From Terriglobia bacterium (GTDB lineage: Bacteria; Pseudomonadota; Alphaproteobacteria; Acetobacterales; Acetobacteraceae): DNA of 64,000 nucleotides. The notes under the pieces are model-generated. The model searched no databases, was not told the DNA's origin, and was given only the letters and a program-made list of their open reading frames with translations. The position numbers and the translations under genes were made by a program. This document shows, piece by piece, positions 1-64,000 of the stretch. Location: contig JAIMBF010000007.1 of assembly GCA_023511585.1 (NCBI GenBank), positions 1-64,000 of the forward strand, read 5' to 3'. Every line of letters begins with the position of its first letter. Within the stretch, counting starts at the first letter, position 1.

Positions 1-369
1 CGGTCATGATGGCTCTCGTTCGGTTCCGACGAGCGCAAGATTATCCGAACCCCGCATCTTGGGCAAGCAAAATGTTATATAAACTAACGCACCTTTTCAA
101 GATTATACCCGTAGCGCGCTGCCCCCACGGTCGGAGACCGTTTGCGGCCTGTCGTTATGATGACGGCACACTATCGCGGCGTACAGACGACGACAACTGC
201 AGAAAGAAGGAGAGAGTTGCAATGCTATCCGAGGCCTGGATCGGAACGAAGGCAATACCGCTTTAGTCTGTCTTTGTAGCAGAGTTGCGAGATTGCCCCC
301 TCTGCGATTTACGGCCTCGGACCGTGCAATGCTTGACGGATTTCAGCTTTATCGAAGCTGAGACGAAGC
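1..369. other. Intergenic region, no supported gene
   Basis: I see no convincing gene here. The stretch is less GC-rich than its neighbours. A short open frame on the plus strand has no recognisable domain and no clear ribosome binding site. The region lies downstream of the cupin gene, which ends at 370, so it may hold that gene's 3' untranslated region and the end of whatever lies left of the window. Confidence 0.5.
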
Positions 370-723
370 TTATTTCCACTCCACCAAGATTTCGCGATAG
401 CGGCTGGGGCCGATGTTCTTGGCTTTATGGGTGACCGGCACGCGCGCACCCTTTGCTGTTTCTGAGACAACTTCCAAGTGACCGTCTTCCAATTTCAGCT
501 GGTAAACCGTCCCGGTCGGCACCGGAAGAGAGCCGATATCCTTTCCGTTTTCGTCGAAGACCTGTAAGGTAGAACCTTCTATGGCAAACCACATATACTC
601 ATGTTCATGAGTATGGACCGGCGTTTCTTCTCCGGGCTCCAGGACAAAATCCCATACGATAACCTTGTCGTTCTCGAAGAGCTTTTTTGAACCCACTCCC
701 GCAGTATACTTTTTCTCGGACAT
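370..723 (-). CDS. Small cupin-domain protein
   Basis: A 117-residue single-domain cupin. The HTHEHEY segment near residue 40 is the typical first cupin motif with histidines for a divalent metal, and the downstream strand-rich half (GTVYQLKLEDGHLEVV) fits the second motif. I start it at 723 because GGGAG lies a few bases upstream of that ATG; the open frame extends to 780 without a better site. Small cupins of this kind are metal-dependent enzymes or sensors whose substrate cannot be read from sequence. It stands alone, on the same strand as alanine dehydrogenase but about 800 bases away, so no operon partner suggests a role. Confidence 0.8.
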   Translation of the reverse strand: MSEKKYTAGVGSKKLFENDKVIVWDFVLEPGEETPVHTHEHEYMWFAIEGSTLQVFDENGKDIGSLPVPTGTVYQLKLEDGHLEVVSETAKGARVPVTHKAKNIGPSRYREILVEWK

Positions 724-1530
724 TGGTTTTACTCCCTTTTTAGTACGGAACGGTGGATTTCGAACTACATCACAAATCAAAAATATGTCAACTGCTCCGT
801 CGTGAAGCCAGCATCTGCCGGCAGCGAGAGTTTTGCGTCATTGCGCAACGGCTGCACACTTCCATCCCGTGAACGCGGCCGCCGCCATCCGTATCGAGAG
901 TCGTCTCCGGCGTGGTGATCTTTTTCCCCTTTTTGAGTTCTTCGACAACCTATGACAAAGGCCTGACTTTTTTTATTCCGTGCCATTTTCGCTGATCAGA
1001 GGCTTATGTTGCGGAGTGGCCTCGAGGCCGTTCACGCCGATGTGGATGAAAAAACATTCCTTGTTGCGAGAGCAAAGCGTAGCCGAGCATCGGCAATGCA
1101 CTGTGTGTGAAAAAGAAACGGAACCGATCTACAAATGCGCGGCTTTCGTATGGCGGAACTCAAACACACAGAGAATTCGGGGTACAGCTTGTTCAGAAGT
1201 TTTTGGTTTTTTGGAAACGTTCTTGGAACGGCACGTCATGTTATAAATCGCGAGCGCGTGGTTTTCCGATCTTCATGCCGGGGCCGAGTTCGGTAGTTCC
1301 GGAAAGCACCGTGGAAGCGATATCAAAATGCACGAGGTGGGCAAGGCGCGCGCGGTATTTTCGGCAGAGCGTGATGTTCGGCGCCGGGCGACGGTGCAAG
1401 GCCGGCCTCCGTGAGGCGAACGCAAGCCGAACGCGCAGGCACCAAAGACCTGTTGCTGGGTTTTGCAAACCCGAAACTGCGGCGCCGAACGCAGACATTC
1501 GCGCCGCTATGATCGGGAATCTTTTCTCTC
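724..1530. other. Intergenic region, no supported gene
   Basis: About 800 bases without a gene I can defend. Several overlapping short open frames occur on both strands, but none shows a domain, a good ribosome binding site or a sensible composition. The right part must contain the 3' end signals of alanine dehydrogenase and the left part the promoter of the cupin gene. It could be decayed coding sequence, but I recognise no remnant. Confidence 0.5.
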
Positions 1531-2649
1531 TTATCCGGCCAGCACCTCTTCGGCCGGCGTGTAAGGAAGCGAGAGATCGCGCGCCACAGCTTCGTAGGTG
1601 AGCCGACCCGCATGCACGTTGAGCCCACGGCGCAGATGCAGATCATCGCGAAGTGCGGCACGCCAGCCCTTATTCGCAATCGCCAACACAAAGGGCAAGG
1701 TGGCGTTGTTCAGCGCAAGCGTTGCGGTGCGCGCCACCGCGGCCGGCATATTCGCCACGCAGTAATGCACAATGCCTTCCTCGACATAGGTGGGGCTGGC
1801 GTGCGTGGTGGGCCGGCTGGTTTCGGCGCAGCCGCCTTGATCGATGGCGATATCCACCAAAACCGAGCCCGGCCGCATGCGCCGCAGCATCGCGCGGGTG
1901 ATGAGTTTCGGGGCCGCAGCCCCCGGGACCAGTACGGCACCGATCACCAAATCCGCTGCAATCACGGCTTCTTCGATGGCATCGAAGGTGGCAAAGCGCG
2001 TGCCGAGGGCGGCGCCGTATTGGGCATCGAGCTCGTACAGGCGCGGCAGGGATTTGTCCAGCACGGTGACATGCCCGCCCAAGCCGAGCGCCATCCGCAG
2101 TGCGTTGCTGCCGGCAACGCCCCCGCCCAACACCGCGACCTGCGCCGGCGCCACGCCCGGCACGCCGCCGAGAAGAATGCCGCTGCCGCCTTGATGTTTT
2201 TCCAAACAATGCGCACCGACTTGCACCGACATGCGCCCGGCCACTTCGCTCATCGGCGCGAGCAAAGGCAGCCGGCCGGCGGCATCGGTGACGGTTTCGT
2301 AGGCAATGCAGGTGGCCCCCGAGTGCATCAGCGCCTCGGTCAGCTTACGGTCGGCGGCGAGATGAAGATACGTGAAGAGAATCTGGCCGGGGGAAAGGCG
2401 CGAAACCTCCACCGGTTGCGGCTCTTTCACCTTCACGATCAGCTCGGCCACGGCGAACACGGCGGCGGCATCGGATAGGATTTCGGCGCCGGCGGCGCGA
2501 TAGGCATCATCGCTAAAGCCGACATCTGCGCCCGCCCCGGATTGAACGAAAACGGTGTGGCCATGCAAGGCGAGCTCACGCACCGAGGCCGGCGTGAGCC
2601 CTACCCGGTGTTCTTCGGTTTTAATTTCCTTGGGAACGCCGATTTGCAC
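1531..2649 (-). CDS. ald: Alanine dehydrogenase
   Basis: NAD-dependent interconversion of L-alanine with pyruvate and ammonia. The 372-residue length is the family norm. The N-terminus [10 protein letters not shown] is characteristic, and Lys75 (in VKVKEPQP) and His96 (in YLHLAAD) fall at the known catalytic positions. The Rossmann motif [13 protein letters not shown] follows at about residue 170. The start is GTG at 2649, with AAGGAGAGG upstream. The gene stands apart from the transporters but fits the nitrogen-handling theme of the window, since ammonia freed from amides could be fixed or alanine deaminated here. There is no adjacent AsnC/Lrp regulator, which often accompanies ald. Confidence 0.95.
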
Positions 2650-2734
2650 CTTTTGCCTCTCCTTGGTTTTGCCTATTCCTCGTCGGGCCGGTCACGAGCG
2701 GCCGCCGGTCACCTTAGCGGATAACATCGGCAAA

Positions 2735-3505
2735 TCAATAAACCAGCCGCCCACCCACGAAGAGGAGAACGGTTGCAAGAACCGGGCGCAAAAAGCTATC
2801 CGGGATGCGGGTTGCCAAAAAGCAGCCTACCAGCACGCCGGGCACCGAGCCGATCAAAAGGCTGCCGAGCAGCGCCCAATCAATGCTGCCGAGCCACCAA
2901 TGACCGAAGCCGGCAAGGAGGGTCAGCGGGACGGCATGGGCGATATCGGTCGCGACCAAGCGCGAGGCCGGCAGATTCCGATAGAGAAGCACCAGCACCA
3001 CCATGCCGAGTGCGCCCGCACCCACCGAGGTGAGCGAGACAAGCACGCCGAGCAAAAGGCCGGTGACAACCGTGAGCGATTCGCGTCTCTGCTCGGAGAG
3101 AAAGAGGGTGTTTCGACTGGCCCAGCGAAACAACGCGCCCCGGAAAAAAAGGGCCGCCGCGCCGCACATGACCACGATGCCGAGCAGAACCGAGAGGGCT
3201 CGCCCGGCTGCCGGTTCCCGCAAAACCTGCGAAAGCGCGAAGAGCGAGAGTGCGGCGCCGGGCAGACTGCCCATGGCCAGGCGCCAGACGATCCGCCATT
3301 CCACTGCGCGTTCCAGCCCGAAGACCGCGGTGCCGACGGTTTTCGTTGCGGCGGCCAACAGCAGATCCGTTCCCACCGCGGTCACCGGCGCAATGCCGCC
3401 GAGCAAGATCAAGATCGGAGTCATGAGGCTGCCGCCGCCGACGCCTGTTAGTGCTACAAACAGACCGACGATGAACCCTGCCACAGGATAAAGCGGTAGC
3501 GTCAT
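2735..3505 (-). CDS. TauE/SafE family permease
   Basis: A 256-residue integral membrane protein with about eight hydrophobic segments and the duplicated TauE/SafE (formerly DUF81) architecture. The first half carries GLFVALTGVGGGSLMTP and the second half the related VSLTSVGAGALGM. Members export sulfite, sulfoacetate or other small organosulfonates and anions, but substrate cannot be assigned from sequence. It lies on the same strand as ald, 85 bases upstream of the ald GTG, so co-transcription is possible. A sulfite or sulfonate role would suit the siroheme methyltransferase further upstream, but that link is only inference. Confidence 0.9.
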   Translation of the reverse strand: MTLPLYPVAGFIVGLFVALTGVGGGSLMTPILILLGGIAPVTAVGTDLLLAAATKTVGTAVFGLERAVEWRIVWRLAMGSLPGAALSLFALSQVLREPAAGRALSVLLGIVVMCGAAALFFRGALFRWASRNTLFLSEQRRESLTVVTGLLLGVLVSLTSVGAGALGMVVLVLLYRNLPASRLVATDIAHAVPLTLLAGFGHWWLGSIDWALLGSLLIGSVPGVLVGCFLATRIPDSFLRPVLATVLLFVGGRLVY

Positions 3506-4263
3506 GGCAGAAGCCTAGGCGCAAGATCGCTACGGAACAGGTTGCCCGACAAGGTCTGCTTTACCACCCCTGTTTTGCCGGCGAAGGTCGCGGCACGCCC
3601 TTTTTCCTTCCAAGCGCGCGCAATATCGGCAAGCCAAGGTTCCAAGGTTGCAAGACAAGCATCAAGCCCGATTTCCTCACCATAAAGCTTGCGACAGCCG
3701 CTGTTGAAAGTGTCTCGTAAAGAAAGATTTTACATACTCGGCCCGGCGCCAACAAGCCCAGTTCCGGCGCGGTGGGGACGGTCGCAACCCTCGGAACAAC
3801 CGATTGATGCGAATGATGACCGCGTTCTCGTTTCCGCTGCGTGGTGCAGCTTATGGTGCAACCGTTTCCGCCCAACCCGCAACCAGGTAAGAAATTAGCC
3901 TTCCTTTTCCGCCAAAGCAAGACCGCAGGCACGCCGTGCCACAGGCAGGGCCGCAACGCAGCGCGAAGCGGAAGCCGGCGCAGGAAAATCCCAGTGATGG
4001 AGAATGATTTCGATCGGTGGGCATTTTTGCAAGAATGCCGGATATTACGAGATTATGCTCCGCCGGGAGGCTACGGCAAGGCGTTTCATTATGTTATGAA
4101 ATAAGAACTGTTATGAGATGACAACTATAAAACGCGCAATGATTTTCTTGCCGGCCACAAGCGGAGAATTTTTGAATTCGTAACGAGTTTTCCAAGCGCG
4201 GCAACGCAACCCGCTGCCCGCTTTCATCAACCCGGCGGGTTTTTCGGAATCTTTCGTTTGCGC
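3506..4263. other. Intergenic region, no supported gene
   Basis: About 760 bases between the TauE-type gene and the uroporphyrinogen methyltransferase. Short open frames occur on both strands, but none has a domain I recognise. The sequence from about 4020 to 4150 is AT-richer than its surroundings. The promoter of the TauE-type gene must lie in the left part. I found no riboswitch-like fold by eye. Confidence 0.5.
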
Positions 4264-5220
4264 TTAAGTTTGCGCGATACGCGGCAATGCGGGCCCCGAT
4301 GAAGCGCGCGCCCGCATGGGGGTGGTTTGCTGCAAGGGGGCCAAGAGCTCGGCAAGCGCAAGGGTGGGACCGACCACAATCAAGGTCGGGGCATCGCGCG
4401 GAATGCGCTCGGCCGCTTCCGCGGCGGTGGCCAAGGTGGCGCGTTCCACGCGGGCTTCCGGCAGGCTGGCATTGGCGATGAAAACCATGGCCTCCTCCGG
4501 CGCGCGCCCCGCGGCGATAAGCGCGGCGGAAAGCGCTGCCGCTTGGCTCCGGCCCATGAAAAAGACGAGCGTTTCCGCCCCGCGCGCAAGCGCCTGCCAA
4601 TCCAGCTCCTGCGGCAGACCGCCGCGGCAATCCCGCGCGGTGACGAAGGCCACGCTGCGCGAAAGCCGCCGATGGGTCAGCGGAATGCCGGCAAGGGAGG
4701 GCGCGGCAAGGCCGGCGGAAACGCCGGGGACCAGGCGGAACGGCACGCCGGCGGCCAGCAAGGCGAGCGCCTCTTCGCCGCCGCGGCCGAAAATGCAGGG
4801 ATCACCGCTTTTGAGGCGGAGCACGCGTAGCCCCTCCTCAGCCAGTGCAATCAACCGCTGATTGATGGCGAGCTGGGATGTGTGCAGACTGCCGGCCCGC
4901 TTGCCCACCGCTTCCAGCCGCGTGGTGGCCGCAAGCGCGAGAATCGGCGCCGGCACCAGCGCATCGTGCAAGACCACATCGGCGCTGGCGAGCGCGTGCA
5001 CGGCATGCAGCGTGAGCAAGCCCGGATCCCCGGGCCCGGCGCCGACAAGCCAAACCGAGCCCGGCAGAAAGGGCGGCGCAAGAAGGCGGCTTGCGGCAAG
5101 CGAAAGCGCGGGCGGTGCCGCGGCGGATGGATCTTGGTGCATCTCGGCCATGGCGGAGAGATCGCACAAATCGGCTCGGGCTGCCACATGGGGCGGAGCA
5201 ACACGGCAAGGCGCAGGCAA
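4264..5220 (-). CDS. cobA: Uroporphyrinogen-III C-methyltransferase (SUMT)
   Basis: Adds two methyl groups from SAM to uroporphyrinogen III to give precorrin-2, the branch point to siroheme, cobalamin and heme d1. Hallmarks are VGAGPGDPG at about residues 59-67, RLKSGDPCIFGRGGEE at 135-150, and PGVSAGLAAPSLAGIPLTHR. The CysG-type N-terminal dehydrogenase/ferrochelatase domain is absent, so this is a stand-alone SUMT. The start is uncertain: the longest frame begins with TTG at 5220, and an ATG at 5151 would remove a poorly conserved leader. The upstream lipoprotein gene ends only 3 bases away. No other cobalamin or siroheme gene is in the window, so the pathway served is unknown. Confidence 0.93.
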   Translation of the reverse strand: MPAPCRVAPPHVAARADLCDLSAMAEMHQDPSAAAPPALSLAASRLLAPPFLPGSVWLVGAGPGDPGLLTLHAVHALASADVVLHDALVPAPILALAATTRLEAVGKRAGSLHTSQLAINQRLIALAEEGLRVLRLKSGDPCIFGRGGEEALALLAAGVPFRLVPGVSAGLAAPSLAGIPLTHRRLSRSVAFVTARDCRGGLPQELDWQALARGAETLVFFMGRSQAAALSAALIAAGRAPEEAMVFIANASLPEARVERATLATAAEAAERIPRDAPTLIVVGPTLALAELLAPLQQTTPMRARASSGPALPRIAQT

Positions 5221-5223
5221 CGC

Positions 5224-5646
5224 CTATTCGTACCCGTGCAAGTGGCAGAAGCCGCAGCCGTCGCGTTCCGTGCGGGAGAGCGCGAGCGCGGCGCCTTCCC
5301 GGTCTTGGGCGCGAACCGAGCCGAGCAAGGGTTCGGTCAAATCGCGCATGGCCGTAATCCCGCCGCGGATCATGTCGGGCGTGAGCTCGACATATTGATG
5401 CGCGATCTCCGGCGGGAAGAGGGTTTCGAGGCGGTTGGAGAGACGCACGAGGTCGCTTGCAGCGGTTTCCGCTCGGCCTTGATCGGCGACGCCCTTGCCG
5501 TAGGAGCGGAGCGTTTTCACGTCGGCGAGCATTTGGCGCATCATCTCCGCTTGCGGCGTGGGCTTGCCGGCGTGCGGAGGGGGCGTGCGCGAGCAGCCGG
5601 CAAACAGCAAGAACGCGGGTAAAAGCAGCAAAGCGCGGGATGTCAC
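5224..5646 (-). CDS. Class II-type cytochrome c lipoprotein
   Basis: A 140-residue lipoprotein. The signal sequence ends in a lipobox (LLFAGC), and one heme motif, CGFCH, sits almost at the C-terminus, as in class II cytochromes (c'/c556 four-helix type). The middle is helical and charged, consistent with that fold. I choose the GTG at 5646 because AGGGAAG lies just upstream and the signal peptide then begins correctly; the start overlaps the stop of the preceding gene in a GTGA arrangement, implying translational coupling. The partner is likely an envelope protein (5643-6149). It could act as a small periplasmic electron carrier or redox sensor; the sequence does not say which. Confidence 0.7.
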   Translation of the reverse strand: MTSRALLLLPAFLLFAGCSRTPPPHAGKPTPQAEMMRQMLADVKTLRSYGKGVADQGRAETAASDLVRLSNRLETLFPPEIAHQYVELTPDMIRGGITAMRDLTEPLLGSVRAQDREGAALALSRTERDGCGFCHLHGYE

Positions 5647-6149
5647 GGATTCTTCCCTGATTGGTTTTCCGGCTTGGCTTCGACGATCTTCCACTCGCCG
5701 GTGTTGAGCTTGCACCAGGTAATTCGATAGCGCGCGGGGGTGCGCGGCCGCTTCGCGACGCGGATGACGTATTGGAGCGTGCGGCACGGCGCGCCGTTCG
5801 ATTCGAATCTGCGGGTGAGGCGCACCAGGCCGGCATTTCCGGTATCGGGGTTGCGCCAGCGTTCCACATCGCCGATGGCATGGCCCTCATAGAGGCGCGC
5901 GGCCGCCGCGCCCATCCGGCTGACATCATCGTCGGAAAGGCCGCCCGGCCAAATCTGGTTCGGCACCACCGGGTTCACCTGTGCCAGCGCCGCGGCCGGC
6001 AGAACGGCAAGCAGCGCGAAAAGCAGCCCGGAGAGCCCGGATGGGAAGACAGCGCCGCTGGCGCGGCCCTCTCGATGCGTTTGCGTGAGCCCATGCATTC
6101 CTCTCAACCCCCCGTGCAGCAAAGTTGCAGACTTTGCCGGCGGAGGCAA
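5643..6149 (-). CDS. Exported protein with 17-kDa surface-antigen-like C-terminal domain
   Basis: A 168-residue protein with a hydrophobic export signal (LLFALLAVLPAAALAQ). Its C-terminal half (NPDTGNAGLVRLTRRF, then a Cys-containing strand region ending in EWKIVEAKPE) resembles the C-terminal domain of rickettsial 17-kDa surface antigen-like proteins, but the glycine-zipper part of those proteins is missing. The start is uncertain; internal methionines near residue 18 would shorten the leader. It overlaps the downstream cytochrome lipoprotein gene by four bases, so the two are probably co-produced in the cell envelope. Function unknown. Confidence 0.6.
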   Translation of the reverse strand: MPPPAKSATLLHGGLRGMHGLTQTHREGRASGAVFPSGLSGLLFALLAVLPAAALAQVNPVVPNQIWPGGLSDDDVSRMGAAAARLYEGHAIGDVERWRNPDTGNAGLVRLTRRFESNGAPCRTLQYVIRVAKRPRTPARYRITWCKLNTGEWKIVEAKPENQSGKNP

Positions 6150-6156
6150 TCCGGGA

Positions 6157-6903
6157 TCACATTCCCAAGAGCTTTCTGATCATGACAGGGTCTGCCAATG
6201 CGGCGCTGGTTGTTTCCATCACCAGCCGCCCTTTGCGCATCACGAACACCCGCTCGGCAATTTCGGAAACAAGATGCAAATCTTGCTCCACCAAAAGGAT
6301 CGCAAGCCCGTCCTGCTGCGCCAGTTCGCGCAGAAGCGCCGTGATCTGCCTGGTGATGGAGGGTTGGATGCCCTCGCTCGGCTCATCCAACAAGATTGCG
6401 CGCGGGCGCCCCGCCAGACAACGCGCTACTGCCAGAAGCTGCTGTTCTCCGCCGGAAAGCGTTCGCCCCTGCCGCTTGGCCAAGCGCGCGAGTTGGGGGA
6501 AGCGCTGAAAAATTGCCGGAATGTCGCTCGCGCCGCCGCGCGCCGCTTCGCCGACGCGCAAATTTTCCAGCACCGTAAGATCGGGAAAAATCTGGCGCCC
6601 CTGCGGCACGTAGCCGAGCCCGAGCCGAGCACGAAAAGCGGCGCCGGTGTGGGTGACGTCGCGCCCGGCGAAATGGATGCGCCCCGAGCTTGCCGGCAAA
6701 TGACCGATCAAAGCGCGCAGCAAGGTGGTTTTTCCCATGCCGTTGTGCCCGACGAGCCCGACCACTTCGCCGCAACGAAGCGTGAAGCTTACCTCGTCGA
6801 GGATCTGAATGCGGCCGTAACCGGCAACGAGCCGCTCAACCGTGAGAATCGGCGGTTCCAAGGTAAACTTCTCGTACCTTTGCGTCGGCCAGCACTGCGT
6901 CAA
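6157..6903 (-). CDS. ABC transporter ATP-binding protein, UrtE-like
   Basis: Second ATPase of a urea/amide-type (HAAT family) importer. Walker A is GHNGMGKTT, the signature is TLSGGEQQ, and Walker B is AILLDEPSEGIQPS; the last phrase is typical of UrtE. Length fits. The longest start at 6903 overlaps the upstream UrtD-like gene by 68 bases; a TTG at 6861 with GAGAAG upstream is the likelier start. It is the last gene of the minus-strand unit running from about 13107. It energises import of the substrate bound by the UrtA-like protein. Confidence 0.9.
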   Translation of the reverse strand: MTQCWPTQRYEKFTLEPPILTVERLVAGYGRIQILDEVSFTLRCGEVVGLVGHNGMGKTTLLRALIGHLPASSGRIHFAGRDVTHTGAAFRARLGLGYVPQGRQIFPDLTVLENLRVGEAARGGASDIPAIFQRFPQLARLAKRQGRTLSGGEQQLLAVARCLAGRPRAILLDEPSEGIQPSITRQITALLRELAQQDGLAILLVEQDLHLVSEIAERVFVMRKGRLVMETTSAALADPVMIRKLLGM

Positions 6904-7582
6904 TCGTATCTTCCATCAACACGCGCCCTTGATAGAAGACCGTAACGAGTCCTTCCAGCATACGAATGAACTGCATATCGTGTTCCACAACGATCAAGCT
7001 TGCCTCCGTGTTGATGGCGCGCAGCAGGGCGGCGGTCCGTTCTACTTCTTCTTCCGTCATCCCCGCGGCGGGTTCATCGAGAAGCAGAAGCAACGGTTCC
7101 TGGGCCATGACCATGCCGATTTCCACCCATTGGCGCTCACCGTGCGAAAGGGTACCGACGCTTTGCGAAGCTTTCTGCCACAAACCCAATTGCTGCAACA
7201 ACCGATCCGCTCTTTCCATGGCACCGCGCTTGCCAGTATGGCGATAGGCTGCGAGCCAAAAATGCTCGTAGACGCTCAGCCCATCCCAAAGACTCGGCAC
7301 CTGATTTTTGATCCCGATGCCGAGCCGCGCGATCCGGTGCGGGGGCAATCCGACAATGGCCTTTCCGTCGAACAGCACGTCGCCTTTGCTTGGTTGCAGC
7401 TGCCCGCTGAGGATTTTGAAAAATGTGCTCTTGCCGGCGCCGTTCGGTCCGATCAAGCTGCGCAGCTCCCCTCGCCGCAGCCGGAAATTCACCCCATCGA
7501 GGGCATGGACGCCGCCAAACTCTTTGCTCAAACAGCGGGTTTCCAGCAATAGAGGTGTTGAGCTTTCGGTTTGCACCATCAT
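6836..7582 (-). CDS. ABC transporter ATP-binding protein, UrtD-like
   Basis: First ATPase of the importer, 248 residues. It shows IGPNGAGKSTFF (Walker A), TLSHGERQW (signature) and LLLLLDEPAAGMTEEE (Walker B). The phrases DGLSVYEHFWLAA and LSHGERQWVEIGM match UrtD better than LivG. The start is ATG at 7582, which overlaps the TAA of the permease gene (TAATG), so translation is coupled. The frame stays open further upstream inside the permease gene, but that extension is not real. Confidence 0.9.
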   Translation of the reverse strand: MMVQTESSTPLLLETRCLSKEFGGVHALDGVNFRLRRGELRSLIGPNGAGKSTFFKILSGQLQPSKGDVLFDGKAIVGLPPHRIARLGIGIKNQVPSLWDGLSVYEHFWLAAYRHTGKRGAMERADRLLQQLGLWQKASQSVGTLSHGERQWVEIGMVMAQEPLLLLLDEPAAGMTEEEVERTAALLRAINTEASLIVVEHDMQFIRMLEGLVTVFYQGRVLMEDTIDAVLADAKVREVYLGTADSHG

Positions 7583-8589
7583 TACGCCGGCGTCTTGTGC
7601 CGAGGAAGAATAAGGGAAAGGCGAAGGAAAGTCGGCACCAATCCCTCCCGCAGCAGCAACACGAATGCCACCATGAGCAGACCGAGAACAAGTGCCGTGT
7701 AAGCAGTGCCGATGGCACCGAGATATTGCGTGAGTGCCTGCACGACCAACGCACCGATGACGGCGCCGTAGAGCAAGCCGCGGCCACCGACCAATACCCA
7801 AATCACGACCTGGGCCGATTGGCTAAGGCTGAACACTTCGGGATTGATGAAATTGCCCCAGCTTGCAAACAGTCCGCCCGCAACCCCGGCAATGCCCCCA
7901 GAGGCTGCAAAAACGGCAAGCTTCCGCCAGCGGACATCGTAGCCCGATAACTCCGTGCGTTGCTCGTTCTCGCGAATGGTTGCAAGAATGCGGCCGAACG
8001 GGGCGAAGGTCATAAGCCGTCCAAGCGCTAGCACAACAATCAAAAAACCGCCTACAAAACGGAAAAAACCTGCCGGACCAAGCTCGATCGACGGCAGGAG
8101 CGGCAACCCCAACGCAAGAGAAGGGATATTGGTTATGCCGTTATAGCCGCCGAGAACGGCAGAACCGATTCGGTAGGAAGGATCCGCCGTGCTGCCCATG
8201 ACTTGCAACAAAATCAGCGTGACGGTGAGCGTCATCACCGCAAGAAATATTGTGCTTACACGGCCGTAGAACGCGACGTACCCGAGAATGCCGGCGAGAA
8301 GCGCGCCTGATATTCCACCCGCAAGGAGCGCGGCTGGGGTTGCGAGCCCGTTTACAGCAAGGATGCCGTAAGCGTAGCCGCCGACGCCGAAAAACGCCGC
8401 ATGCCCGAAGGAAAGCAGGCCCGCGAGCCCCCAAGCCAGATCGAGACTTACGGCAAGCAGGCAGAAAATGAGAAAAACCGTGAGCTGCACGATGCTGAAG
8501 ATCGGCAACAGCAAAGGCAAACCGACTACGGCAACGGCCGCGGCGACCCAAATGGCGAATTCGGTGCGGCTTAGCCGTGTCGGCGCCAT
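7582..8589 (-). CDS. ABC transporter permease, UrtC-like (LivM family)
   Basis: A 335-residue membrane protein with about ten hydrophobic segments and the LivM-type conserved loop GLLSFGHAAFFGVGGYAYG. FGRILATIRENEQRTELSGYD is the cytoplasmic coupling region that contacts the ATPases. It overlaps the end of the UrtB-like gene by 19 bases. With that permease it forms the heterodimeric channel of the importer. Confidence 0.92.
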   Translation of the reverse strand: MAPTRLSRTEFAIWVAAAVAVVGLPLLLPIFSIVQLTVFLIFCLLAVSLDLAWGLAGLLSFGHAAFFGVGGYAYGILAVNGLATPAALLAGGISGALLAGILGYVAFYGRVSTIFLAVMTLTVTLILLQVMGSTADPSYRIGSAVLGGYNGITNIPSLALGLPLLPSIELGPAGFFRFVGGFLIVVLALGRLMTFAPFGRILATIRENEQRTELSGYDVRWRKLAVFAASGGIAGVAGGLFASWGNFINPEVFSLSQSAQVVIWVLVGGRGLLYGAVIGALVVQALTQYLGAIGTAYTALVLGLLMVAFVLLLREGLVPTFLRLSLILPRHKTPA

Positions 8590-9431
8590 AGGCTGCTAAT
8601 TCCTTGCGGAGCGACGCGGAGCAAGACGAGCGCGCAGAGAAGCATCGCAACCTGCCCGTAAATGGGGGTGGACAGGAAGGCGACAATGCTTTCGACGGCG
8701 CCGAAGATGCCGCTGGCGGCGAGTGTGCCGGTAAAAATCGCGGTGCTGCCGACGGTGACGGTGATGAAAATCTTGGCAATGAACGCCATACCGAGGGTTG
8801 GCACCACGCCGGTCAACGGTGCCATCACGGCGCCCGCAAGCCCCGCGAGCGCGGAGCCGAAGCCGAAGGTAAGCATGTAAATGCGCGGCGGAGAAACACC
8901 GAGCGCCGCCACCATCTCCGCATTCTGCATGGTGGCTCGGGCCAAAAGCCCAATCTTGGTAAAGCGGAACAAAAACCATGTGAGCGCAAAACTTGCGGCG
9001 GCGATACCGATGACGAAAATATTGTAGACGGCGACGCTATATTCCCCGATGGTCAAATGTTGAAACGGAGTAGCAACTCCTTCCGTCGTCGGCCCTACGA
9101 TCAGCGTCGTTCCGGCAATGAAAGCAAGGCTTAACCCCCAAGTTGCGAGCATGGTATCCAGCGGGCGCCCGTAAAGAAAACGAATAATTCCGCGCTCGAC
9201 GAGGATGCCGATGAGGCCGACCACAACGGGGGCAAGAACAATCCCGAGCCAAAGGGTAAGGCCGTGCGCCGCGGTGAAAAGCACGGTGTAGGCGCCCAGC
9301 ATGACAAACTCCCCCTGCGCCAGATTGATCACGCCCATCATGCCGTAAATGACGGCAAGGCCCAAGGAAAGCAGCAGGAGGCTTGCGATCGCGAACGCCC
9401 CTCCGATGAAATTGACGAGCAAGTGCTGCAT
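8571..9431 (-). CDS. ABC transporter permease, UrtB-like (LivH family)
   Basis: A 286-residue membrane protein. The opening region GMMGVINLAQGEFVMLGAY is the LivH/UrtB signature, and RATMQNAEMVAALGVS is the coupling loop. The segment TEGVATPFQHLTIGEYSVA sits where UrtB carries its periplasmic loop. It is the first membrane gene of the transporter, 53 bases downstream of the binding protein. Confidence 0.92.
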   Translation of the reverse strand: MQHLLVNFIGGAFAIASLLLLSLGLAVIYGMMGVINLAQGEFVMLGAYTVLFTAAHGLTLWLGIVLAPVVVGLIGILVERGIIRFLYGRPLDTMLATWGLSLAFIAGTTLIVGPTTEGVATPFQHLTIGEYSVAVYNIFVIGIAAASFALTWFLFRFTKIGLLARATMQNAEMVAALGVSPPRIYMLTFGFGSALAGLAGAVMAPLTGVVPTLGMAFIAKIFITVTVGSTAIFTGTLAASGIFGAVESIVAFLSTPIYGQVAMLLCALVLLRVAPQGISSLWRRHG

Positions 9432-9484
9432 GCGGCTACGGCTCGGTCAAGCGGCAAGTTTTACAAACCTAGACGCTCGGGAAT

Positions 9485-10723
9485 TCAGAATTGAGGCGTA
9501 TATTGTTTGTGTTGATTGGGATTAGCGATCAGATCGCAGACTTTCATCGTATCAACCGGCGCGATGTTTGAAAAGCTCTCCAGGATGTCGAATCCGTGCT
9601 TGTCATTGACTTTGGCGAGATGGGCGCTGTGCACCACGTGATGGCTTTTCGGGTCGAGCGTGATATGGCCTTCCGGGGAGTCGAAAGCGATTCCGCTTTC
9701 TAATGCCGCGATTACGGCCTTGCTTTCCAGCGAACGCGCTTTGTTGACCGCCTCTGCCCATATATGCCAGCCGTTCCACACCGTGCAGGCGGAATCGGTA
9801 ATGTAGGGATAGTTCGCGCCGAACCGCTTGTGCCAGGCCGCGACCCATGCCTTGTTCACGGGGTTATCGAGTTCTTGAAAATATGGGTAGATGACGACGA
9901 TGCCTTCGGCTTCTTCCGGCCGGAGCACCACCTGCTCGTTGCCGAGCCCAAACGTTGCGGAAACGATCGCCATTCTGCCCTTAAGGCCGGCGGCGGCGAA
10001 TTGGCGATAAAACGCAATGTGATTGCCGCCGACCAGAAGCGACATCACCACGTCCGGCTTGACGGTCTGCAGACGCTGGATAACTGAATCAAAATTCACG
10101 ACGTCGAGGGGGATGAATTCCTCTCCGAGAAGCTGACCGCCTGCCTCTTTGAGATAGACTTTCACCCAATCGGCGGAGATATGGCCGTAGTTATAATCGG
10201 CGGCAAGCGTGTAGACTTTTTTCCCGTATTTTTTCGTTGCCCACGGAATCAAGACGCCGAGTTGCTGGGCAGGGGTCACCCCGGTGCAAAACACCAGTTT
10301 ATCGCAGACGCCGCCTTCGTACTGCTCATTGTAGAAATACACGGCGCCATATTTATCAACCATCGGCCGGACAGCTTCGCGCGAGGCGCTGGTAATGCCG
10401 CCCATCAGCACCGCAACTTTGTCTTCCAGAATCAGTTTGACGGCGTTCTGGGCGTAAATCTGGTTGTTGGACTGGCAGTCGGTTTGAATGAGCCGAAGCT
10501 TGCGGCCTAGCACGCCGCCCGTTTCGTTAATGTGATCGATGGCAAAGCGGGTGGCATCGATCATCGGCAGCCCGTAAATGTTGATAGGCCCCGTGGCATC
10601 CAGAATGCTGCCGACAGGTATTTCATCCGCAGCAACGCCCGTTTTTCCAAGCAGCGTTGCTCCCGCAGCGATCATACCCGTTCCGAGTAGATAACGCATC
10701 ACTTCGCGACGCAATATCGACAT
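9485..10723 (-). CDS. Periplasmic amide/urea-type substrate-binding protein, UrtA/AmiC-like
   Basis: A 412-residue solute-binding protein with a leader containing a double arginine-free hydrophobic stretch (YLLGTGMIAAGATLLGKTG). The mature part begins IPVGSILDATGPINIYG, typical of the urea/short-chain-amide (FmdD/UrtA/AmiC) group. Key features are the QTDCQSNNQIYAQ strand and VLMGGITSASREAVRP. GGGAGGAAG lies upstream of the ATG at 10723. The ligand is probably a small amide, urea or ureide, judging from the neighbouring amidase and carbamoyl-amide hydrolase; urease genes are absent. A transcriptional break is possible in the 145 bases between it and the amidase. Confidence 0.9.
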   Translation of the reverse strand: MSILRREVMRYLLGTGMIAAGATLLGKTGVAADEIPVGSILDATGPINIYGLPMIDATRFAIDHINETGGVLGRKLRLIQTDCQSNNQIYAQNAVKLILEDKVAVLMGGITSASREAVRPMVDKYGAVYFYNEQYEGGVCDKLVFCTGVTPAQQLGVLIPWATKKYGKKVYTLAADYNYGHISADWVKVYLKEAGGQLLGEEFIPLDVVNFDSVIQRLQTVKPDVVMSLLVGGNHIAFYRQFAAAGLKGRMAIVSATFGLGNEQVVLRPEEAEGIVVIYPYFQELDNPVNKAWVAAWHKRFGANYPYITDSACTVWNGWHIWAEAVNKARSLESKAVIAALESGIAFDSPEGHITLDPKSHHVVHSAHLAKVNDKHGFDILESFSNIAPVDTMKVCDLIANPNQHKQYTPQF

Positions 10724-10750
10724 GACTTCCTCCCGTTTTTTCTCTCTGCC

Positions 10751-10775
10751 GTTGGTGTTACGCTGTTGGTGTTAC
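10751..10775. repeat. Two 11-base direct repeats upstream of the binding-protein gene
   Basis: GTTGGTGTTAC occurs at 10751-10761 and again at 10765-10775, 14 bases apart, in the leader of the UrtA-like gene. The spacing is too short for one helical turn multiple plus arms of a classic operator, yet both copies are exact. It may be a regulator site or a chance slippage duplication. Confidence 0.4.
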
Positions 10776-10868
10776 CCGTGGAGCGCCGTTGTAGCCTTCG
10801 TCCGGAGAGTTTTTCCCCACGGATCATGGTGTACCCTATATCCGAAAAGGAACATGTAAAACTCTATA

Positions 10869-12392
10869 CTATCGTTGCTGCCAATCGCCGATTTGTTCGA
10901 AGGCGTGAGCGGCGCGGATCAGAATCACTTCATCAAAGTGACGACTGACGAGCATCATACCGATCGGCAGACCCCGGACCTTGCCGCAGGGGATTGTAAA
11001 CGCCGGATGGCCGGTGACGTCGAATGGGCAAGTATTCTGCTGCATGTTTAACGCGCGATCGACATAAACTTCGCGCGGGGCGGTGGGCGGCGGAATCTCC
11101 GTAGCAGGGAATGGAATAGTCGGCATGGCGATAATGTCGTGGTTCGCGAGTACGGCGTCATACGCATTGCGCAACTTGACGCGAAGGTTCTGCGCTTTCG
11201 CGTGATAACGATTATGATAGTTGGAATGCATATACTCGCCGAGAAGCAGCACAAGCTTTACCGTTTCCGAGACATCGTTGGGGCGGGAATGCCAACCGCG
11301 TGCGAACGCTTCTTGCAGCGACGTGGTATAATAACCCGGCCAATTATTCCCCATCCCGTAACCTTTGATCATCATCTCTGCCGCGCCTTCCAAAATGATC
11401 CCGGTCCATATGTGCGGCCCGTCGTAATGCATAGGGACGGAAACTTCTTCAATCTCGGCGCCAAGATGGCGGAACTCCGCAATTGCATCGCGCACCTTGC
11501 GATCTGTCTCTGCATCGCTAAGCGGATGCCCAAAACCTTCCTTCAACACCGCGATGCGAAGGCCCCTGACGTCTTTCTGTAAGGCGCCGAGATAGTCGCC
11601 AACCCTGGCGTTTATTGTGCGCGGATCGAGCGGATCCGGTCCGGCAATGGCGGTCAGCAGCCGAGCAACGTTTTCGACGTTCGAACAAATCGGCCCGCAA
11701 TGATCGACGGAATACGCTATTGGCATCGCGCCGGTCATCGGCACTAGGCCCCAGGTGGGTTTGAGACCATAAACCCCGCACCAAGCCGAAGGCGTGCGGA
11801 TCGAACCGCCTTGATCGCCGCCGAGGGCCATTTCCACCTCGCCGGTTGCCACCAAAACCGCGCTTCCGTTGGAAGACCCACCGGCGGAATAGGCAGGATT
11901 ATAAGGGTTGCGAACAGGACCGGTGGCACAAGTATGGCTGCCTGCGGAGAAACATAAATCCTCGCACGCGGCTTTGCCGGCGATAATCCCTCCGGCATCC
12001 AGCACGCGGGTGACCACGGTCGCGTCGACATCGGGCACATAGCCTTCCAGCACGCGCGAGCCGTTCATCATCGGCACGCCGGCGACGCAAATACAATCTT
12101 TAACCGCCACACGCTTGCCGGCGAGCACGCCATCGGAGGCGCCTTTGATCTCCGTTTTCCAATACCAGGCGTTGAAGGGGTTTTCCTCGGGCGTCGGGCG
12201 ATGGCCGGGAAGCCTTGGATAGCGCACCGGCAATTTCGGTTCCGGCAATTCATCAAGCCGCGCGTAGGAAGCCAGAGCGCCGCCCATTAGCCCACGAAAT
12301 GAGACAGCGTCTTCCTCGCTCAACCGGATGCCGAAGCGCGCGGCAAGCTCAAGCACTTCTTCGATGCTTGGCAAGCGTAGACCGATGGCCAT
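10869..12392 (-). CDS. Amidase (amidase signature family)
   Basis: A 507-residue amidase with the Ser-cisSer-Lys triad: Lys in AVKDCICVAG, the serine-rich loop SAGGSSNGSAV, and GGDQGGSIRTP. Alignment from memory places it with the roughly 520-residue amidases found near nitrile hydratases in Rhodococcus (shared phrases VPMMNGSR, EDLCFSAG, DVTGHPAF). It hydrolyses an amide to acid plus ammonia. I start at ATG 12392, preceded by AAGGAAG; the longer frame to 12431 starts inside the intergenic gap. It lies between the carbamoyl-amide hydrolase (31 bases upstream) and the importer genes, so it probably acts on the imported amide or on a product of the first hydrolase. Confidence 0.9.
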   Translation of the reverse strand: MAIGLRLPSIEEVLELAARFGIRLSEEDAVSFRGLMGGALASYARLDELPEPKLPVRYPRLPGHRPTPEENPFNAWYWKTEIKGASDGVLAGKRVAVKDCICVAGVPMMNGSRVLEGYVPDVDATVVTRVLDAGGIIAGKAACEDLCFSAGSHTCATGPVRNPYNPAYSAGGSSNGSAVLVATGEVEMALGGDQGGSIRTPSAWCGVYGLKPTWGLVPMTGAMPIAYSVDHCGPICSNVENVARLLTAIAGPDPLDPRTINARVGDYLGALQKDVRGLRIAVLKEGFGHPLSDAETDRKVRDAIAEFRHLGAEIEEVSVPMHYDGPHIWTGIILEGAAEMMIKGYGMGNNWPGYYTTSLQEAFARGWHSRPNDVSETVKLVLLLGEYMHSNYHNRYHAKAQNLRVKLRNAYDAVLANHDIIAMPTIPFPATEIPPPTAPREVYVDRALNMQQNTCPFDVTGHPAFTIPCGKVRGLPIGMMLVSRHFDEVILIRAAHAFEQIGDWQQR

Positions 12393-12423
12393 GAGATGCT
12401 TCCTTTGCTGTATCTTTTTTTGC

Positions 12424-13107
12424 TCAAGCACGTGAGTGCGGCGGCAAGCCTGAGGCCGACGCGAGGGTGGCGAGCGATTGCTTGCGCAACTCCGCGATCA
12501 CCTGTTCCGTCGGCAGTACATCCGCGTATTTTGCTTGCATGTCAAAAAGATTGGCGTGATGCGGGGCTTCCGCCCGATCAGCGACGGCGGTTTCCGGAAC
12601 AATACAGTAAAAGCCGTATTGGATGGCATCGATAACCGTGGCGCGAATGCAACCGCTGGTGGATGCGCCGCAGACAACAAGCGTATCTACCCGCATAAAC
12701 TGCAGCCGCGAACAGAGATCCGTGCCGAAAAAAGCGGAGGCAAAACGTTTTACGATCAAAGGTTCCGATAAGCGGCGCTCAAGACGGGGATCTACCTCCG
12801 CGGCCGGGGTTCCCATGCGTAAGGCTTTCAAAGCGGGAATTTTGCGAACCCAATGCCCGCCGTCGCGATCCGGATCATCATAGGCGATTGCGGTAAAAAG
12901 AATGGGTAGTTTGCGCTCACGGGCGATATCGAGCAGGCGCCGCGTTTCCGCGATTGCCGAAGATACATCGGCCCCCGTGGGATAACTTGGGTCGGTAAAG
13001 CCGTTGGTGAAGTCCACCACCAGCACGGCCGGCGCCTTACCCCAACCGAGGCGTTCGCCCAGCCCGCGACGCTGATAGAGCTCTTTTGCCGCCTCGAACG
13101 TTTCCAT
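12424..13107 (-). CDS. Isochorismatase-family cysteine hydrolase, N-carbamoylsarcosine amidase-like
   Basis: A 227-residue cysteine hydrolase. The catalytic triad is visible as Asp32 (VVDFTNGFTDP), Lys120 (IVKRFASAFFGTDL) and Cys153 (ASTSGCIRATVID). The DFTNGF and SGCIRATV phrases match N-carbamoylsarcosine amidase and related carbamoyl-amide or biuret-type hydrolases rather than isochorismatase itself. It heads the minus-strand unit with the amidase and importer. Candidate substrates are carbamoylated amines, biuret or maleamate-like amides; sequence alone cannot choose. The upstream region to 13281 is the divergent promoter shared with the PuuE-like gene. Confidence 0.85.
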   Translation of the reverse strand: METFEAAKELYQRRGLGERLGWGKAPAVLVVDFTNGFTDPSYPTGADVSSAIAETRRLLDIARERKLPILFTAIAYDDPDRDGGHWVRKIPALKALRMGTPAAEVDPRLERRLSEPLIVKRFASAFFGTDLCSRLQFMRVDTLVVCGASTSGCIRATVIDAIQYGFYCIVPETAVADRAEAPHHANLFDMQAKYADVLPTEQVIAELRKQSLATLASASGLPPHSRA

Positions 13108-13281
13108 ATCGGATAACCGTTATCGTGAAGCTCACTTCCGACTTCCGCGAAATGGTATCCGGTTGAGGATTGACGAGTCAATCGCATGAGCTCAACATAA
13201 TTGCGAAAAAATCTTGTTCGTTATTCAGCTTTTGGTTGCTTGCGGGGCAGACCATAAAATTGGTTGAGGGGGAATAGAACC

Positions 13282-14205
13282 ATGACCACGGCATTAGAGC
13301 CGCAACGCGATCTTGTCGGCTATGCTAACACACCTCCGCGAGGGCGATGGCCGAATGGTTCACGTTTGGCCGTATCGATTGTGGTGAACTACGAGGAAGG
13401 CTCGGAGCGGTCATTGGCAATGGGGGATCCCGATCAAGAAGCCATGACCGAATGGGGCAATTACCCGATGCCTCCGCACATCCGCAATCTTGCGATGGAG
13501 TCCATGTACGAATACGGCGCACGGGTCGGCGTTTGGCGCATCTTGGAAATGCTTGCAGAGGCCGGGGTGCACGCAACTTTCTTCGCATGCGCGCTGGCGT
13601 TCGAGCAGAACCCGGCGGTCGCGCGCGCCGCCGTTGACGCCGGGCACGAAATTTGCAGCCACGGCTATCGTTGGGAAGAAGTTTTTCGGCTGAGCGAGCA
13701 GGAGGAGCGCGAGCATATCCGGCTCGCCGTCGAATCCTTTCAAAAGACCTGCGGCAAGCGCCCGGTGGGCTGGTATTGCCGCTACGGTGCCAGCACGCGC
13801 ACGCGGCGTTTGGTTGTCGAGGAAGGCGGCTTTTTATACGATTCCGACGCTTATAACGATGATGTTCCTTATTTTGTAGAAGTTTCGGGCAAACGGCATC
13901 TTGTCGTTCCCTATACGCCCGATATCAACGATTTTTGTTTTTGGAACAGTCCAGGATTTGTGCAAGCCGATGACTTTTTCATTTACCTCAAGGAATCATT
14001 TGATGTCCTCTATGCCGAGGCGGCGCGCTATACGCGCATGATGTCGATCGGGTTGCATCCGCGGATCATCGGCCGGCCGGGGAGGATACGCGGACTGCGC
14101 CGATTTATCGATTACGCCAAGCAATTCCCCGACGTTTGGTTTGCCACGCGCGAGGAAATCGCGCGCGCGTGGTTGCAGCAATATGGCGAACCGGCCGGCT
14201 CTTGA
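13282..14205 (+). CDS. Polysaccharide-deacetylase-fold hydrolase, PuuE allantoinase-like
   Basis: A 307-residue NodB-fold protein. The N-terminal DLVGYANTPPRGRWPNGSR, VNYEEGSE and MESMYEYGARVGVWRI are hallmarks of PuuE, the metal-independent allantoinase, and relatives that open cyclic ureides. HEICSHGYRW is the NodB motif 2 equivalent. The start at 13282 follows GAGGGGG; the frame extends slightly upstream without a better site. It is divergent from the amidase unit and leads a plus-strand run of genes. It probably hydrolyses a cyclic amide or ureide, but allantoin is not proven. Confidence 0.85.
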   Translation: MTTALEPQRDLVGYANTPPRGRWPNGSRLAVSIVVNYEEGSERSLAMGDPDQEAMTEWGNYPMPPHIRNLAMESMYEYGARVGVWRILEMLAEAGVHATFFACALAFEQNPAVARAAVDAGHEICSHGYRWEEVFRLSEQEEREHIRLAVESFQKTCGKRPVGWYCRYGASTRTRRLVVEEGGFLYDSDAYNDDVPYFVEVSGKRHLVVPYTPDINDFCFWNSPGFVQADDFFIYLKESFDVLYAEAARYTRMMSIGLHPRIIGRPGRIRGLRRFIDYAKQFPDVWFATREEIARAWLQQYGEPAGS

Positions 14206-14251
14206 GAAAACAGACACAAACAAACCCGCCCGAAGGGCAGAGGAGAAAACC

Positions 14252-15358
14252 ATGAAAGCGTTTCGCATCCTTGCTTTTGGCTTGTTATGCGCGGCCTTCG
14301 CCGGAAGTGCACGTGCCCAAAACCCGGCCGTTGCCGCGGCGGAACAGCGGCTTGCGCCCTATCGCAAACTGCCGGAATTCGTCGCCGCCGGCCCGGCTTT
14401 CGATGCTCGCCATTGCATGGAAGGCAAATCCATTTTGGGCATTCCGGTTTCCAGCGCCAATCCGTTTACGAAAAACATCTACATCGCAATGGCGGCGGTG
14501 GCCAAAAAAGTGGGTTTCAAATTCACCGAGTGGGAGAATCAGGGCCAACCCTCGCAATGGGTGCAGGGCATGAATTATGCCATCAACAACAAGTATAACC
14601 TGATTGACCTGCTCGGCGGCACCGATCCCAAAGTGTTGGCGCCGCAGGTGAAGGCGGCGACCGGCGCCGGGATCAAGGTGATTGCCTCGCACTATAGCGG
14701 ATTTGAGCAGCCGGCCCCGCCCGGGGTGAGCGGGGTGGTGCCGATCGATTATTTCCGCGCGGGCCAATTGCTTGCCGACTGGGCAATCGCGAAAACCGGC
14801 GGGAAAGCGAACGCGCTTGTGATCGTATCGATGGAAGTGAATTCCACCGCCTCCATGCTGAACGGCATTAAGGAGGAATTCGACAAGCTTTGCCCCGATA
14901 CTTGCAAATACAAGGTCATCAACGCTCCCGTGCCGGAATGGTCGACCAAGATTCAACCAAACGTGCAGTCGGCTTTGCTTGCCGATCCTTCCATCAATTA
15001 CATTATCCCGATTTATGATAGCATGTCGCAGTTTGTCGTGCCGGCGGTGACAATTACCGGCAAACAAGACAAAGTGAAGATTGCAACCTTCAACGGCACG
15101 CCGTTCGTTCTCGGTTTGGTGCAGCAAGGCAAGGTGGAGATGGATATCGGCGAAAATCTCGACTGGATCGGTCATGCGATTGCCGATGCGGAAATGCGCA
15201 TTCTGTGCGGCCTGCCGGAGGTGAAGGACCCGAAAATCCCGTTTTATATTTTCGATCGGACGAATGCCGATGCCGCCGGCCACCCGCCGCAACTTTCCAC
15301 CGGCTACGGCAACGCTTACATTGAAGGCTATCGCAAGCTATGGCAGCTTGCGGATTAG
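14252..15358 (+). CDS. Sugar-type periplasmic binding protein (RbsB-like)
   Basis: A 368-residue periplasmic binding protein of the type I fold, with a Sec signal (ILAFGLLCAAFAGSARAQ). Landmarks are ILGIPVSSANPFTKNIYIAM and IKVIASHYSG, and a hinge region INYIIPIYDSMSQFV. The start has AGGAGAAAACC upstream. The RbsB group binds sugars but also purine nucleosides and other cyclic compounds, so with the PuuE-like neighbour a heterocyclic ligand is as plausible as a sugar. The permease follows 61 bases downstream. No ATPase gene is present in this unit. Confidence 0.88.
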   Translation: MKAFRILAFGLLCAAFAGSARAQNPAVAAAEQRLAPYRKLPEFVAAGPAFDARHCMEGKSILGIPVSSANPFTKNIYIAMAAVAKKVGFKFTEWENQGQPSQWVQGMNYAINNKYNLIDLLGGTDPKVLAPQVKAATGAGIKVIASHYSGFEQPAPPGVSGVVPIDYFRAGQLLADWAIAKTGGKANALVIVSMEVNSTASMLNGIKEEFDKLCPDTCKYKVINAPVPEWSTKIQPNVQSALLADPSINYIIPIYDSMSQFVVPAVTITGKQDKVKIATFNGTPFVLGLVQQGKVEMDIGENLDWIGHAIADAEMRILCGLPEVKDPKIPFYIFDRTNADAAGHPPQLSTGYGNAYIEGYRKLWQLAD

Positions 15359-15419
15359 GCGGGAAATCGCAAAGCGAAAAGCGGATGCCCCGAAGCGTGT
15401 CTCGAATGGAAACGGGCGC

Positions 15420-16433
15420 ATGAGGAGCGTGTCGAAACCGGTGCCGATGCGGCCAACGCGCGCCTCGGAGCCGCTTCGCGGCGCGCTGGTGGAGTGGGCC
15501 GAACGGCTGGGCTTGTTCATTGCATGGGCAGCAACCATTGCGATGTTCGGCTTGATTACGCCGGAGACCTTCTTCACCTGGGCCAATTTCTCCACCATTC
15601 TCGGCTCGCAGGCCGTTCTTGTCGTGCTGACGCTCGGCCTGCTGGTGCCGCTTACCGCGGGAGATTACGATCTCTCCATGGCCAGCGTGTTGACGTTGAG
15701 TTCGATGATTATCGCCGTGCTCAACGTCAACCATCAAATCCCGATCGGGATTGCGGTCGGCGTCGCTCTTGCGGTCGGGCTGCTGACCGGTTTTCTCAAC
15801 GGATTTTTCATTCTGTATTTCCGCATTCACTCGCTGATCGTAACGCTCGGTATCGGCACGTTCTTGCACGGGATCACATTGTGGATTTCGGATTCCATGA
15901 CCATCAGCGGCATTTCCGCCGCTTTGGTCAATGCCGTGATCGTCTGGCGTTTTCTCGGCGTTCCTTTGGAATTTTATTACGCCATGGCCGTGTGCATTGC
16001 CATCTGGTATGTGTTTTCCTACACCGCCATGGGCCGGCGCGTGCTTTTTGTCGGGCGTGGGCGCGAGGTCGCGCGGCTGAGCGGCATCCATGTCGACCGC
16101 GTGCGTTGGGGGGCGCTGATCACCTCGGGGTTTTTGAGCAGCCTTGCCGGGGTGCTCTATGCCGGTACCACCGGCGCGGCCGACCCGAGTTCCGGCCTGA
16201 CCTATTTGTTACCGGCATTTGCCGCGGCGTTTTTGGGTTCCACCAGCATCGAGCCGGGCCGCTTCAACCCTTGGGGAGCGACCGTTGCCGTGTATTTCCT
16301 CGTCACCGGCATTACCGGGCTTTCGATCTTGGGGGTGCGCACTTTCGTGCAAGATCTCTTTTACGGCGGCGCTCTTGTGGTGGCGGTCGCGTTATCGCAA
16401 ATTGTCCGCGGGCGCGAGGAACGCCCGCAATAA
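15420..16433 (+). CDS. ABC transporter permease, RbsC-like
   Basis: A roughly 337-residue membrane protein with about nine segments. It carries the RbsC hallmarks LTAGDYDLSMASVLTLSS and VGRGREVARLSGIHV, and a C-terminal GVRTFVQDLFYGGALVVAVALSQ. The start is uncertain within 15420-15447. Its ATPase is missing from this operon; the only RbsA-type ATPase in the window is at 37458-38954. It may share that ATPase or use one elsewhere. Confidence 0.88.
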   Translation: MRSVSKPVPMRPTRASEPLRGALVEWAERLGLFIAWAATIAMFGLITPETFFTWANFSTILGSQAVLVVLTLGLLVPLTAGDYDLSMASVLTLSSMIIAVLNVNHQIPIGIAVGVALAVGLLTGFLNGFFILYFRIHSLIVTLGIGTFLHGITLWISDSMTISGISAALVNAVIVWRFLGVPLEFYYAMAVCIAIWYVFSYTAMGRRVLFVGRGREVARLSGIHVDRVRWGALITSGFLSSLAGVLYAGTTGAADPSSGLTYLLPAFAAAFLGSTSIEPGRFNPWGATVAVYFLVTGITGLSILGVRTFVQDLFYGGALVVAVALSQIVRGREERPQ

Positions 16434-16512
16434 GGCCGCAACGCCGTTTGCGGAAAGGCGCAAACGCTGAGGCTTGCCAAAGCAGAAACATCCCACGTCG
16501 GAGGAACGCGCA

Positions 16513-18141
16513 ATGCTGCCGAAGGGTTCCAGTTACGAAGAAGTGCTGCGCCGGTTCGCCTGGCAGGTTCCGCAACGCTACAATATCGGCGTCGATGTCT
16601 GCGATCGGCAAAGGGGCGATGCGCTGGCGCTGATTTTTCATGACAAGGGGCGGCCCGAGCAGCGCTACACCTTTGCGGATATCAAGCGGCTTTCCAATCA
16701 GTTTGCCAATGTCTTGCAGGCTTACGGCCTCAAGCGCGGGGATCGGATCGGGGTTCTGCTGCCGCAGGCTCCGGAAACCGCGATTGCGCATGTCGCGGCT
16801 TGGAAGCTTGGGCTGATTTCCATCCCGCTCTTTACCTTGTTCGGCGAGGACGCGTTGGAGTTCCGCCTTGCCAACAGCGGCGCCAAAGCGGTGCTGAGCG
16901 ATGAAGCCGGCTGCGCCAAGCTTGCGGCCATCCGCGACCGCCTTCCCGAGCTCCAGGTGGTCTTCACCACCGCGGGCGGCGGGGCGGGGTTCGTCTCCTT
17001 CCACGCCGAACTCGCGCGCGCCAGCACGAATTTTACCCCCCTCGAGACATCCGCCGATGATCCGGCCGTGATTATTTATACGTCCGGCACCACCGGCAGC
17101 CCCAAGGGGGCGCTGCATGCGCATCGCGTGCTTTTGGGCCATCTGCCCGGCGTGGAAATGCCGCATGAGTTTTTCCCCAAGCCCGGGGATTTGTTCTGGA
17201 CCCCGGCCGATTGGGCATGGATCGGCGGGCTCTTTGATGTGCTGATGCCGTCTTGGCATCACGGTGTGCCGGTGCTTGCCTATCGCGCCGCCAAGTTCGA
17301 CCCCGAAGAAGCCTTTGCCCTGATGGCGAAATACGGCGTGCGGAACGCCTTTTTGCCGCCCACCGCCTTGAAACTGATGCGCCAGTACGCCGGAGCGAAA
17401 CCGCAGCCGGGGGTGAAATTGCGCAGCATCGGCAGCGGCGGGGAAACGTTGGGTGAGGAACTTCTGGAGTGGGGGCGCGCGGTCTTCGGCCTTACCATCA
17501 ACGAGTTTTATGGACAGACGGAGTGCAACCTTGTTGTTGCCAATAACGCGCCGCTGTTTCCGGTGCGTGCGGGCTCGATGGGGCGCGCCGTGCCGGGGCA
17601 TGACGTGCGCGTGGTGGACGAGCAGGGCAACCCGCTCCCTGACGGCACGCACGGCCATATTGCCGTCCGCCGGCCGGATCCGGTGATGTTTCTGCAATAT
17701 TGGGGAAACGCAGAAGCCACGCGGGAAAAATTTGCCGGCGAGTTTCTGCTCACCGGCGATCTTGGGCGCAGGGATGAAGACGGATATTTTTGGTTTCTCG
17801 GCCGCAGCGATGACGTGATCACCAGCGCGGGCTACCGCATCGGCCCGGGTGAAATCGAGGATTGCCTGATGAAACACCCGGCTGTGGCGCTGGCCGCCGT
17901 GGTGGGTGTGCCGGATCCGATCCGCACGGAGGTGGTGAAGGCGTTTATTGTTTTGAAGCCGGAGCACCGGCCGAGTGACGCATTGGCACGGGAGATTCAA
18001 GATTTCGTGAAAGTGCGGCTGGCGGCACACGAATACCCGCGTCTTTTGGAATTTGTCGAGTCCCTGCCGATGACGACAACCGGCAAAATCATGCGCCACA
18101 AATTGCGGGAATTGGACAAACGGCGAAATGAGGCAAAATGA
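16513..18141 (+). CDS. Acyl-CoA synthetase (AMP-forming, medium-chain type)
   Basis: A 542-residue ANL-superfamily ligase. The P-loop is IIYTSGTTGSPKGAL, followed by FYGQTECN, LTGDLGRRDEDGYFWFLGRSDDVI and the C-terminal catalytic lysine in TTTGKIMRHKLR. Overall spacing resembles MACS or acetyl-CoA synthetase-like enzymes, which adenylate a carboxylate and load CoA. The start at 16513 is set by GGAGG eight bases upstream. It overlaps the cytochrome gene by ATGA, so the two are translated together, an unusual pairing. The acid it activates is unknown; it may be a product of the amidase or deacetylase upstream. Confidence 0.93.
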   Translation: MLPKGSSYEEVLRRFAWQVPQRYNIGVDVCDRQRGDALALIFHDKGRPEQRYTFADIKRLSNQFANVLQAYGLKRGDRIGVLLPQAPETAIAHVAAWKLGLISIPLFTLFGEDALEFRLANSGAKAVLSDEAGCAKLAAIRDRLPELQVVFTTAGGGAGFVSFHAELARASTNFTPLETSADDPAVIIYTSGTTGSPKGALHAHRVLLGHLPGVEMPHEFFPKPGDLFWTPADWAWIGGLFDVLMPSWHHGVPVLAYRAAKFDPEEAFALMAKYGVRNAFLPPTALKLMRQYAGAKPQPGVKLRSIGSGGETLGEELLEWGRAVFGLTINEFYGQTECNLVVANNAPLFPVRAGSMGRAVPGHDVRVVDEQGNPLPDGTHGHIAVRRPDPVMFLQYWGNAEATREKFAGEFLLTGDLGRRDEDGYFWFLGRSDDVITSAGYRIGPGEIEDCLMKHPAVALAAVVGVPDPIRTEVVKAFIVLKPEHRPSDALAREIQDFVKVRLAAHEYPRLLEFVESLPMTTTGKIMRHKLRELDKRRNEAK

Positions 18142-19844
18142 TGCCGGCGCCTCACTTAAAGCGTATCGCACGCTGGCTTTTGCCTCTTCTGGTTGTGGTG
18201 GGCGCGGTTCTGGGGCTGGTTCGGCATTATGTGCTTCCGGGGCTTTCCAGCGCGCGGACAAACCCTTCGGCGATTGAAGTCGTAACGGCAACCTGGCTGC
18301 TGCGCCACGCGGTGCCGGAGGCCGCACGCGAGCGGCGCAACCCTTTGGGCGCGGATGCCGCCGATCTGGCGGCCGGGCGCGATGTGTTTCGCGCGAAATG
18401 CGAAGTCTGCCACGGTTATGACGGCGGCGGCAGAACCGAGATCGGCGCCGGTGAATATCCACACCCTCCGCCGCTTCGCGATCTGGCGCCTGCGCTTACC
18501 GATGGTGAGATTTTCTATCATATCCGCAACGGCATTCGCAACACCGGTATGCCGGCGTGGAATTTGCCGGAACGGCAAATTTGGCAACTCGTTCTCTATA
18601 TTCGCCATTTGCCGATAACGGTGAAACTTTCCGAGCAAAAGGCCGAAGATTCCGCACTGCACGCCGGAGTGTTCGGCATTTCGCACGCGGTTGCGCAAGG
18701 AATTGCCGCGGGTTGGCATTATGTCGGCTCGGCGGCTTGCAAGCCCTGCCATACCGAAATTTACGAACGCTGGAAGAAAACGCCGATGGCGAACGTGGTA
18801 AGGGATCCGCGCGCGCATCCGGAGGCGATTATTCCCGATCTTTCCAAGCCGGATCCGTTGGTGACGTTCACCAAGAACGATATTGCCTTCGTCTACGGCA
18901 GCATTTGGAAGCAGCGCTACTTTACCAAGATCGGCGATGACTATTATCCCGAACCCGCGCAGTGGGACATTACGCACCATATGTGGCGGAAGTATTTCGT
19001 CAAGAACGGTGCCGATTGGTGGGCGCCGTTCTATCCGCCGGATAATTTCCAGCGGCCCACCGGCCCGCTCTGCGACGGCTGCCATTCCGTAAACTACGAT
19101 ATAAAAACTAAAACGGTAACGGAGTGGAATGTCGGTTGCGAACGTTGCCATGGGCCCGGCAGCGAACATATCAAACAAAAAACGCGCGAGACGATTATCA
19201 ACCCCGCGCGTCTTGATTACGTGCGTGCGAACGATACCTGCATCCAATGCCACTCGCAAGGCCGGCCGCTGGTCAACCTGATCGACGGCAAATATTACGA
19301 TTGGCCGGTAGGCTTTCACATGGGATTGGATTTGTCCGATTTCTGGAAACTGGAAGAGCACAAACTCGGTGAGACCTCGTTTACGCATTATCCGGACGGC
19401 ACCGCACACAAGAACCGCATGCAAGGCAACGATTTCGTGCAAAGCCTGATGTACACGCGCGGTGTTGCGTGTTTCAGCTGCCATGACGTCCACGGCACCG
19501 AAAACGCGGCGCAGTTACGCGAACCGCCGAGCGAAATCTGCCTCACCTGCCATGGCACGAACACCGCGAACGGGCCGCACGCCGAAACCATCGCGGCGCA
19601 TACGCATCATAAGCCCGAGAGTAAGGGTAGCCAATGCATCGCCTGCCACATGCCGAAGATCGAGGAAACCCTGGGCGACGTGATGGTGCACGCGCACACG
19701 TTCCGTTTCATTACGCCGGCGGAAACGGATGCATACGGTATCCCCAACCCGTGCAACATTTGCCACAAGGACAAGACCACCGCCTGGGCCGCTTCGGTAT
19801 TGAAGAGCTGGAAAGATCGTTCCCCTTGGCGGATGGGCAACTGA
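18141..19844 (+). CDS. Membrane-anchored nine-heme cytochrome c
   Basis: A 567-residue protein with one N-terminal anchor (LLPLLVVVGAVLGLV), then a monoheme cytochrome c domain (CEVCH at about residue 87, with distal-ligand candidate GMPAW), then a multiheme domain with eight more CxxCH motifs: CKPCH (about 200), CDGCH, CERCH, CIQCH, CFSCH, CLTCH, CIACH and CNICH (about 538). This gives nine hemes. The C-terminal FRFITPAETDAYGIPNPC resembles cytochrome c554-type multiheme proteins. The start could also be the ATG one codon earlier at 18138; the two ATGs are adjacent. It faces the periplasm and moves electrons; the partner is unknown. Its link with an acyl-CoA synthetase is odd. Confidence 0.88.
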   Translation: MPAPHLKRIARWLLPLLVVVGAVLGLVRHYVLPGLSSARTNPSAIEVVTATWLLRHAVPEAARERRNPLGADAADLAAGRDVFRAKCEVCHGYDGGGRTEIGAGEYPHPPPLRDLAPALTDGEIFYHIRNGIRNTGMPAWNLPERQIWQLVLYIRHLPITVKLSEQKAEDSALHAGVFGISHAVAQGIAAGWHYVGSAACKPCHTEIYERWKKTPMANVVRDPRAHPEAIIPDLSKPDPLVTFTKNDIAFVYGSIWKQRYFTKIGDDYYPEPAQWDITHHMWRKYFVKNGADWWAPFYPPDNFQRPTGPLCDGCHSVNYDIKTKTVTEWNVGCERCHGPGSEHIKQKTRETIINPARLDYVRANDTCIQCHSQGRPLVNLIDGKYYDWPVGFHMGLDLSDFWKLEEHKLGETSFTHYPDGTAHKNRMQGNDFVQSLMYTRGVACFSCHDVHGTENAAQLREPPSEICLTCHGTNTANGPHAETIAAHTHHKPESKGSQCIACHMPKIEETLGDVMVHAHTFRFITPAETDAYGIPNPCNICHKDKTTAWAASVLKSWKDRSPWRMGN

Positions 19845-19852
19845 CGCTTTTC

Positions 19853-19872
19853 AGGCCTTGCTGACAAGGCCT
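19853..19872 (+). terminator. Hairpin between convergent genes
   Basis: AGGCCTTG and CAAGGCCT pair perfectly around a CTGA loop, with a short T tract on the plus strand. It lies between the stops of the cytochrome gene (19844) and the MlaC-like gene (19878), the expected place for a shared terminator. Confidence 0.6.
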
Positions 19873-19877
19873 TTACG

Positions 19878-20537
19878 CTATGCCCTCATTCCGCCGGAGA
19901 GATTCGCGACCTTATTCTGCAAGCCTGCAACCAGGGCGGGGACGCCCCCGTTCGTCAGCAAATACCGAAAATCCGAGCGTTGCACCGCAACGCGGCTGAT
20001 GGTGCCGTCTAACAAAACATCGACCGCCTTCCAGCCGGAGGGGGTTTTGCGCATCACGTAACTGAGTTTCGTCGATGTGCCGTCTTTGCGCAGGATTTTG
20101 GTGTCAACCACCGCTTCGCCGTTATCGAGCTTGCGCACCGAGGGGGCGATCTGGAAAGACTGGCCGTTGTATTCGTCGAAATTCGCCAAATAGCTGGATA
20201 CGGTGTAGCGACGAAAAGCCGCTTGCAGATCTGCCTTCTCGTTCTCCGCCATCGAGCGCCACCGCAGCCCGACCGAGGCCGCCAGAATTGCGTCGAGGTC
20301 GAATGCGTTCTCGATCACCGGGGCCAGCGCGGCAAAACGCTGCGCGAACGGCACTTGCTTTCCCGCTTTCATATTGGCGAGCAACGCGTCATTCAGGCGC
20401 TGAATCGGTGCGATGACGGCAGCGCTCTCGGTATTTTCAGCGCGCGCGGGCTGTGCGAAAAGGGCAGGGAGGCTCAAGCCGGCAACGGCCAAAGCCAGCA
20501 TGCCACGCCGCCCGATGGGAAGGGTTGTGGGTGTCAT
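19878..20537 (-). CDS. MlaC/Ttg2D-family periplasmic phospholipid-binding protein
   Basis: A 219-residue exported protein with a signal peptide (MLALAVAGLSLPALFAQPARA) and the MlaC fold. Landmarks are FAALAPVIENAFDL, AFRRYTVSSYLANFDEY and the strand-rich VVDTKILRKDGTS and GWKAVDVLLDG. MlaC or HpnM proteins ferry phospholipids or hopanoids across the periplasm. I choose ATG 20537 because GGAG precedes it; longer frames upstream lack a site. The rest of the Mla transporter is absent from the window, so it is an unlinked paralog or partner of a system elsewhere. Confidence 0.85.
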   Translation of the reverse strand: MTPTTLPIGRRGMLALAVAGLSLPALFAQPARAENTESAAVIAPIQRLNDALLANMKAGKQVPFAQRFAALAPVIENAFDLDAILAASVGLRWRSMAENEKADLQAAFRRYTVSSYLANFDEYNGQSFQIAPSVRKLDNGEAVVDTKILRKDGTSTKLSYVMRKTPSGWKAVDVLLDGTISRVAVQRSDFRYLLTNGGVPALVAGLQNKVANLSGGMRA

Positions 20538-20791
20538 GGTGTTTTTCTCCATGGCATTGGTTTGGTTCCGGCTGCCCAGACCGGCGGCAGCGTTCATAAG
20601 CTTGCTTATAATATTGTGTGTCATCCAACGGTGTGCTCTGCACGGACCGCGGAAGTATTTTGCGCCAGCCGCAAGGCTCGGCGGGATAAGAGGCGGCAAC
20701 GGCAAAGGGGCGGGCAGCAAACCCGCCTCAGCGGAAAGCTCTATTACGCAAAAAGCGCCAAGAGGCCCCGTGAACGGGCCGCAGTGGCCGG

Positions 20792-21211
20792 TTACGGCAT
20801 GTTCCCGACGATAATGTCACCACGGCGCGCCGCCTGAGAGGACGTGATATCCGTGGTGATGATCGGCGGACTCAGAGTGATCCGGCGCGGATCCACGCCG
20901 TCGGCGGCCAGGGCTTTGGCCAAAGCCTGGGCGCGTCGGTGCGCCATCTCTTCCGCCTCTTGGGGGCCGGCGCTCGGGTCTCCGTGGCCGGTGACGGTGA
21001 TCGGGGCGAGGGGATAGACTTTGGCATAGGCCGCAGCATCCGCCACGACCGTGCGCGCGGGCTGATCCAGGCTCGCCGAGCCGGGAGCAAAGAAGACGAA
21101 ATAGGCCTTGGAGGCCGGCATCTGCTTGGACGTCAGGTCTGTCCAATAACATCCGGTCAGCGCAAGCAAAAGCACCGAGACGGCATAACCAAGCGGGCGC
21201 AAGCGCGGCAC
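20792..21211 (-). CDS. Small lipoprotein with degenerate OmpA-like domain
   Basis: A 139-residue lipoprotein: lipobox ALTGC, then a region ITVTGHGDPSAGPQEAEEMAHRRA that resembles the peptidoglycan-binding OmpA/MotB motif, although the canonical NxxLSxxRA core is altered to EEMAHRRAQAL. The start is GTG at 21211 with AAGGAGGG upstream. It is transcribed toward the MlaC-like gene, 254 bases away, and follows cydC, so it may belong to an envelope-stress or redox-linked unit. Function unproven. Confidence 0.7.
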   Translation of the reverse strand: MPRLRPLGYAVSVLLLALTGCYWTDLTSKQMPASKAYFVFFAPGSASLDQPARTVVADAAAYAKVYPLAPITVTGHGDPSAGPQEAEEMAHRRAQALAKALAADGVDPRRITLSPPIITTDITSSQAARRGDIIVGNMP

Positions 21212-21277
21212 CGAAATCCCTCCTTCCCTGCAAGCTCTTCAATTGACGGCATAAATTGCCGTCCCCGCAAGCCTCCG

Positions 21278-22906
21278 TCAACACGCCGCAGCAAGCGCCC
21301 GCCCGCCGGAGATGCGCCATACGCGGTCCAGCCGTTCGATGCCGAGCAGGTGATGGGCGATCAGGATCACCGTGCGATCTTTCGCCACCTCGTTTAGGGT
21401 GAGCAGAAACGCCCGTTCGGTGTCCGCATCCAGGCCGCTGCAGGGTTCGTCCAAGATCAGGATCGGGGCGGGCGAAAGCAACGCGCGCGCCAATGCGAGC
21501 CGCCTGCCTTGGCCGCCGGAAAAGCGAAGCCCCTTTTCGCCGACCCAGGTATCCAGCCCATCGGGTAGGGTGCGGACGAATGCGCCGATTTGCGCTTGAT
21601 CGAGCGCCGCCCAAAGCGCTTGCTCGTCGGCGGCGGGGGCTGCGAGCAGAAGGTTGGCGCGGATCGTATCGTCGAAGAGATGCGTGTTTTGACTAAGCCA
21701 GCCGATGCGCGAGCGGACATCCGCCGCAGACAGGGCTGCGATGTCGACGCCGCCAAGCAGCACCCGGCCCGATTGCGGGGCGACGACTTTCAGCGCCAAT
21801 GCCGCAAGCGTCGATTTTCCGGCTCCCGACGGGCCGAGGATCGCAACACGCGAGCGCTCGGGGATCTCGAGCGAGAGCCCGTCAAACACCATCGGCCGAT
21901 CCGGCTGCCAACGGAAGCCGACCGCCTCGAAGCGCAACGTAAATCCGCGCGGAAGGGCGAGCGGATGCGGAGGATCCGCCACGGGGGCGGGGCTTTGAGC
22001 GGCTTCCAGAACGCGCTCGGCGGAAGCGGCGGCATAGCCGGCCAGCACGCCGGCACGCGGCAGGCCGGCAACCACTTCAAAACTCGCTACAATCAGAAAG
22101 GTGGCGGCGATAGCACCCAACGGCGCGGCGCCGGCAAGAGCGAGCACCGCCAGAAGTGCCGCCTGCCCGCAAAGAAACGCGGCCGCGGCCGCCCAGGCGC
22201 TGCGTTTGGCCACGCGCGCCTGCGCGGCGAACAATGCGTCCTCCCGCGCCTGGATTTGCGCCAGCATCCGCCCTTCCGCCCCGAAGGCGAGGACCTCTTT
22301 CATCCCGCTTAAGAGATCCAGGGCCGCAACGCGCAACGCCGATAACGCCCGGGTCAGATCGGAGCCTGCCGATTTCGCCTGGCGGGCGGCGAGGGCGGGC
22401 AGCACAAAGGCGGCGATGCCGAAGAGAACAACGACGGCGGCGGCCAGCAAAGGAAATGTGCGGCCGATGAAAATGCCAAGCGCCGGAAGAAGCAGCACCG
22501 CGCCGGCCAAGGGGATGAGAATGCGGAGATAAAGCCCGTCCAGCGCTTCCACGTCATTGACAAGGCGCGAAAGCACGTCTCCGGCGCGGCGGAAGCCGAG
22601 CCCACCGGCCGAACCTTTAGCGAGCCCGCGAAAGAACCAGACGCGCAGATCGGCCAGCGCGCGGAACGTGGCAGCGTGCGTGAGCAGCCGCTCGGCGTAG
22701 CGGAGAATGACGCGCAAGGCGCCCAGAGCGCGCAAAAGAAAAGGGGCGGCAAGCGTTCCCGCAACAATGGCGATCCCGACCGCCCGGCCCGATTGCACCA
22801 TCAGCGCCACGCCGGCGGCAACGGCAGCCATGGAGAGCGCCGCGCCGGCCAACAACCAGCCGGCCCGGCTTCGCCAAAGCGCGAGAATGCGCAGCAGCGG
22901 CTTCAA
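21278..22906 (-). CDS. cydC: Thiol reductant ABC exporter subunit CydC
   Basis: A 542-residue half-transporter with six membrane segments followed by an ATPase domain. It shows GPSGAGKSTLAALAL, RFSGGQGRRLALARAL and ILILDEPCSGLDADTE. RALGALRVILRYAERLLTHA is the CydC transmembrane signature. With CydD it exports cysteine and glutathione to the periplasm, needed for cytochrome bd and c-type cytochrome assembly. The start overlaps the CydD stop (ATGA). Confidence 0.95.
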   Translation of the reverse strand: MKPLLRILALWRSRAGWLLAGAALSMAAVAAGVALMVQSGRAVGIAIVAGTLAAPFLLRALGALRVILRYAERLLTHAATFRALADLRVWFFRGLAKGSAGGLGFRRAGDVLSRLVNDVEALDGLYLRILIPLAGAVLLLPALGIFIGRTFPLLAAAVVVLFGIAAFVLPALAARQAKSAGSDLTRALSALRVAALDLLSGMKEVLAFGAEGRMLAQIQAREDALFAAQARVAKRSAWAAAAAFLCGQAALLAVLALAGAAPLGAIAATFLIVASFEVVAGLPRAGVLAGYAAASAERVLEAAQSPAPVADPPHPLALPRGFTLRFEAVGFRWQPDRPMVFDGLSLEIPERSRVAILGPSGAGKSTLAALALKVVAPQSGRVLLGGVDIAALSAADVRSRIGWLSQNTHLFDDTIRANLLLAAPAADEQALWAALDQAQIGAFVRTLPDGLDTWVGEKGLRFSGGQGRRLALARALLSPAPILILDEPCSGLDADTERAFLLTLNEVAKDRTVILIAHHLLGIERLDRVWRISGGRALAAAC

Positions 22907-24603
22907 GCGACCCCTCGCGCCGCATCGGCCAAGGCGCGACCCCCATGCAGCTCCAGCCGCCTGCCGGGAAAAGCATGCGCCGCCGCGGAATGGCTTGCCA
23001 AAATCACGGTTCGCCCCGCCGCGAGGCGACGGAGGCTTTCCAGCACCTCGGCTTCGGTTGCGGGGTCGAGATGCGCGGTAGGCTCGTCCAACAGCAAAAC
23101 CGGCGCATTTTTCAAGAATGCACGCGCGATCGCCACGCGTTGCGCCTGCCCGCCGGAGAGCCCGTAGCCGCCCTCGCCCACCTCGGTGTCCAGCCCGCGC
23201 GGAAGGCTTGCCGCAAAGGCATCGACGCGCGCCGCCCGTGCGGCTTCCGCAACCTCGGCATCGGTGGCCTCGGGCCGGGCGAAACGGATATTCTCGCGCA
23301 AACTTCCGGCAAAGATCATCGGCTGCTGGCCGATCCAGGCCATAAGACGCATGCGTGCTTCCGGCGCAATGGAAAACAAATCCAAGCCGTTCAAGCTCAC
23401 CCGCCCGGAATCGGGGCGGATGAAACCGAGCAGCATTTCGATGACGGTGGATTTGCCCGCGCCCGAAGGCCCGATCAAAATCAAGGTTTCGCCCGCCGGC
23501 ACCCGAAAGCTCAGTCCGTTCAAAACCGGCCCCCGCGTTTTATCCCACGCGAAGTGCACGTTTTCGAAAGCGATGCTCACGCCGTGAGCGGAGATGGTAC
23601 GAATGGCGGGTTGCGGGCCGGCGTGCGAGGCTTCTTGCGGCGGCTCGGGGAGATTGACCAAGGCTGCGGCGGCGCCGGTGGCATGCAGCCGGTCTTGATA
23701 GGCCGCGGCATAAGCCCTGAGCGGCGCGAAAAACTCCGGCACCAGCAAAAGCGCGAACAGGGACGTGGAGAGCGAGACGCCGCCGCGCCCCGCCAGGGCG
23801 GCTGCGCCGTAATGCAGGGCGAGCACCACCAGCGCCCCGGCAAGCGCCAGATCCAGCACGCTCGAGGAAAGGAAAGCCACCCGAAGCACGCGCATGGTGC
23901 GGCGACGCAGTTCATCGGCGGCGGCGGCGAGAGCTTCCGCTTCGTGCTCGGCGCGTCCGGCCAGCACGATGGTGGCAATTCCCCGCACGCGATCGAGAAA
24001 CCGCGCCTGCAGGCGCGCGAGGGCCACGAATTGCCGGCGCGAGGCGACGGCGGCGCCGATGCCGGAAAGCGCCATGCCCACGGGGACGAAAAGCCCCGCA
24101 CCCAGCAGGGTTCCCCCGGCCCAAGGATCCGTCCAGAACGCCACCAGCAGCACCAGGGCGGGTCCCATCACGGCAAGCATGGCAGCCGGGACCCAGCGGG
24201 CGAAAAGTCCCTCCATAGCTTCGACTTGATCGGTGAGGACTGCGGTCAGTTCGCCCGAATGCCGTTGCCGCCCGAGCGCGGGACCCAATGCCAAGAGCCG
24301 ATGCAGCACCTGATGCCGAAGGCGACGCCGGCCGGCGATACCGGCGGAGACGGCGGCATTATCCGCCGCCACGCCAAGCGCTGCACGCAGCAGGGCCAAG
24401 AGGCCGAACCCCCCGAGCAGGACGCCAAGCGGCCCGGCATCGGCATGCAAGCCTCTGGCGAGCACTCTGGCCATCAGCCACGCCTGGCCGGTGGCTGCCG
24501 CGACGGAGGCAAGCCCGAAGGCGACCGCCGGCAAGGCGACCTTGCGCACGGCTTTTGCCTGTGCGCGCGTCCATGCTGCGATGTTTTGCTCCGGATTCTT
24601 CAT
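22903..24603 (-). CDS. cydD: Thiol reductant ABC exporter subunit CydD
   Basis: A 566-residue half-transporter: membrane domain (SGELTAVLTDQVEAMEGLFARW is typical of CydD) then ATPase with GPSGAGKSTVIEMLLGF, YGLSGGQAQRVAIARAF and VLLLDEPTAHLDPATE. The partner CydC follows at once. The cydAB oxidase genes are not in the window. Many c-type cytochromes here (three heme proteins or more) would need the reductant supply. Confidence 0.95.
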   Translation of the reverse strand: MKNPEQNIAAWTRAQAKAVRKVALPAVAFGLASVAAATGQAWLMARVLARGLHADAGPLGVLLGGFGLLALLRAALGVAADNAAVSAGIAGRRRLRHQVLHRLLALGPALGRQRHSGELTAVLTDQVEAMEGLFARWVPAAMLAVMGPALVLLVAFWTDPWAGGTLLGAGLFVPVGMALSGIGAAVASRRQFVALARLQARFLDRVRGIATIVLAGRAEHEAEALAAAADELRRRTMRVLRVAFLSSSVLDLALAGALVVLALHYGAAALAGRGGVSLSTSLFALLLVPEFFAPLRAYAAAYQDRLHATGAAAALVNLPEPPQEASHAGPQPAIRTISAHGVSIAFENVHFAWDKTRGPVLNGLSFRVPAGETLILIGPSGAGKSTVIEMLLGFIRPDSGRVSLNGLDLFSIAPEARMRLMAWIGQQPMIFAGSLRENIRFARPEATDAEVAEAARAARVDAFAASLPRGLDTEVGEGGYGLSGGQAQRVAIARAFLKNAPVLLLDEPTAHLDPATEAEVLESLRRLAAGRTVILASHSAAAHAFPGRRLELHGGRALADAARGVA

Positions 24604-24702
24604 GCCGCGTCGCGCAACCCCAAAACTTGGGTGGTCTTAGCGCCTATGCGCATGCCTGCCCAGTTACACTTCCGCAAGGCGGGATTGGGTTCGGCGGAGG
24701 CC

Positions 24703-25977
24703 TCAGCGGCCGGGCTCGTGCGGGCCAAGCGGCAGTCCTTGTTCCAATTGCGCGCGCACCCGCTTAATATCGCGCCGCTTCAGCGGGAACGGATAGGACG
24801 CAATATCGCTTGGCGGCGAATCCCCATAGGGCCGATCGCAAGCCGAAATATCCGCCGCTTCCTTGCCCGGGCATCCCGAGGTGCGAAACGCGGTGCCGGC
24901 ATCGATAATGGCTTGCAGCTCGTCTTGCGGGTAACCGAAATCGATCAGACGGCCGGCCTCGTCAAAGCGCATGCGTTCCAAGCGGTGGCCGCGATAGTCG
25001 ATCAGGTAACGCGCCAGCTGCACGCGCCGCCATTGCGGGCGCGGAACCGGGGGCAGGTGATCCATCAATGAGCCGCGCTCGGGGAAGAAGGCGAACATGT
25101 GGCTATGCCCGCCCATATCGCGGATGGTTTGCACTTGCGTCAGCACGTCGTAATCGGATTCCCCCATGCCGACGATGATGTGCGCACCGAACTTTTCCGG
25201 CCCGAAAATCTCTGCGGCGGCACGCAAAATCTCCCAATATTTCTGCCATGAGTGCGGCGAGGCAACGCCGCGCCCGCGCGTGCGGTCGAAAATTTCGGGG
25301 TTTGCCGCATCCAGCGCGACGGTGAAGATTTCCGCGCCCAAGTCTTTGAGTTCTTGAACATCTTGGCGTGTCATCGTCGTGGGGTTGGAGAGAATCGAAA
25401 CGGGAACGTGATGAATGCGCTCCACCCAACGGCGCAAGACAACCCGTGTATCGGCATCGGAATTCGGGTGCGTGATCATGCTGATACACATGCGGTGAAA
25501 ACGCCCGCCATCGCCGCCCGCTTCCATAATGTCCAGCACATCGTCGTAGGGAACGGCAGGCCAGTCCACGCGAATGAAGTTGCGATCGGCGTAATTGCGT
25601 TCGGCTTCGCGATGCCGTGCAAGGCCGCAATAGGCGCAATTGGCTCGGCAGCCTTCCGGATAGGTCAGCAACAAATTCAGGCATCGCGTGCAGCTCGTGC
25701 GATGCATCATGCCTTTCATAATGCCGAGCGTGATCGCGGCGGCGGTGGACATTTGCACGTAAGCCGGCGAGCGCATGGCCGGCGTGAGAATGTTGTTGTT
25801 CGGCAGATAAACGCCGTGCGGCGCGGCCGATTGCGCTTTGACACGCGCGCCGTTGCGCGCCTCAAGAGGCACCGGCGAAGGCACGCGCGGGCGCATGCTC
25901 TCGGCGTCGTTATAATCCCGCGGGGTTTTGTTGAGGAAATCGGGAACCGGATGGCGCGGCATATCCAAACAGCTCAT
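24703..25977 (-). CDS. BioB-like radical SAM protein, LipS1/LipS2-type candidate (longer partner)
   Basis: A 424-residue radical SAM enzyme. The cluster motif C110-x3-C114-x2-C117 sits in PEGCRANCAYCGLA. Extra cysteines at 96, 99, 369 and 380 (TSCTRC, RTSGCPG, ISACDRP) could bind an auxiliary iron-sulfur cluster, as sulfur-inserting enzymes need. SAM-binding phrases include MEAGGDGGRF and HIIVGMGESDYDV. GGAAGGAAG precedes the ATG at 25977. The neighbouring gene encodes a second BioB-like protein, as in the LipS1/LipS2 pair that makes lipoate on the sulfur-oxidation carrier protein. No lipoate-binding protein or sLpl ligase is in the window, so this assignment rests on the paired arrangement and the cysteines. 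An FO synthase or other BioB-like role remains possible. Confidence 0.6.
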   Translation of the reverse strand: MSCLDMPRHPVPDFLNKTPRDYNDAESMRPRVPSPVPLEARNGARVKAQSAAPHGVYLPNNNILTPAMRSPAYVQMSTAAAITLGIMKGMMHRTSCTRCLNLLLTYPEGCRANCAYCGLARHREAERNYADRNFIRVDWPAVPYDDVLDIMEAGGDGGRFHRMCISMITHPNSDADTRVVLRRWVERIHHVPVSILSNPTTMTRQDVQELKDLGAEIFTVALDAANPEIFDRTRGRGVASPHSWQKYWEILRAAAEIFGPEKFGAHIIVGMGESDYDVLTQVQTIRDMGGHSHMFAFFPERGSLMDHLPPVPRPQWRRVQLARYLIDYRGHRLERMRFDEAGRLIDFGYPQDELQAIIDAGTAFRTSGCPGKEAADISACDRPYGDSPPSDIASYPFPLKRRDIKRVRAQLEQGLPLGPHEPGR

Positions 25978-26001
25978 GGGACTTCCTTCCTTCGTTCTCT
26001 T

Positions 26002-27036
26002 TTACGCGGCACAGGCATGACGGCCGGTCAATCCATCCAACCCGATGGAGCAGCAAGCCGATTGCTGATCCACTTCCCGCCCGATGGCGCGGGCCAACGC
26101 CACCACGCCTTCCGCCGGATAGGCGATGCCGTCGAAACCCGCCATCACGGCATAGGCATCGGTGATGAGTTTGTGGGTCCCGCCCGGGCGTGCGCAGCCC
26201 AGTTGTACCGGCGCATGATGAATGCGCTTACGCGCGGCCACGAAAACCTCGGCCACCTGCTCGGGCGGCGGGACGGCAAACGGCTTATGCGGCGGGGCAT
26301 AGTGCGGCATGACGACAACCAAAACCAAGGCGGCGACCGGATAGCGCGCAATGATCTCAAGCGCTTTCATCTCGCCGAGCAAACGCCCGTAATGCAGCCC
26401 GATCACAATATGCGGCACGACATCCATCGAGGTGCGGCACAATGCCGCGAGCGATTCTTCAAAATCGGCAACCGTGCGATCGAGATGATAAACGTCGCGG
26501 ATGGTTTCTTCCGCACCGATCATATCCAGCATGGCCACATCGACGCCCGCTTCCGCCAGACGTTGCGCGCGCGGGAAATTGATCAACGCCGAGTGAACGG
26601 CGATGCGGAGATGCGGAAATTCCGCCTTCAGCGCGGCGATTGCCCCGGCATAACGGTCGTAAGGGACCTCGTTGCGGCGATTCGACCCGCCGGAGAGCAA
26701 AAACCCCCGCAGATCCTTGAGCCATACGAGGTCGCGCACTTTTCGGATAAGGTCTTCGGGGCTTTTGGCCGGAATCATCGGCTCCAGGATTTTCGCCTGG
26801 CAATGGTCGCACATCAACGCGCAGGCGCCGCCGGTGATAGAAAAGGCCGGGAAGTAATTCTTGCCGCCGCAGCCGCTGAGTTCCTCGCTCGCATACGCCC
26901 GGAACGTGGGGGTAAAGAAGCGTAACGGGCCGAGCGGGCGCTGTTTTGCTTCCGCTTCCAAGGCGGAGACCAAGGTTTCGTTCAGCGCGAGCGTGTCAAA
27001 CGGCTCGATAGCGCTTGCGATCTTCATCCAACCCAT
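26002..27036 (-). CDS. BioB-like radical SAM protein, LipS1/LipS2-type candidate (shorter partner)
   Basis: A 344-residue radical SAM enzyme with C72-x3-C76-x2-C79 in GGACALMCDHCQ. Additional cysteines at 56, 281, 328, 329 and 342 (SGCGGK, LGCARPGG, SACCSIG, HACAA) could ligate a second cluster. It is followed 24 bases later by the longer BioB-like gene. The two differ in length and cysteine pattern, as expected for complementary subunits. The start is at 27036 or the ATG at 27027; neither has a strong binding site. The divergent GATase-like gene begins 83 bases upstream on the other strand, so the three genes share a promoter region. Confidence 0.6.
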   Translation of the reverse strand: MGWMKIASAIEPFDTLALNETLVSALEAEAKQRPLGPLRFFTPTFRAYASEELSGCGGKNYFPAFSITGGACALMCDHCQAKILEPMIPAKSPEDLIRKVRDLVWLKDLRGFLLSGGSNRRNEVPYDRYAGAIAALKAEFPHLRIAVHSALINFPRAQRLAEAGVDVAMLDMIGAEETIRDVYHLDRTVADFEESLAALCRTSMDVVPHIVIGLHYGRLLGEMKALEIIARYPVAALVLVVVMPHYAPPHKPFAVPPPEQVAEVFVAARKRIHHAPVQLGCARPGGTHKLITDAYAVMAGFDGIAYPAEGVVALARAIGREVDQQSACCSIGLDGLTGRHACAA

Positions 27037-27119
27037 TTCGGAAGTTTGCCCTTATATGATAGATCAGTCAAACAAGAACTGCGCTTGGCGCGGAAGGCCG
27101 GAACGGCCGAGGAGGGGCG

Positions 27120-27812
27120 GTGCGAACGCTTTGCGTGATCCAACATATCGAGGTGGAATTTCTCGGGCTGATGGAAGACCATTTGGAGAGCCGGAACATC
27201 CGCTTTCGCTACGTTCGGCCATTTACGGAAGGCACGAAGATTCCCGCCTCTCCCGAAGACTTCGCAGGGCTCGTTCTGCTGGGTGCGGGGCCTTACGGGG
27301 TGGTGAGCGGGCATATTCTGCCTTCGCTTGGCGCGGAGCTGCGCCTGGCCCGCGCTTTCCTGAACGCCGAGCTGCCGGTGATCGGGGTGGAGCTTGGCGC
27401 CGTCATTTTGGCGGTTGCGGCAGGAGGCGGGGCCGAGGAAGCGCCGCTTCGGCTTTGGGTTGACAGGGCCGCGCGCACGGATGCCGAGGCGCTGGGCGGC
27501 TGGCTTCCGGAGCGGTTTCCGTTTGCCGCTTATCTGCGCGATCGGCCGGTGCCGGGGGCGGGCCTTGCCGTGCTTGCGCGTGACCAGGCCGGAGAGCCGG
27601 TGGTGTTTGCCGCGGGTGAACGCGCCTTCGGCTTTTTGGGCCATCCGGGCATGAAGCGCGGAATGGCCGAGGATGTGGCGATGGCCTTCGAGGAAACCCC
27701 CGAGAACCTGGCCGCGGGGCTGGAGGCGCTCGCGGAGGTGCAAGCGGAGATTGCGCACGTGCTGAGCCCGATGATGGTGGGTCTTATTCAACGCTGCGGG
27801 CTGATGGATTAG
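27120..27812 (+). CDS. Glutamine-amidotransferase-fold protein lacking the catalytic cysteine
   Basis: A 230-residue class I GATase-like protein. The fold is clear: an N-terminal strand, then LLGAGPYGVVSGHILP, the nucleophile elbow PVIGVELGAVILA and GFLGHPGMKRG. The elbow residue that should be Cys is Glu91, and the C-terminal HPE triad element reads His175-Pro176-Gly177. Hydrolysis of glutamine should therefore be impossible. The start is GTG at 27120 with GAGGAGG upstream. It is divergent from the two radical SAM genes. I infer a structural or binding role in that pathway; from memory, amidotransferase-like genes also occur in some bacterial sulfur-oxidation/lipoate clusters. Confidence 0.75.
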   Translation: MRTLCVIQHIEVEFLGLMEDHLESRNIRFRYVRPFTEGTKIPASPEDFAGLVLLGAGPYGVVSGHILPSLGAELRLARAFLNAELPVIGVELGAVILAVAAGGGAEEAPLRLWVDRAARTDAEALGGWLPERFPFAAYLRDRPVPGAGLAVLARDQAGEPVVFAAGERAFGFLGHPGMKRGMAEDVAMAFEETPENLAAGLEALAEVQAEIAHVLSPMMVGLIQRCGLMD

Positions 27813-27948
27813 GGCGCGGGCTTGGTGGAGCCGGGGCGAATGTCGGCCGACGAACCTACGGCTTCGGCTTTTCGCGGGCAGGGGGATGAAAGCGGCCGGC
27901 AGACAATCTTCGCTCTCCGGCTCCGACCCAGGTGCTGTTATTGCCGCA

Positions 27949-28440
27949 TTAGTCGCTGTCTTCGTGATCTTTGCCTTCCGGTTTCTCCGAGAGGATGGCG
28001 CCGGTATGCGCATCGGCATGAAACTTCATGGTTGCACCGTTCTTGACGCCTTTGCCTTCCCATTTACCCTTTTCCGCTTCGATCTCGGCGATACCGGTAT
28101 AGCCGGCATCCTTAAGCTTCTGCATCAGCGCATCGGCGCTGATCCAGTCTTTGCCGGGCATCTTGTCTTGGTCTTCGTGATCCGGTTTCTCGGAGAGGAT
28201 GGCGCCGGTGTGGGCGTCGGCATGGAACTTCATGGTTTCGCCGTTCTTGACGCCTTTGCCCTCCCATTCGCCGTCTTCCGCCTCGAGCTTGGCGATGCCG
28301 GTATAGCCGGCATCCTTTAGCTTCTGCACCAAGGCATCGGCACTGATCCAGTCTTTGCCGGGCATCTCGTCCGCCCGGACAAAGGAAGCCGTGCCGATCA
28401 ACGCGATGGTTGCCGTGAAGGCCATTGCGGACCATTTCAT
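27949..28440 (-). CDS. Exported protein with two tandem PepSY domains
   Basis: A 163-residue protein with a signal peptide (FTATIALIGTASFVRA) and two nearly identical PepSY-type units (residues about 26-85 and 94-153). Each carries KDWISADAL, KLKDAGYTGI, WEGKGVKNG and HADAHTGAIL. GGAAGGGAG lies just upstream of the ATG at 28440. PepSY proteins bind in the periplasm and often act as inhibitors or sensors of proteases or metals. It is convergent with the GATase-like gene and precedes nothing obvious on its strand. Confidence 0.85.
   Translation of the reverse strand: MKWSAMAFTATIALIGTASFVRADEMPGKDWISADALVQKLKDAGYTGIAKLEAEDGEWEGKGVKNGETMKFHADAHTGAILSEKPDHEDQDKMPGKDWISADALMQKLKDAGYTGIAEIEAEKGKWEGKGVKNGATMKFHADAHTGAILSEKPEGKDHEDSD
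27982..28365 (-). repeat. Tandem duplication encoding two PepSY units
   Basis: Two copies of about 180 bases, offset by 204 bases, encode the PepSY units at 28186-28365 and 27982-28161. The encoded units differ at only a few positions (for example LVQKL versus LMQKL, and KLEAEDGEW versus EIEAEKGKW), so the duplication is recent relative to domain divergence. Confidence 0.85.
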
Positions 28441-28503
28441 CTTGGACGCTCCCTTCCTGGTTTCACCTCAAGAACATACTCTGCCGACGCCATCCCCTTG
28501 GCA

Positions 28504-30831
28504 TTACGCGGCGCGTGCGGTTTGCAGGGCTTGCCAGACGCGCTCGGGCGTTGCCGGCATGTCCAGATCCGTCACGCCATCTTCGGCCAAAGCGTCGATA
28601 ATGGCGTTGATCACCGCAGGCGGGCTACCCACGGCGCCTGCTTCGCCCGCGCCTTTCACGCCAAGCGGGTTGCTTTTGCACGGCACTTCGATGAGCTCCA
28701 CTTCGATGTCCGGCACGTCCGCCGCGCGCGGCAGAGCGTAATCCATGAAGCTTCCCGTGATCAGCTGGCCGGAAGCCGGATCGTAAACGGTATGCTCGAA
28801 GACGGCTTGCCCGATTCCCTGTGTCACGCCGCCCTGCACTTGGCCGCGCACAATCAGCGGGTTAATGGCTTTGCCGATGTCGTCGCAAACCGCGTAACGC
28901 ACGATTTCCACCTTGCCGGTTTCGGGATCCACTTCGACTTCGGCCATATGGCAACCGTTCGGAAAGGTATGCTTTTCGATCGGCGCGACCTCGGCGGCAT
29001 CCAAAAGCGTGGCCGATTCTCCGGCAGCGAGGCGTTTGCGCTGCGTCTCGGCAAGCGCAAGAATGTCGATGCCGCGATCGGTGCCGACAATGGAAAATCT
29101 TCCGTTTTCGAAGACGATATCCGCGGGTGAGGCCTCCAGGACTTCCGAGGCCGCCTTTTTGCCTTTCTCGATAACGGTTGCGGCGGTGAGCAGAATGGCC
29201 TGGCCTTCGGAATAAAGGCTGCGCGCCCCGCCGGTGCCGCCGCCTTCGGGGATGGTATCCGTATCCCCTTGCTTGATGCGCACTTTCTCGGCATCGATGC
29301 CGAGTTCATTGCAAATCAGCATGACATAGGCCGTTTCGTGCCCTTGCCCGGTTGATTGCGTGCCGACATAGACATCCACATAACCATCCTCGGCAAAGCG
29401 AATTTCCGCGCGCTCGGAGGGGGCTCCGCCGGTCGCCTCGAGGTAATAGGACATGCCGATGCCGCGCCGCTTTCCGCGCCGCCGCGCTTCCGCTTGCCGG
29501 GCGGGAAATCCGGCGTAATCCATTTTCTTGAGCGCGGCCTCGAAGACGAAGGGGAAATTGCCGCTGTCGTAGACTTGCCCCATGGCGGAAGTCCACGGCA
29601 TCGCGCTTTCCGGCACCATGTTTTTGCGGCGCAATTCGGCGCGATCGATTTTGAGCTCGCGCGCGGCTTGGTCGATCAACCGCTCGACCAAATAATTGCT
29701 TTCCGGCCGCCCGGCTCCGCGATAGGCATCCACCGGAACGGTGTTGGTGAATACGCCGATCACGTTCGCATAGACCGCTTGGAAACGATACACACTGGCA
29801 AGCACTTTGGTGCCGGCAAGGGTCGGAATAAACGGTGCGAAGGTGGAAAGATAGGCGCCCATATCGGCAAAATTGCGCGTGCGCAAAGCGAGGAAGTTGC
29901 CGTCTTTGTCCAGGGCGAGTTCGGCCTCGGTGAGGTTGGCGCGGCCTTGCGTATCGGAGAGAAACGCCTCGCTTCTCTCGGAGCTCCATTTCACCGGGCG
30001 CCCGAGCTTGCGCGCGGCATAACATGTCAACGCATGTTCGGCGTAGAGAAAGATTTTCATGCCGAACCCGCCGCCGACATCGGGCGTAATGATGCGGAAT
30101 TTGTCTTTATCGGTTTTGAAGATCGCTTCCGCCAAAAGATCTTTGAGCAACCATCCGCCTTGGGTGTTGGTGGTGAGCGTCCATCTTCCGTTTGCCGGGT
30201 TGTATTCGGCCAATGCGGCGCGCGGTTCCATGCTGGCCACCACGACGCGGTTGTTGACCACTTTCAAGCGCGTGACATGCGCGGCTTGCGCGAACAGCGC
30301 ATCCACTTTTGCTTTGTCGCCGACTTGCCAATCAAAACAAATATTGCGCGGCGCGTTCGGCCAGACTTGCGGTTGGCCGGGTTCCGTTGCGGTGGCAAGA
30401 TCGGTGACGGCGGGAAGAACCTCGTAGTCCACGACAACGGCTTCCGCGGCATCACGCGCTTTTTGCAGGGTTTCCGCCACCACGAGTGCGACCGGATCGC
30501 CCACATGGCGCACGAAACCATCGGCGAGAACCGGATGCGGCGGCATGACGCTTTTGGAGCCGTCGCGATTTTTCAGCGGCACGGCGCACGGCAGGGTGCC
30601 GATATTGTCCGCCGCCAAATCCGCGTGCGTGTAAACGGCCGCCACCCCCGGCATCGCTTTTGCGGCAGCGGTATCGATGCTGCGGATTCGCGCAGCGGCA
30701 TGGGGGCTGCGCAAAATGAACGCCCTCAGCATGCCGGGCGGGGCATAGTCGTCGGTGTAGCGGCCGTTGCCTTTCAAGAGCCGCGGATCTTCCACGCGCG
30801 GTACCGGCTGAGCAAGACCGAATTTCGTCAT
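28504..30831 (-). CDS. Molybdenum hydroxylase large subunit, CoxL form II-like
   Basis: A 775-residue xanthine-oxidase-family molybdopterin subunit. Landmarks are QPVPRVEDPRLLKGNGRYTDD, HAAARIRSID, GGFGMKIFLYAEH and, at about residue 368, AYRGAGRPESNYLVERLID. The AYRGAGR loop is the form II pattern; true aerobic CO dehydrogenases carry a Cys there. The start at 30831 follows GGAGAG; the frame remains open upstream through the RND gene, which is not part of it. The medium (FAD) and small (2Fe-2S) subunits that normally accompany it are missing. The substrate is therefore unknown, perhaps an aldehyde or N-heterocycle. Confidence 0.9.
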   Translation of the reverse strand: MTKFGLAQPVPRVEDPRLLKGNGRYTDDYAPPGMLRAFILRSPHAAARIRSIDTAAAKAMPGVAAVYTHADLAADNIGTLPCAVPLKNRDGSKSVMPPHPVLADGFVRHVGDPVALVVAETLQKARDAAEAVVVDYEVLPAVTDLATATEPGQPQVWPNAPRNICFDWQVGDKAKVDALFAQAAHVTRLKVVNNRVVVASMEPRAALAEYNPANGRWTLTTNTQGGWLLKDLLAEAIFKTDKDKFRIITPDVGGGFGMKIFLYAEHALTCYAARKLGRPVKWSSERSEAFLSDTQGRANLTEAELALDKDGNFLALRTRNFADMGAYLSTFAPFIPTLAGTKVLASVYRFQAVYANVIGVFTNTVPVDAYRGAGRPESNYLVERLIDQAARELKIDRAELRRKNMVPESAMPWTSAMGQVYDSGNFPFVFEAALKKMDYAGFPARQAEARRRGKRRGIGMSYYLEATGGAPSERAEIRFAEDGYVDVYVGTQSTGQGHETAYVMLICNELGIDAEKVRIKQGDTDTIPEGGGTGGARSLYSEGQAILLTAATVIEKGKKAASEVLEASPADIVFENGRFSIVGTDRGIDILALAETQRKRLAAGESATLLDAAEVAPIEKHTFPNGCHMAEVEVDPETGKVEIVRYAVCDDIGKAINPLIVRGQVQGGVTQGIGQAVFEHTVYDPASGQLITGSFMDYALPRAADVPDIEVELIEVPCKSNPLGVKGAGEAGAVGSPPAVINAIIDALAEDGVTDLDMPATPERVWQALQTARAA

Positions 30832-30887
30832 GAAGACACTCTCCCGTTCGTCCCAAACGATCTCTGTAATGGTCCGTTTCTGGTCAC

Positions 30888-33800
30888 TTAGTCCCCGAGT
30901 GTGTGGACATCCTCCCGCACCCGCTCGTGCTTGCGCGCGCGCCGGCTTACGCGCTCGCGCAGCGATTGGAATGTGGCATAAAGCATGGGAATAAGAAAGA
31001 TGCCGATGGCGCTTGCCGCAATCATGCCGCCGAAAACGGCCGTGCCGACACCGCGGCGGCTGAGCATGGCGGCGCCGTGGGCGAAGACGAGCGGCACCAG
31101 ACCGAAGATAAAAGCAATCGAGGTCATCATCACCGCCCGAAAGCGCATCTCCGCGCCGAGCGCCGCGGCTTCGCGAATCGGCAGCCCTGCTTCGCGTTGT
31201 TCCTTGGCGAATTCGACAATGAGAATCCCGTTTTTGGCGGCCAGCGCGATCAAGACAACCATGCCGATTTCGCCGTAAAGATCCAGCGAAAGGCCGGAAA
31301 TCAGCACCGCCACATACGAGCCGCAAATGCCGACGGTGACCGAAAGCAGCACGGGGATCGGAATGATCCAGCTTTCATAAAGCGCGACCAGAAAAAGATA
31401 AGCGAACAGAACCGCAAGGCTGAGGATGCCGAGCGTTTGCCCCGCCGCCAGTTCCTCCTGATAGGCGGTGCCCGTCCATTCATAGCCGTAGCCCTGCGGC
31501 AGGGTTTTTGCGGAGATTTCCTCCATTGCGGCAAGCGCGGTGCCCGAGGAGACGCCCGGGGCCGGGCTGCCTTGAATGGCGATCGCACGATAGTTGTTAT
31601 AACGCACGATCACCTGCGGCCCCTGGACGATGCGCATGCTGGCAATGGAGCGCATCGGCACCATTTGGCCATCTTTATTGCGGACATAGATCTGCCAAAT
31701 ATTCTCGATGTCGGAACGGTCTTTCGCCTCTCCTTCGAGATTGACCTGCCAGACGCGGCCGAGCATATTGAAGTCGTTGACATAAATGCCGCCGAGCGTT
31801 GCTTGCAAGGCAACGAAGACATCGGCCATATTCAGGCCGAGCGCCTGCGCCTTTTCCCGATCGATATCGAGATAGATGGAGGGGGTGGACGCGGTAAAGG
31901 TGGAAAAGACGCGCGCGAGCCTGGGGTCTTGGTTGGCGTTGGCAATCAACCCTCGCATGACTGCCCCGATATCGGCGGGATCTTGGCCTTCGAGGCCTTC
32001 CAATTCGTATTCGAACCCCCCAGAGGTCGAAAGCCCGATAATGGGCGGAAGGTTGAACGGAAACACCACGGCAGAGCGGATCTGCTGCGCCATTCCGAAG
32101 GCTTTGTGAATCAAGGCCTGTGCCATGTCTTCCATCTTCGGGCGTTCGGCAAAGGGTTTCAGGCGCAAGACCAGAAAGGCCGCGTTCGGTTCATAGGCTT
32201 GATCGAGCAGAGAGAAGCCCAGAATGGAAAGCACGTCGGAAATTTGCGGCATTTTCCGAAACATCGCTTCCACCTGCTTCACCGCGGCAGCCGTGCGCGG
32301 CAGCGAGGCGCCGTCGGGAAGCTGCACCAGCGCAAAGAATGCGCCTTGGTCTTCTTCCGGCAAAAAGCCGGTGGGCGTACGATACGCAAGCCCGACAAGG
32401 CCGACGCCGAAGGCAAGCACCAGAACCACCGCAACCGCGGCCACGCGCAGCAACCGCTGCACCGCCCTCGCATAGCCGCTGCGCACGCTATCGATGCCGC
32501 GCAGCACATAGGCCATAAGGCCACGCCGCACGCCGGTATGGCGCAAAAAGACCGCGCAGAGCGCCGGCGAAAGCGTGAGCGCGTTGATCGCCGAAATGAC
32601 CATGGCGGCGCTGATGGTTACCGCGAATTGGCGGAACAGCGTTCCGGAAAGGCCCGGAAGAAAAGCAATCGGTACGAAGACGGACAGCAAAACCAGCGAA
32701 ATCGCAATGATCGGACCGGTGATCTGGCGCATGGCAAGCTTCGTGGCTTCCGCGGGTGAAAGCTCGGGATGTTCGCTCATGACGCGCTCGACATTTTCCA
32801 CCACCACGATCGCGTCGTCGACGACGATGCCGATGGCCACCACCATGGCCAGCAAAGAGACCGTGTTGGCGCTGTAACCCACACTGAGCAGCACGGCAAA
32901 CGTGCCGACCAAGCTGACCGGCACGGCAACCGCCGGAATGATGGTGGCGCGCACGCTTCCCAGAAACAGAAAGACGACCAACACCACCAAAGCAAACGCT
33001 TCCGCCAAGGTGCGTATGACTTCGTGGATTGTATCGTTGATGAAGGTGGTGCTGTCATACATCACCTTCGCGGTAAGGCCCGGCGGAAAGCGCTTCTCCA
33101 AGCGTGCCAAAGTTTCCCGCAATGCTTTCGCCGTCTGCACGGCATTCGCCCCGGGCGCGAGATAGGTGCCGATCGGCACTGCAGGTTGGCCGTTGAGGCG
33201 GCTTTCGCTATCCTCGCTTTTCGCGCCGAGCTCCACGCGGGCAACCTCGCGCAAGCGCAGCAAAGACCCATCCGGGTTTGCCCGCAGCACGATGTTGCCG
33301 AACTCTTCGGGCGTTTGCAGTCTGCCTTTGGTTTGCAGGTTGAGTTGGAATTGCTGTTCGGGGCTGATCGGCCGCGCCCCGATGCGCCCGACCGGAGCCT
33401 CGACGTTTTGCGCTTGGATTGCGGCGATGACGTCGGACGGAGAGAGATTAAGGCTTACCAGCCGCTGAATATCGAACCATATGCGCATCGAATAATTCAT
33501 CTGCGCAAATAATCTCGCTTGGCCGATGCCGGGAACGCGCGCGATGGCATCGAGCACGTGCACGATGACGTAGTTCGTTATGTAAAGCGGATCTTGTTTT
33601 CCGTTCGTCGAATAGAATGCGATGAATTGCAGCACGGAGACCGAACGTTTTTGCACCGTGATGCCTTCTTGCTGGACTTCCGGCGGCAGTTCCGCAAGTG
33701 TTGTTTGCACGCGGTTGTTGACATTAACGGTATCGATATTGGGATCCGTCCCGAGCGCGAAGGTGACGGAAAGATTGTAGCTTCCATCGTTGCCGCTCGT

Positions 33801-34043
33801 TGACTTCATATAAAGCATGTTATCGACGCCGTTGATGTTGGCTTCCAACGGCTGGGCCACGGTGCTTTCCACCACCGAGGCGGAAGCGCCGGGATACGTG
33901 GCGTAAACGAGCACTTGCGGCGGCACGATATCGGGAAACTGCGCTACCGGAATTTGCAGCATCGCCAAGACGCCGGCGATGGTGGTAACCAAAGCGATCA
34001 CCACGGCAAGCCGCGGACGGTCGATAAAAATGGAAGAAATCAT
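30888..34043 (-). CDS. RND multidrug efflux permease (HAE1 family)
   Basis: A 1051-residue RND pump, the family's usual length. The N-terminus [18 protein letters not shown] and the TM4 proton-relay aspartates in [16 protein letters not shown] are present, as are the porter-domain phrases [17 protein letters not shown] and [11 protein letters not shown]-like regions. The C-terminal half has [25 protein letters not shown]. It begins 5 bases after the adaptor gene ends. Substrates cannot be deduced. No outer-membrane factor is encoded in the window. Confidence 0.95.
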
Positions 34044-34048
34044 ACGTT

Positions 34049-35200
34049 TTAACCCCGCGCCGCTTGCGGTTGCGGCGTTGCCGGGGCAGGCAAGACCGGC
34101 TGGCCCGGACGAACGCGTTGCAGACCTTCCACGATCACGAGCTCGCCTTCTTTCAGCCCGGTCATCACCACCGCCGTGCTCGGCGTCGATTGGCCAAGCG
34201 TAATGCGCCGCTGCTCGGCTTTATTGTCGCGATCGACCACGAAGACGTAATCACCGCCGGCATCCGCCAATACCGCCGCGCGCGGAATGGTGAGCGCCTG
34301 CACCGGCGCAACGCCCTCTAACAACACGGTGACGAATTCTCCATCGATCAATTCCCTTGCGGCGACATTCTGATTCGCGGCAAGAGCAATCCGCGGGTTG
34401 GCAATGACTCCGCGCAGCGTAATGGTGTCGGTGCTTTGCGCAACGGTGTTGTCGATGAAATCGACTTTGCCGATCTGATCATAAATGCGGCCGTCGGGAA
34501 GCCGGAGCCGGATTTGCATGGCCGCCAGCCCGCCTTTCTTGGCGTAGCGCTGTTGCAGATCCAAGGCGGCCCGTACCGAGACCGGAAAGACGACATACAT
34601 GGGATCTTGGCTGACGATCGTGGCAAGCGTTCCCGAGTTCGGACCGACGACGTTGCCGACCGTTACGGAAGTGCGCCCGATTTTGCCGGAAATCGGCGCG
34701 CGGATTTCGGTATAGGCCAAATTGATCTGGGAAATGCGCAGATTGGCCTGCGCTTGCATCAACTGCGCTTTGTCGGAAAGCCAGGTTGCCCGCGCCGAAT
34801 CCACCGCCGCTTGCTGCCCGGCGGGGGTGTGCAGCAGCGCTTCCGCGCGCCTTAGGGTGATATCCGCGTTGTCGTATTGTGCCTGCGCCTGCGCTACCAA
34901 CGCCGCTTTGGCTTGCACATCGGCAACGAATGGCGGCTGCTCCAAGACATAGAGCAATTCGTCTTTTTTAACTTCGGCCCCTTCGGTAAACAGCATGCGA
35001 TCGATATAAGCGGTGACGCGGGCCACCAAATTGACCCGATCCGTTGCCTGGATGCGGCCGACGAATTCGTTGGTTTCGGTAACGGGCATGCGTACTACGC
35101 GAGTAACGCCGACGGCAGGCGCAAGAGGCGGCTTAGGTTGCGCCTCGGCCGTTAAGGGAACAAGCAAGCCGGCAACAAGCAGAAGCAAGATTCGCAGCAT
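34049..35200 (-). CDS. RND efflux periplasmic adaptor (MFP)
   Basis: A 383-residue membrane-fusion protein. A signal peptide ([17 protein letters not shown]) precedes the barrel-sandwich half-domains ([20 protein letters not shown] and [20 protein letters not shown]) that flank a helical hairpin. The adaptor is the first gene of the pump pair, downstream of a strong palindrome at 35355-35375, which is the likely repressor site. Confidence 0.93.
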
Positions 35201-35354
35201 CGGAAGGTTCCTAATTGTCTTGTCGGATTTTTGCGGGCGATCAAAAGATGACGGCTACAACCCCTCGCCTGAGACATGCAGGGACAAATGGAGCCCCTCC
35301 GTTTGCTCTGTGAAGCCTGCGAAGGCGTGCTTACCGATGGCTTCGGGTGTTTAT

Positions 35355-35375
35355 ACGACCGAACCGTTCGGTCGT
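35355..35375. promoter_or_regulatory. 21-base perfect palindrome, TetR-type operator candidate
   Basis: The core GACCGAACCGTTCGGTC (35357-35373) extends one A/T and one C/G pair on each side, making 10-base arms around a single central base. It lies in the divergent region between the RND adaptor gene (35200) and the lyase gene (35458). A minus-strand TATAAA-like element overlaps its left edge. The ACCGNNCGGT pattern is common for TetR-family repressors that control efflux pumps. No TetR gene is in the window. Confidence 0.7.
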
Positions 35376-35457
35376 CAAGCGCGGCTTGGAAGCCTCCAAA
35401 GCCCTTGCCTTTCTTGGGCATCCGTTGCAGCCTGCGCGGATCGACGGAGGCAGAAGC

Positions 35458-36378
35458 ATGGCAGAACGCGTCAGTGTTTGTGAGGTCGGGCCGCGGGATG
35501 GCCTGCAAATCGCCAAGGGCCAGATGCCGACGGGGATCAAGGTGCGCTGGATCGAGGCGTTGGCAGCGGCCGGGGTGCCCGAGATTGAAGTGGGCAGTTT
35601 CGTGCCTGCGCGGCTTATTCCGCAAATGGCCGACACTGGGGAAATTGTCCGCGCGGCAATACGGATTCCCAATCTGACTGTTATTGCTCTGGTGCCGAAT
35701 TTGCGCGGTGCGCAAACGGCTTACGAGGCAGGGGCGCACGCCATCAGCGTGCCGGTTTCGGTGAGCGAGGGGCACAGCCGCGCCAATCTCAATCGCACAC
35801 CAAACGAACAAATCGCCGAAGTGGCACGCATCGTGGGCTGGGTACGCGAGCAGCCGCGCCGCATGAAGGTTTTGGCCGGCTGTTCCACCGCTTTCGGCTG
35901 TTCCATCGACGGGGTCGTGCCCATGGCAAAGACCGTGCATGTGGCCGCCGCATTGGCAGAGGCAGGAGCGGATGAAGTGATTCTGGCCGATACCGTGGGC
36001 TATGCCCATCCTGCGCAAATCAAGGCCACGGTGCGCGCGGTGCGCGCCGCCATCGGCAGCAAACTGACCGGCTTGCATTTGCACGACACATTCGGATTGG
36101 GCTTGGCCAATGCTTACGCGGGGCTTGAGGAAGGCATTCGCAAATTTGATGCCGCCTTGGCCGGGCTCGGCGGCTGCCCGTATGCGCCGGGCGCTTCCGG
36201 CAATATTGTAACGGAAGATCTTGTTTACATGCTGGAAAACATGGGTTTTGAAACCGGCATTGATCTTGCGCGCTTGCTTGCGGCGCGTGCGGTTTTGCAC
36301 GAGGGTTTGCCGGACGAGCCGCTTTACGGCCAGGTGGCCCGCGCCGGCATTCCGCGCACCTATCGCGCCGCAGCCTAA
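35458..36378 (+). CDS. Hydroxymethylglutaryl-CoA lyase-like protein
   Basis: A 306-residue HMG-CoA lyase/pyruvate-carboxyltransferase-domain enzyme. Landmarks are VGPRDGLQIAKG near residue 10, EVGSFVPARLIPQMAD, LHLHDTFGLGLANAYAG with metal-binding histidines, and GLGGCPYAPGASGN, the active-site cysteine loop of HMG-CoA lyases. GGAGG lies seven bases before the ATG at 35458. It would cleave HMG-CoA (or a related acyl-CoA) to acetoacetate and acetyl-CoA in leucine breakdown. No leucine-pathway partners are adjacent. Confidence 0.9.
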   Translation: MAERVSVCEVGPRDGLQIAKGQMPTGIKVRWIEALAAAGVPEIEVGSFVPARLIPQMADTGEIVRAAIRIPNLTVIALVPNLRGAQTAYEAGAHAISVPVSVSEGHSRANLNRTPNEQIAEVARIVGWVREQPRRMKVLAGCSTAFGCSIDGVVPMAKTVHVAAALAEAGADEVILADTVGYAHPAQIKATVRAVRAAIGSKLTGLHLHDTFGLGLANAYAGLEEGIRKFDAALAGLGGCPYAPGASGNIVTEDLVYMLENMGFETGIDLARLLAARAVLHEGLPDEPLYGQVARAGIPRTYRAAA

Positions 36379-36408
36379 GCAAGCTTTGCGCACAGCCCGA
36401 TCGCGCTT

Positions 36409-37461
36409 TTAGGACGCCGCCGCGCGCCGGCGCGAGCGCAACCGCTGTGCATAAACGTTCACAATCAACGCGGCCAGCAAAATAAGGCCGCGAATAAGGA
36501 TTTTCAGGAAACTGTCGATATTGACGTGGTCGAGGCCGTTGTTGAGCACGCCGAGAACAAGCAAGCCCACGATGGTATTGCCGATGCCGCCTTGGCCGCC
36601 GAAGAGGCTGGTGCCGCCGACCACCACCGCCGAGATGGAATCGAGCAGGTAATTGTCGAATTCGTCCTGCTGCGCGCTGCCGAAATGCGCAACGCCGAGC
36701 ATGCCCGCAAGGCCCGAACACAACGCGGAAATGATCATCACCGCAGCCAGGATGGCACGCACATTCACGCCGGAATATTCGGCCGCTTCGCGATTGCCGC
36801 CCACCATGTAAACGTAGCGTCCGAAACGCGTATAGGTCAGCACCACGTGCGCAGCCGCAAGCACCAAGGCGGCGACAATAATAATCCACGGCACCGGCCC
36901 GAGCGAGCCGTTGCCCAAGGTGGCGATGAGCTTCGGCACGGCATAAGCGATCTGCCCCCGCACCAACAATGCGCAAATGCCTGCGCCGATCTGCAACATC
37001 GCCAAGGTCATGATGAAGGAGGGGATGCCGATGATCGTCATGCCCACGGCCGTGACCGCGCCCAGGGCGGCGCTGGAGGCCACCGCAATCACGATCGCGG
37101 CCCAACCGGGAAGCGGAACATTGGCGATATTCACGCTGCTGTCCTGCGCCGTGAAAAATGCGACCACCACGCCTGTGGCATTGGCAACGCTGGCCACGGA
37201 AAGATCGATCTCCGCGGTGAGGATCACAAAGGTGAGCCCCACCGCCATAATGCCGGTGACCGAAATTTGTTGCAGAATGTTATTGAGATTGTCGAGGGTG
37301 GCGAAAGAGGGGCTGGCAATGCTGAACAACGCCACCAAAAATATCAGGGTAACGAAAGGCGCAATATTGCGCAGTTGCGCGGCGAACCAGGACTCCGCAC
37401 GCGGCGGCAGCAGGGAGGAGGCGGTTTTGGTTGCGGAACCTTCCATCTTCGCTTCCCTCAT
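36409..37461 (-). CDS. Sugar-type ABC transporter permease (RbsC-like)
   Basis: A 350-residue membrane protein with about nine segments and the RbsC hallmarks LTAEIDLSVASVANATG, GGNREAAEYSGVNVRAI and GGTSLFGGQGGIGNTIVGLL. It ends the operon that starts with the binding protein at 40023, and its start overlaps the stop of the ATPase gene by ATGA. Confidence 0.93.
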   Translation of the reverse strand: MREAKMEGSATKTASSLLPPRAESWFAAQLRNIAPFVTLIFLVALFSIASPSFATLDNLNNILQQISVTGIMAVGLTFVILTAEIDLSVASVANATGVVVAFFTAQDSSVNIANVPLPGWAAIVIAVASSAALGAVTAVGMTIIGIPSFIMTLAMLQIGAGICALLVRGQIAYAVPKLIATLGNGSLGPVPWIIIVAALVLAAAHVVLTYTRFGRYVYMVGGNREAAEYSGVNVRAILAAVMIISALCSGLAGMLGVAHFGSAQQDEFDNYLLDSISAVVVGGTSLFGGQGGIGNTIVGLLVLGVLNNGLDHVNIDSFLKILIRGLILLAALIVNVYAQRLRSRRRAAAS

Positions 37462-38954
37462 GCGGCCGCAAGAAGGCGGTCTTTGCTGACCGCTTCTCCT
37501 GCAAACTCATGCACAATGCGGCCTTTTTTCATCACCAAAATCCGATCGGCAAGCGCCAGCACCGTTTCCGGCTCGGTAGATGCCACCAGAACCCCGACGC
37601 CCCGCGCGCTGAGATCGCGCACGATGCGTACTACGTCTTCTTTCGCGCCGACATCCATCCCGCGCGTGGGCTCGTTCAGCAAGAGCACGTGCGGCAAATG
37701 CGTGAGCCACCGTGCCAGCGCCACTTTCTGCTGATTTCCTCCGGAAAGCGTGCCTACCGGCAGGTCGACATTCGGCGGGCGAATCCGCAACGCGGATACT
37801 TGCTCGTGCGCAAGGGCGCGTTCGGTGGCCGGCTTTACCCAAAGCCGCGAAAGACGTTCCAGAATGCTAATGGATATATTACGATAGACCGGCTCCAAGG
37901 CAAACAGCATGCTACGCCGGCTCTCGGGCAAAAATGCCAGGCCCGCGCGCTTGGCAACCGCGGTTGAAGTGATGCGCACCTCTTTGCCCATGATGCGCAC
38001 GCGCCCGCGTTCCGGCGGGAGCTTGCCGAACAAGCTTCGCGTGAGCTCCAATTGCCCGGAGCCCATAAAGCCGTAAAGGCCGAGAACTTCGCCTGCGTGC
38101 ACGCGCAAGCCGACATCCTCGAAGGCGCCGCGAAGGCACAAATCTTCCGCTTCCAAAACCACCGGCGCCTCAGTGCGGCTCTTAAGTTGAAATTCGCCGA
38201 GATAACTTTCTTCCAGTTCTTGATGTCCGGCGCCGATCATGTGGTCGATAATCCACATTTTATCGATGGCGGCGGCGGAAGAGGCCACTTTCTGCCCGTT
38301 TCGAAACACGGTGACGGCATCGCAGATGCGTAAAATGTCATCCAGGAAATGCGAAATGAAAATCATACTGCGGCCTTGCGCGCGAAGCTGCCGCAGAAGT
38401 TCAAATAATCGCTCGATCTCGGGCGGCGAAAGCGCCGAGGTTGGTTCATCCAGAATGATGATGCGGGCGCCGGAAAAGATCACGCGCGCAATCTCGATCA
38501 TTTGCTGCAACCCGAGCGGCAGCGCACCGATCGGGGCACGCACGTCCACGGAAATGCCGAGGCTTTGCAAGTGCTCGCCGGCTTCGGTCATCATGCGCCG
38601 CCAGTCTACAAAGCCGAGCTTGTTCGTGGGTTGCGCGCCGAGCAGGACATTTTCGGCCACCGTCAATTCCGGTACGATGCTGAGTTCCTGATGCACCATA
38701 CCGATTCCGGCGGCGAGCGCATCCCGCGCGGAACGAAACCGCACCGGCCGGCCCTCCAATTCCATCCGGCCGGAATAGTCGGTGTGCACGCCGGCGATGA
38801 TTTTCATCAACGTGCTTTTTCCGGCGCCGTTCTCTCCCGCAAGCCCGTGAATTTCACCGGCGTGCAAACGAAAATCCACACCGCGCAGCGCAACGACCCC
38901 GCCAAAGCGTTTTTCAATCCCGGTCAGTTGCAAAAGCGGGGTCGGCGCTTGCAC
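37458..38954 (-). CDS. Sugar-type ABC transporter ATPase (RbsA-like)
   Basis: A 498-residue protein with two fused ATPase domains. The N-terminal domain has GENGAGKSTLMKIIAG, and its Walker B IIILDEPTSALSPPE. The C-terminal domain has the altered Walker A GFMGSGQLELTRSLF, normal for RbsA-like second domains, with TLSGGNQQKVALARWL and LLNEPTRGMDVGAKE. It is the only RbsA-type ATPase in the window and may also serve the permease at 15420. Confidence 0.94.
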   Translation of the reverse strand: MQAPTPLLQLTGIEKRFGGVVALRGVDFRLHAGEIHGLAGENGAGKSTLMKIIAGVHTDYSGRMELEGRPVRFRSARDALAAGIGMVHQELSIVPELTVAENVLLGAQPTNKLGFVDWRRMMTEAGEHLQSLGISVDVRAPIGALPLGLQQMIEIARVIFSGARIIILDEPTSALSPPEIERLFELLRQLRAQGRSMIFISHFLDDILRICDAVTVFRNGQKVASSAAAIDKMWIIDHMIGAGHQELEESYLGEFQLKSRTEAPVVLEAEDLCLRGAFEDVGLRVHAGEVLGLYGFMGSGQLELTRSLFGKLPPERGRVRIMGKEVRITSTAVAKRAGLAFLPESRRSMLFALEPVYRNISISILERLSRLWVKPATERALAHEQVSALRIRPPNVDLPVGTLSGGNQQKVALARWLTHLPHVLLLNEPTRGMDVGAKEDVVRIVRDLSARGVGVLVASTEPETVLALADRILVMKKGRIVHEFAGEAVSKDRLLAAA

Positions 38955-38991
38955 GGCTTCGCTCCAGCCAAGCCCTTTGATCAGCCGAAAT

Positions 38992-40023
38992 TCAGATTAG
39001 GAAATGCTCCTCCATCCACAGCATGCCCGGGGCATTTTGCTTGGTTACCACAGGCCCGTCTGCCACAATGTGCTTTGGAATTCCGCTGCCGGTTTTCTCG
39101 CCGTTGACTACGGCCGCAACGCCGGCAAGCACGGCATAGCCGTGAATGCGGCAGGAGGGGTTGCGCACGGTGGCATGCATGCGCCCGTCCAGAACCGCTT
39201 GCACCGCGGGCGGCTGCGCATCGGTGCCGCCGATGAGGATGTTGGTGCGGTTATGCGCCTTCATCACGTTGTAGGCGGCGAGCGCCATGTCGTCGTTGTG
39301 GAAATACGCGGCATCGATTTTCGGATATTTGGTGAGCAGCGTTTCCCAAATGCGCGCAGTTTTGGCCACATCCCAGTCCGCCGGGGTGGTATCCACCACC
39401 TGGATTTTGGGATATTTCTTCACCACCGATTCAAAGCCCCGCGCGCGCCCTTGTGCTCCGGTGTGCCCCAGCGCGCCCTGAGTCATCACCATAATGCCTT
39501 CGCCGTTGATGGCGTTGACCAGCGCTTGGGTGACCGAGGCGCCCATGAATTCGTTATCGGGCGCGATGAAGCTGTGCACCGCGATTTGATCCAGCGGGGC
39601 AATCAAGGTGTCCATATCGATGACCGGGATGCCGGCATCGATCATTTTCTTCACCGGCGTCGTCAGCGTGCCGATGCCGAACGCCTGGATGGCCACGAAA
39701 TCCCATTTCTGCGAGGCCATGTTGTCGATCGCCGCGCGCTGCTTGGGCGCGGAGAGCTCCCCGTCAAACCACGTGATTTCGACGTTCAGCAACCGCCCCC
39801 AATACTCCGCCGCTTGCTTGCCTTGCGCACACCAGGTTGCCTGCAGCCCCGCGTTGGAGAATGCGGCCTTGAGCGGCTTGGCCGAGCGCCCGGTTTCCGC
39901 TGCCAGTGCGGCGATCATTTGCGGATGCAAGCCGAGCATGGCGGCTCCCATCCCTGCGGCGGCGGCGGCCTGCAAAAAGTTCCGGCGCTTGTTGGTGTAC
40001 GGGGTTTTGATTTTCGTGGCCAT
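38992..40023 (-). CDS. Sugar-type periplasmic binding protein
   Basis: A 343-residue binding protein. NKRRNFLQAAAAAGMGAAML resembles a twin-arginine-type leader (RRNFLQ). The mature region shows AAFSNAGLQATWCAQG and FDGELSAPKQRAAIDNMA, with a ligand-sensing stretch YFHNDDMALAAYNVMKAHNR. I take ATG 40023, directly after AGGAGG; a longer frame upstream is unsupported. It leads the PBP-ATPase-permease operon, with 37 bases to the ATPase. The ligand is unknown. Confidence 0.92.
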   Translation of the reverse strand: MATKIKTPYTNKRRNFLQAAAAAGMGAAMLGLHPQMIAALAAETGRSAKPLKAAFSNAGLQATWCAQGKQAAEYWGRLLNVEITWFDGELSAPKQRAAIDNMASQKWDFVAIQAFGIGTLTTPVKKMIDAGIPVIDMDTLIAPLDQIAVHSFIAPDNEFMGASVTQALVNAINGEGIMVMTQGALGHTGAQGRARGFESVVKKYPKIQVVDTTPADWDVAKTARIWETLLTKYPKIDAAYFHNDDMALAAYNVMKAHNRTNILIGGTDAQPPAVQAVLDGRMHATVRNPSCRIHGYAVLAGVAAVVNGEKTGSGIPKHIVADGPVVTKQNAPGMLWMEEHFLI

Positions 40024-40208
40024 ATTTCCTCCTGATTTGGGTTTTCCTAGCCATTTGTATTTCAAGCCATTTATCAAAGCCATTAGAACCGGCCCCGATG
40101 CGAGGCGCAAGTCTGCGTCATGCAAGCGTCATTGGCAATCTCTCGGCAGTCGGGCGATGAAGGTGCCGCAGCAATGGTTGGAAGCGAAAAGCTTGGGAGC
40201 GATGCGGG

Positions 40209-42137
40209 ATGGAGAACGGCTACCTGAGAAGGATCGGGCTCGCAGCCCTTGCGTTGGGGATGGCCACTTTGGCCCATGCGGAAATGGTGGAAATCGGGCC
40301 GCGGCCCAATACGGCGGTGTTGCCGTATCTCCAGCCGCTTGAGTCAGCCGGCGATTCGTCCTCTTTGATCGCGGCGCTGCGCGCGCACGTGCGTTATGTG
40401 TTTGTGCTCTTTCAGGAGAACCGTTCCTTCGACCATTACTTCGGCACGTTTCCCGGCGCCGAGGGTCTGTTTCGCCACAAACCCGAAGAAACTCCGGGCT
40501 TTGTCCAACCCATCCGCAACACGGACGGAAGCATGGGCAGTATTTCGCCCTTTCGCATCGGCCCGAAAGAGGGGGCTGCGGATCTCGATGATCTTTTGCA
40601 CACCCGCACGGCGCTGCTTGCCAAACTGGATTATACCGCGGGGCGCGCCCGGATGGATCATTTCGCGCTGACGGAAGAGCAGGCATACAGCCCCTCCGGC
40701 AAACCTTCCCTGATGGCCAAACAATTCGGCGAACTGCCGCTTGCTTACGTGGATTGCGATACCATCCCGTTTCTTTGGAATTACGCCAATCGGTTCGTCT
40801 TGTTCGATGCGTTTTTTGAAACCGCGCTCACGCCCTCGGCGCCGAACGCGGTTGCCGTGATTGCGGGACAAACGGGGCTGACGCAATGGCTGAAGCACCC
40901 GGAGCTTTCCGCTGCGGCCGAGGATGACCCGGGTGCGGCCGGCGTTCCGATGACCGGCAATTTGAGCCCTTATTGGGGCTCGGCGCGCGACAATACCAGC
41001 GGTATGCCGCGCAACCCGTATTGGAACGTGCCGGGTGTGCAGATCAATCAAACCTACGCGAGCCTTCCTTTAACCTTGGCACAAAAAGAAGCCGCCCGGC
41101 TTGCGGAGACCGACCGGGCTCCCCGGCAAGATCTGGCCGATGTGGCACGAGATCTCCCCGCTATTGCGCGCGGAGGGCGCCCGCCTGTGGCTTGGGGGTG
41201 GTATCAAGAGGGTTATGATCGGGAGCCCACGGATCCCGCGGGCAGCCCGCCGGAAGGGACGCATCGCAGCTACGTGACGCACCATAACGGGCCGCAATAT
41301 TTCGGTTATATTTCCAACAACCCCCTGATGCGCGCGCATTTGCACGGGCTTGCCGATTTCTTTGCCGATCTCGCCGCCCGGCGGTTGCCCCCCGAAGGCG
41401 GTGTTTTTTACGTGCGCGGCGGGTTTCGCGCCATTTCGGGTGAGCTTCCGGCCAACCCTTTGGCCACGGTGCGGGCGCGCTTTCGCGGCGATGACGACCA
41501 TCCCGGCTATGCGGATTCCGAACTTTCCGAGGCACTGGTGGCGCGGGCGATCAACGCGATTGCGCAAAGCCCATATTGGGCGCAGAGCGTGATTCTGATT
41601 ACTTATGATGAATCCGGCGGGTTTTACGATCATGTGCCGCCGCCTTCCTTCGCGCGCGACCCGGCGGGCCAGCCGCTTTCGGCGGGGATGCGGGTGCCGA
41701 TGATCCTGGTTTCACCGTTTGCGCGCGTGCATGCGATTTCGCACGAACAAAGCGACCACGGCTCGATTTTGCGGCTGATCGAGGCCGTTTTCGATCTGCC
41801 GGCGCTGGCGGATCTGCCGGAAGAGCAGGCGGCGCGGGAGCTCGGCAAGGCGCGTTATGGGGAGCCGGATTTGGCGCCTTCCGACGGCGTTGCGGGCTTC
41901 GGGAACTTGCTTTCCGGGTTTGATCCGGCAAGGCTGAGCGGGAGAGCTCCGCCGTTGCCCTCCTCGTATGCGATGCTGCCGGAGCCGCAAATTGCTGCCC
42001 GCCCGCATTTCGGCGGAAAGGGATGCAACGCGATCGGGGTGGTGCCGGAAGATTTGGCGAGGGGCATTCGCACGGCGCCGCCCTCGGATTTTAACCCCCG
42101 GCCGGCGACGGAGCCGAATTTTCGAAGCAGGGAATGA
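40209..42137 (+). CDS. Secreted phosphoesterase, phospholipase C/acid phosphatase family
   Basis: A 642-residue phosphoesterase of the bacterial phospholipase C/acid phosphatase (PF04185-type) family with a Sec signal (GLAALALGMATLAHAE). The catalytic start VFVLFQENRSFDHYFGTFPG is intact, and ITYDESGGFYDHVPPPS plus SDHGSILRLIEAVFDLP complete the metal site. GGGAG precedes the ATG. It probably releases phosphate or cleaves phospholipids outside the cytoplasm. It lies next to the tRNA gene that bounds the island but is core-like in composition. Confidence 0.93.
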   Translation: MENGYLRRIGLAALALGMATLAHAEMVEIGPRPNTAVLPYLQPLESAGDSSSLIAALRAHVRYVFVLFQENRSFDHYFGTFPGAEGLFRHKPEETPGFVQPIRNTDGSMGSISPFRIGPKEGAADLDDLLHTRTALLAKLDYTAGRARMDHFALTEEQAYSPSGKPSLMAKQFGELPLAYVDCDTIPFLWNYANRFVLFDAFFETALTPSAPNAVAVIAGQTGLTQWLKHPELSAAAEDDPGAAGVPMTGNLSPYWGSARDNTSGMPRNPYWNVPGVQINQTYASLPLTLAQKEAARLAETDRAPRQDLADVARDLPAIARGGRPPVAWGWYQEGYDREPTDPAGSPPEGTHRSYVTHHNGPQYFGYISNNPLMRAHLHGLADFFADLAARRLPPEGGVFYVRGGFRAISGELPANPLATVRARFRGDDDHPGYADSELSEALVARAINAIAQSPYWAQSVILITYDESGGFYDHVPPPSFARDPAGQPLSAGMRVPMILVSPFARVHAISHEQSDHGSILRLIEAVFDLPALADLPEEQAARELGKARYGEPDLAPSDGVAGFGNLLSGFDPARLSGRAPPLPSSYAMLPEPQIAARPHFGGKGCNAIGVVPEDLARGIRTAPPSDFNPRPATEPNFRSRE

Positions 42138-42187
42138 GCGCGCCGGGGGTTTTGTTTCCGGCGGATTCGAGTTAGAAGCCTCTTGAA

Positions 42188-42264
42188 GGACCCGTAGCTC
42201 AGTTGGATAGAGCGTCGCCCTCCGAAGGCGAAGGTCGTGCGTTCGAGTCGCGCCGGGTCCGCCA
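42188..42264 (+). tRNA. tRNA-Arg, anticodon CCG
   Basis: A complete 77-base cloverleaf with encoded CCA. The acceptor GGACCCG pairs with CGGGTCC; the D arm is GCTC/GAGC; the anticodon stem TCGCC/GGCGA encloses loop CTCCGAA (anticodon CCG); the T arm is GTGCG/CGCGC with TTCGAGT. Its 3' end borders the decayed island, and tRNA 3' ends are favoured integration sites. Confidence 0.97.
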
Positions 42265-42300
42265 CATTTTTCCATGGCGCACCCGGGCGCTCGTTCCGGA

Positions 42301-42414
42301 AACAATAACGATCGAGGGGTCTTCGAGGAACGTGGCTATCGCCGGACCGGGCGGGGTGCGCAGCATGCGCGCGCCGCGCGAGAAGGTCTCGGAATGGAGC
42401 TGAGCGATCACCAC
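42301..42414 (-). pseudogene. trbB: trbB N-terminal fragment
   Basis: On the minus strand the sequence encodes ARMLRTPPGPAIATFLEDPSIV, close to the N-terminus of the conjugative-transfer ATPase TrbB (typical: MLRTALGPAIA, DPxVVEVMLNPDG). The match stops about 40 bases from the tRNA and the Walker motifs are absent, so only the 5' tip of the gene survives. It shows that the island once carried a type IV conjugation module. Confidence 0.65.
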
Positions 42415-42754
42415 GAACGTCTCCGTCGAAGGCCGACCGCAGAGAAAAAATACTTGCTGGGTGCCAAATCTGTTTGCCGAGCCTGCGACCGAGGCGGACT
42501 CGTATCGTGAAGCAGGGATCGAATCGACGGCTCACTGGGTAGGCGGCGGAGACCGGCGGCCGGAGACAAAGCTCGCGTCTAAACCGAAGGGGCAAATATT
42601 GTTGGGAGGTGAACCCCTCGACGGGAGAGATCGTAGGGCTTAACTTGAAGTAAAGCATCGTATAGCCTTAGCATTAGAATTTGCACCACGTCTTGTGCAC
42701 AGCGGAAAAGCACCGGAGCGCCGGCCGTGCCGACAGCGGCAATACGCTGGATAA

Positions 42755-43042
42755 ACCCCGGCTCTGGTTTCTGGCACTATCCAGGAGGTATCCGCCTTCC
42801 TCAACCAACCTGCCCACAGCCGCGGACGTTTCGCGAGCGTTGCCCGTCTTGTCGAAGGCTTTGAGTCGCCCTACGGCCTGGAGCTGCTGTCGACAATGCA
42901 TCGGGTCATGACGCGGGGACGGATGTGTCGGCTTGACGACGTGGCCGGCCGCATGCACGCTTGGAATCCGCGCAAACGCCAGTTCGCGAACCGGCAAATC
43001 AACATTCTATCCGACCGGCTTCAAGAACAAGGCCGGATATAA
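42755..43042 (+). pseudogene. C-terminal remnant of a macro-domain (DarG-like) protein
   Basis: A plus-strand frame between two stops encodes about 95 residues with VARLVEGFESPYGLELLST and, later, MHAWNPRKRQF. This pattern matches the C-terminal part of macro-domain proteins of the DarG antitoxin/ADP-ribosyl-glycohydrolase group. No start codon or macro domain precedes it; the frame opens just after a TAA. The stop is immediately followed by the upstream ATG of the TIGR04255 frame, as in an intact operon. The matching DarT toxin is not visible. Confidence 0.55.
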
Positions 43043-43072
43043 ATGTCGTTTGTCCTGAATCGGAGCAGCCCA

Positions 43073-43813
43073 ATGAATCCGGTACCAAAACGGCTGACGA
43101 AAGAGCCCCTCATCGAGGCGATCTGGCAGGTTCAGTTCGAGGGTGAACAGGGAATTGGGGATGTGCTGCCAGGCATCCTCTTTACTGGGCTGAGAAATGA
43201 ACACCCCAAGCTCCAGTTGCAGCGCCTTCCCTCGGCCAACATTCCGGCGCCGATCGCAGAAAGGGATCCCCAGCTGCGGTTCGCTCCGAAGATGCTGATG
43301 GAAAAACCTGATGGACCATTTGTCTGGCAGGTGGGCGATCGGGTCATCACCCTGAACTGCCGCAAGCCCTACGTGGGCTGGGAGAAATTCAAAGTCGCCG
43401 TGTTGGCTCTGATGCAAATTGTCGAAAGCAGCGGGCTTGTCCCCAACCCTCAGCGTCATTCACTACGCTACATCAATTTGCTCAGGGACGAATTGGCCGT
43501 CGATTTAGCGGCGCTCAGACTGGCGCTGAAGCTCGGCGATTACCAAATCAAAGATCGCGTGCAGATGCGCCTCGAAATCCCTGATGCAGAGTGCTTGCAT
43601 GTCGTGCAAATTGCCACTGCAGCGCAGGTCAATCTTGCTGGAAAGCAGATGACAGGTTCCATCATTGACTTAGAGACGCTGCCTGTGAATACGCCGGGTA
43701 ACTGGGATACTCTGCGCGGACAGCTCGACTTGCTGCATGACCATTTAAAGGAATTGCTCTTCCGTCAGATTCTGACGGAAGAAACGATTCAGAAACTAGA
43801 GCCGGAGTATTGA
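43073..43813 (+). CDS. TIGR04255 family protein
   Basis: A 246-residue protein matching the sporadically distributed TIGR04255 family: the beginning KRLTKEPLIEAIWQVQFEG, the middle RYINLLRDE, and the C-terminal helix LHDHLKELLFRQILTEETIQ. The start at 43073 is favoured by GGAG seven bases upstream, though a frame opens at 43043. Function is not established for the family; it is often found with defence genes or other accessory genes. It precedes the antitoxin-like gene by 2 bases, so it is probably part of the same operon as the toxin. Confidence 0.8.
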   Translation: MNPVPKRLTKEPLIEAIWQVQFEGEQGIGDVLPGILFTGLRNEHPKLQLQRLPSANIPAPIAERDPQLRFAPKMLMEKPDGPFVWQVGDRVITLNCRKPYVGWEKFKVAVLALMQIVESSGLVPNPQRHSLRYINLLRDELAVDLAALRLALKLGDYQIKDRVQMRLEIPDAECLHVVQIATAAQVNLAGKQMTGSIIDLETLPVNTPGNWDTLRGQLDLLHDHLKELLFRQILTEETIQKLEPEY

Positions 43814-43815
43814 CG

Positions 43816-44124
43816 ATGTGGGCTAGCACATCGGATGTGTCGCCGTTGCAGCACTTGGGCGCTCCGGTCACTGTTTATCGGGACGCGGCTGCCGCTTGGC
43901 CTTGGGAATCACGGCAAGATGAATCACGGCAAGATGACGACCGGTCCATTCGTTACGAGGCCGGTCGTTACGAGGCCGGCAACGCCTTGACAACTGCCCC
44001 GCAGAACGTCGGGCCCCGGAAAGAGTCGCTGCCTGAGTACCACGTCACGCTGCTCGCCGAAAAAAGTCTCGCGGAAGATTGGCTGCGCCCTGAGGAGGAC
44101 GAAGCTTGGGCGCATTTGCAGTAG
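43816..44124 (+). CDS. Putative antitoxin of the MazF/PemK toxin
   Basis: A 102-residue protein. Its C-terminus (EKSLAEDWLRPEEDEAWAHL) has the acidic, WxxxEED pattern of antitoxins that occupy MazF or related toxins. The N-terminal 60 residues are unlike known MazE and contain tandem repeats ESRQDESRQDD and RYEAGRYEAG. The gene starts 2 bases after TIGR04255 with GGAG upstream, and overlaps the toxin start by 19 bases. No DNA-binding domain is recognisable. Confidence 0.65.
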   Translation: MWASTSDVSPLQHLGAPVTVYRDAAAAWPWESRQDESRQDDDRSIRYEAGRYEAGNALTTAPQNVGPRKESLPEYHVTLLAEKSLAEDWLRPEEDEAWAHLQ

Positions 44125-44450
44125 GCGACGTGGTCCTGTTGCCCTTCCCCTTTTCTGATCTTTCCCGAGCGAAAAAGCGCCCGGCCCTAGTACTCGCTGA
44201 CGCTAGGAATAATGACTGGGTGTGTTTGCAGATCACGAGTCGCCCCTATGGTGATCCTGTTGCCATCGCATTAGTGCAAGCTGATTTCGCCACTGGATCG
44301 CTAAATCGCGACAGCTTCATCCGTCCCGGCAAATTGTTCACGGCTCATGATTCTCTGTTCATTCGCACCGTAGCGCAGGTGCAAGGTAGCAAACTGACTG
44401 AGGTGAAAGAGGCTGTCATTCGTTTCGTCCGGCAGGGGATTTTTTCGTGA
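44106..44450 (+). CDS. PemK/MazF-family toxin (endoribonuclease)
   Basis: A 114-residue MazF/PemK-like protein. Landmarks are GDVVLLPFPFSDLSRAKKRPALVL, WVCLQITSRPYGDP and SFIRPGKLFTAHDSLF. The SH3-like fold cleaves mRNA at short sequence motifs. The start is TTG at 44106, chosen because GAGGAGG lies seven bases upstream and the product then matches family length. It follows the putative antitoxin, as in toxin-antitoxin operons. Confidence 0.88.
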   Translation: MGAFAVGDVVLLPFPFSDLSRAKKRPALVLADARNNDWVCLQITSRPYGDPVAIALVQADFATGSLNRDSFIRPGKLFTAHDSLFIRTVAQVQGSKLTEVKEAVIRFVRQGIFS

Positions 44451-44704
44451 CTACCCTCATCCCACCGGCGCTCAAAGACGCCCCAAGCCTGACCGAGACA
44501 GCCTTTCAAGCGTAGAGGAGGTCCTTCGAGGCCCAGACCGAACGCAAAGGTTGGGCGTTCGTAGGGTTCGACAATATCTTCCGACAGCGCGATCGGCCGA
44601 AGCTCCTTCCTCACCCATTCCGGGGTGAAGTCCATGCGGGGCATGAACGGCACGTCTTCCTGTTCCTGCGCGGCGGTGGTGTTCTCGAGATCATGATCAG
44701 CCAT
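44345..44704 (-). CDS. Unidentified small protein, probably truncated
   Basis: A 119-residue frame on the minus strand begins with MADHDLENTTAAQEQEDVPF after AAGGAG, so the start looks genuine. The first 60 residues are acidic and well composed (DFTPEWVRKELRPIALSEDI); the rest becomes basic and Cys-containing and overlaps the toxin gene on the other strand, suggesting the original 3' part was lost. I do not recognise a family. Confidence 0.4.
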   Translation of the reverse strand: MADHDLENTTAAQEQEDVPFMPRMDFTPEWVRKELRPIALSEDIVEPYERPTFAFGLGLEGPPLRLKGCLGQAWGVFERRWDEGSHEKIPCRTKRMTASFTSVSLLPCTCATVRMNRES

Positions 44705-44793
44705 GGCGTACTCCTTGGCAGGTCGAGGCCGGGCAGAGCGAGCGGCGCTCCCGGCCTATTTCAGGTCAACGCGGGTGGTATTGCGTCATTTGC

Positions 44794-45572
44794 TCAAGCC
44801 CGTAGCGGCACTACCTCGCCGGAGGGAATGGTCTCCCCCATGAGGTCGAGGATACGGCGCGCGAAGCCCTTGAAACCCGCCATCAGCCTCGTGCCGCGGG
44901 TCACCGGAAATACCAGCGGGCCATCGCCGAGGCGCGGCAGAGAAGCCAACAAGTTGCAGACGGGACGGGAAAGCTGCCCACGCTCCGCCCGGTTTTGGTC
45001 TCCGCCAGCACGGCAACGCGGCGTCCTAGGTCGATATCCTGCCAGCGGAGCGCTAAGGCCTTCCGCCGCGCGTAACGCCCGGCCGAGGTCTCCATACTCG
45101 GCTTCCGTGAGGCGCCGCTCGCGCTTGTTCTCGGCAAATTTGCGAATGCCATGCGCCGGGTTGTCATCCCGTAACCCGTGCTGCACGGCATAGGTGAAGA
45201 TCGCCCCAAGCAGCCCGACGGTGCGCGTAGCAACGCTGCGCCCACCGCGGATATTCAAGATGCCCCTGGGTTTGCCTTTGCGAGTGCGGGCGCTCGCGCC
45301 GGCGGCAACCGCGTGCATGAGACGCTCCACGTCGCGGCGAGTGACGGATTTCACCGCCATGCGGCCAAGCAGCGGCACAATATGCCCTTCGATGCGCCCT
45401 CGGTCGGATACAAGGGTTATCGATCCAAGGATTAAAGGCCGCTTCGGCCGCCCACCGCGCACCAAGAGACGCCCCGCCTCGGTATCGGCGAGATAACGCG
45501 CGCAGAAGGCGCCACGGTTACCAACTTGCGCTTTTTTCTCACGCTCCACCGCCGGGTCATTACCCCTCGTGC
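44794..45572 (-). pseudogene. Degenerate tyrosine recombinase (phage-type integrase)
   Basis: The SAM-like core-binding region is intact (GRIEGHIVPLLGRMAVKSVTRRDVERLM and IFTYAVQHGLRDDNPAHGI). Then the frame is broken: ALALRWQDIDLGRRVAVLAETKTG lies in another frame, and the first frame resumes at LPRLGDGPLVFPVTRG. The catalytic C-terminus with the HxxR box and tyrosine is missing. Frame shifts plus loss of the catalytic end make this a pseudogene. It abuts the stop of the NmrA-like gene, marking the island's right edge. Confidence 0.85.
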
Positions 45573-46472
45573 TTACCCGCGCGGCGGGGCGAGAAGCGCC
45601 GCTTTGTGCGCCGTGAGGAAGTCGCGCACCGACTGGCCGGGCCGGCCGGTGAGGGTTTTCAGATCGTCGGTGACAATGTTCATATAACCCTGCGCCATCG
45701 CTTCGTCGAACGAGACGAAGACCCGCGCGAGGAATTCGGAGAGGCCCTTTTGCACCATCGCCCGCACCAAATCCGCAGGAGGCAGCGGCACATAGGGAAT
45801 GGTTTTGCCCGCAATCTCCGAGAGGATTGCCGCCACGTCGGCTTGGCTTAACGCTTCCGGCCCGGTGATGGTCAGGGTTTTCTTTCCGCTCTCTTGCGTC
45901 AACGCCGCAGCCGCCGCGCGGGCGCAATCGGCGCGGGTGACATAGCCGGTCTTGCCGTCGGCCGCAGCGGCAAAATGCTTGCCCATGGCGATGCTCTGCG
46001 GACCGTTCATCAGCAGAAGGTCGGTGTAGAAGTTGTTGCGCAGGATGGTGTAGTCGAGCCCCGTGCCGGCAATGAGCTTCTCGGTCTCCTGGTGATCGTA
46101 CGCAAAGCCGATCGGGCTTTCGGGCACCGGGCCGACGAACGAGGTATAAACGATATGCCCGACCCCGGCCGCTTTGGCCGCTGCGACGGCGTTGGAATGG
46201 GCCGGAAGCCTTTTGCCGCGTTCCAGATCGTCGGTTGAGATGATCAGGATGCGCTTGCCGCCGGCGAAAGCCGGGCCGAGCGAGGCGGGGTCTTTAAAGT
46301 CGCCCTTGCGGACATCAACGCCTTTGTTCCGCAGATCGGCAAGCTTTTCGGGGTTGCGCGTCACCGCGATGATGGGCCCTGCGCCTGCCTGCAGAAGCTG
46401 ATCGACGACCAGCCGGCCGAGTTGGCCGGAAGCGCCGGTAACGATGAACGGTCCGTTTTGTCGGGTTGCCAT
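45573..46472 (-). CDS. NmrA/QorB-like NAD(P)-binding oxidoreductase
   Basis: A 299-residue Rossmann protein: FIVTGASGQLGRLVVDQLL is the NAD(P)-binding N-terminus, and VGHIVYTSFVGPV and GYVTRADCARAAAAAL follow the atypical SDR pattern of NmrA/QorB (NAD(P)H:quinone reductase 2) proteins. GAGGAG precedes the ATG. It is transcribed with the DODA gene (44 bases apart), and an HxlR regulator is divergent, a familiar arrangement for quinone- or electrophile-responsive modules. Confidence 0.88.
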   Translation of the reverse strand: MATRQNGPFIVTGASGQLGRLVVDQLLQAGAGPIIAVTRNPEKLADLRNKGVDVRKGDFKDPASLGPAFAGGKRILIISTDDLERGKRLPAHSNAVAAAKAAGVGHIVYTSFVGPVPESPIGFAYDHQETEKLIAGTGLDYTILRNNFYTDLLLMNGPQSIAMGKHFAAAADGKTGYVTRADCARAAAAALTQESGKKTLTITGPEALSQADVAAILSEIAGKTIPYVPLPPADLVRAMVQKGLSEFLARVFVSFDEAMAQGYMNIVTDDLKTLTGRPGQSVRDFLTAHKAALLAPPRG

Positions 46473-46516
46473 GGCTTGTCTCCTCTTTCTGGTTTCGAAA
46501 ATCGGGCGCTATCGGC

Positions 46517-47332
46517 CTAGCCGAACCGAAACGCGCTCTCGACCGCGCCCATGACGTAATCTTCCAGCGTCTTGACGCCGCGATCCGCGCCGGCGGCGCC
46601 GGCGACGACGTGCAGCGGAATGAGGTGCTCCTCGCGCGGGTTGGCTTCGCGCGCGCCGGGAGCCCGATCCCAAGCCGCCAGCATCGCATCGCGTCGCGCG
46701 GGATCTTCCTGCGTGACCGCATCGGTCAGCCAACGGTCGAAGTCGCGCCCGCGCGGCTCACCGCCCCCGCCGCCCCGCATGGCGCGCATCATCACCGGCA
46801 GGTTGTGGTAAGTGTTGCCGGAGCCGAGGATCAGCACGCCCTCATCGCGGAGCGGGGCGAGCGCCCGACCGGCCGCAAGATGCGCCGAGGGGTCGAGATC
46901 AGCCCTGAGCGAGAGCTGAACGGTGGGGATCTCGGCTTTGGGGAAGGCCACTTTCAGCGGCACGAAAACCCCGTGATCGAAGCCGCGCAGCGGATCTTCC
47001 CCGACCGCAAACCCCGCGTTTTCCAAGAGCGCGCGCACCCGGGCCGCCAGGGCCGGATTGCCCGGCGCCGGCCAAGTGAGTTTGTAGGTGTGTTGCGGAA
47101 AGCCGTAATAATCAAAGAGAAGCGGCGGCGCGGGGTTGGTCTGCACGGTGAAGACCGGCGCTTCCCAGTGCGCCGAGATGACCAGCAGCGCCTTCGGCTG
47201 CTCGGGCAGGCTTGCGGGCAGCGCCGCGAGGAAGGCGCGGTGCCGCTCCCAGGTATCGGGCGGGTCCCAGTCCATGAAAAAGCACGGGCCGCCGCCATGG
47301 GGGATATACATCGTGGGTTGCCGCTGCGCCAT
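46517..47332 (-). CDS. LigB-type extradiol dioxygenase (DODA family)
   Basis: A 271-residue extradiol ring-cleavage dioxygenase of the 4,5-DOPA dioxygenase family. Metal-site signals are YIPHGGGPCFFMD near the N-terminus, ISAHWEAPVFTVQ, GFDHGVFVPLK and LGSGNTYHNL. It cleaves catecholic rings with non-heme iron or zinc as cofactor. The NmrA-like gene follows on the same strand. The real substrate cannot be inferred. Confidence 0.9.
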   Translation of the reverse strand: MAQRQPTMYIPHGGGPCFFMDWDPPDTWERHRAFLAALPASLPEQPKALLVISAHWEAPVFTVQTNPAPPLLFDYYGFPQHTYKLTWPAPGNPALAARVRALLENAGFAVGEDPLRGFDHGVFVPLKVAFPKAEIPTVQLSLRADLDPSAHLAAGRALAPLRDEGVLILGSGNTYHNLPVMMRAMRGGGGGEPRGRDFDRWLTDAVTQEDPARRDAMLAAWDRAPGAREANPREEHLIPLHVVAGAAGADRGVKTLEDYVMGAVESAFRFG

Positions 47333-47482
47333 CTCTTTGCCCTTTCCGCAATGGACTTCTCAAGATCGGTGGGGAGCGCGCCTGTCTTCGCGCGCCCCTT
47401 GCTTTCTTTAAGAGCGTGAGTAGTTTTTTTAAAGTAGGTACGGAAAAGTAACCATGAATGAACTTTTGAAAGCGACCCGGAA

Positions 47483-47857
47483 ATGAAACGCATCCTGCCG
47501 CCCTCTTGCCCGATGGATGCTCTTTTGCGGCTGCTGACCGGGCCCTGGACCATCTACATTCTGTGGGTTCTCTCCGAGCGCGGGCCGCAACGCTTTGGGG
47601 CACTGAAACGAGCGGTGCCCGGCATCTCGACGCGGATTCTGACCGAACGGCTGCGCATGCTGGAGCAAGCCGGCGTTGTCTGGCGCCGGCAGGCCCAGAC
47701 GATCCCCCCGGCGGTGACCTACGGCTTAACCGAGCGCGGCATGGAGCTGCGCACGGTGCTCGACGGCCTCGGCGAAATCGCCCGCCGCTGGCAGGAGGAG
47801 GGGAGGTTCGGCCAGCGCGCAGCGGCCGCGGAGGAGGTTACGGCGATATCCCGGTAA
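47483..47857 (+). CDS. HxlR-family transcriptional regulator
   Basis: A 124-residue winged-helix regulator. CPMDALLRLLTGPWTIYILWVL begins with the redox-sensing cysteine position of the family, then LKRAVPGISTRILTERLRMLEQAGVV is the recognition helix. It is divergent from the dioxygenase and oxidoreductase genes across 150 bases, so it probably controls them in response to quinones or aldehydes. Confidence 0.92.
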   Translation: MKRILPPSCPMDALLRLLTGPWTIYILWVLSERGPQRFGALKRAVPGISTRILTERLRMLEQAGVVWRRQAQTIPPAVTYGLTERGMELRTVLDGLGEIARRWQEEGRFGQRAAAAEEVTAISR

Positions 47858-48277
47858 GGCATCCACCGCCGCCTTTTGGAACGCGTTTGGAAACGGGGAT
47901 ATGCCGGCTTATTCCCCGTTGCGCATGGGGCGGTAACCTGCCCGGTCCGCATCGCGCCGGCACATCAGCCTGTCGTCGTCTGATCCCTGTCTTTCCGGAA
48001 TCTCCTGCGGCAGCTTTGGCCCTTCGCTGAGGCGAGGGCCCAGCGCGACCGATGCAACGGTCCAGAAGAACGCCGGAATTTTCCATGCTTGCCATGGTTC
48101 CTCTTCCTACCGTGGCCCAGCTTAGTAGGGGCACCACACGTTACCACGCCTTGACTCGATTTCGAGCGGCACCTATTGCTTTCATGCTTTGGGAGTATGC
48201 TCCGTAAAATGGAAAGAATATCAAGCGGTTGCCGCCCGCTATGGCAGGATCGAGAGCCAGTGCATAAAGGGGAAGCG
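47858..48277. other. Intergenic region, no supported gene
   Basis: About 420 bases between the HxlR gene and the LivJ-like gene. A short minus-strand frame exists but lacks domain or binding site. The promoter of the importer operon must lie toward the right edge. Nothing else recognisable. Confidence 0.5.
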
Positions 48278-49444
48278 ATGGTATTGACACGAAAGAGTTT
48301 CTTGAAGGCGATGCTGGCGGCAGCAGCTGCACCGTGCGCCGTGTCGGCCTATGCCCAACAGAACGGCCCCATCCTGATCGGGGCAACCGTGCCGATCACT
48401 GGCCCGCTCTCGCTGACCGGCAAACAGTATTACAACTCCCTGCTGATGGCCGAAGAGGACATTAACAAGGCCGGCGGCATCAATGGCAAAGACATCAAGA
48501 TCGTATTCGAAGATACGCAGGCCTCGAACAGCACCGCCGTCAACGCCTTCGTGAAGCTCGCGCAAGAGACAAAACCGGTGTTCTATTTCCTGTCGAGCTA
48601 CTCAACGCAGAACCTTGCCGTTTCGCCTGAACTGAAGAAAGTGCAGGTCCCCGCGATGTATGCCGGCGGCGCCGACGTAGTCGCCGAAGGTGGCAACGAA
48701 TGGATGTTCCGCATCCGACCGGCCGACAGCGTTTCGGCCGCGGGCATGGTACAGTGCGCGCTCACCGTGCTGAAGGCGAAAAAGCCCGGCATTCTCTATA
48801 TCCAGAATGACTTCGGGCAGGGCGGTGCGCAGACCAGCGCCAAGCGCTTCAAGGCCGCCGGCGTTTCCGTGGTCGGCATGGAAGCCTACGGCCAGAACGA
48901 CAAGGATTTCTCTGCGCAGCTGTTGAGCCTGCGCGGCAAGGGCGCCGACGTTATCCTGATATTTGACTATCCACAGGACGGTGCACTCGTACTGCGGCAG
49001 GCAAAGATGCTTGGCTTAACCACGCCGCTGGTGACTTCGTCTGCCGCGTTGGTGCCGGCCGCCCTTCAACTCCTCTCGCCTGCCGATCTGGACAATGTTT
49101 GGGGCGTGGTCGATACCTTCATGGATCCGAGCGTAGGTGGCCGCATGAAGCATTTCGTTGAGCGCTATAAGGCGAAATTCGGCACCGATGCGGATCCCTA
49201 CGGGCTTGCCTATTACGACGGCGCCATGTTGATGGCCGAGGGGATGCGCAAGGTCGGGACCGACCCCAACGCGCTGCGTGCGTGGCTCGCTGCGGTCAAG
49301 AACTGGCAGGGCATAGGCCACGTCTATACGTTTGACGATAAAGGTAATGGCGTCCACGATGTCGCAATCGTCAAGGCCAAGCCCGGCACCAAGGCGCTTG
49401 AGCTGGTGCAAACCGTCAATTTCAACAGCGCTGGCCCGCTGTAA
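48278..49444 (+). CDS. Branched-chain-amino-acid-type periplasmic binding protein (LivJ-like)
   Basis: A 388-residue binding protein with leader LKAMLAAAAAPCAVSAYA and mature start ILIGATVPITGPLSLTG, typical of HAAT-family LivJ/amide-binding proteins. GYGQNDKDFSAQLL-like and VILIFDYPQDGALVLRQA regions are standard. The start at 48278 follows GGGGAAG. It opens a seven-gene plus-strand operon with permeases, ATPases, an aminotransferase and hydantoinase. The ligand may be an amide, amino acid or hydantoin derivative. Confidence 0.9.
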   Translation: MVLTRKSFLKAMLAAAAAPCAVSAYAQQNGPILIGATVPITGPLSLTGKQYYNSLLMAEEDINKAGGINGKDIKIVFEDTQASNSTAVNAFVKLAQETKPVFYFLSSYSTQNLAVSPELKKVQVPAMYAGGADVVAEGGNEWMFRIRPADSVSAAGMVQCALTVLKAKKPGILYIQNDFGQGGAQTSAKRFKAAGVSVVGMEAYGQNDKDFSAQLLSLRGKGADVILIFDYPQDGALVLRQAKMLGLTTPLVTSSAALVPAALQLLSPADLDNVWGVVDTFMDPSVGGRMKHFVERYKAKFGTDADPYGLAYYDGAMLMAEGMRKVGTDPNALRAWLAAVKNWQGIGHVYTFDDKGNGVHDVAIVKAKPGTKALELVQTVNFNSAGPL

Positions 49445-49496
49445 CAAATGCGTCCGCGTGTGGGTACATCCGTAGGCCGACCGTCAACAGAAGACC

Positions 49497-50372
49497 GTGG
49501 CCGACCTTAGTCAGCTCTTGATCAATGGCCTTGCCATCGGCAGCGTCTACGCGCTCGCAGCGATCGGCTTCGTCATCGTCTATTCCGCAACGGGCGTGGT
49601 GAACTTTGCCGCTGGCCAGTTCGTCATGTTCGGTACTTTCGCTGGCGTCGCCATGCTCATCAATGCCCGGTTGCCATGGCCTAGTGGTTATGGCGCGGCG
49701 CTCGCAGCCATGGCGTTGTTCGGCGCGCTGTTCTTTTTCGTTGTCTACTTACCGCTGCGTAAGAGCCCTATCGTCACTATTATCGTGGCCACGGTCGCCG
49801 TCGGCATAACGATGCAGAACGTGGCTCTGCTGACCTTTGGCTCGTGGCCGTTCCGCCTTCCATCACCGGTGGAGGGATGGACCGTGACGATCGCGGGCAC
49901 GGTGGTCCCCGCGCATTTCGTGGCGGTGATCGTTGTCACCGCCGTCATGGTCGGCCTGCTGTGGCTCTTGTTCTATCGTACGCCGGTCGGCATTGGCATG
50001 CGGGCAGTGGCTCAGGACATCCAGGCCGCGCGGCTGATGGGTCTGAAAGTCAATCGTCTCCTGGCGCTGTCCTGGATTCTGGCCGCGCTGCTCGCCGGCG
50101 TCGCCGGGCTGATGCTCGGACCAATCTGGTTCGCCGACGTCAACATGGGCGATCCCATCGCACTTAAAGCCTTCGCCGCGACCATCATCGGCGGCTTTGG
50201 CAGCCTGCCCGGCGCCATCGTTGGCGGCATGTTCGTAGGGTTGAGCGAGGTGCTGGGCGCTTCTTACGTCTCCTCGGCATATAAGGACCTGATCTCTTTC
50301 GGCATCATGATCGGATTCTTGCTGGTGCGTCCTCAGGGCGTGTTCGGCGAGCGCATCCAGGACAGAGGCTGA
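49497..50372 (+). CDS. ABC permease, LivH-like
   Basis: A 291-residue permease with GVVNFAAGQFVMFGTF and the coupling region RAVAQDIQAARLMGLKVN. The start is GTG at 49497, without a strong ribosome binding site. The LivM partner follows 8 bases later. Confidence 0.92.
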   Translation: MADLSQLLINGLAIGSVYALAAIGFVIVYSATGVVNFAAGQFVMFGTFAGVAMLINARLPWPSGYGAALAAMALFGALFFFVVYLPLRKSPIVTIIVATVAVGITMQNVALLTFGSWPFRLPSPVEGWTVTIAGTVVPAHFVAVIVVTAVMVGLLWLLFYRTPVGIGMRAVAQDIQAARLMGLKVNRLLALSWILAALLAGVAGLMLGPIWFADVNMGDPIALKAFAATIIGGFGSLPGAIVGGMFVGLSEVLGASYVSSAYKDLISFGIMIGFLLVRPQGVFGERIQDRG

Positions 50373-50380
50373 GCCGGCCC

Positions 50381-51358
50381 ATGCGGGTACCGTTCCTCAT
50401 CACCGCTGTCATTGTCAGCGCCGGTGTCCTTTTGTCTCTCGTGCTGCCAGATTATCATCTGCGTCTGCTCAACCTTTCGGTCGTCTCGGCCATCGCCCTA
50501 ATCGGCCTAAATTTTGCGTTCGGCTACGCCGGCTTGATTTCGCTCGGTCATGCTGCCTTTGTCGGCATGGGCGCCTATGGTCTTGCCATCCTGACCACGC
50601 GCATGGGCTGGTCACCGTGGCGTGCGATGCTGGTGGCGACTACGGCAACGGCCGCCTTCGCCGGGCTGATTGGCTTGCCCCTGCTGCGCCTGAAAGGACA
50701 TTATCTGGCGCTGGCAACGCTCGGCCTCAATGTCTCGTTCTATATTGTTGCCGCTAACTGGATCGATCTGACCGGCGGTACCAATGGCATATCCCGCATT
50801 CCTGAACTCACCATCGCGGGCCGAGCGATTGCCGGTGAGCGGCCATTCCTATGGTTCGGCCTAGCCGTCCTGGCGGCGATCACCATTGTTGCCTTCATGA
50901 TCCATACGTCTCGCTACGGGCGGGCAATGATCGCTGTGCGCGACGATGAAACCGCCGCGGCTATGAGCGGTATCGATGTGACGATGACCAAAATCGCCGC
51001 TTTCGTGCTGTCGGCGGTCTGCGCGGCGATCGCCGGCTGTCTGTTCGCCTGCCACGTGCGTTTCGTCGCGCCGGAGGATTTCAGCTACGCGCACTCGATC
51101 ACCTATCTCGCGATGCTCATCGTGGGCGGCGAGAGCACTATCGTAGGCGCCATTCTCGGCGCGGCTGTGCTGACCTTTCTGCCCGAATGGCTGCGTTTCT
51201 TGGGCTCGGCCTATCTTGCCTTCTTCGGTCTGATGATGCTGGCCATTCTGGTCTTCCTACCGTCCGGCATTGCCGGGCTCGGTCGCTATCTGCCGCGCCT
51301 GCGGTCGCCAACGCGCGCGGCGCCCGCGTCCGTCTCTGCGAAGGAGTTAGGCCCGTGA
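50381..51358 (+). CDS. ABC permease, LivM-like
   Basis: A 325-residue permease with GLISLGHAAFVGMGAYGLAI and the coupling loop MIAVRDDETAAAMSGIDV. The 3' end overlaps the ATPase start by 4 bases (GTGA). Confidence 0.93.
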   Translation: MRVPFLITAVIVSAGVLLSLVLPDYHLRLLNLSVVSAIALIGLNFAFGYAGLISLGHAAFVGMGAYGLAILTTRMGWSPWRAMLVATTATAAFAGLIGLPLLRLKGHYLALATLGLNVSFYIVAANWIDLTGGTNGISRIPELTIAGRAIAGERPFLWFGLAVLAAITIVAFMIHTSRYGRAMIAVRDDETAAAMSGIDVTMTKIAAFVLSAVCAAIAGCLFACHVRFVAPEDFSYAHSITYLAMLIVGGESTIVGAILGAAVLTFLPEWLRFLGSAYLAFFGLMMLAILVFLPSGIAGLGRYLPRLRSPTRAAPASVSAKELGP

Positions 51359-52092
51359 GCATTCTTCAGGCACGTGCCATCACCAAGCAGTTTGGCGGCC
51401 TTTTGGCGCTGTCGGCCGTCGAGCTGACGATTGCGGCGGGCGAATTCGTCGCGGTGATCGGTCCGAATGGCGCCGGCAAGTCGACGCTGCTCAACATACT
51501 GACCGGATTGTTGATGCCGGACGGCGGGCAGGTGTTGTTCGATGGCAAGGACATCACGCGGCTCGCGACGCATAAGCGCGTCCGCTCCGGCCTCGGGCGG
51601 ACCTTTCAACACGGGCGGACTTTTGCGCGCCTCACCGTCTTGGAGAACGTGATGATCGGGGCGGCCATTCGCGGCGACCGCACCGAACGAGCGATCCGCG
51701 ATGCTGCTTTAGCGGTGCTTGATCAGATGGGGCTCGCGGCCGAAGCGAATGAATCCATCGGCTCACTGTCCTATGGGCGGCGGCGCATGGTGGAATTGTG
51801 CCGTGCGCTGGCGTGCGAGCCGCGCGTCCTGTTGCTGGACGAGCCGGCTGCCGGCTTGAACTCCGGCGAGGTCGATCAACTGGTCGACCGGCTCACCGAG
51901 CTGCGGGCGCGGCAGCAGCTCACGATCGTGCTCATCGAACACAATATGGGCATGGTGATGCGCCTCGCCGAGCGTATCGCCGTTCTGAATTTCGGCCGCA
52001 AGATTGCGGACGGACCCCCTGCGCAAGTTCAGGCCGACCCGGCGGTTTTGTCGGCCTATCTTGGCCATGGATATAATCGTGCTAGTGTGTGA
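51355..52092 (+). CDS. ABC ATPase, LivG-like
   Basis: A 245-residue ATPase: GPNGAGKSTLLNILTG, SYGRRRMVELCRALA and VLLLDEPAAGLNSGEV. Starting with GTG at 51355 after AAGGAG gives the LivG length. It overlaps the LivF-like gene by 26 bases. Confidence 0.93.
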   Translation: MSILQARAITKQFGGLLALSAVELTIAAGEFVAVIGPNGAGKSTLLNILTGLLMPDGGQVLFDGKDITRLATHKRVRSGLGRTFQHGRTFARLTVLENVMIGAAIRGDRTERAIRDAALAVLDQMGLAAEANESIGSLSYGRRRMVELCRALACEPRVLLLDEPAAGLNSGEVDQLVDRLTELRARQQLTIVLIEHNMGMVMRLAERIAVLNFGRKIADGPPAQVQADPAVLSAYLGHGYNRASV

Positions 52093-52786
52093 CGATCTAA
52101 CCGTCGCCCATGGCGACGTCGTGGTCCTGCATGGGATTACGCTCTCTGTCCAGACGGGCGAAACTGTCGCACTACTCGGGGCCAACGGCGCCGGCAAGAC
52201 GACGCTGCTGCATACGATCTCCGGCCTTAATGAAGTCCGCTCCGGCGACATTACCTTCGAGGGCAAGTCGATTGCGCGATTGTCGAGTGACCGACGCGTG
52301 GCGCTCGGCATCGCCCAGGCGCCGGAAGGTCGTCGTATTTTCCCGGGGCTGACGGTCGAGGAAAACCTCATTCTGGCGACCGTATCGTGGCGCCGCTGGC
52401 ATCAGTCGATCGCGGATGATCTTGCGCGCGTGTTCGAACTGTTTCCGCGGCTCAAGGAGCGGCGGCGGCAGTTGGGCTGGTCGTTGTCCGGGGGCGAACA
52501 GCAGATGCTCGCCATCGGGCGTGCTTTGATGTCGCGACCGCGGCTGTTGCTGCTCGACGAGCCGTCTCTTGGTTTGGCGCCCCGGCTCGCCGAGGAAGTC
52601 TACGAGCGCATCACACAGATCGGCGACGCTGGGCTGACCATTCTGGTGGTCGAACAGAACACGGTTCTAGCGCTCGCGGTGGCAGATCGCGCTTATGTGC
52701 TGGAGAATGGTCGCATTGTGCTGGAAGGGCCCGCTGATAAGGTCAAGCACAATGCCCGCGTGCGCGAGGCCTATCTCGGCCGTTGA
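52067..52786 (+). CDS. ABC ATPase, LivF-like
   Basis: A 239-residue ATPase with GANGAGKTTLLHTISG, WSLSGGEQQMLAIGRAL and LLLLDEPSLGLAPRL. ATG 52067 is taken as the start; the frame continues upstream into LivG. It precedes the aminotransferase gene closely. Confidence 0.93.
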   Translation: MDIIVLVCDDLTVAHGDVVVLHGITLSVQTGETVALLGANGAGKTTLLHTISGLNEVRSGDITFEGKSIARLSSDRRVALGIAQAPEGRRIFPGLTVEENLILATVSWRRWHQSIADDLARVFELFPRLKERRRQLGWSLSGGEQQMLAIGRALMSRPRLLLLDEPSLGLAPRLAEEVYERITQIGDAGLTILVVEQNTVLALAVADRAYVLENGRIVLEGPADKVKHNARVREAYLGR

Positions 52787-52812
52787 AAGCGAAGCAAGGA
52801 GTGAAAAATAGG

Positions 52813-54132
52813 ATGTATCCCGATCTCACATCGCGTTCTAAATCGCTCTACGATCGCGCGCTCGCCAGTATGCCGGGTGGCAACACGCGCACAACAGTAT
52901 TCATGAAGCCCTATCCAATTTATGCCGCGCGGGGCAAAGGCTGCCGTGTATGGGACGTGGACGGGAACCAGCTGATCGACTGCATCAATAATTTCACCTC
53001 GCTCATCCATGGCCATGCGCACCCAGCGATAATCGAGGCAACCACGCGTCAGTTGGCGCTCGGAACAGCGTTCGGCTTGCCCACCGAATCCGAGCTCGAC
53101 CTTGCCGAATTGTTAGTGGCACGGTTGCCGTCGGCCGATCAGATACGGTTTGCCAATTCCGGCACCGAAGCGGTGATGATGGCGCTAAAGGCCGCGCGTG
53201 CGTTCACCGGCCGGCCCAAGATCGCCAAATGCGAGGGCGCCTATCACGGTTCCTACGACTACGCCGAAGTAAGCCTTGATCCGACGCCGGCGAACTGGGG
53301 TGGCAATAATGCGCCGGTATCGGTCCCCTATGCTAAGGGCACGCCCGAGAACGTACTCGCCGACGTCATCGTCATTCCGTTCAATGACGTCGATGGCGCC
53401 GTCCGCCTCATTCGCGAGCACAGCAAGGAGCTTGCCTGTGTGCTGGTCGATCCGATGCCGAACCGCGCCGGTTTGGCGCCTGCCGACAAATCGTATCTCC
53501 AAGCACTACGAGAGGTCACGCGCGAGGTCGGCGCGCTTTTGATATTCGACGAAGTCATCACCTTCCGCCTCGGTTATCACGGAGCGCAGGGGCTTTGGAA
53601 CATTGACCCCGACCTAACCACGCTTGGCAAGATCATCGGCGGCGGTTTTCCGGTAGGTGCCATTGCCGGACGCGCCGAGGTCATGGCCGTATTCGATCCG
53701 CGCCATGGTAAGCCGGCGCTACCCCATGGCGGGACCTTCTCGGCCAATCCGGTCACTATGCGCGCGGGTCTGGCGGCAATGCAGCTGCTTGATCAAGCGG
53801 CTTTTGCGCGCTTGAACGCCATGGGCGAAGCTGTTCGCACCGGTATCAACGAGGCGTTCAAGCGCAGCGGTGTGCCAGGGAGCGTGGTCGGGCTCGGCTC
53901 GCTTCTTAAGGTCCACTTCAGTGCCCGGCCGATCCGCGACTATCGCTCGGCCTACATGACCGAAGAGGAGGCCAAGCATCAGGCCATATTTAACCTCGGT
54001 CTGCTTAACCGGGGCATTCTGGCCGCCGGCTATGGCCTCATGGCACTGTCAACGCCAATGACGGATGCTGACATCGCCATGATCGTCGCAGCAGCAGAGG
54101 AAGCTCTGTCGGATGTAGCCGCAGCCGCCTGA
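52813..54132 (+). CDS. Class III aminotransferase-fold PLP enzyme
   Basis: A 439-residue PLP enzyme of the glutamate-1-semialdehyde aminomutase group. It shows SGTEAVMMALKAAR, EGAYHGSYD, IFDEVITFRLGYHG and the PLP lysine in TLGKIIGGGFPVGA. The start at 52813 is preceded by AAGGAG; TTG and GTG starts upstream are poorer. Members include omega-transaminases and, in a few cases, racemases such as caprolactam racemase. Placed between an importer and hydantoinase genes, a racemase or transaminase acting on a cyclic or carbamoylated amino acid is plausible but unproven. Confidence 0.85.
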   Translation: MYPDLTSRSKSLYDRALASMPGGNTRTTVFMKPYPIYAARGKGCRVWDVDGNQLIDCINNFTSLIHGHAHPAIIEATTRQLALGTAFGLPTESELDLAELLVARLPSADQIRFANSGTEAVMMALKAARAFTGRPKIAKCEGAYHGSYDYAEVSLDPTPANWGGNNAPVSVPYAKGTPENVLADVIVIPFNDVDGAVRLIREHSKELACVLVDPMPNRAGLAPADKSYLQALREVTREVGALLIFDEVITFRLGYHGAQGLWNIDPDLTTLGKIIGGGFPVGAIAGRAEVMAVFDPRHGKPALPHGGTFSANPVTMRAGLAAMQLLDQAAFARLNAMGEAVRTGINEAFKRSGVPGSVVGLGSLLKVHFSARPIRDYRSAYMTEEEAKHQAIFNLGLLNRGILAAGYGLMALSTPMTDADIAMIVAAAEEALSDVAAAA

Positions 54133-54206
54133 CGAGGATGGCCTGCGTCCTGGGGATTTGAATTTAGCGCAACGCTCGCTCGGTTTTCTGTCTTAAGAGG
54201 TACTCT

Positions 54207-55877
54207 ATGTCGGCAAAGATCGATCCCATCACGCGCTCCGTCGTCCAGCATCGGCTGAGCTCGGTCGTGGCGGAAATGGGCGAGGCAATGCTGCGCACGT
54301 CCTATTCACAGATCCTCAACTCCAGCCGCGACTTTTCAGCCGCGATCTGCGACACTCACGGCCGCTTGATCGCGCAGGCTGACCACATCCCCGTGCATGT
54401 CGGTGCGCTGCCTTGGGCAACGCTTGCCGTAGAAAAGCGTTTCAAGGACGTGCGGCCGGGCGATGTTATTTTGCTTAACGACCCCTACCATGGCGGCAGC
54501 CATCTGCCCGACCTGACGGCTTTCGTACCGATTTTCCACGGCGAGCAAAGATTGTACTGGACGATTGTGCGCGCCCATCAAAGCGATATCGGTGGTGCAA
54601 CCTATGGCGGCTATAACCCAACCGCGACTGAGATCTGGCAGGAGGGTCTGCGCATCCCGCCTATCAAACTCTACGAGGCCGGTCACCTGCGCGACGATCT
54701 CTTGGACATGCTGGCGCTTAACGTGCGTAACGCCCGCGACTTCCGCGGCGATCTGGCAGCGATGGTTGGTTCGGCGCGGCTTGGCGAGCGCCGCTTGGCG
54801 CGATTATTTGCGGAGTTCGGCGTGGCGACTGTCGCCGTCGCAATCGAGTCAATGCTTGATGCCGCTGAGCAGCAGACGCGCGCGGTGGTCTCGACCTGGA
54901 AGGACGGCGTGTTCTACGGCGAGGCCCTCCTCGACGATGATGGCCGCGGTCGTAACGACATCAGGATCGTGGCCAAGGTCACCAAGTACGGCAGCGACAT
55001 CGAGGTCGATCTCTCCGAGTCCGATCCACAGACGACGAGCTTCGTGAATTCCTCGCATGCCAACACCCAGGCCGCAGTGGCGATGGCTTTTGCCTATCTG
55101 ATCGATGCCGACATTCCGAAAAACAGCGGCGCGCTGCGTCCGCTACGCGTGGTTACGAAACCGGGAACAATTGTGCACGCCGAAGATGGTATGCCGGTCA
55201 CTTTGTGCACCAGCCATCCTTCAAACGAGATCGTAGAAGCCGTCGTCAAGGCGCTCGCAGCTTCCTGCCCAGACCGCGCCATGGCCGGCTGGGGGCGGCG
55301 CTTTCGCATCGCTATCCAAGGAGAAAATCCCCGCACCGGCCGCAAGTTCATCTGGCACATGTTTCAGGCGCGCCCGGGCGGTGGCGCCTCGCCGTGCGGC
55401 GACGGCTGGTCGTCGATCGGTGAGTGGCACACGGTCGGTGGGATAAAATTCGGCAGCATCGAGGTCGACGAAGTGCGCTTTCCCCTGCACTTCCGTCATC
55501 ACGAGTTTCGTGCCGATTCCGGCGGCGATGGCCAATTCCGTGGTGGCCTCGGCGTTTCGCTTGACCTGGTGATCGAGACGGAAAAACCGGCGACTGCCAA
55601 TACCGCGGGCGATGGTGCCCGTCATGGCCCGTGCGGTCTATTTGGGGGCAAGGACGGCGCACCACATTACTATCGCCTCGTCTCGCCAGGGCGGCCGCCG
55701 CGCGTGTTGCGCACTAAGGAAGTCGGCATCGAGATCTTGCCGGGTGATTGCCTCGAAATCCGCTCCTCTGGCGGCGGCGGATGGGGGCCGCCGGCCAAGC
55801 GGTCGCCTGAAGCACGCACGCGGGATCGTGTACAAGGTCTAGTGACGGATACTCAAGCGGTGGAGCGAGAGCAGTGA
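54207..55877 (+). CDS. Hydantoinase B / N-methylhydantoinase beta-like subunit
   Basis: A 556-residue HyuB/oxoprolinase-family subunit. NDPYHGGSHLPDLT and HQSDIGGATYGGYNPTAT near the N-terminal third are hallmarks, and GGDGQFRGGLGVSLDLVIE is the C-terminal glycine-rich region. It is the partner of HyuA and together they open a hydantoin or oxoproline ring using ATP. The two genes overlap. Confidence 0.93.
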   Translation: MSAKIDPITRSVVQHRLSSVVAEMGEAMLRTSYSQILNSSRDFSAAICDTHGRLIAQADHIPVHVGALPWATLAVEKRFKDVRPGDVILLNDPYHGGSHLPDLTAFVPIFHGEQRLYWTIVRAHQSDIGGATYGGYNPTATEIWQEGLRIPPIKLYEAGHLRDDLLDMLALNVRNARDFRGDLAAMVGSARLGERRLARLFAEFGVATVAVAIESMLDAAEQQTRAVVSTWKDGVFYGEALLDDDGRGRNDIRIVAKVTKYGSDIEVDLSESDPQTTSFVNSSHANTQAAVAMAFAYLIDADIPKNSGALRPLRVVTKPGTIVHAEDGMPVTLCTSHPSNEIVEAVVKALAASCPDRAMAGWGRRFRIAIQGENPRTGRKFIWHMFQARPGGGASPCGDGWSSIGEWHTVGGIKFGSIEVDEVRFPLHFRHHEFRADSGGDGQFRGGLGVSLDLVIETEKPATANTAGDGARHGPCGLFGGKDGAPHYYRLVSPGRPPRVLRTKEVGIEILPGDCLEIRSSGGGGWGPPAKRSPEARTRDRVQGLVTDTQAVEREQ

Positions 55878-57925
55878 TGAGGTTGACGATCGGTATCGAT
55901 GTTGGCGGCACGTTTACTGACTTGGTCGCGGTTGACCAAGCAGGCTGGACCGTCTTTGCCAAGTCGCTCTCGACGCCCGCGGACCAGTCGATCGGCGTAA
56001 TGGCTGGGCTCGACGAGCTTGCGCGCCGACTGAAGCTGACACGTGCCGAGATGCTCGCGCGCACGGAGCGGCTCATTCACGGCACAACAGTAGCAACCAA
56101 TGCGCTGCTGGAGCGCAAGGGCGCCAAGGTCGCGTTATTGACGACGCAAGGCCATCGCGACGTCATCGAAATGCGCGAGGGACTCAAGAGTAACCGCTAC
56201 GATCTGCGCTCGCCGCCGCCCGAGCCGCTGATTCCGCGGGAACTGCGTTTCGGTATTCGAGAGCGGCTGCGGCCGGACGGCAGCGTGCTGACGCCGCTTG
56301 ATAATGATTCGCTCACCCGCGCTATCGCGGCGATCCGCGCTGCCGGTGTGACATCGGTGGCGGTCTGTTATCTGCATGCCTATCGCAACCCCGCGCATGA
56401 GATTGCCACGGTCGAACGCCTCACCCGCGAATTACCTGGCGTGTATGTGTCGCGCTCGAGCGACGTGCTGCCGCAGATCAAGGAGTACGAGCGCGTCTCG
56501 ACGACCATCGTCAACGCCTATGTCGGGCCGGCGGTACGCCTGTATCTCGGCAACCTGGAGCAGCGTCTCATGGAGGCGGGCTTCAAGGGCAGCCTATTCA
56601 TTATTCTATCGCATGGCGGCATCGCGCCGGTGGAGGAAGCCGCTCGGCTTGCCGCTGGTACGGTGCTGTCAGGACCGGCAGGGGGCATATCCGGCAGCCG
56701 GCGCTGCGCCGAACTGCTCGGCGTACCGGACTTGATCCCATTCGACATGGGTGGGACCAGCACCGACATCTCGCTTATTGCTGGCGGGCGCGCCTCTCTC
56801 TCTGTCGACGGCGGACTGGTGGCCGATCAGCGCATCGCGCTGCGCAGTCTCGACATTGTCAGCATTGCTGCGGGCGGCGGATCGATCGCCCGCGTCGATG
56901 CGGGTGGCATACTTCATGTCGGTCCGGAAAGCGCTGGCGCGGTCCCGGGACCGGCGTGCTATGGCAATGGTGGTACCTCCCCGACCGTTACCGACGCCAA
57001 CGTGGTGCTCGGCTATCTCGACGCCGCAGCTTTCATGGGCGGGCGGCGTCCGCTTAACCGAACTGCGGCAGAAACCGCGGTGGACGGCGTGGCGGCATCT
57101 TTAGGCCTGTCGCGCGTCGAAGCTGCCGCCGGCATTTACCGGCTGGTCAATTTGAAGATGGCCGATGGCATTCGCCTGATGACGCTGCGGCGCGGCGTCG
57201 ACCCGCGCAAGTTTACGCTTCTCAGTTTTGGCGGGGCCGCCGGCCTACATGTGGTCGAGGTCGCACGCGAGCTAGAAATCAAGCGCATCATTGTGCCAAC
57301 GGCCGCCTCGGTGCTCTCGGCATGGGGTATGCTGACCAGCGATCTGCGTTATGAGGTGAGCCAGACCTATTTCGGCGCGAGCCCCGGCATTGTGGCCGAC
57401 GAGGTGCGCGATCTGTTCGGCAAACTGGAGCAAAAGGCGACAAGCCGTCTTCGCGCGTGGTTCGACGGCCCTATCAGCGTTGAGCGCTCCGCGGAGATGC
57501 GTTATGGCGCGCAGGTCTACGAAATTGACGTGCCCTTGGACGATATCAATTGGCAGTCATCATCGCTCGCCGATGAGATCGAAAACCGCTTCCACGACCG
57601 CCATGAAGAACTCTACACCTACGCCTTACGCGGCCAGGAGATCGTGTTCGTTAACGCGCGCGTCGCTGCAGTTGGGGTGGTTCCCAAGAGCGACCAGGGT
57701 AGACGACTGGCCTTTGCCGAGACAGCTTGCGTGCCGGTAACGACGCGGCGAGCCTTTTTCGGCGAGTGGCGCGAGGTACCGGTTTATGCCCTCGACGCGT
57801 TGGCTCCTGGTCACGTCTTGGACGGCCCGGCCATTATCGAGGCGGAGACGACCACTGTGGTCATTCATTCTGGTGACCGGCTTGCAGTCAACGATCTAGG
57901 CTGGCTGGACATCCAGGTTCGCTGA
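55877..57925 (+). CDS. Hydantoinase A / N-methylhydantoinase alpha-like subunit
   Basis: A 682-residue HyuA-type ATPase subunit with MRLTIGIDVGGTFTDLVAVD, HGTTVATNALLERKGAKVAL and FDMGGTSTDISLI, the actin-like ATP-binding pattern. The start is ATG 55877 (or GTG 55874), overlapping the HyuB stop. Together with HyuB it cleaves cyclic imides or oxoproline at ATP cost. This and the importer form the second nitrogen-scavenging cluster. Confidence 0.93.
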   Translation: MRLTIGIDVGGTFTDLVAVDQAGWTVFAKSLSTPADQSIGVMAGLDELARRLKLTRAEMLARTERLIHGTTVATNALLERKGAKVALLTTQGHRDVIEMREGLKSNRYDLRSPPPEPLIPRELRFGIRERLRPDGSVLTPLDNDSLTRAIAAIRAAGVTSVAVCYLHAYRNPAHEIATVERLTRELPGVYVSRSSDVLPQIKEYERVSTTIVNAYVGPAVRLYLGNLEQRLMEAGFKGSLFIILSHGGIAPVEEAARLAAGTVLSGPAGGISGSRRCAELLGVPDLIPFDMGGTSTDISLIAGGRASLSVDGGLVADQRIALRSLDIVSIAAGGGSIARVDAGGILHVGPESAGAVPGPACYGNGGTSPTVTDANVVLGYLDAAAFMGGRRPLNRTAAETAVDGVAASLGLSRVEAAAGIYRLVNLKMADGIRLMTLRRGVDPRKFTLLSFGGAAGLHVVEVARELEIKRIIVPTAASVLSAWGMLTSDLRYEVSQTYFGASPGIVADEVRDLFGKLEQKATSRLRAWFDGPISVERSAEMRYGAQVYEIDVPLDDINWQSSSLADEIENRFHDRHEELYTYALRGQEIVFVNARVAAVGVVPKSDQGRRLAFAETACVPVTTRRAFFGEWREVPVYALDALAPGHVLDGPAIIEAETTTVVIHSGDRLAVNDLGWLDIQVR

Positions 57926-58323
57926 ATTGCTTGCGGCATTAGGGCATTAGGGCGTGCGAATTGGGGCCGGAATCCTTCCACACACACCAAAGAAATCAAA
58001 TAGTTATATGTATTTGCGGATGAGCAACAAAAAAACGCCGACCTGGGGCGGACCCAGAAAGCGGGTTTTCACTTTTTTGAGATAGCCTCCGTAGTGCTCA
58101 CCGCCAGCGGCTCGGGCCGCCCACTCCGGCGCATTTGCCTGGGTGCTCTGTGGCCCCGACAAGGCAAGCCTGCGCATCGGCGTGCGATTTAAGATTCAAT
58201 CTGCACGAACGGCTCCTTTTGGCACTGCGTCCACGCCAGCGCCAGGCCTGGCGGATGACTGAGTTCCTGCCCTCCGGTACATCTTTGGAACGGCTAGAGA
58301 GAGTTCCAATGATCATGCCGACA

Positions 58324-58343
58324 CGCCGGCAAACTTGCCGGCG
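58324..58343. promoter_or_regulatory. Palindrome, upstream copy of operator pair
   Basis: GCCGGCAAACTTGCCGGC with an extra C/G pair gives 9-base arms around AC. The same 18-base core recurs 66 bases downstream. Likely a repressor site for the BrxA-like gene or part of a paired operator. Confidence 0.6.
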
Positions 58344-58388
58344 ATTCATGCTAAGCTGATTGCCCGCTGTTTTTTAGCGTGATACATC

Positions 58389-58410
58389 ATGCCGGCAAAC
58401 TTGCCGGCAT
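58389..58410. promoter_or_regulatory. Palindrome, downstream copy of operator pair
   Basis: The same 18-base core GCCGGCAAACTTGCCGGC extends by two more pairs (AT...AT), and ends 4 bases before the chosen ATG at 58415. A regulator bound here would block translation initiation or transcription. The centre-to-centre spacing with the other copy is 66 bases. Confidence 0.6.
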
Positions 58411-58414
58411 AAAT

Positions 58415-59284
58415 ATGCGCGAGCCCCAACTACCCCATTTCCCGCTCTTTCCTTCCAACAGTCCGCGCACGCGTGCCGAAGAGGTCGGCTTTCGTTTCGG
58501 TGCCGTAGGCACCCATACCAGCCGCACCATGATGCTGGCAGAGCTGGAAGCGGTTCTCGATGCGGTGCCCGAGACCGGAAAATGGACCGATTATGCCGCA
58601 TCGATTATCGAGGGGAACTGTCTGTTCAAGGCAACTATGGCAACGCGGCGCCTCTCGAAGCAAAGGCTAAGCGAGCTATACGGATTAGACCCCGATCTGC
58701 CACTGTTTCGGGTGCTCCGCCGGCTTTGGCCTCTCGATTCCGACAGCCGACCACTGTTAGCGCTTCTGGCGGCGATAGCACGGGACCCCCTTCTTGCCGC
58801 CACGTGCACGGCCGTCATCCCCTTGCCTCCAGGCGCGGAGCTGCAGCGCGAGCCCATGAGGGCCGCCCTGCGGGCATTGGTCGAGGATCGCTTGAACGAA
58901 CGCATTCTCGAAAAAGTCTGCCGGAATGCCGCCAGCAGCTGGACCCAGTCCGGCCACCTTAAAGGACGCACATTCAAAAAGCGTTGTCTGGTGCGCGCAA
59001 CCCCGACCGCCGTCGCGTTCGCCCTCTACCTTGGCTATGCTGCCGGCTACCGTGGTGCCGACCTTTTCTCCTCGGGCTGGCTTCAACTGCTGGACTGCGA
59101 TCCGGGGCAGGCCCGCCAGCTAGCCCTGGAAGCAAAGCGGATCGGGCAACGACGATTGCGCCGAGAGCGGCATCGGCGCGATGAGAAGCACGATCAGGGC
59201 GAGGATTCCACGGAGCACGTCGCGTTCCGAACATTCGCTTACGTGAACTTACGACGGGGCTACTCACCATTTCTTAACTATTAA
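58415..59284 (+). CDS. Orphan protein resembling BREX BrxA (DUF1819-like)
   Basis: A 289-residue helical protein. TSRTMMLAELEAVLDAV near residue 35, YAASIIEGNCLFKATMATRR and later NAASSWTQSGHLKGR and YLGYAAGYRG fit the helical pattern I associate with BrxA/DUF1819 proteins of BREX phage-defence loci; I have no alignment. The last 45 residues are basic and do not resemble the family, so the 3' end may be truncated or diverged. The ATG at 58415 follows the downstream palindrome; a GTG at 58379 would extend upstream of it. No BrxB, PglX, PglZ or BrxL-like gene follows; ChrA is next, on the other strand. Confidence in the BrxA call is low. Confidence 0.4.
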   Translation: MREPQLPHFPLFPSNSPRTRAEEVGFRFGAVGTHTSRTMMLAELEAVLDAVPETGKWTDYAASIIEGNCLFKATMATRRLSKQRLSELYGLDPDLPLFRVLRRLWPLDSDSRPLLALLAAIARDPLLAATCTAVIPLPPGAELQREPMRAALRALVEDRLNERILEKVCRNAASSWTQSGHLKGRTFKKRCLVRATPTAVAFALYLGYAAGYRGADLFSSGWLQLLDCDPGQARQLALEAKRIGQRRLRRERHRRDEKHDQGEDSTEHVAFRTFAYVNLRRGYSPFLNY

Positions 59285-59405
59285 CTAATGAAGTGCTAAT
59301 GAAAATATAACGAAACGTCAAGCGCTCACGCGCAAGCGCGTGCCGAACGACTATGGGCGGGGCGAGAAAAAGGCGGAGAGAAAAACGCGGAGGCTCGGGC
59401 TGCGC

Positions 59406-60632
59406 TCAGCTCAGATGCGCAAGGGCGATGCCGCCCAGGGCGCTTACGAGAACAACCACCAGAGGCGGTGCGCGCCAGACCGTCAGAAGCACAAAACCCA
59501 CCAGCGCGATGCCGAAATCCCCCGGTGTCTTGACCGAGCTCGTCCAGACCGGGTTGTAGAGCGCCGCGCCGAGAAGACCGACGACCGCGGCGTTTACGCC
59601 GCGCATGATTGCCTGCGCGCCCGCGCGTTTGCGAAAACTCTCCCAAAAAGGAAGCGTTCCCATCAGTATCAAAATGCCGGGCAGAAAAATGCCGGCCAGG
59701 CCGAGCGCGGCCCCTGCAACCCCGTGCGGCGCAAGGTTTACCACGGCACCAAGATAGGCCGCGAAGGTGAAAAGCGGGCCTGGAACGGCCTGGGCAGCGC
59801 CGTAGCCGGCCAGAAAGGCATCATCGCTCACCCACCCCGGCGCGACGAAAGATTGACGCAGCAACGGCAGCACCACGTGACCGCCGCCGAAAACCAAAGC
59901 ACCGGAGCGGTAGAAGGCTTCAAAGAGCGCAAGGCCCGGAAGCGGTGCAAGGCTGCGAAGGATGGGCAAGCCGGCCAGAAGCAAAAAGAAAACGGCAAGT
60001 GCGGCAAGCCCCAGAGTGCGAGAGACCGGCATGGCCATGTGTCCGCCGGGTGCGGAAGCACTGCCCCGGCAGAGCCAGAGCCCGGCCGCGCCGCCCAGAA
60101 AGATCGCTACGATCTGCGCTGCCGATGAGGCGCTGAAGAGAATAATCAGCGCCACGACAACGGCGATGGAGGCCCGCTCACGGTCTGGGCACAATTGACG
60201 CGCCATGCCCCAGACGGCTTGCGAAACGATCGCAACGGCCACAAGCTTCAGGCCGTGCAAAAGGCCGAGCCCGGTCGGGCCGCTCAGCCCCTTGGCGCCG
60301 AAGGCGAACAGCACCAACGCGATCGCGGAGGGCAAGGTAAAGCCGCACCAAGCAGCAAGCCCGCCCCAATAGCCGGCCCGCATCAGGCCAATGGAAAACC
60401 CCACTTGGCTGCTGGCAGGTCCGGGCAGGAACTGGCAAAGCGCCACGAGATCGGCATAGGCTTGCTCGTCGAGCCAACGCCTTCGTATCACGAATTCATC
60501 ACGGAAATAGCCGATATGGGCGATGGGCCCGCCAAAGCAGCTGAGGCCGAGCCGGAGGAAAATCCGGAGAACTTCCCAAAACGAGCCGTGCTGTCCGGCG
60601 CGGGACTCATGCGATTGGGCTGCAATCGTCAT
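59406..60632 (-). CDS. chrA: Chromate transporter (ChrA family)
   Basis: A 408-residue CHR-family membrane protein of the two-domain type. The first half carries RLGLSCFGGPIAHIGYFRDEF and QFLPGPASSQVG, the second GALVFGGGHVVLPLLRQSF and QAVPGPLFTFAAYLG. It exports chromate or similar oxyanions. A DoxX gene and a PadR regulator sit upstream, on the same strand; PadR proteins often control chrA. Confidence 0.93.
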   Translation of the reverse strand: MTIAAQSHESRAGQHGSFWEVLRIFLRLGLSCFGGPIAHIGYFRDEFVIRRRWLDEQAYADLVALCQFLPGPASSQVGFSIGLMRAGYWGGLAAWCGFTLPSAIALVLFAFGAKGLSGPTGLGLLHGLKLVAVAIVSQAVWGMARQLCPDRERASIAVVVALIILFSASSAAQIVAIFLGGAAGLWLCRGSASAPGGHMAMPVSRTLGLAALAVFFLLLAGLPILRSLAPLPGLALFEAFYRSGALVFGGGHVVLPLLRQSFVAPGWVSDDAFLAGYGAAQAVPGPLFTFAAYLGAVVNLAPHGVAGAALGLAGIFLPGILILMGTLPFWESFRKRAGAQAIMRGVNAAVVGLLGAALYNPVWTSSVKTPGDFGIALVGFVLLTVWRAPPLVVVLVSALGGIALAHLS

Positions 60633-60740
60633 GGGACTGTCTTGCCCTTGCCCAAACCCGCTATCGGTTTGTTTTCAATCTCTCCGCCTGCCAAGCGGGG
60701 CCGATGGAGGGGTAACGCACGGCATGTACGGGCCATGATC

Positions 60741-61265
60741 TTAATCCCCCGAGAAAAGGATGGGCCTGTTTTGACCCGCGAGCACGGCATCCAAAGACCA
60801 GACACCGGCTCCGGCAATCAGCAAATAGATGCACCCGAGCAGCATATCGAAATCTGCGCGGGCCTCGTGCATCATGCTCCAGAAACCGTAGCGAGGCAGC
60901 TTGGCGAGATGGAATATCCAAAAATCGTGGCCAAGCAGGATCGGCACCTTGGTTGTGATAATCGCCACGATCATGATGATAATCAGCGGTATTGCCGCAA
61001 GCCGGGTGAACAGGCCGATGATGATCAGCGCGCCGCAAAGCGCTTCGACCACGCCGACAAACGGCCCCATGAGATCCGGGTAAGGGATACCGATTTTTGC
61101 GAAGCGGCCGGCGCCCAGAATTTCCGGAAAAGCCAATTTTTGTATCCCTTCAGGCAAAAACACGACCAACCCCACAAGAAGTCGGACAAGAATGGAAGAG
61201 CCGGGCGCAGAGGTGCCGAAAAGCATGGCTCGCCAACCGGAGAATGCCGATGGATTGTCGTTCAT
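60741..61265 (-). CDS. DoxX family membrane protein
   Basis: A 174-residue membrane protein with four helices: SSILVRLLVGLVVFLPEGIQKL, GPFVGVVEALCGALIIIGLF and AIPLIIIMIVAIITTKV are typical DoxX segments. The start (61265) overlaps the PadR stop in an ATGA arrangement. DoxX proteins occur with redox and sulfur enzymes, but the substrate is not known. Confidence 0.88.
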   Translation of the reverse strand: MNDNPSAFSGWRAMLFGTSAPGSSILVRLLVGLVVFLPEGIQKLAFPEILGAGRFAKIGIPYPDLMGPFVGVVEALCGALIIIGLFTRLAAIPLIIIMIVAIITTKVPILLGHDFWIFHLAKLPRYGFWSMMHEARADFDMLLGCIYLLIAGAGVWSLDAVLAGQNRPILFSGD

Positions 61266-61684
61266 GGACGGCTGCTTTCTTCGCTGTTTTCTTCTTCGAA
61301 CAATTCGCCGAAAAGCTCGCGCACTTTCGCTTTGGCCGCGAGAAGTGCGGCATATCCCGCAGGTGTTGCGCGATACACGCGACGCTCGGCCCCGCCGAAA
61401 CGCTCCTTCACAGAAACGAGTAAGCCCTTGCGTTCCAAGCTGTGCAGGATCGGATAGAGTGTGCCGGCGCTGAGTTCGTATCCGTGCCGCCGAAGTTCTT
61501 CGATCATCGCAAAGCCGTAAACCGGTTCTTGGCAAGCATGGTGCAGCACATGAAGGCGGATCAGGCCGATATAAAGCTCGCGATAATCGCATTCCGGCGG
61601 TGTCGGCCTCGAAGGCTGCCGGCCGGTTTGGCGTAACCGGGCGTTAGGGTGGCCCGCCGATTCCGCTCTATCGTGTTTCGCCAT
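61262..61684 (-). CDS. PadR-family transcriptional regulator
   Basis: A 140-residue winged-helix regulator: YRELYIGLIRLHVLHHACQEP, the turn AMIEELRRHGYELSAGTLYPIL, and the wing ERFGGAERRVYRATPAGY. I prefer the ATG at 61684; the frame is open to 61714. The upstream region contains a CTCGA/TCGAG inverted repeat at about 61694-61715 that could be its operator. It is co-translated with DoxX and precedes ChrA. Confidence 0.9.
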   Translation of the reverse strand: MAKHDRAESAGHPNARLRQTGRQPSRPTPPECDYRELYIGLIRLHVLHHACQEPVYGFAMIEELRRHGYELSAGTLYPILHSLERKGLLVSVKERFGGAERRVYRATPAGYAALLAAKAKVRELFGELFEEENSEESSRP

Positions 61685-61751
61685 CGAAACTCGATATACC
61701 GAAGCGTCGAGCAAACTTCAACAGAAATTTTGATGCCGGGAACAGAGCACG

Positions 61752-63020
61752 TTACGCCGAGCCGCTGATGCGTTCGATATCCGCGCCGCAAGCGGCAAGT
61801 TTTTGCTCCAAAACTTCATAGCCGCGGTCGAGGTGGTAAACCCGATGCACGATCGTCTCGCCTTTCGCCGCAAGGCCCGCCAAAACCAACGAGACGGACG
61901 CACGCAAATCGGTTGCCATGACCGGCGCACCGCAAAGTTGTTTGACGCCTCGCACAATCGCCGAGGCTCGGTGCACATTGATCCGCGCCCCCATGCGGTT
62001 CAGCTCCGGCACGTGCATGAAACGATTTTCAAAAATCGTCTCGGTAACCATCGCCGCGCCCTCGGCAACCGACATCAACGCCATAAACTGGGCCTGCATA
62101 TCGGTGGGAAAGCCGGGGTAGGGTTCGGTCATCACATCGACGCCCTTTAACTTGCCGGCTCGGCGCACCAATATACCTTCTGCCTCTTCCATAACTTCCA
62201 CGCCGGCATCGCCGAGCGCACGCGCAAGTGCCGCAATATGCTCGAGCCGCGCGCCGCGCAGCCGTACCTCACCCCCGGTGATCGCCGCCGCACACGCATA
62301 GGTTCCGGCTTCGATCCGATCGGGAATAATGGCGTGCCGTGCTCCCGAGAGCTCACGAACCCCTTCAATGACGAGCCGATCGGTCCCAATCCCCTCGATC
62401 CGCGCGCCCATGCGATTGAGACACGTGGCAAGATCGCCGATTTCAGGCTCGCGCGCGGCATTGGCAATCTCCGTGCGCCCTTCCGCCAAGGTGGCGGCCA
62501 TCAGCAGGTTTTCCGTGGCTCCCACCGAGGCAAAGGGCAGCACGATTTGGGCCCCCCTCAGCCTGCCGGCCACGCGCGCATGGATATAGCCCTGCTCGAG
62601 CCGCACTTCGGCGCCCAGTTCTTGCAGGCCTTTCAGATGGATATCCACCGGGCGCGTGCCGATGGCGCAGCCGCCCGGCAGAGACACGCGGGCTTCCCCC
62701 GTGCGCGCCAGCAACGGCCCCAAGACAAGCACCGAGGCGCGCATTTTGCGGACAATGTCATAAGGCGCTTCGGTTGAGGTAATGCGCCCGCCCAAAACCA
62801 ACCTTCGCCCTTCCGGGCCCTGCCTTTCCACGTTCAGCCCGTGCTGAGCGAGCAAGCTGGCCATTGTTCGGATATCGGCCAAACGCGGCACGTTCTCCAA
62901 AATCAGCGGGCCTTGGCATAAGAGCGCCGCCGCCATCAACGGCAGCGCCGCATTTTTGGCCCCGCTGATGGGAATTTCACCCGCAAGCGGCCGGCCGCCG
63001 CGGATCCGAATGCTGTCCAT
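61752..63020 (-). CDS. murA: UDP-N-acetylglucosamine 1-carboxyvinyltransferase
   Basis: The 422-residue enzyme of the first committed step of peptidoglycan synthesis, transferring enolpyruvate to UDP-GlcNAc. [17 protein letters not shown] holds the substrate-binding lysine and asparagine, and [16 protein letters not shown] contains the catalytic cysteine, which is the fosfomycin target. Dcd lies 18 bases upstream on the same strand, a compact pair seen in some alphaproteobacteria. Confidence 0.97.
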
Positions 63021-63038
63021 GCGCGAAAGGCTCGATCC

Positions 63039-63593
63039 TTAAAGCCTCGGGAGCGCGACGCCCCGCTGGCCCATATATTTGCCAGCGCGCTCGGCGTAGC
63101 TGACCTCGCAGGGCTCGGCGCCTTGCAGGAAGAGAAATTGGCAGATGCCTTCGCCGGCATAAATTTTCGCCGGCAGTGGGGTGGTATTACTGATTTCGAT
63201 GGTCACTTGCCCCTCCCATTCGGGCTCCAGCGGCGTGACGTTGACGATAATACCACAGCGCGCGTAAGTTGATTTGCCCAGGCATATCACGATAATGTCG
63301 CGAGGAATGCGAAAATACTCGACCGTATGCCCGAGCGCGAAACTGTTGGGCGGGATAATGATGGCGTCGGCCTTCCGGTCGACAAAGCTTCGCTGGCTAA
63401 AGGCTTTGGGATCCACAATCGCCGAATCGACATTGGTGAAAATTTTAAACTCGTCGGCCACGCGCGCGTCATAGCCGTAGCTGGAAACGCCGTAGCTGAT
63501 CACCCCTTCACGGCGCTGCTGCTCCACAAACGGCTCGATCATGCGGTGTTCCAGCGCCATGCGGCGAATCCAGCGATCAGACATAACGGGCAT
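63039..63593 (-). CDS. dcd: dCTP deaminase
   Basis: A 184-residue enzyme that converts dCTP to d[50 protein letters not shown] and [13 protein letters not shown] are the signature segments. The ATG at 63593 follows AGGAAGGAG; a longer frame to 63632 lacks a site. It supplies the dUMP route to dTMP. Confidence 0.96.
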
Positions 63594-63760
63594 GACGGGC
63601 TCCTTCCTCTGCTTTTGTGGTGTTGCCGACATAACTCAAGGCGCAATGCTTCGAGAAGCAATGGCCCGAGAAGGTGCAAGATCGCAAGATTGAATTTGAA
63701 AAAGCCTCCGACGCCGCTTATGTCACGAAAAACTCGGTCGGCGGAGGCTGGAGGAGCACG

Positions 63761-64000
63761 ATGTTCCGGTCTTACATACCTGCTCGATACGTCTCTCTCG
63801 CTTTGCTTTCCCTTTGTCTCGGCGCGTTCGCCTCGGGCGGAGGTTGGCTCACGGGTAACCCTGCCTGGGCGCACGGTGGCGGCGGTGCCGGGGGTGCGGG
63901 AGCCGGCGGTGCCGGCGGCGGCGCTGGTGGTGGTGCCGGTGGTGGCGCCGGGGGCGCCGGAGCCGGCGGTGCTGCAGGAGGGGTCGGTGTCGGGCACGGG
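63761..64000 (+). CDS. Glycine-rich secreted protein, 3' end cut by the window
   Basis: The frame starts at ATG 63761 with GGAGGAGCACG upstream and runs open to the window end, 80 codons. A signal peptide (YVSLALLSLCLGAFASGGG) is followed by a Trp-Ala-His junction and then an almost pure Gly-Ala tract with repeated GGAGG units. Such tracts occur in surface, fibre or PE_PGRS-like proteins. No function can be assigned. The protein is incomplete. Confidence 0.7.
   Translation, partial: MFRSYIPARYVSLALLSLCLGAFASGGGWLTGNPAWAHGGGGAGGAGAGGAGGGAGGGAGGGAGGAGAGGAAGGVGVGHG

Follow-up and report, generated by a model that had tools for sequence, protein, structure and literature searches.

The locus under study occupies positions 24703-27812 of the window, i.e., of the whole 64,000-nucleotide stretch of DNA that was analyzed. 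It comprises two adjacent radical-SAM open reading frames (ORFs) and one divergently transcribed ORF with a class I amidotransferase fold (Table 1). The ORFs were found exactly where the sequence-only reading had placed a pair of 424- and 344-residue radical SAM genes divergent from a GATase-fold gene, and the Cx3Cx2C motif and further cysteines ascribed to both proteins were present. Scans for sigma-70 promoters and terminators and an Rfam search around the lipS2, lipS1 and lipX locus gave nothing above chance. CydDC was considered as a functional partner of LipS2 and dropped, since cydD adjoins lipS2 in none of 43 relatives; cydD and cydC are probably mere neighbors. A molybdenum hydroxylase large subunit of the glyceraldehyde/CO/xanthine dehydrogenase family is encoded at 28504-31326 on the minus strand of the window; it scored under all equivalog cut-offs listed.

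Table 1. Coordinates and key residues of the lipS2, lipS1 and lipX locus and of the adjoining cyd genes.
Feature	Coordinates	Strand	Description
cydC	21278..22906	-	overlaps end of cydD; TIGR02868 above cut-off
cydD	22903..24603	-	~100 bp downstream of lipS2, same strand; TIGR02857 above cut-off
lipS2	24703..25977	-	424 aa; radical SAM lipoyl synthase subunit; NCBIfam LipS2, 2.3e-57
lipS2 residues			radical-SAM (RS) Cys 110/114/117; auxiliary-cluster Cys 164/369/380
lipS1	26002..27036	-	344 aa; radical SAM lipoyl synthase subunit; NCBIfam LipS1, 4.6e-58
lipS1 residues			RS Cys 72/76/79; His209; auxiliary Cys 281/328/329
imperfect inverted repeat CTTATATGATAGATCAGTCAAACAAG	27051..27076	.	lipX/lipS1 divergent promoter; putative sHdrR/SoxR-type (ArsR) operator
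lipX	27120..27812	+	230 aa; class I glutamine-amidotransferase fold, Glu91 replacing nucleophile Cys

Family assignment and active-site residues of the radical SAM pair

Both radical SAM proteins matched Pfam Radical_SAM above the gathering score. Among the NCBIfam models, LipS2 ranked first for the 424-residue protein (194.7 bits, below the equivalog cut-off of 270), and LipS1 was the sole match of the 344-residue protein (196.9 bits, below the cut-off of 230). LipS1 fell short of its cut-off in all ten genomes that had it, this genome included, among 385 genomes drawn from the class, which indicates that the cut-off is too strict for the clade. A score threshold is in any case not a defining biological feature. 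In alignment A1, composed of eight LipS2 sequences including that of the window, LipS2 was the only model matched by all eight, and the best E-value (1.3e-59) was only about two orders of magnitude better than that of the window protein. The biotin synthase and MSMEG_0568-type radical SAM profiles gave 23-31 bits on LipS2, with bioB at 23.5 bits against a cut-off of 225.

Searches against solved structures yielded no match, either with phmmer for LipS2 and LipS1 or with the LipS2 profile. The AlphaFold model of LipS2 built from eight sequences reached a pLDDT of 65.9 and was poor around the clusters; Foldseek with the core of this medium-confidence model placed BioB (8vdw) first and lipoyl synthases next.

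Mutagenesis in Thermococcus kodakarensis mapped the radical-SAM cysteines together with the auxiliary residues C230, C276 and C277 with H159 of LipS1, and C85, C276 and C279 of LipS2 (PMC9585515). Each of the radical-SAM and auxiliary-cluster cysteines mapped in this way can be matched to a cysteine of LipS1 or LipS2 in the window, assigned by motif and spacing and not by alignment with the archaeal sequences. The Cx3Cx2C motif is common to both organisms. In LipS1, the His, one Cys and the CC pair are nearly equally spaced, the key-residue intervals being 130/72/47/1 in the window and 125/71/46/1 in T. kodakarensis. The LipS2 proteins differ in two respects. The last two auxiliary cysteines form Cx10C in the window and Cx2C in T. 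kodakarensis; the wider spacing (SGCPGK....SACDRPYG in the window) is common to all proteobacterial LipS2 seen and not peculiar to this genome. The first RS Cys is residue 110 instead of 39, so that LipS2 of the window is extended at the N terminus by approximately 70 residues relative to the archaeal protein. The radical-SAM and first auxiliary motifs of LipS2 were kept in 80 of 81 sequences, and the auxiliary triad was conserved among the relatives. The LipS1 residues were likewise conserved, although the motif count for LipS1 missed some sequences that were truncated or had variant letters at the positions searched. Canonical LipA makes the same product as one polypeptide, whose auxiliary motif differs (Cx4Cx5C, PMC9585515), and LipA of this genome scored only 17.7 bits against the LipS2 model.

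LipS1 and LipS2 are each encoded by a single-copy gene and form the only such pair in the genome. Judged by profiles, key residues and the gene order of relatives, which agree, the two genes, in what would be a sulfur-oxidizing alphaproteobacterium, are almost certainly orthologues of the bacterial sHdr-type lipS2 and lipS1; the first look at the sequence had likened them to LipS1/LipS2.

Gene order in relatives and dispersed partner genes

A scan of genome contigs gave 438 relatives of LipS2, of which the best 80 were examined. The window LipS2 was 67-84% identical to these proteins, and most of them had the same lipoate/sHdr neighbors; such conservation with common neighbors is far beyond chance. 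The usual order was lipS1-lipT-lipS2-slpl(AB), often with lipX, dsrE, shdrC1B1A-hyp-C2B2 and lbpA. Flanks of 3.5 kb or more on either side of lipS2 were available at 43 loci; LipS1 was encoded nearby in 41 of these, sLpl in 40, LipT in 38 and LipX in 29, and sHdr/DsrE/LbpA genes occurred at 35. The closest relatives, several of which came from acid habitats or were Acetobacteraceae-like, have lbpA, shdrB2C2-hyp-A-B1-C1, dsrE and lipX running in one direction, opposite to lipS1, lipT, lipS2 and slpl(AB). The window retains exactly the middle of this cluster, with lipX divergent from lipS1, plus lipS2. In a quick LipS2 tree, the window protein and eight relatives (support 92, below the mark of 95) lay within a well supported group of 25.

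Several relatives deviated from the common layout. In one genus (L032-L034 and L040-L042, in G414, G337 and G243), an open frame of ~715 codons spans LipS1 and LipT and appears to be a natural fusion. Hyphomicrobium sp. CS1BSMeth3 and its relatives have LipS2 without LipS1, LipT or ligase within 10 kb on each side (L097, L106); the same held for L120 of this group, on a short contig. In Acidicaldus organivorans (L065), the lipT and slpl(AB) matches were each broken in two, which points to frameshifts or errors of assembly. G020 (L005/L023) has a divergent LipS1-LipS2 pair (48% and 60%) with no sLpl or LipT nearby and an in-frame TGA reported in the LipS1 match.

The absence of a carrier, Hdr or ligase gene asserted in the sequence-only reading stood for the identified neighborhood genes and failed genome-wide: the search for lbpA, sLpl(AB) and sHdr genes that it had called for found all of them on other contigs of the assembly (3.14 Mb, 96% complete, 0.3% contamination). 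Contig C163 encodes a LipT-like FAD oxidoreductase and, immediately after it, a lipoate ligase of 361 residues that matches LplA and LplB, i.e., lipT-slpl(AB). Contig C128 encodes an ArsR regulator with two cysteines, a TusA-like ORF, DsrE2 (which passes its NCBIfam threshold), a GcvH-like LbpA whose lysine motif is VESGKW, HdrB2, HdrC2, a conserved hypothetical protein, HdrA, HdrB1, HdrC1 and a second DsrE. Both groups lie away from contig ends. Tetranucleotide agreement of the contigs was 0.91-0.97 (0.93-0.97 for the window, C128 and C163, higher than with contigs of relatives), compared with 0.68-0.90 to other genomes, and most partner genes were closest to one small set of relatives (e.g., L043, L046, L048 and L051). 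The partnership with sLpl(AB), LipT, LbpA and sHdr was present within the genome itself, and in relatives the genes are linked. The description of the pair as an unlinked copy proved apt; it is the only one in the genome. At a separate locus (L012, G000:C142, ~26.7 kb), a further LplA-family gene stands beside a short 2-oxoacid dehydrogenase E2-like acyltransferase with no obvious lipoyl domain.

Canonical LipA (C17), LipB and canonical GcvH are also encoded in the genome. LipA and LipB without a related carrier had been named in advance as evidence against the pair; here they are accompanied by LbpA within the sHdr cluster. The co-existence of both lipoylation pathways fits the reported finding that LbpA escapes modification by the Escherichia coli and Bacillus subtilis lipoylation machineries (PMC10332631).

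The same set of lipS1, lipT, lipS2, slpl(AB) and lipX with shdr-lbpA is known from Hyphomicrobium denitrificans and Thioalkalivibrio sp. K90mix (Tanabe et al. 2023, PMC10332631), and most relatives share the order lipS1-lipT-lipS2-slpl(AB)-lipX with H. denitrificans. In contrast to these organisms, lipT-slpl and shdr-lbpA lie on other contigs here. The divergence of lipX from lipS1 is a further difference from H. denitrificans, one that the nearest relatives also show.

LipX and the shared inverted repeat

The third gene of the locus corresponds to the published lipX, described as encoding a putative glutamine amidotransferase and located after slpl(AB) in H. denitrificans (PMC10332631). In relatives, lipX was found beside lipS/slpl or dsrE-shdr. 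The AlphaFold2 model of LipX had a pLDDT of 95.7, with 1o1y, 8khs and 3m3p as the best Foldseek matches, and the profile of 34 LipX proteins retrieved class I amidotransferases among the solved structures (best 9xfs, 1o1y and 3m3p). The adjoining position and the fold agree with the published LipX; the present analysis adds that the nucleophile Cys of the GxCxG elbow is absent in all 34 proteins (alignment A2, the window's and 33 relatives). The Cys position of GICLGAQ is occupied by Gly in most of them and by Glu91 in this genome (GVELGAV), while His175 is retained. Glutamine hydrolysis by the usual mechanism is impossible without the nucleophile; on its sequence LipX is a pseudo-amidotransferase, as the sequence-only reading had it. 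One might guess at a binding or scaffolding role.

The 83-bp gap between lipX and lipS1 contains the repeat listed in Table 1. A related inverted repeat with perfect 10-bp arms, CTTATATGATCATCATATCATATAAG, was found in the dsrE-shdr promoter on C128 (14471-14496). Genome-wide, no third site with at most one mismatch to the pattern derived from both sites was detected, nor was a similar repeat seen before lipT-slpl on C163. The pattern was built when both sites were already known, hence Markov resampling of the gap is the weightier test: none of 20000 random versions matched the C128 site equally well. The repeat common to the shdr and lipX/lipS1 promoters ties the scattered pieces of the cluster together. 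Two repressors of the ArsR type, sHdrR and SoxR, are known to bind ahead of lipS1 and dsrE3C in H. denitrificans (PMC12423496, PMC10451225), and a regulator of this kind probably acts at the two repeats in this genome, which would make them operators. No mention of the missing Cys of LipX or of the shared repeat was found in the cited pathway literature. A tentative proposal, which we consider somewhat doubtful as a whole, is that LipX is a conserved dead amidotransferase serving LipS1/LipS2-sLpl(AB) as a scaffold, substrate-binding or regulatory partner, and that the shared operator unites a scattered regulon for lipoate assembly and sulfur oxidation in this lineage.

A probable sLpl(AB)-LipS1/S2 pathway with dispersed genes

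The family assignment, the key residues, the partner genes in the genome, the gene order of relatives and the shared repeat, taken together, argue with a probability of about 95% that the pair is the LipS1/LipS2 lipoyl synthase of the sLpl(AB)-LipS1/S2 pathway, with a role in dissimilatory sulfur oxidation, and that its gene cluster has been dispersed. Weighing against this reading are the NCBIfam scores below the cut-offs, the Cx10C spacing in LipS2, the lack of linkage to ligase and carrier, and the missing repeat before lipT-slpl. The bacterial pathway was proven in Thioalkalivibrio and Hyphomicrobium (PMC10332631); catalysis, substrate, electron donor and regulation are inferred for the present genes. 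sLpl(AB) would load octanoate on the lipoyl lysine of LbpA. By analogy, LipS2 would insert the first sulfur at C8 and LipS1 the second at C6, each drawing on SAM for the radical chemistry and taking the sulfur from an auxiliary [4Fe-4S] cluster, with electrons probably coming from LipT; holo-LbpA would then function in the sHdr system. An ancestral divergent cluster (shdr-lbpA / dsrE / lipX on one side, lipS1-lipT-lipS2-slpl on the other) has probably been split over three places, and the LipS1/LipS2 pair is unlinked because of this scattering. The operator-like repeat probably lets a single regulator control lipX, lipS1-lipS2 and shdr.

The different sulfur-inserting or methylthiolating pathway envisaged as an alternative in the sequence-only reading did not gain support. 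A pair derived from LipS1/S2 that inserts sulfur or methylthio groups into another substrate, with no tie to lipoate, could account for the lack of linkage to ligase and carrier and for the scores below the NCBIfam cut-offs, all the more as LipA and LipB are available for general lipoylation. We nevertheless regard it as very improbable: the genome's only LipS1/LipS2 would be required by LbpA, sLpl(AB), LipT and sHdr, none of which is missing, the active-site residues are all kept, and the inverted repeat is shared with the shdr promoter. Still less credible is a decayed remnant, in which the break-up of the cluster reflects an ongoing loss of function; the spread of the genes over three contigs, unlike in close relatives, would suit it, but the genes are all open and full length with intact motifs and high identity to their orthologues, and the repeat has been retained. 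Membership in a known single-protein family (BioB, CofG/CofH, HmdB, HydE or MSMEG_0568-type radical SAM), to which the BioB hit in Foldseek and the weak TIGR04043 and bioB matches might point, was refuted by the lead of the LipS2 profile over bioB (171 bits) and TIGR04043 (163 bits), by the exclusive LipS1 match of the partner protein and by the gene context of the relatives.

The pair is a clean representative of an already known pathway, ordinary except for the unusual layout of its genes. As the locus shows, the LipS1/S2 pathway is recognizable even where its genes are unlinked, and both the window pair and the other alphaproteobacterial LipS1 tested are missed by the NCBIfam cut-offs now in use. 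A LipX without the catalytic Cys puts the published label of putative glutamine amidotransferase in doubt and raises the question of its role.
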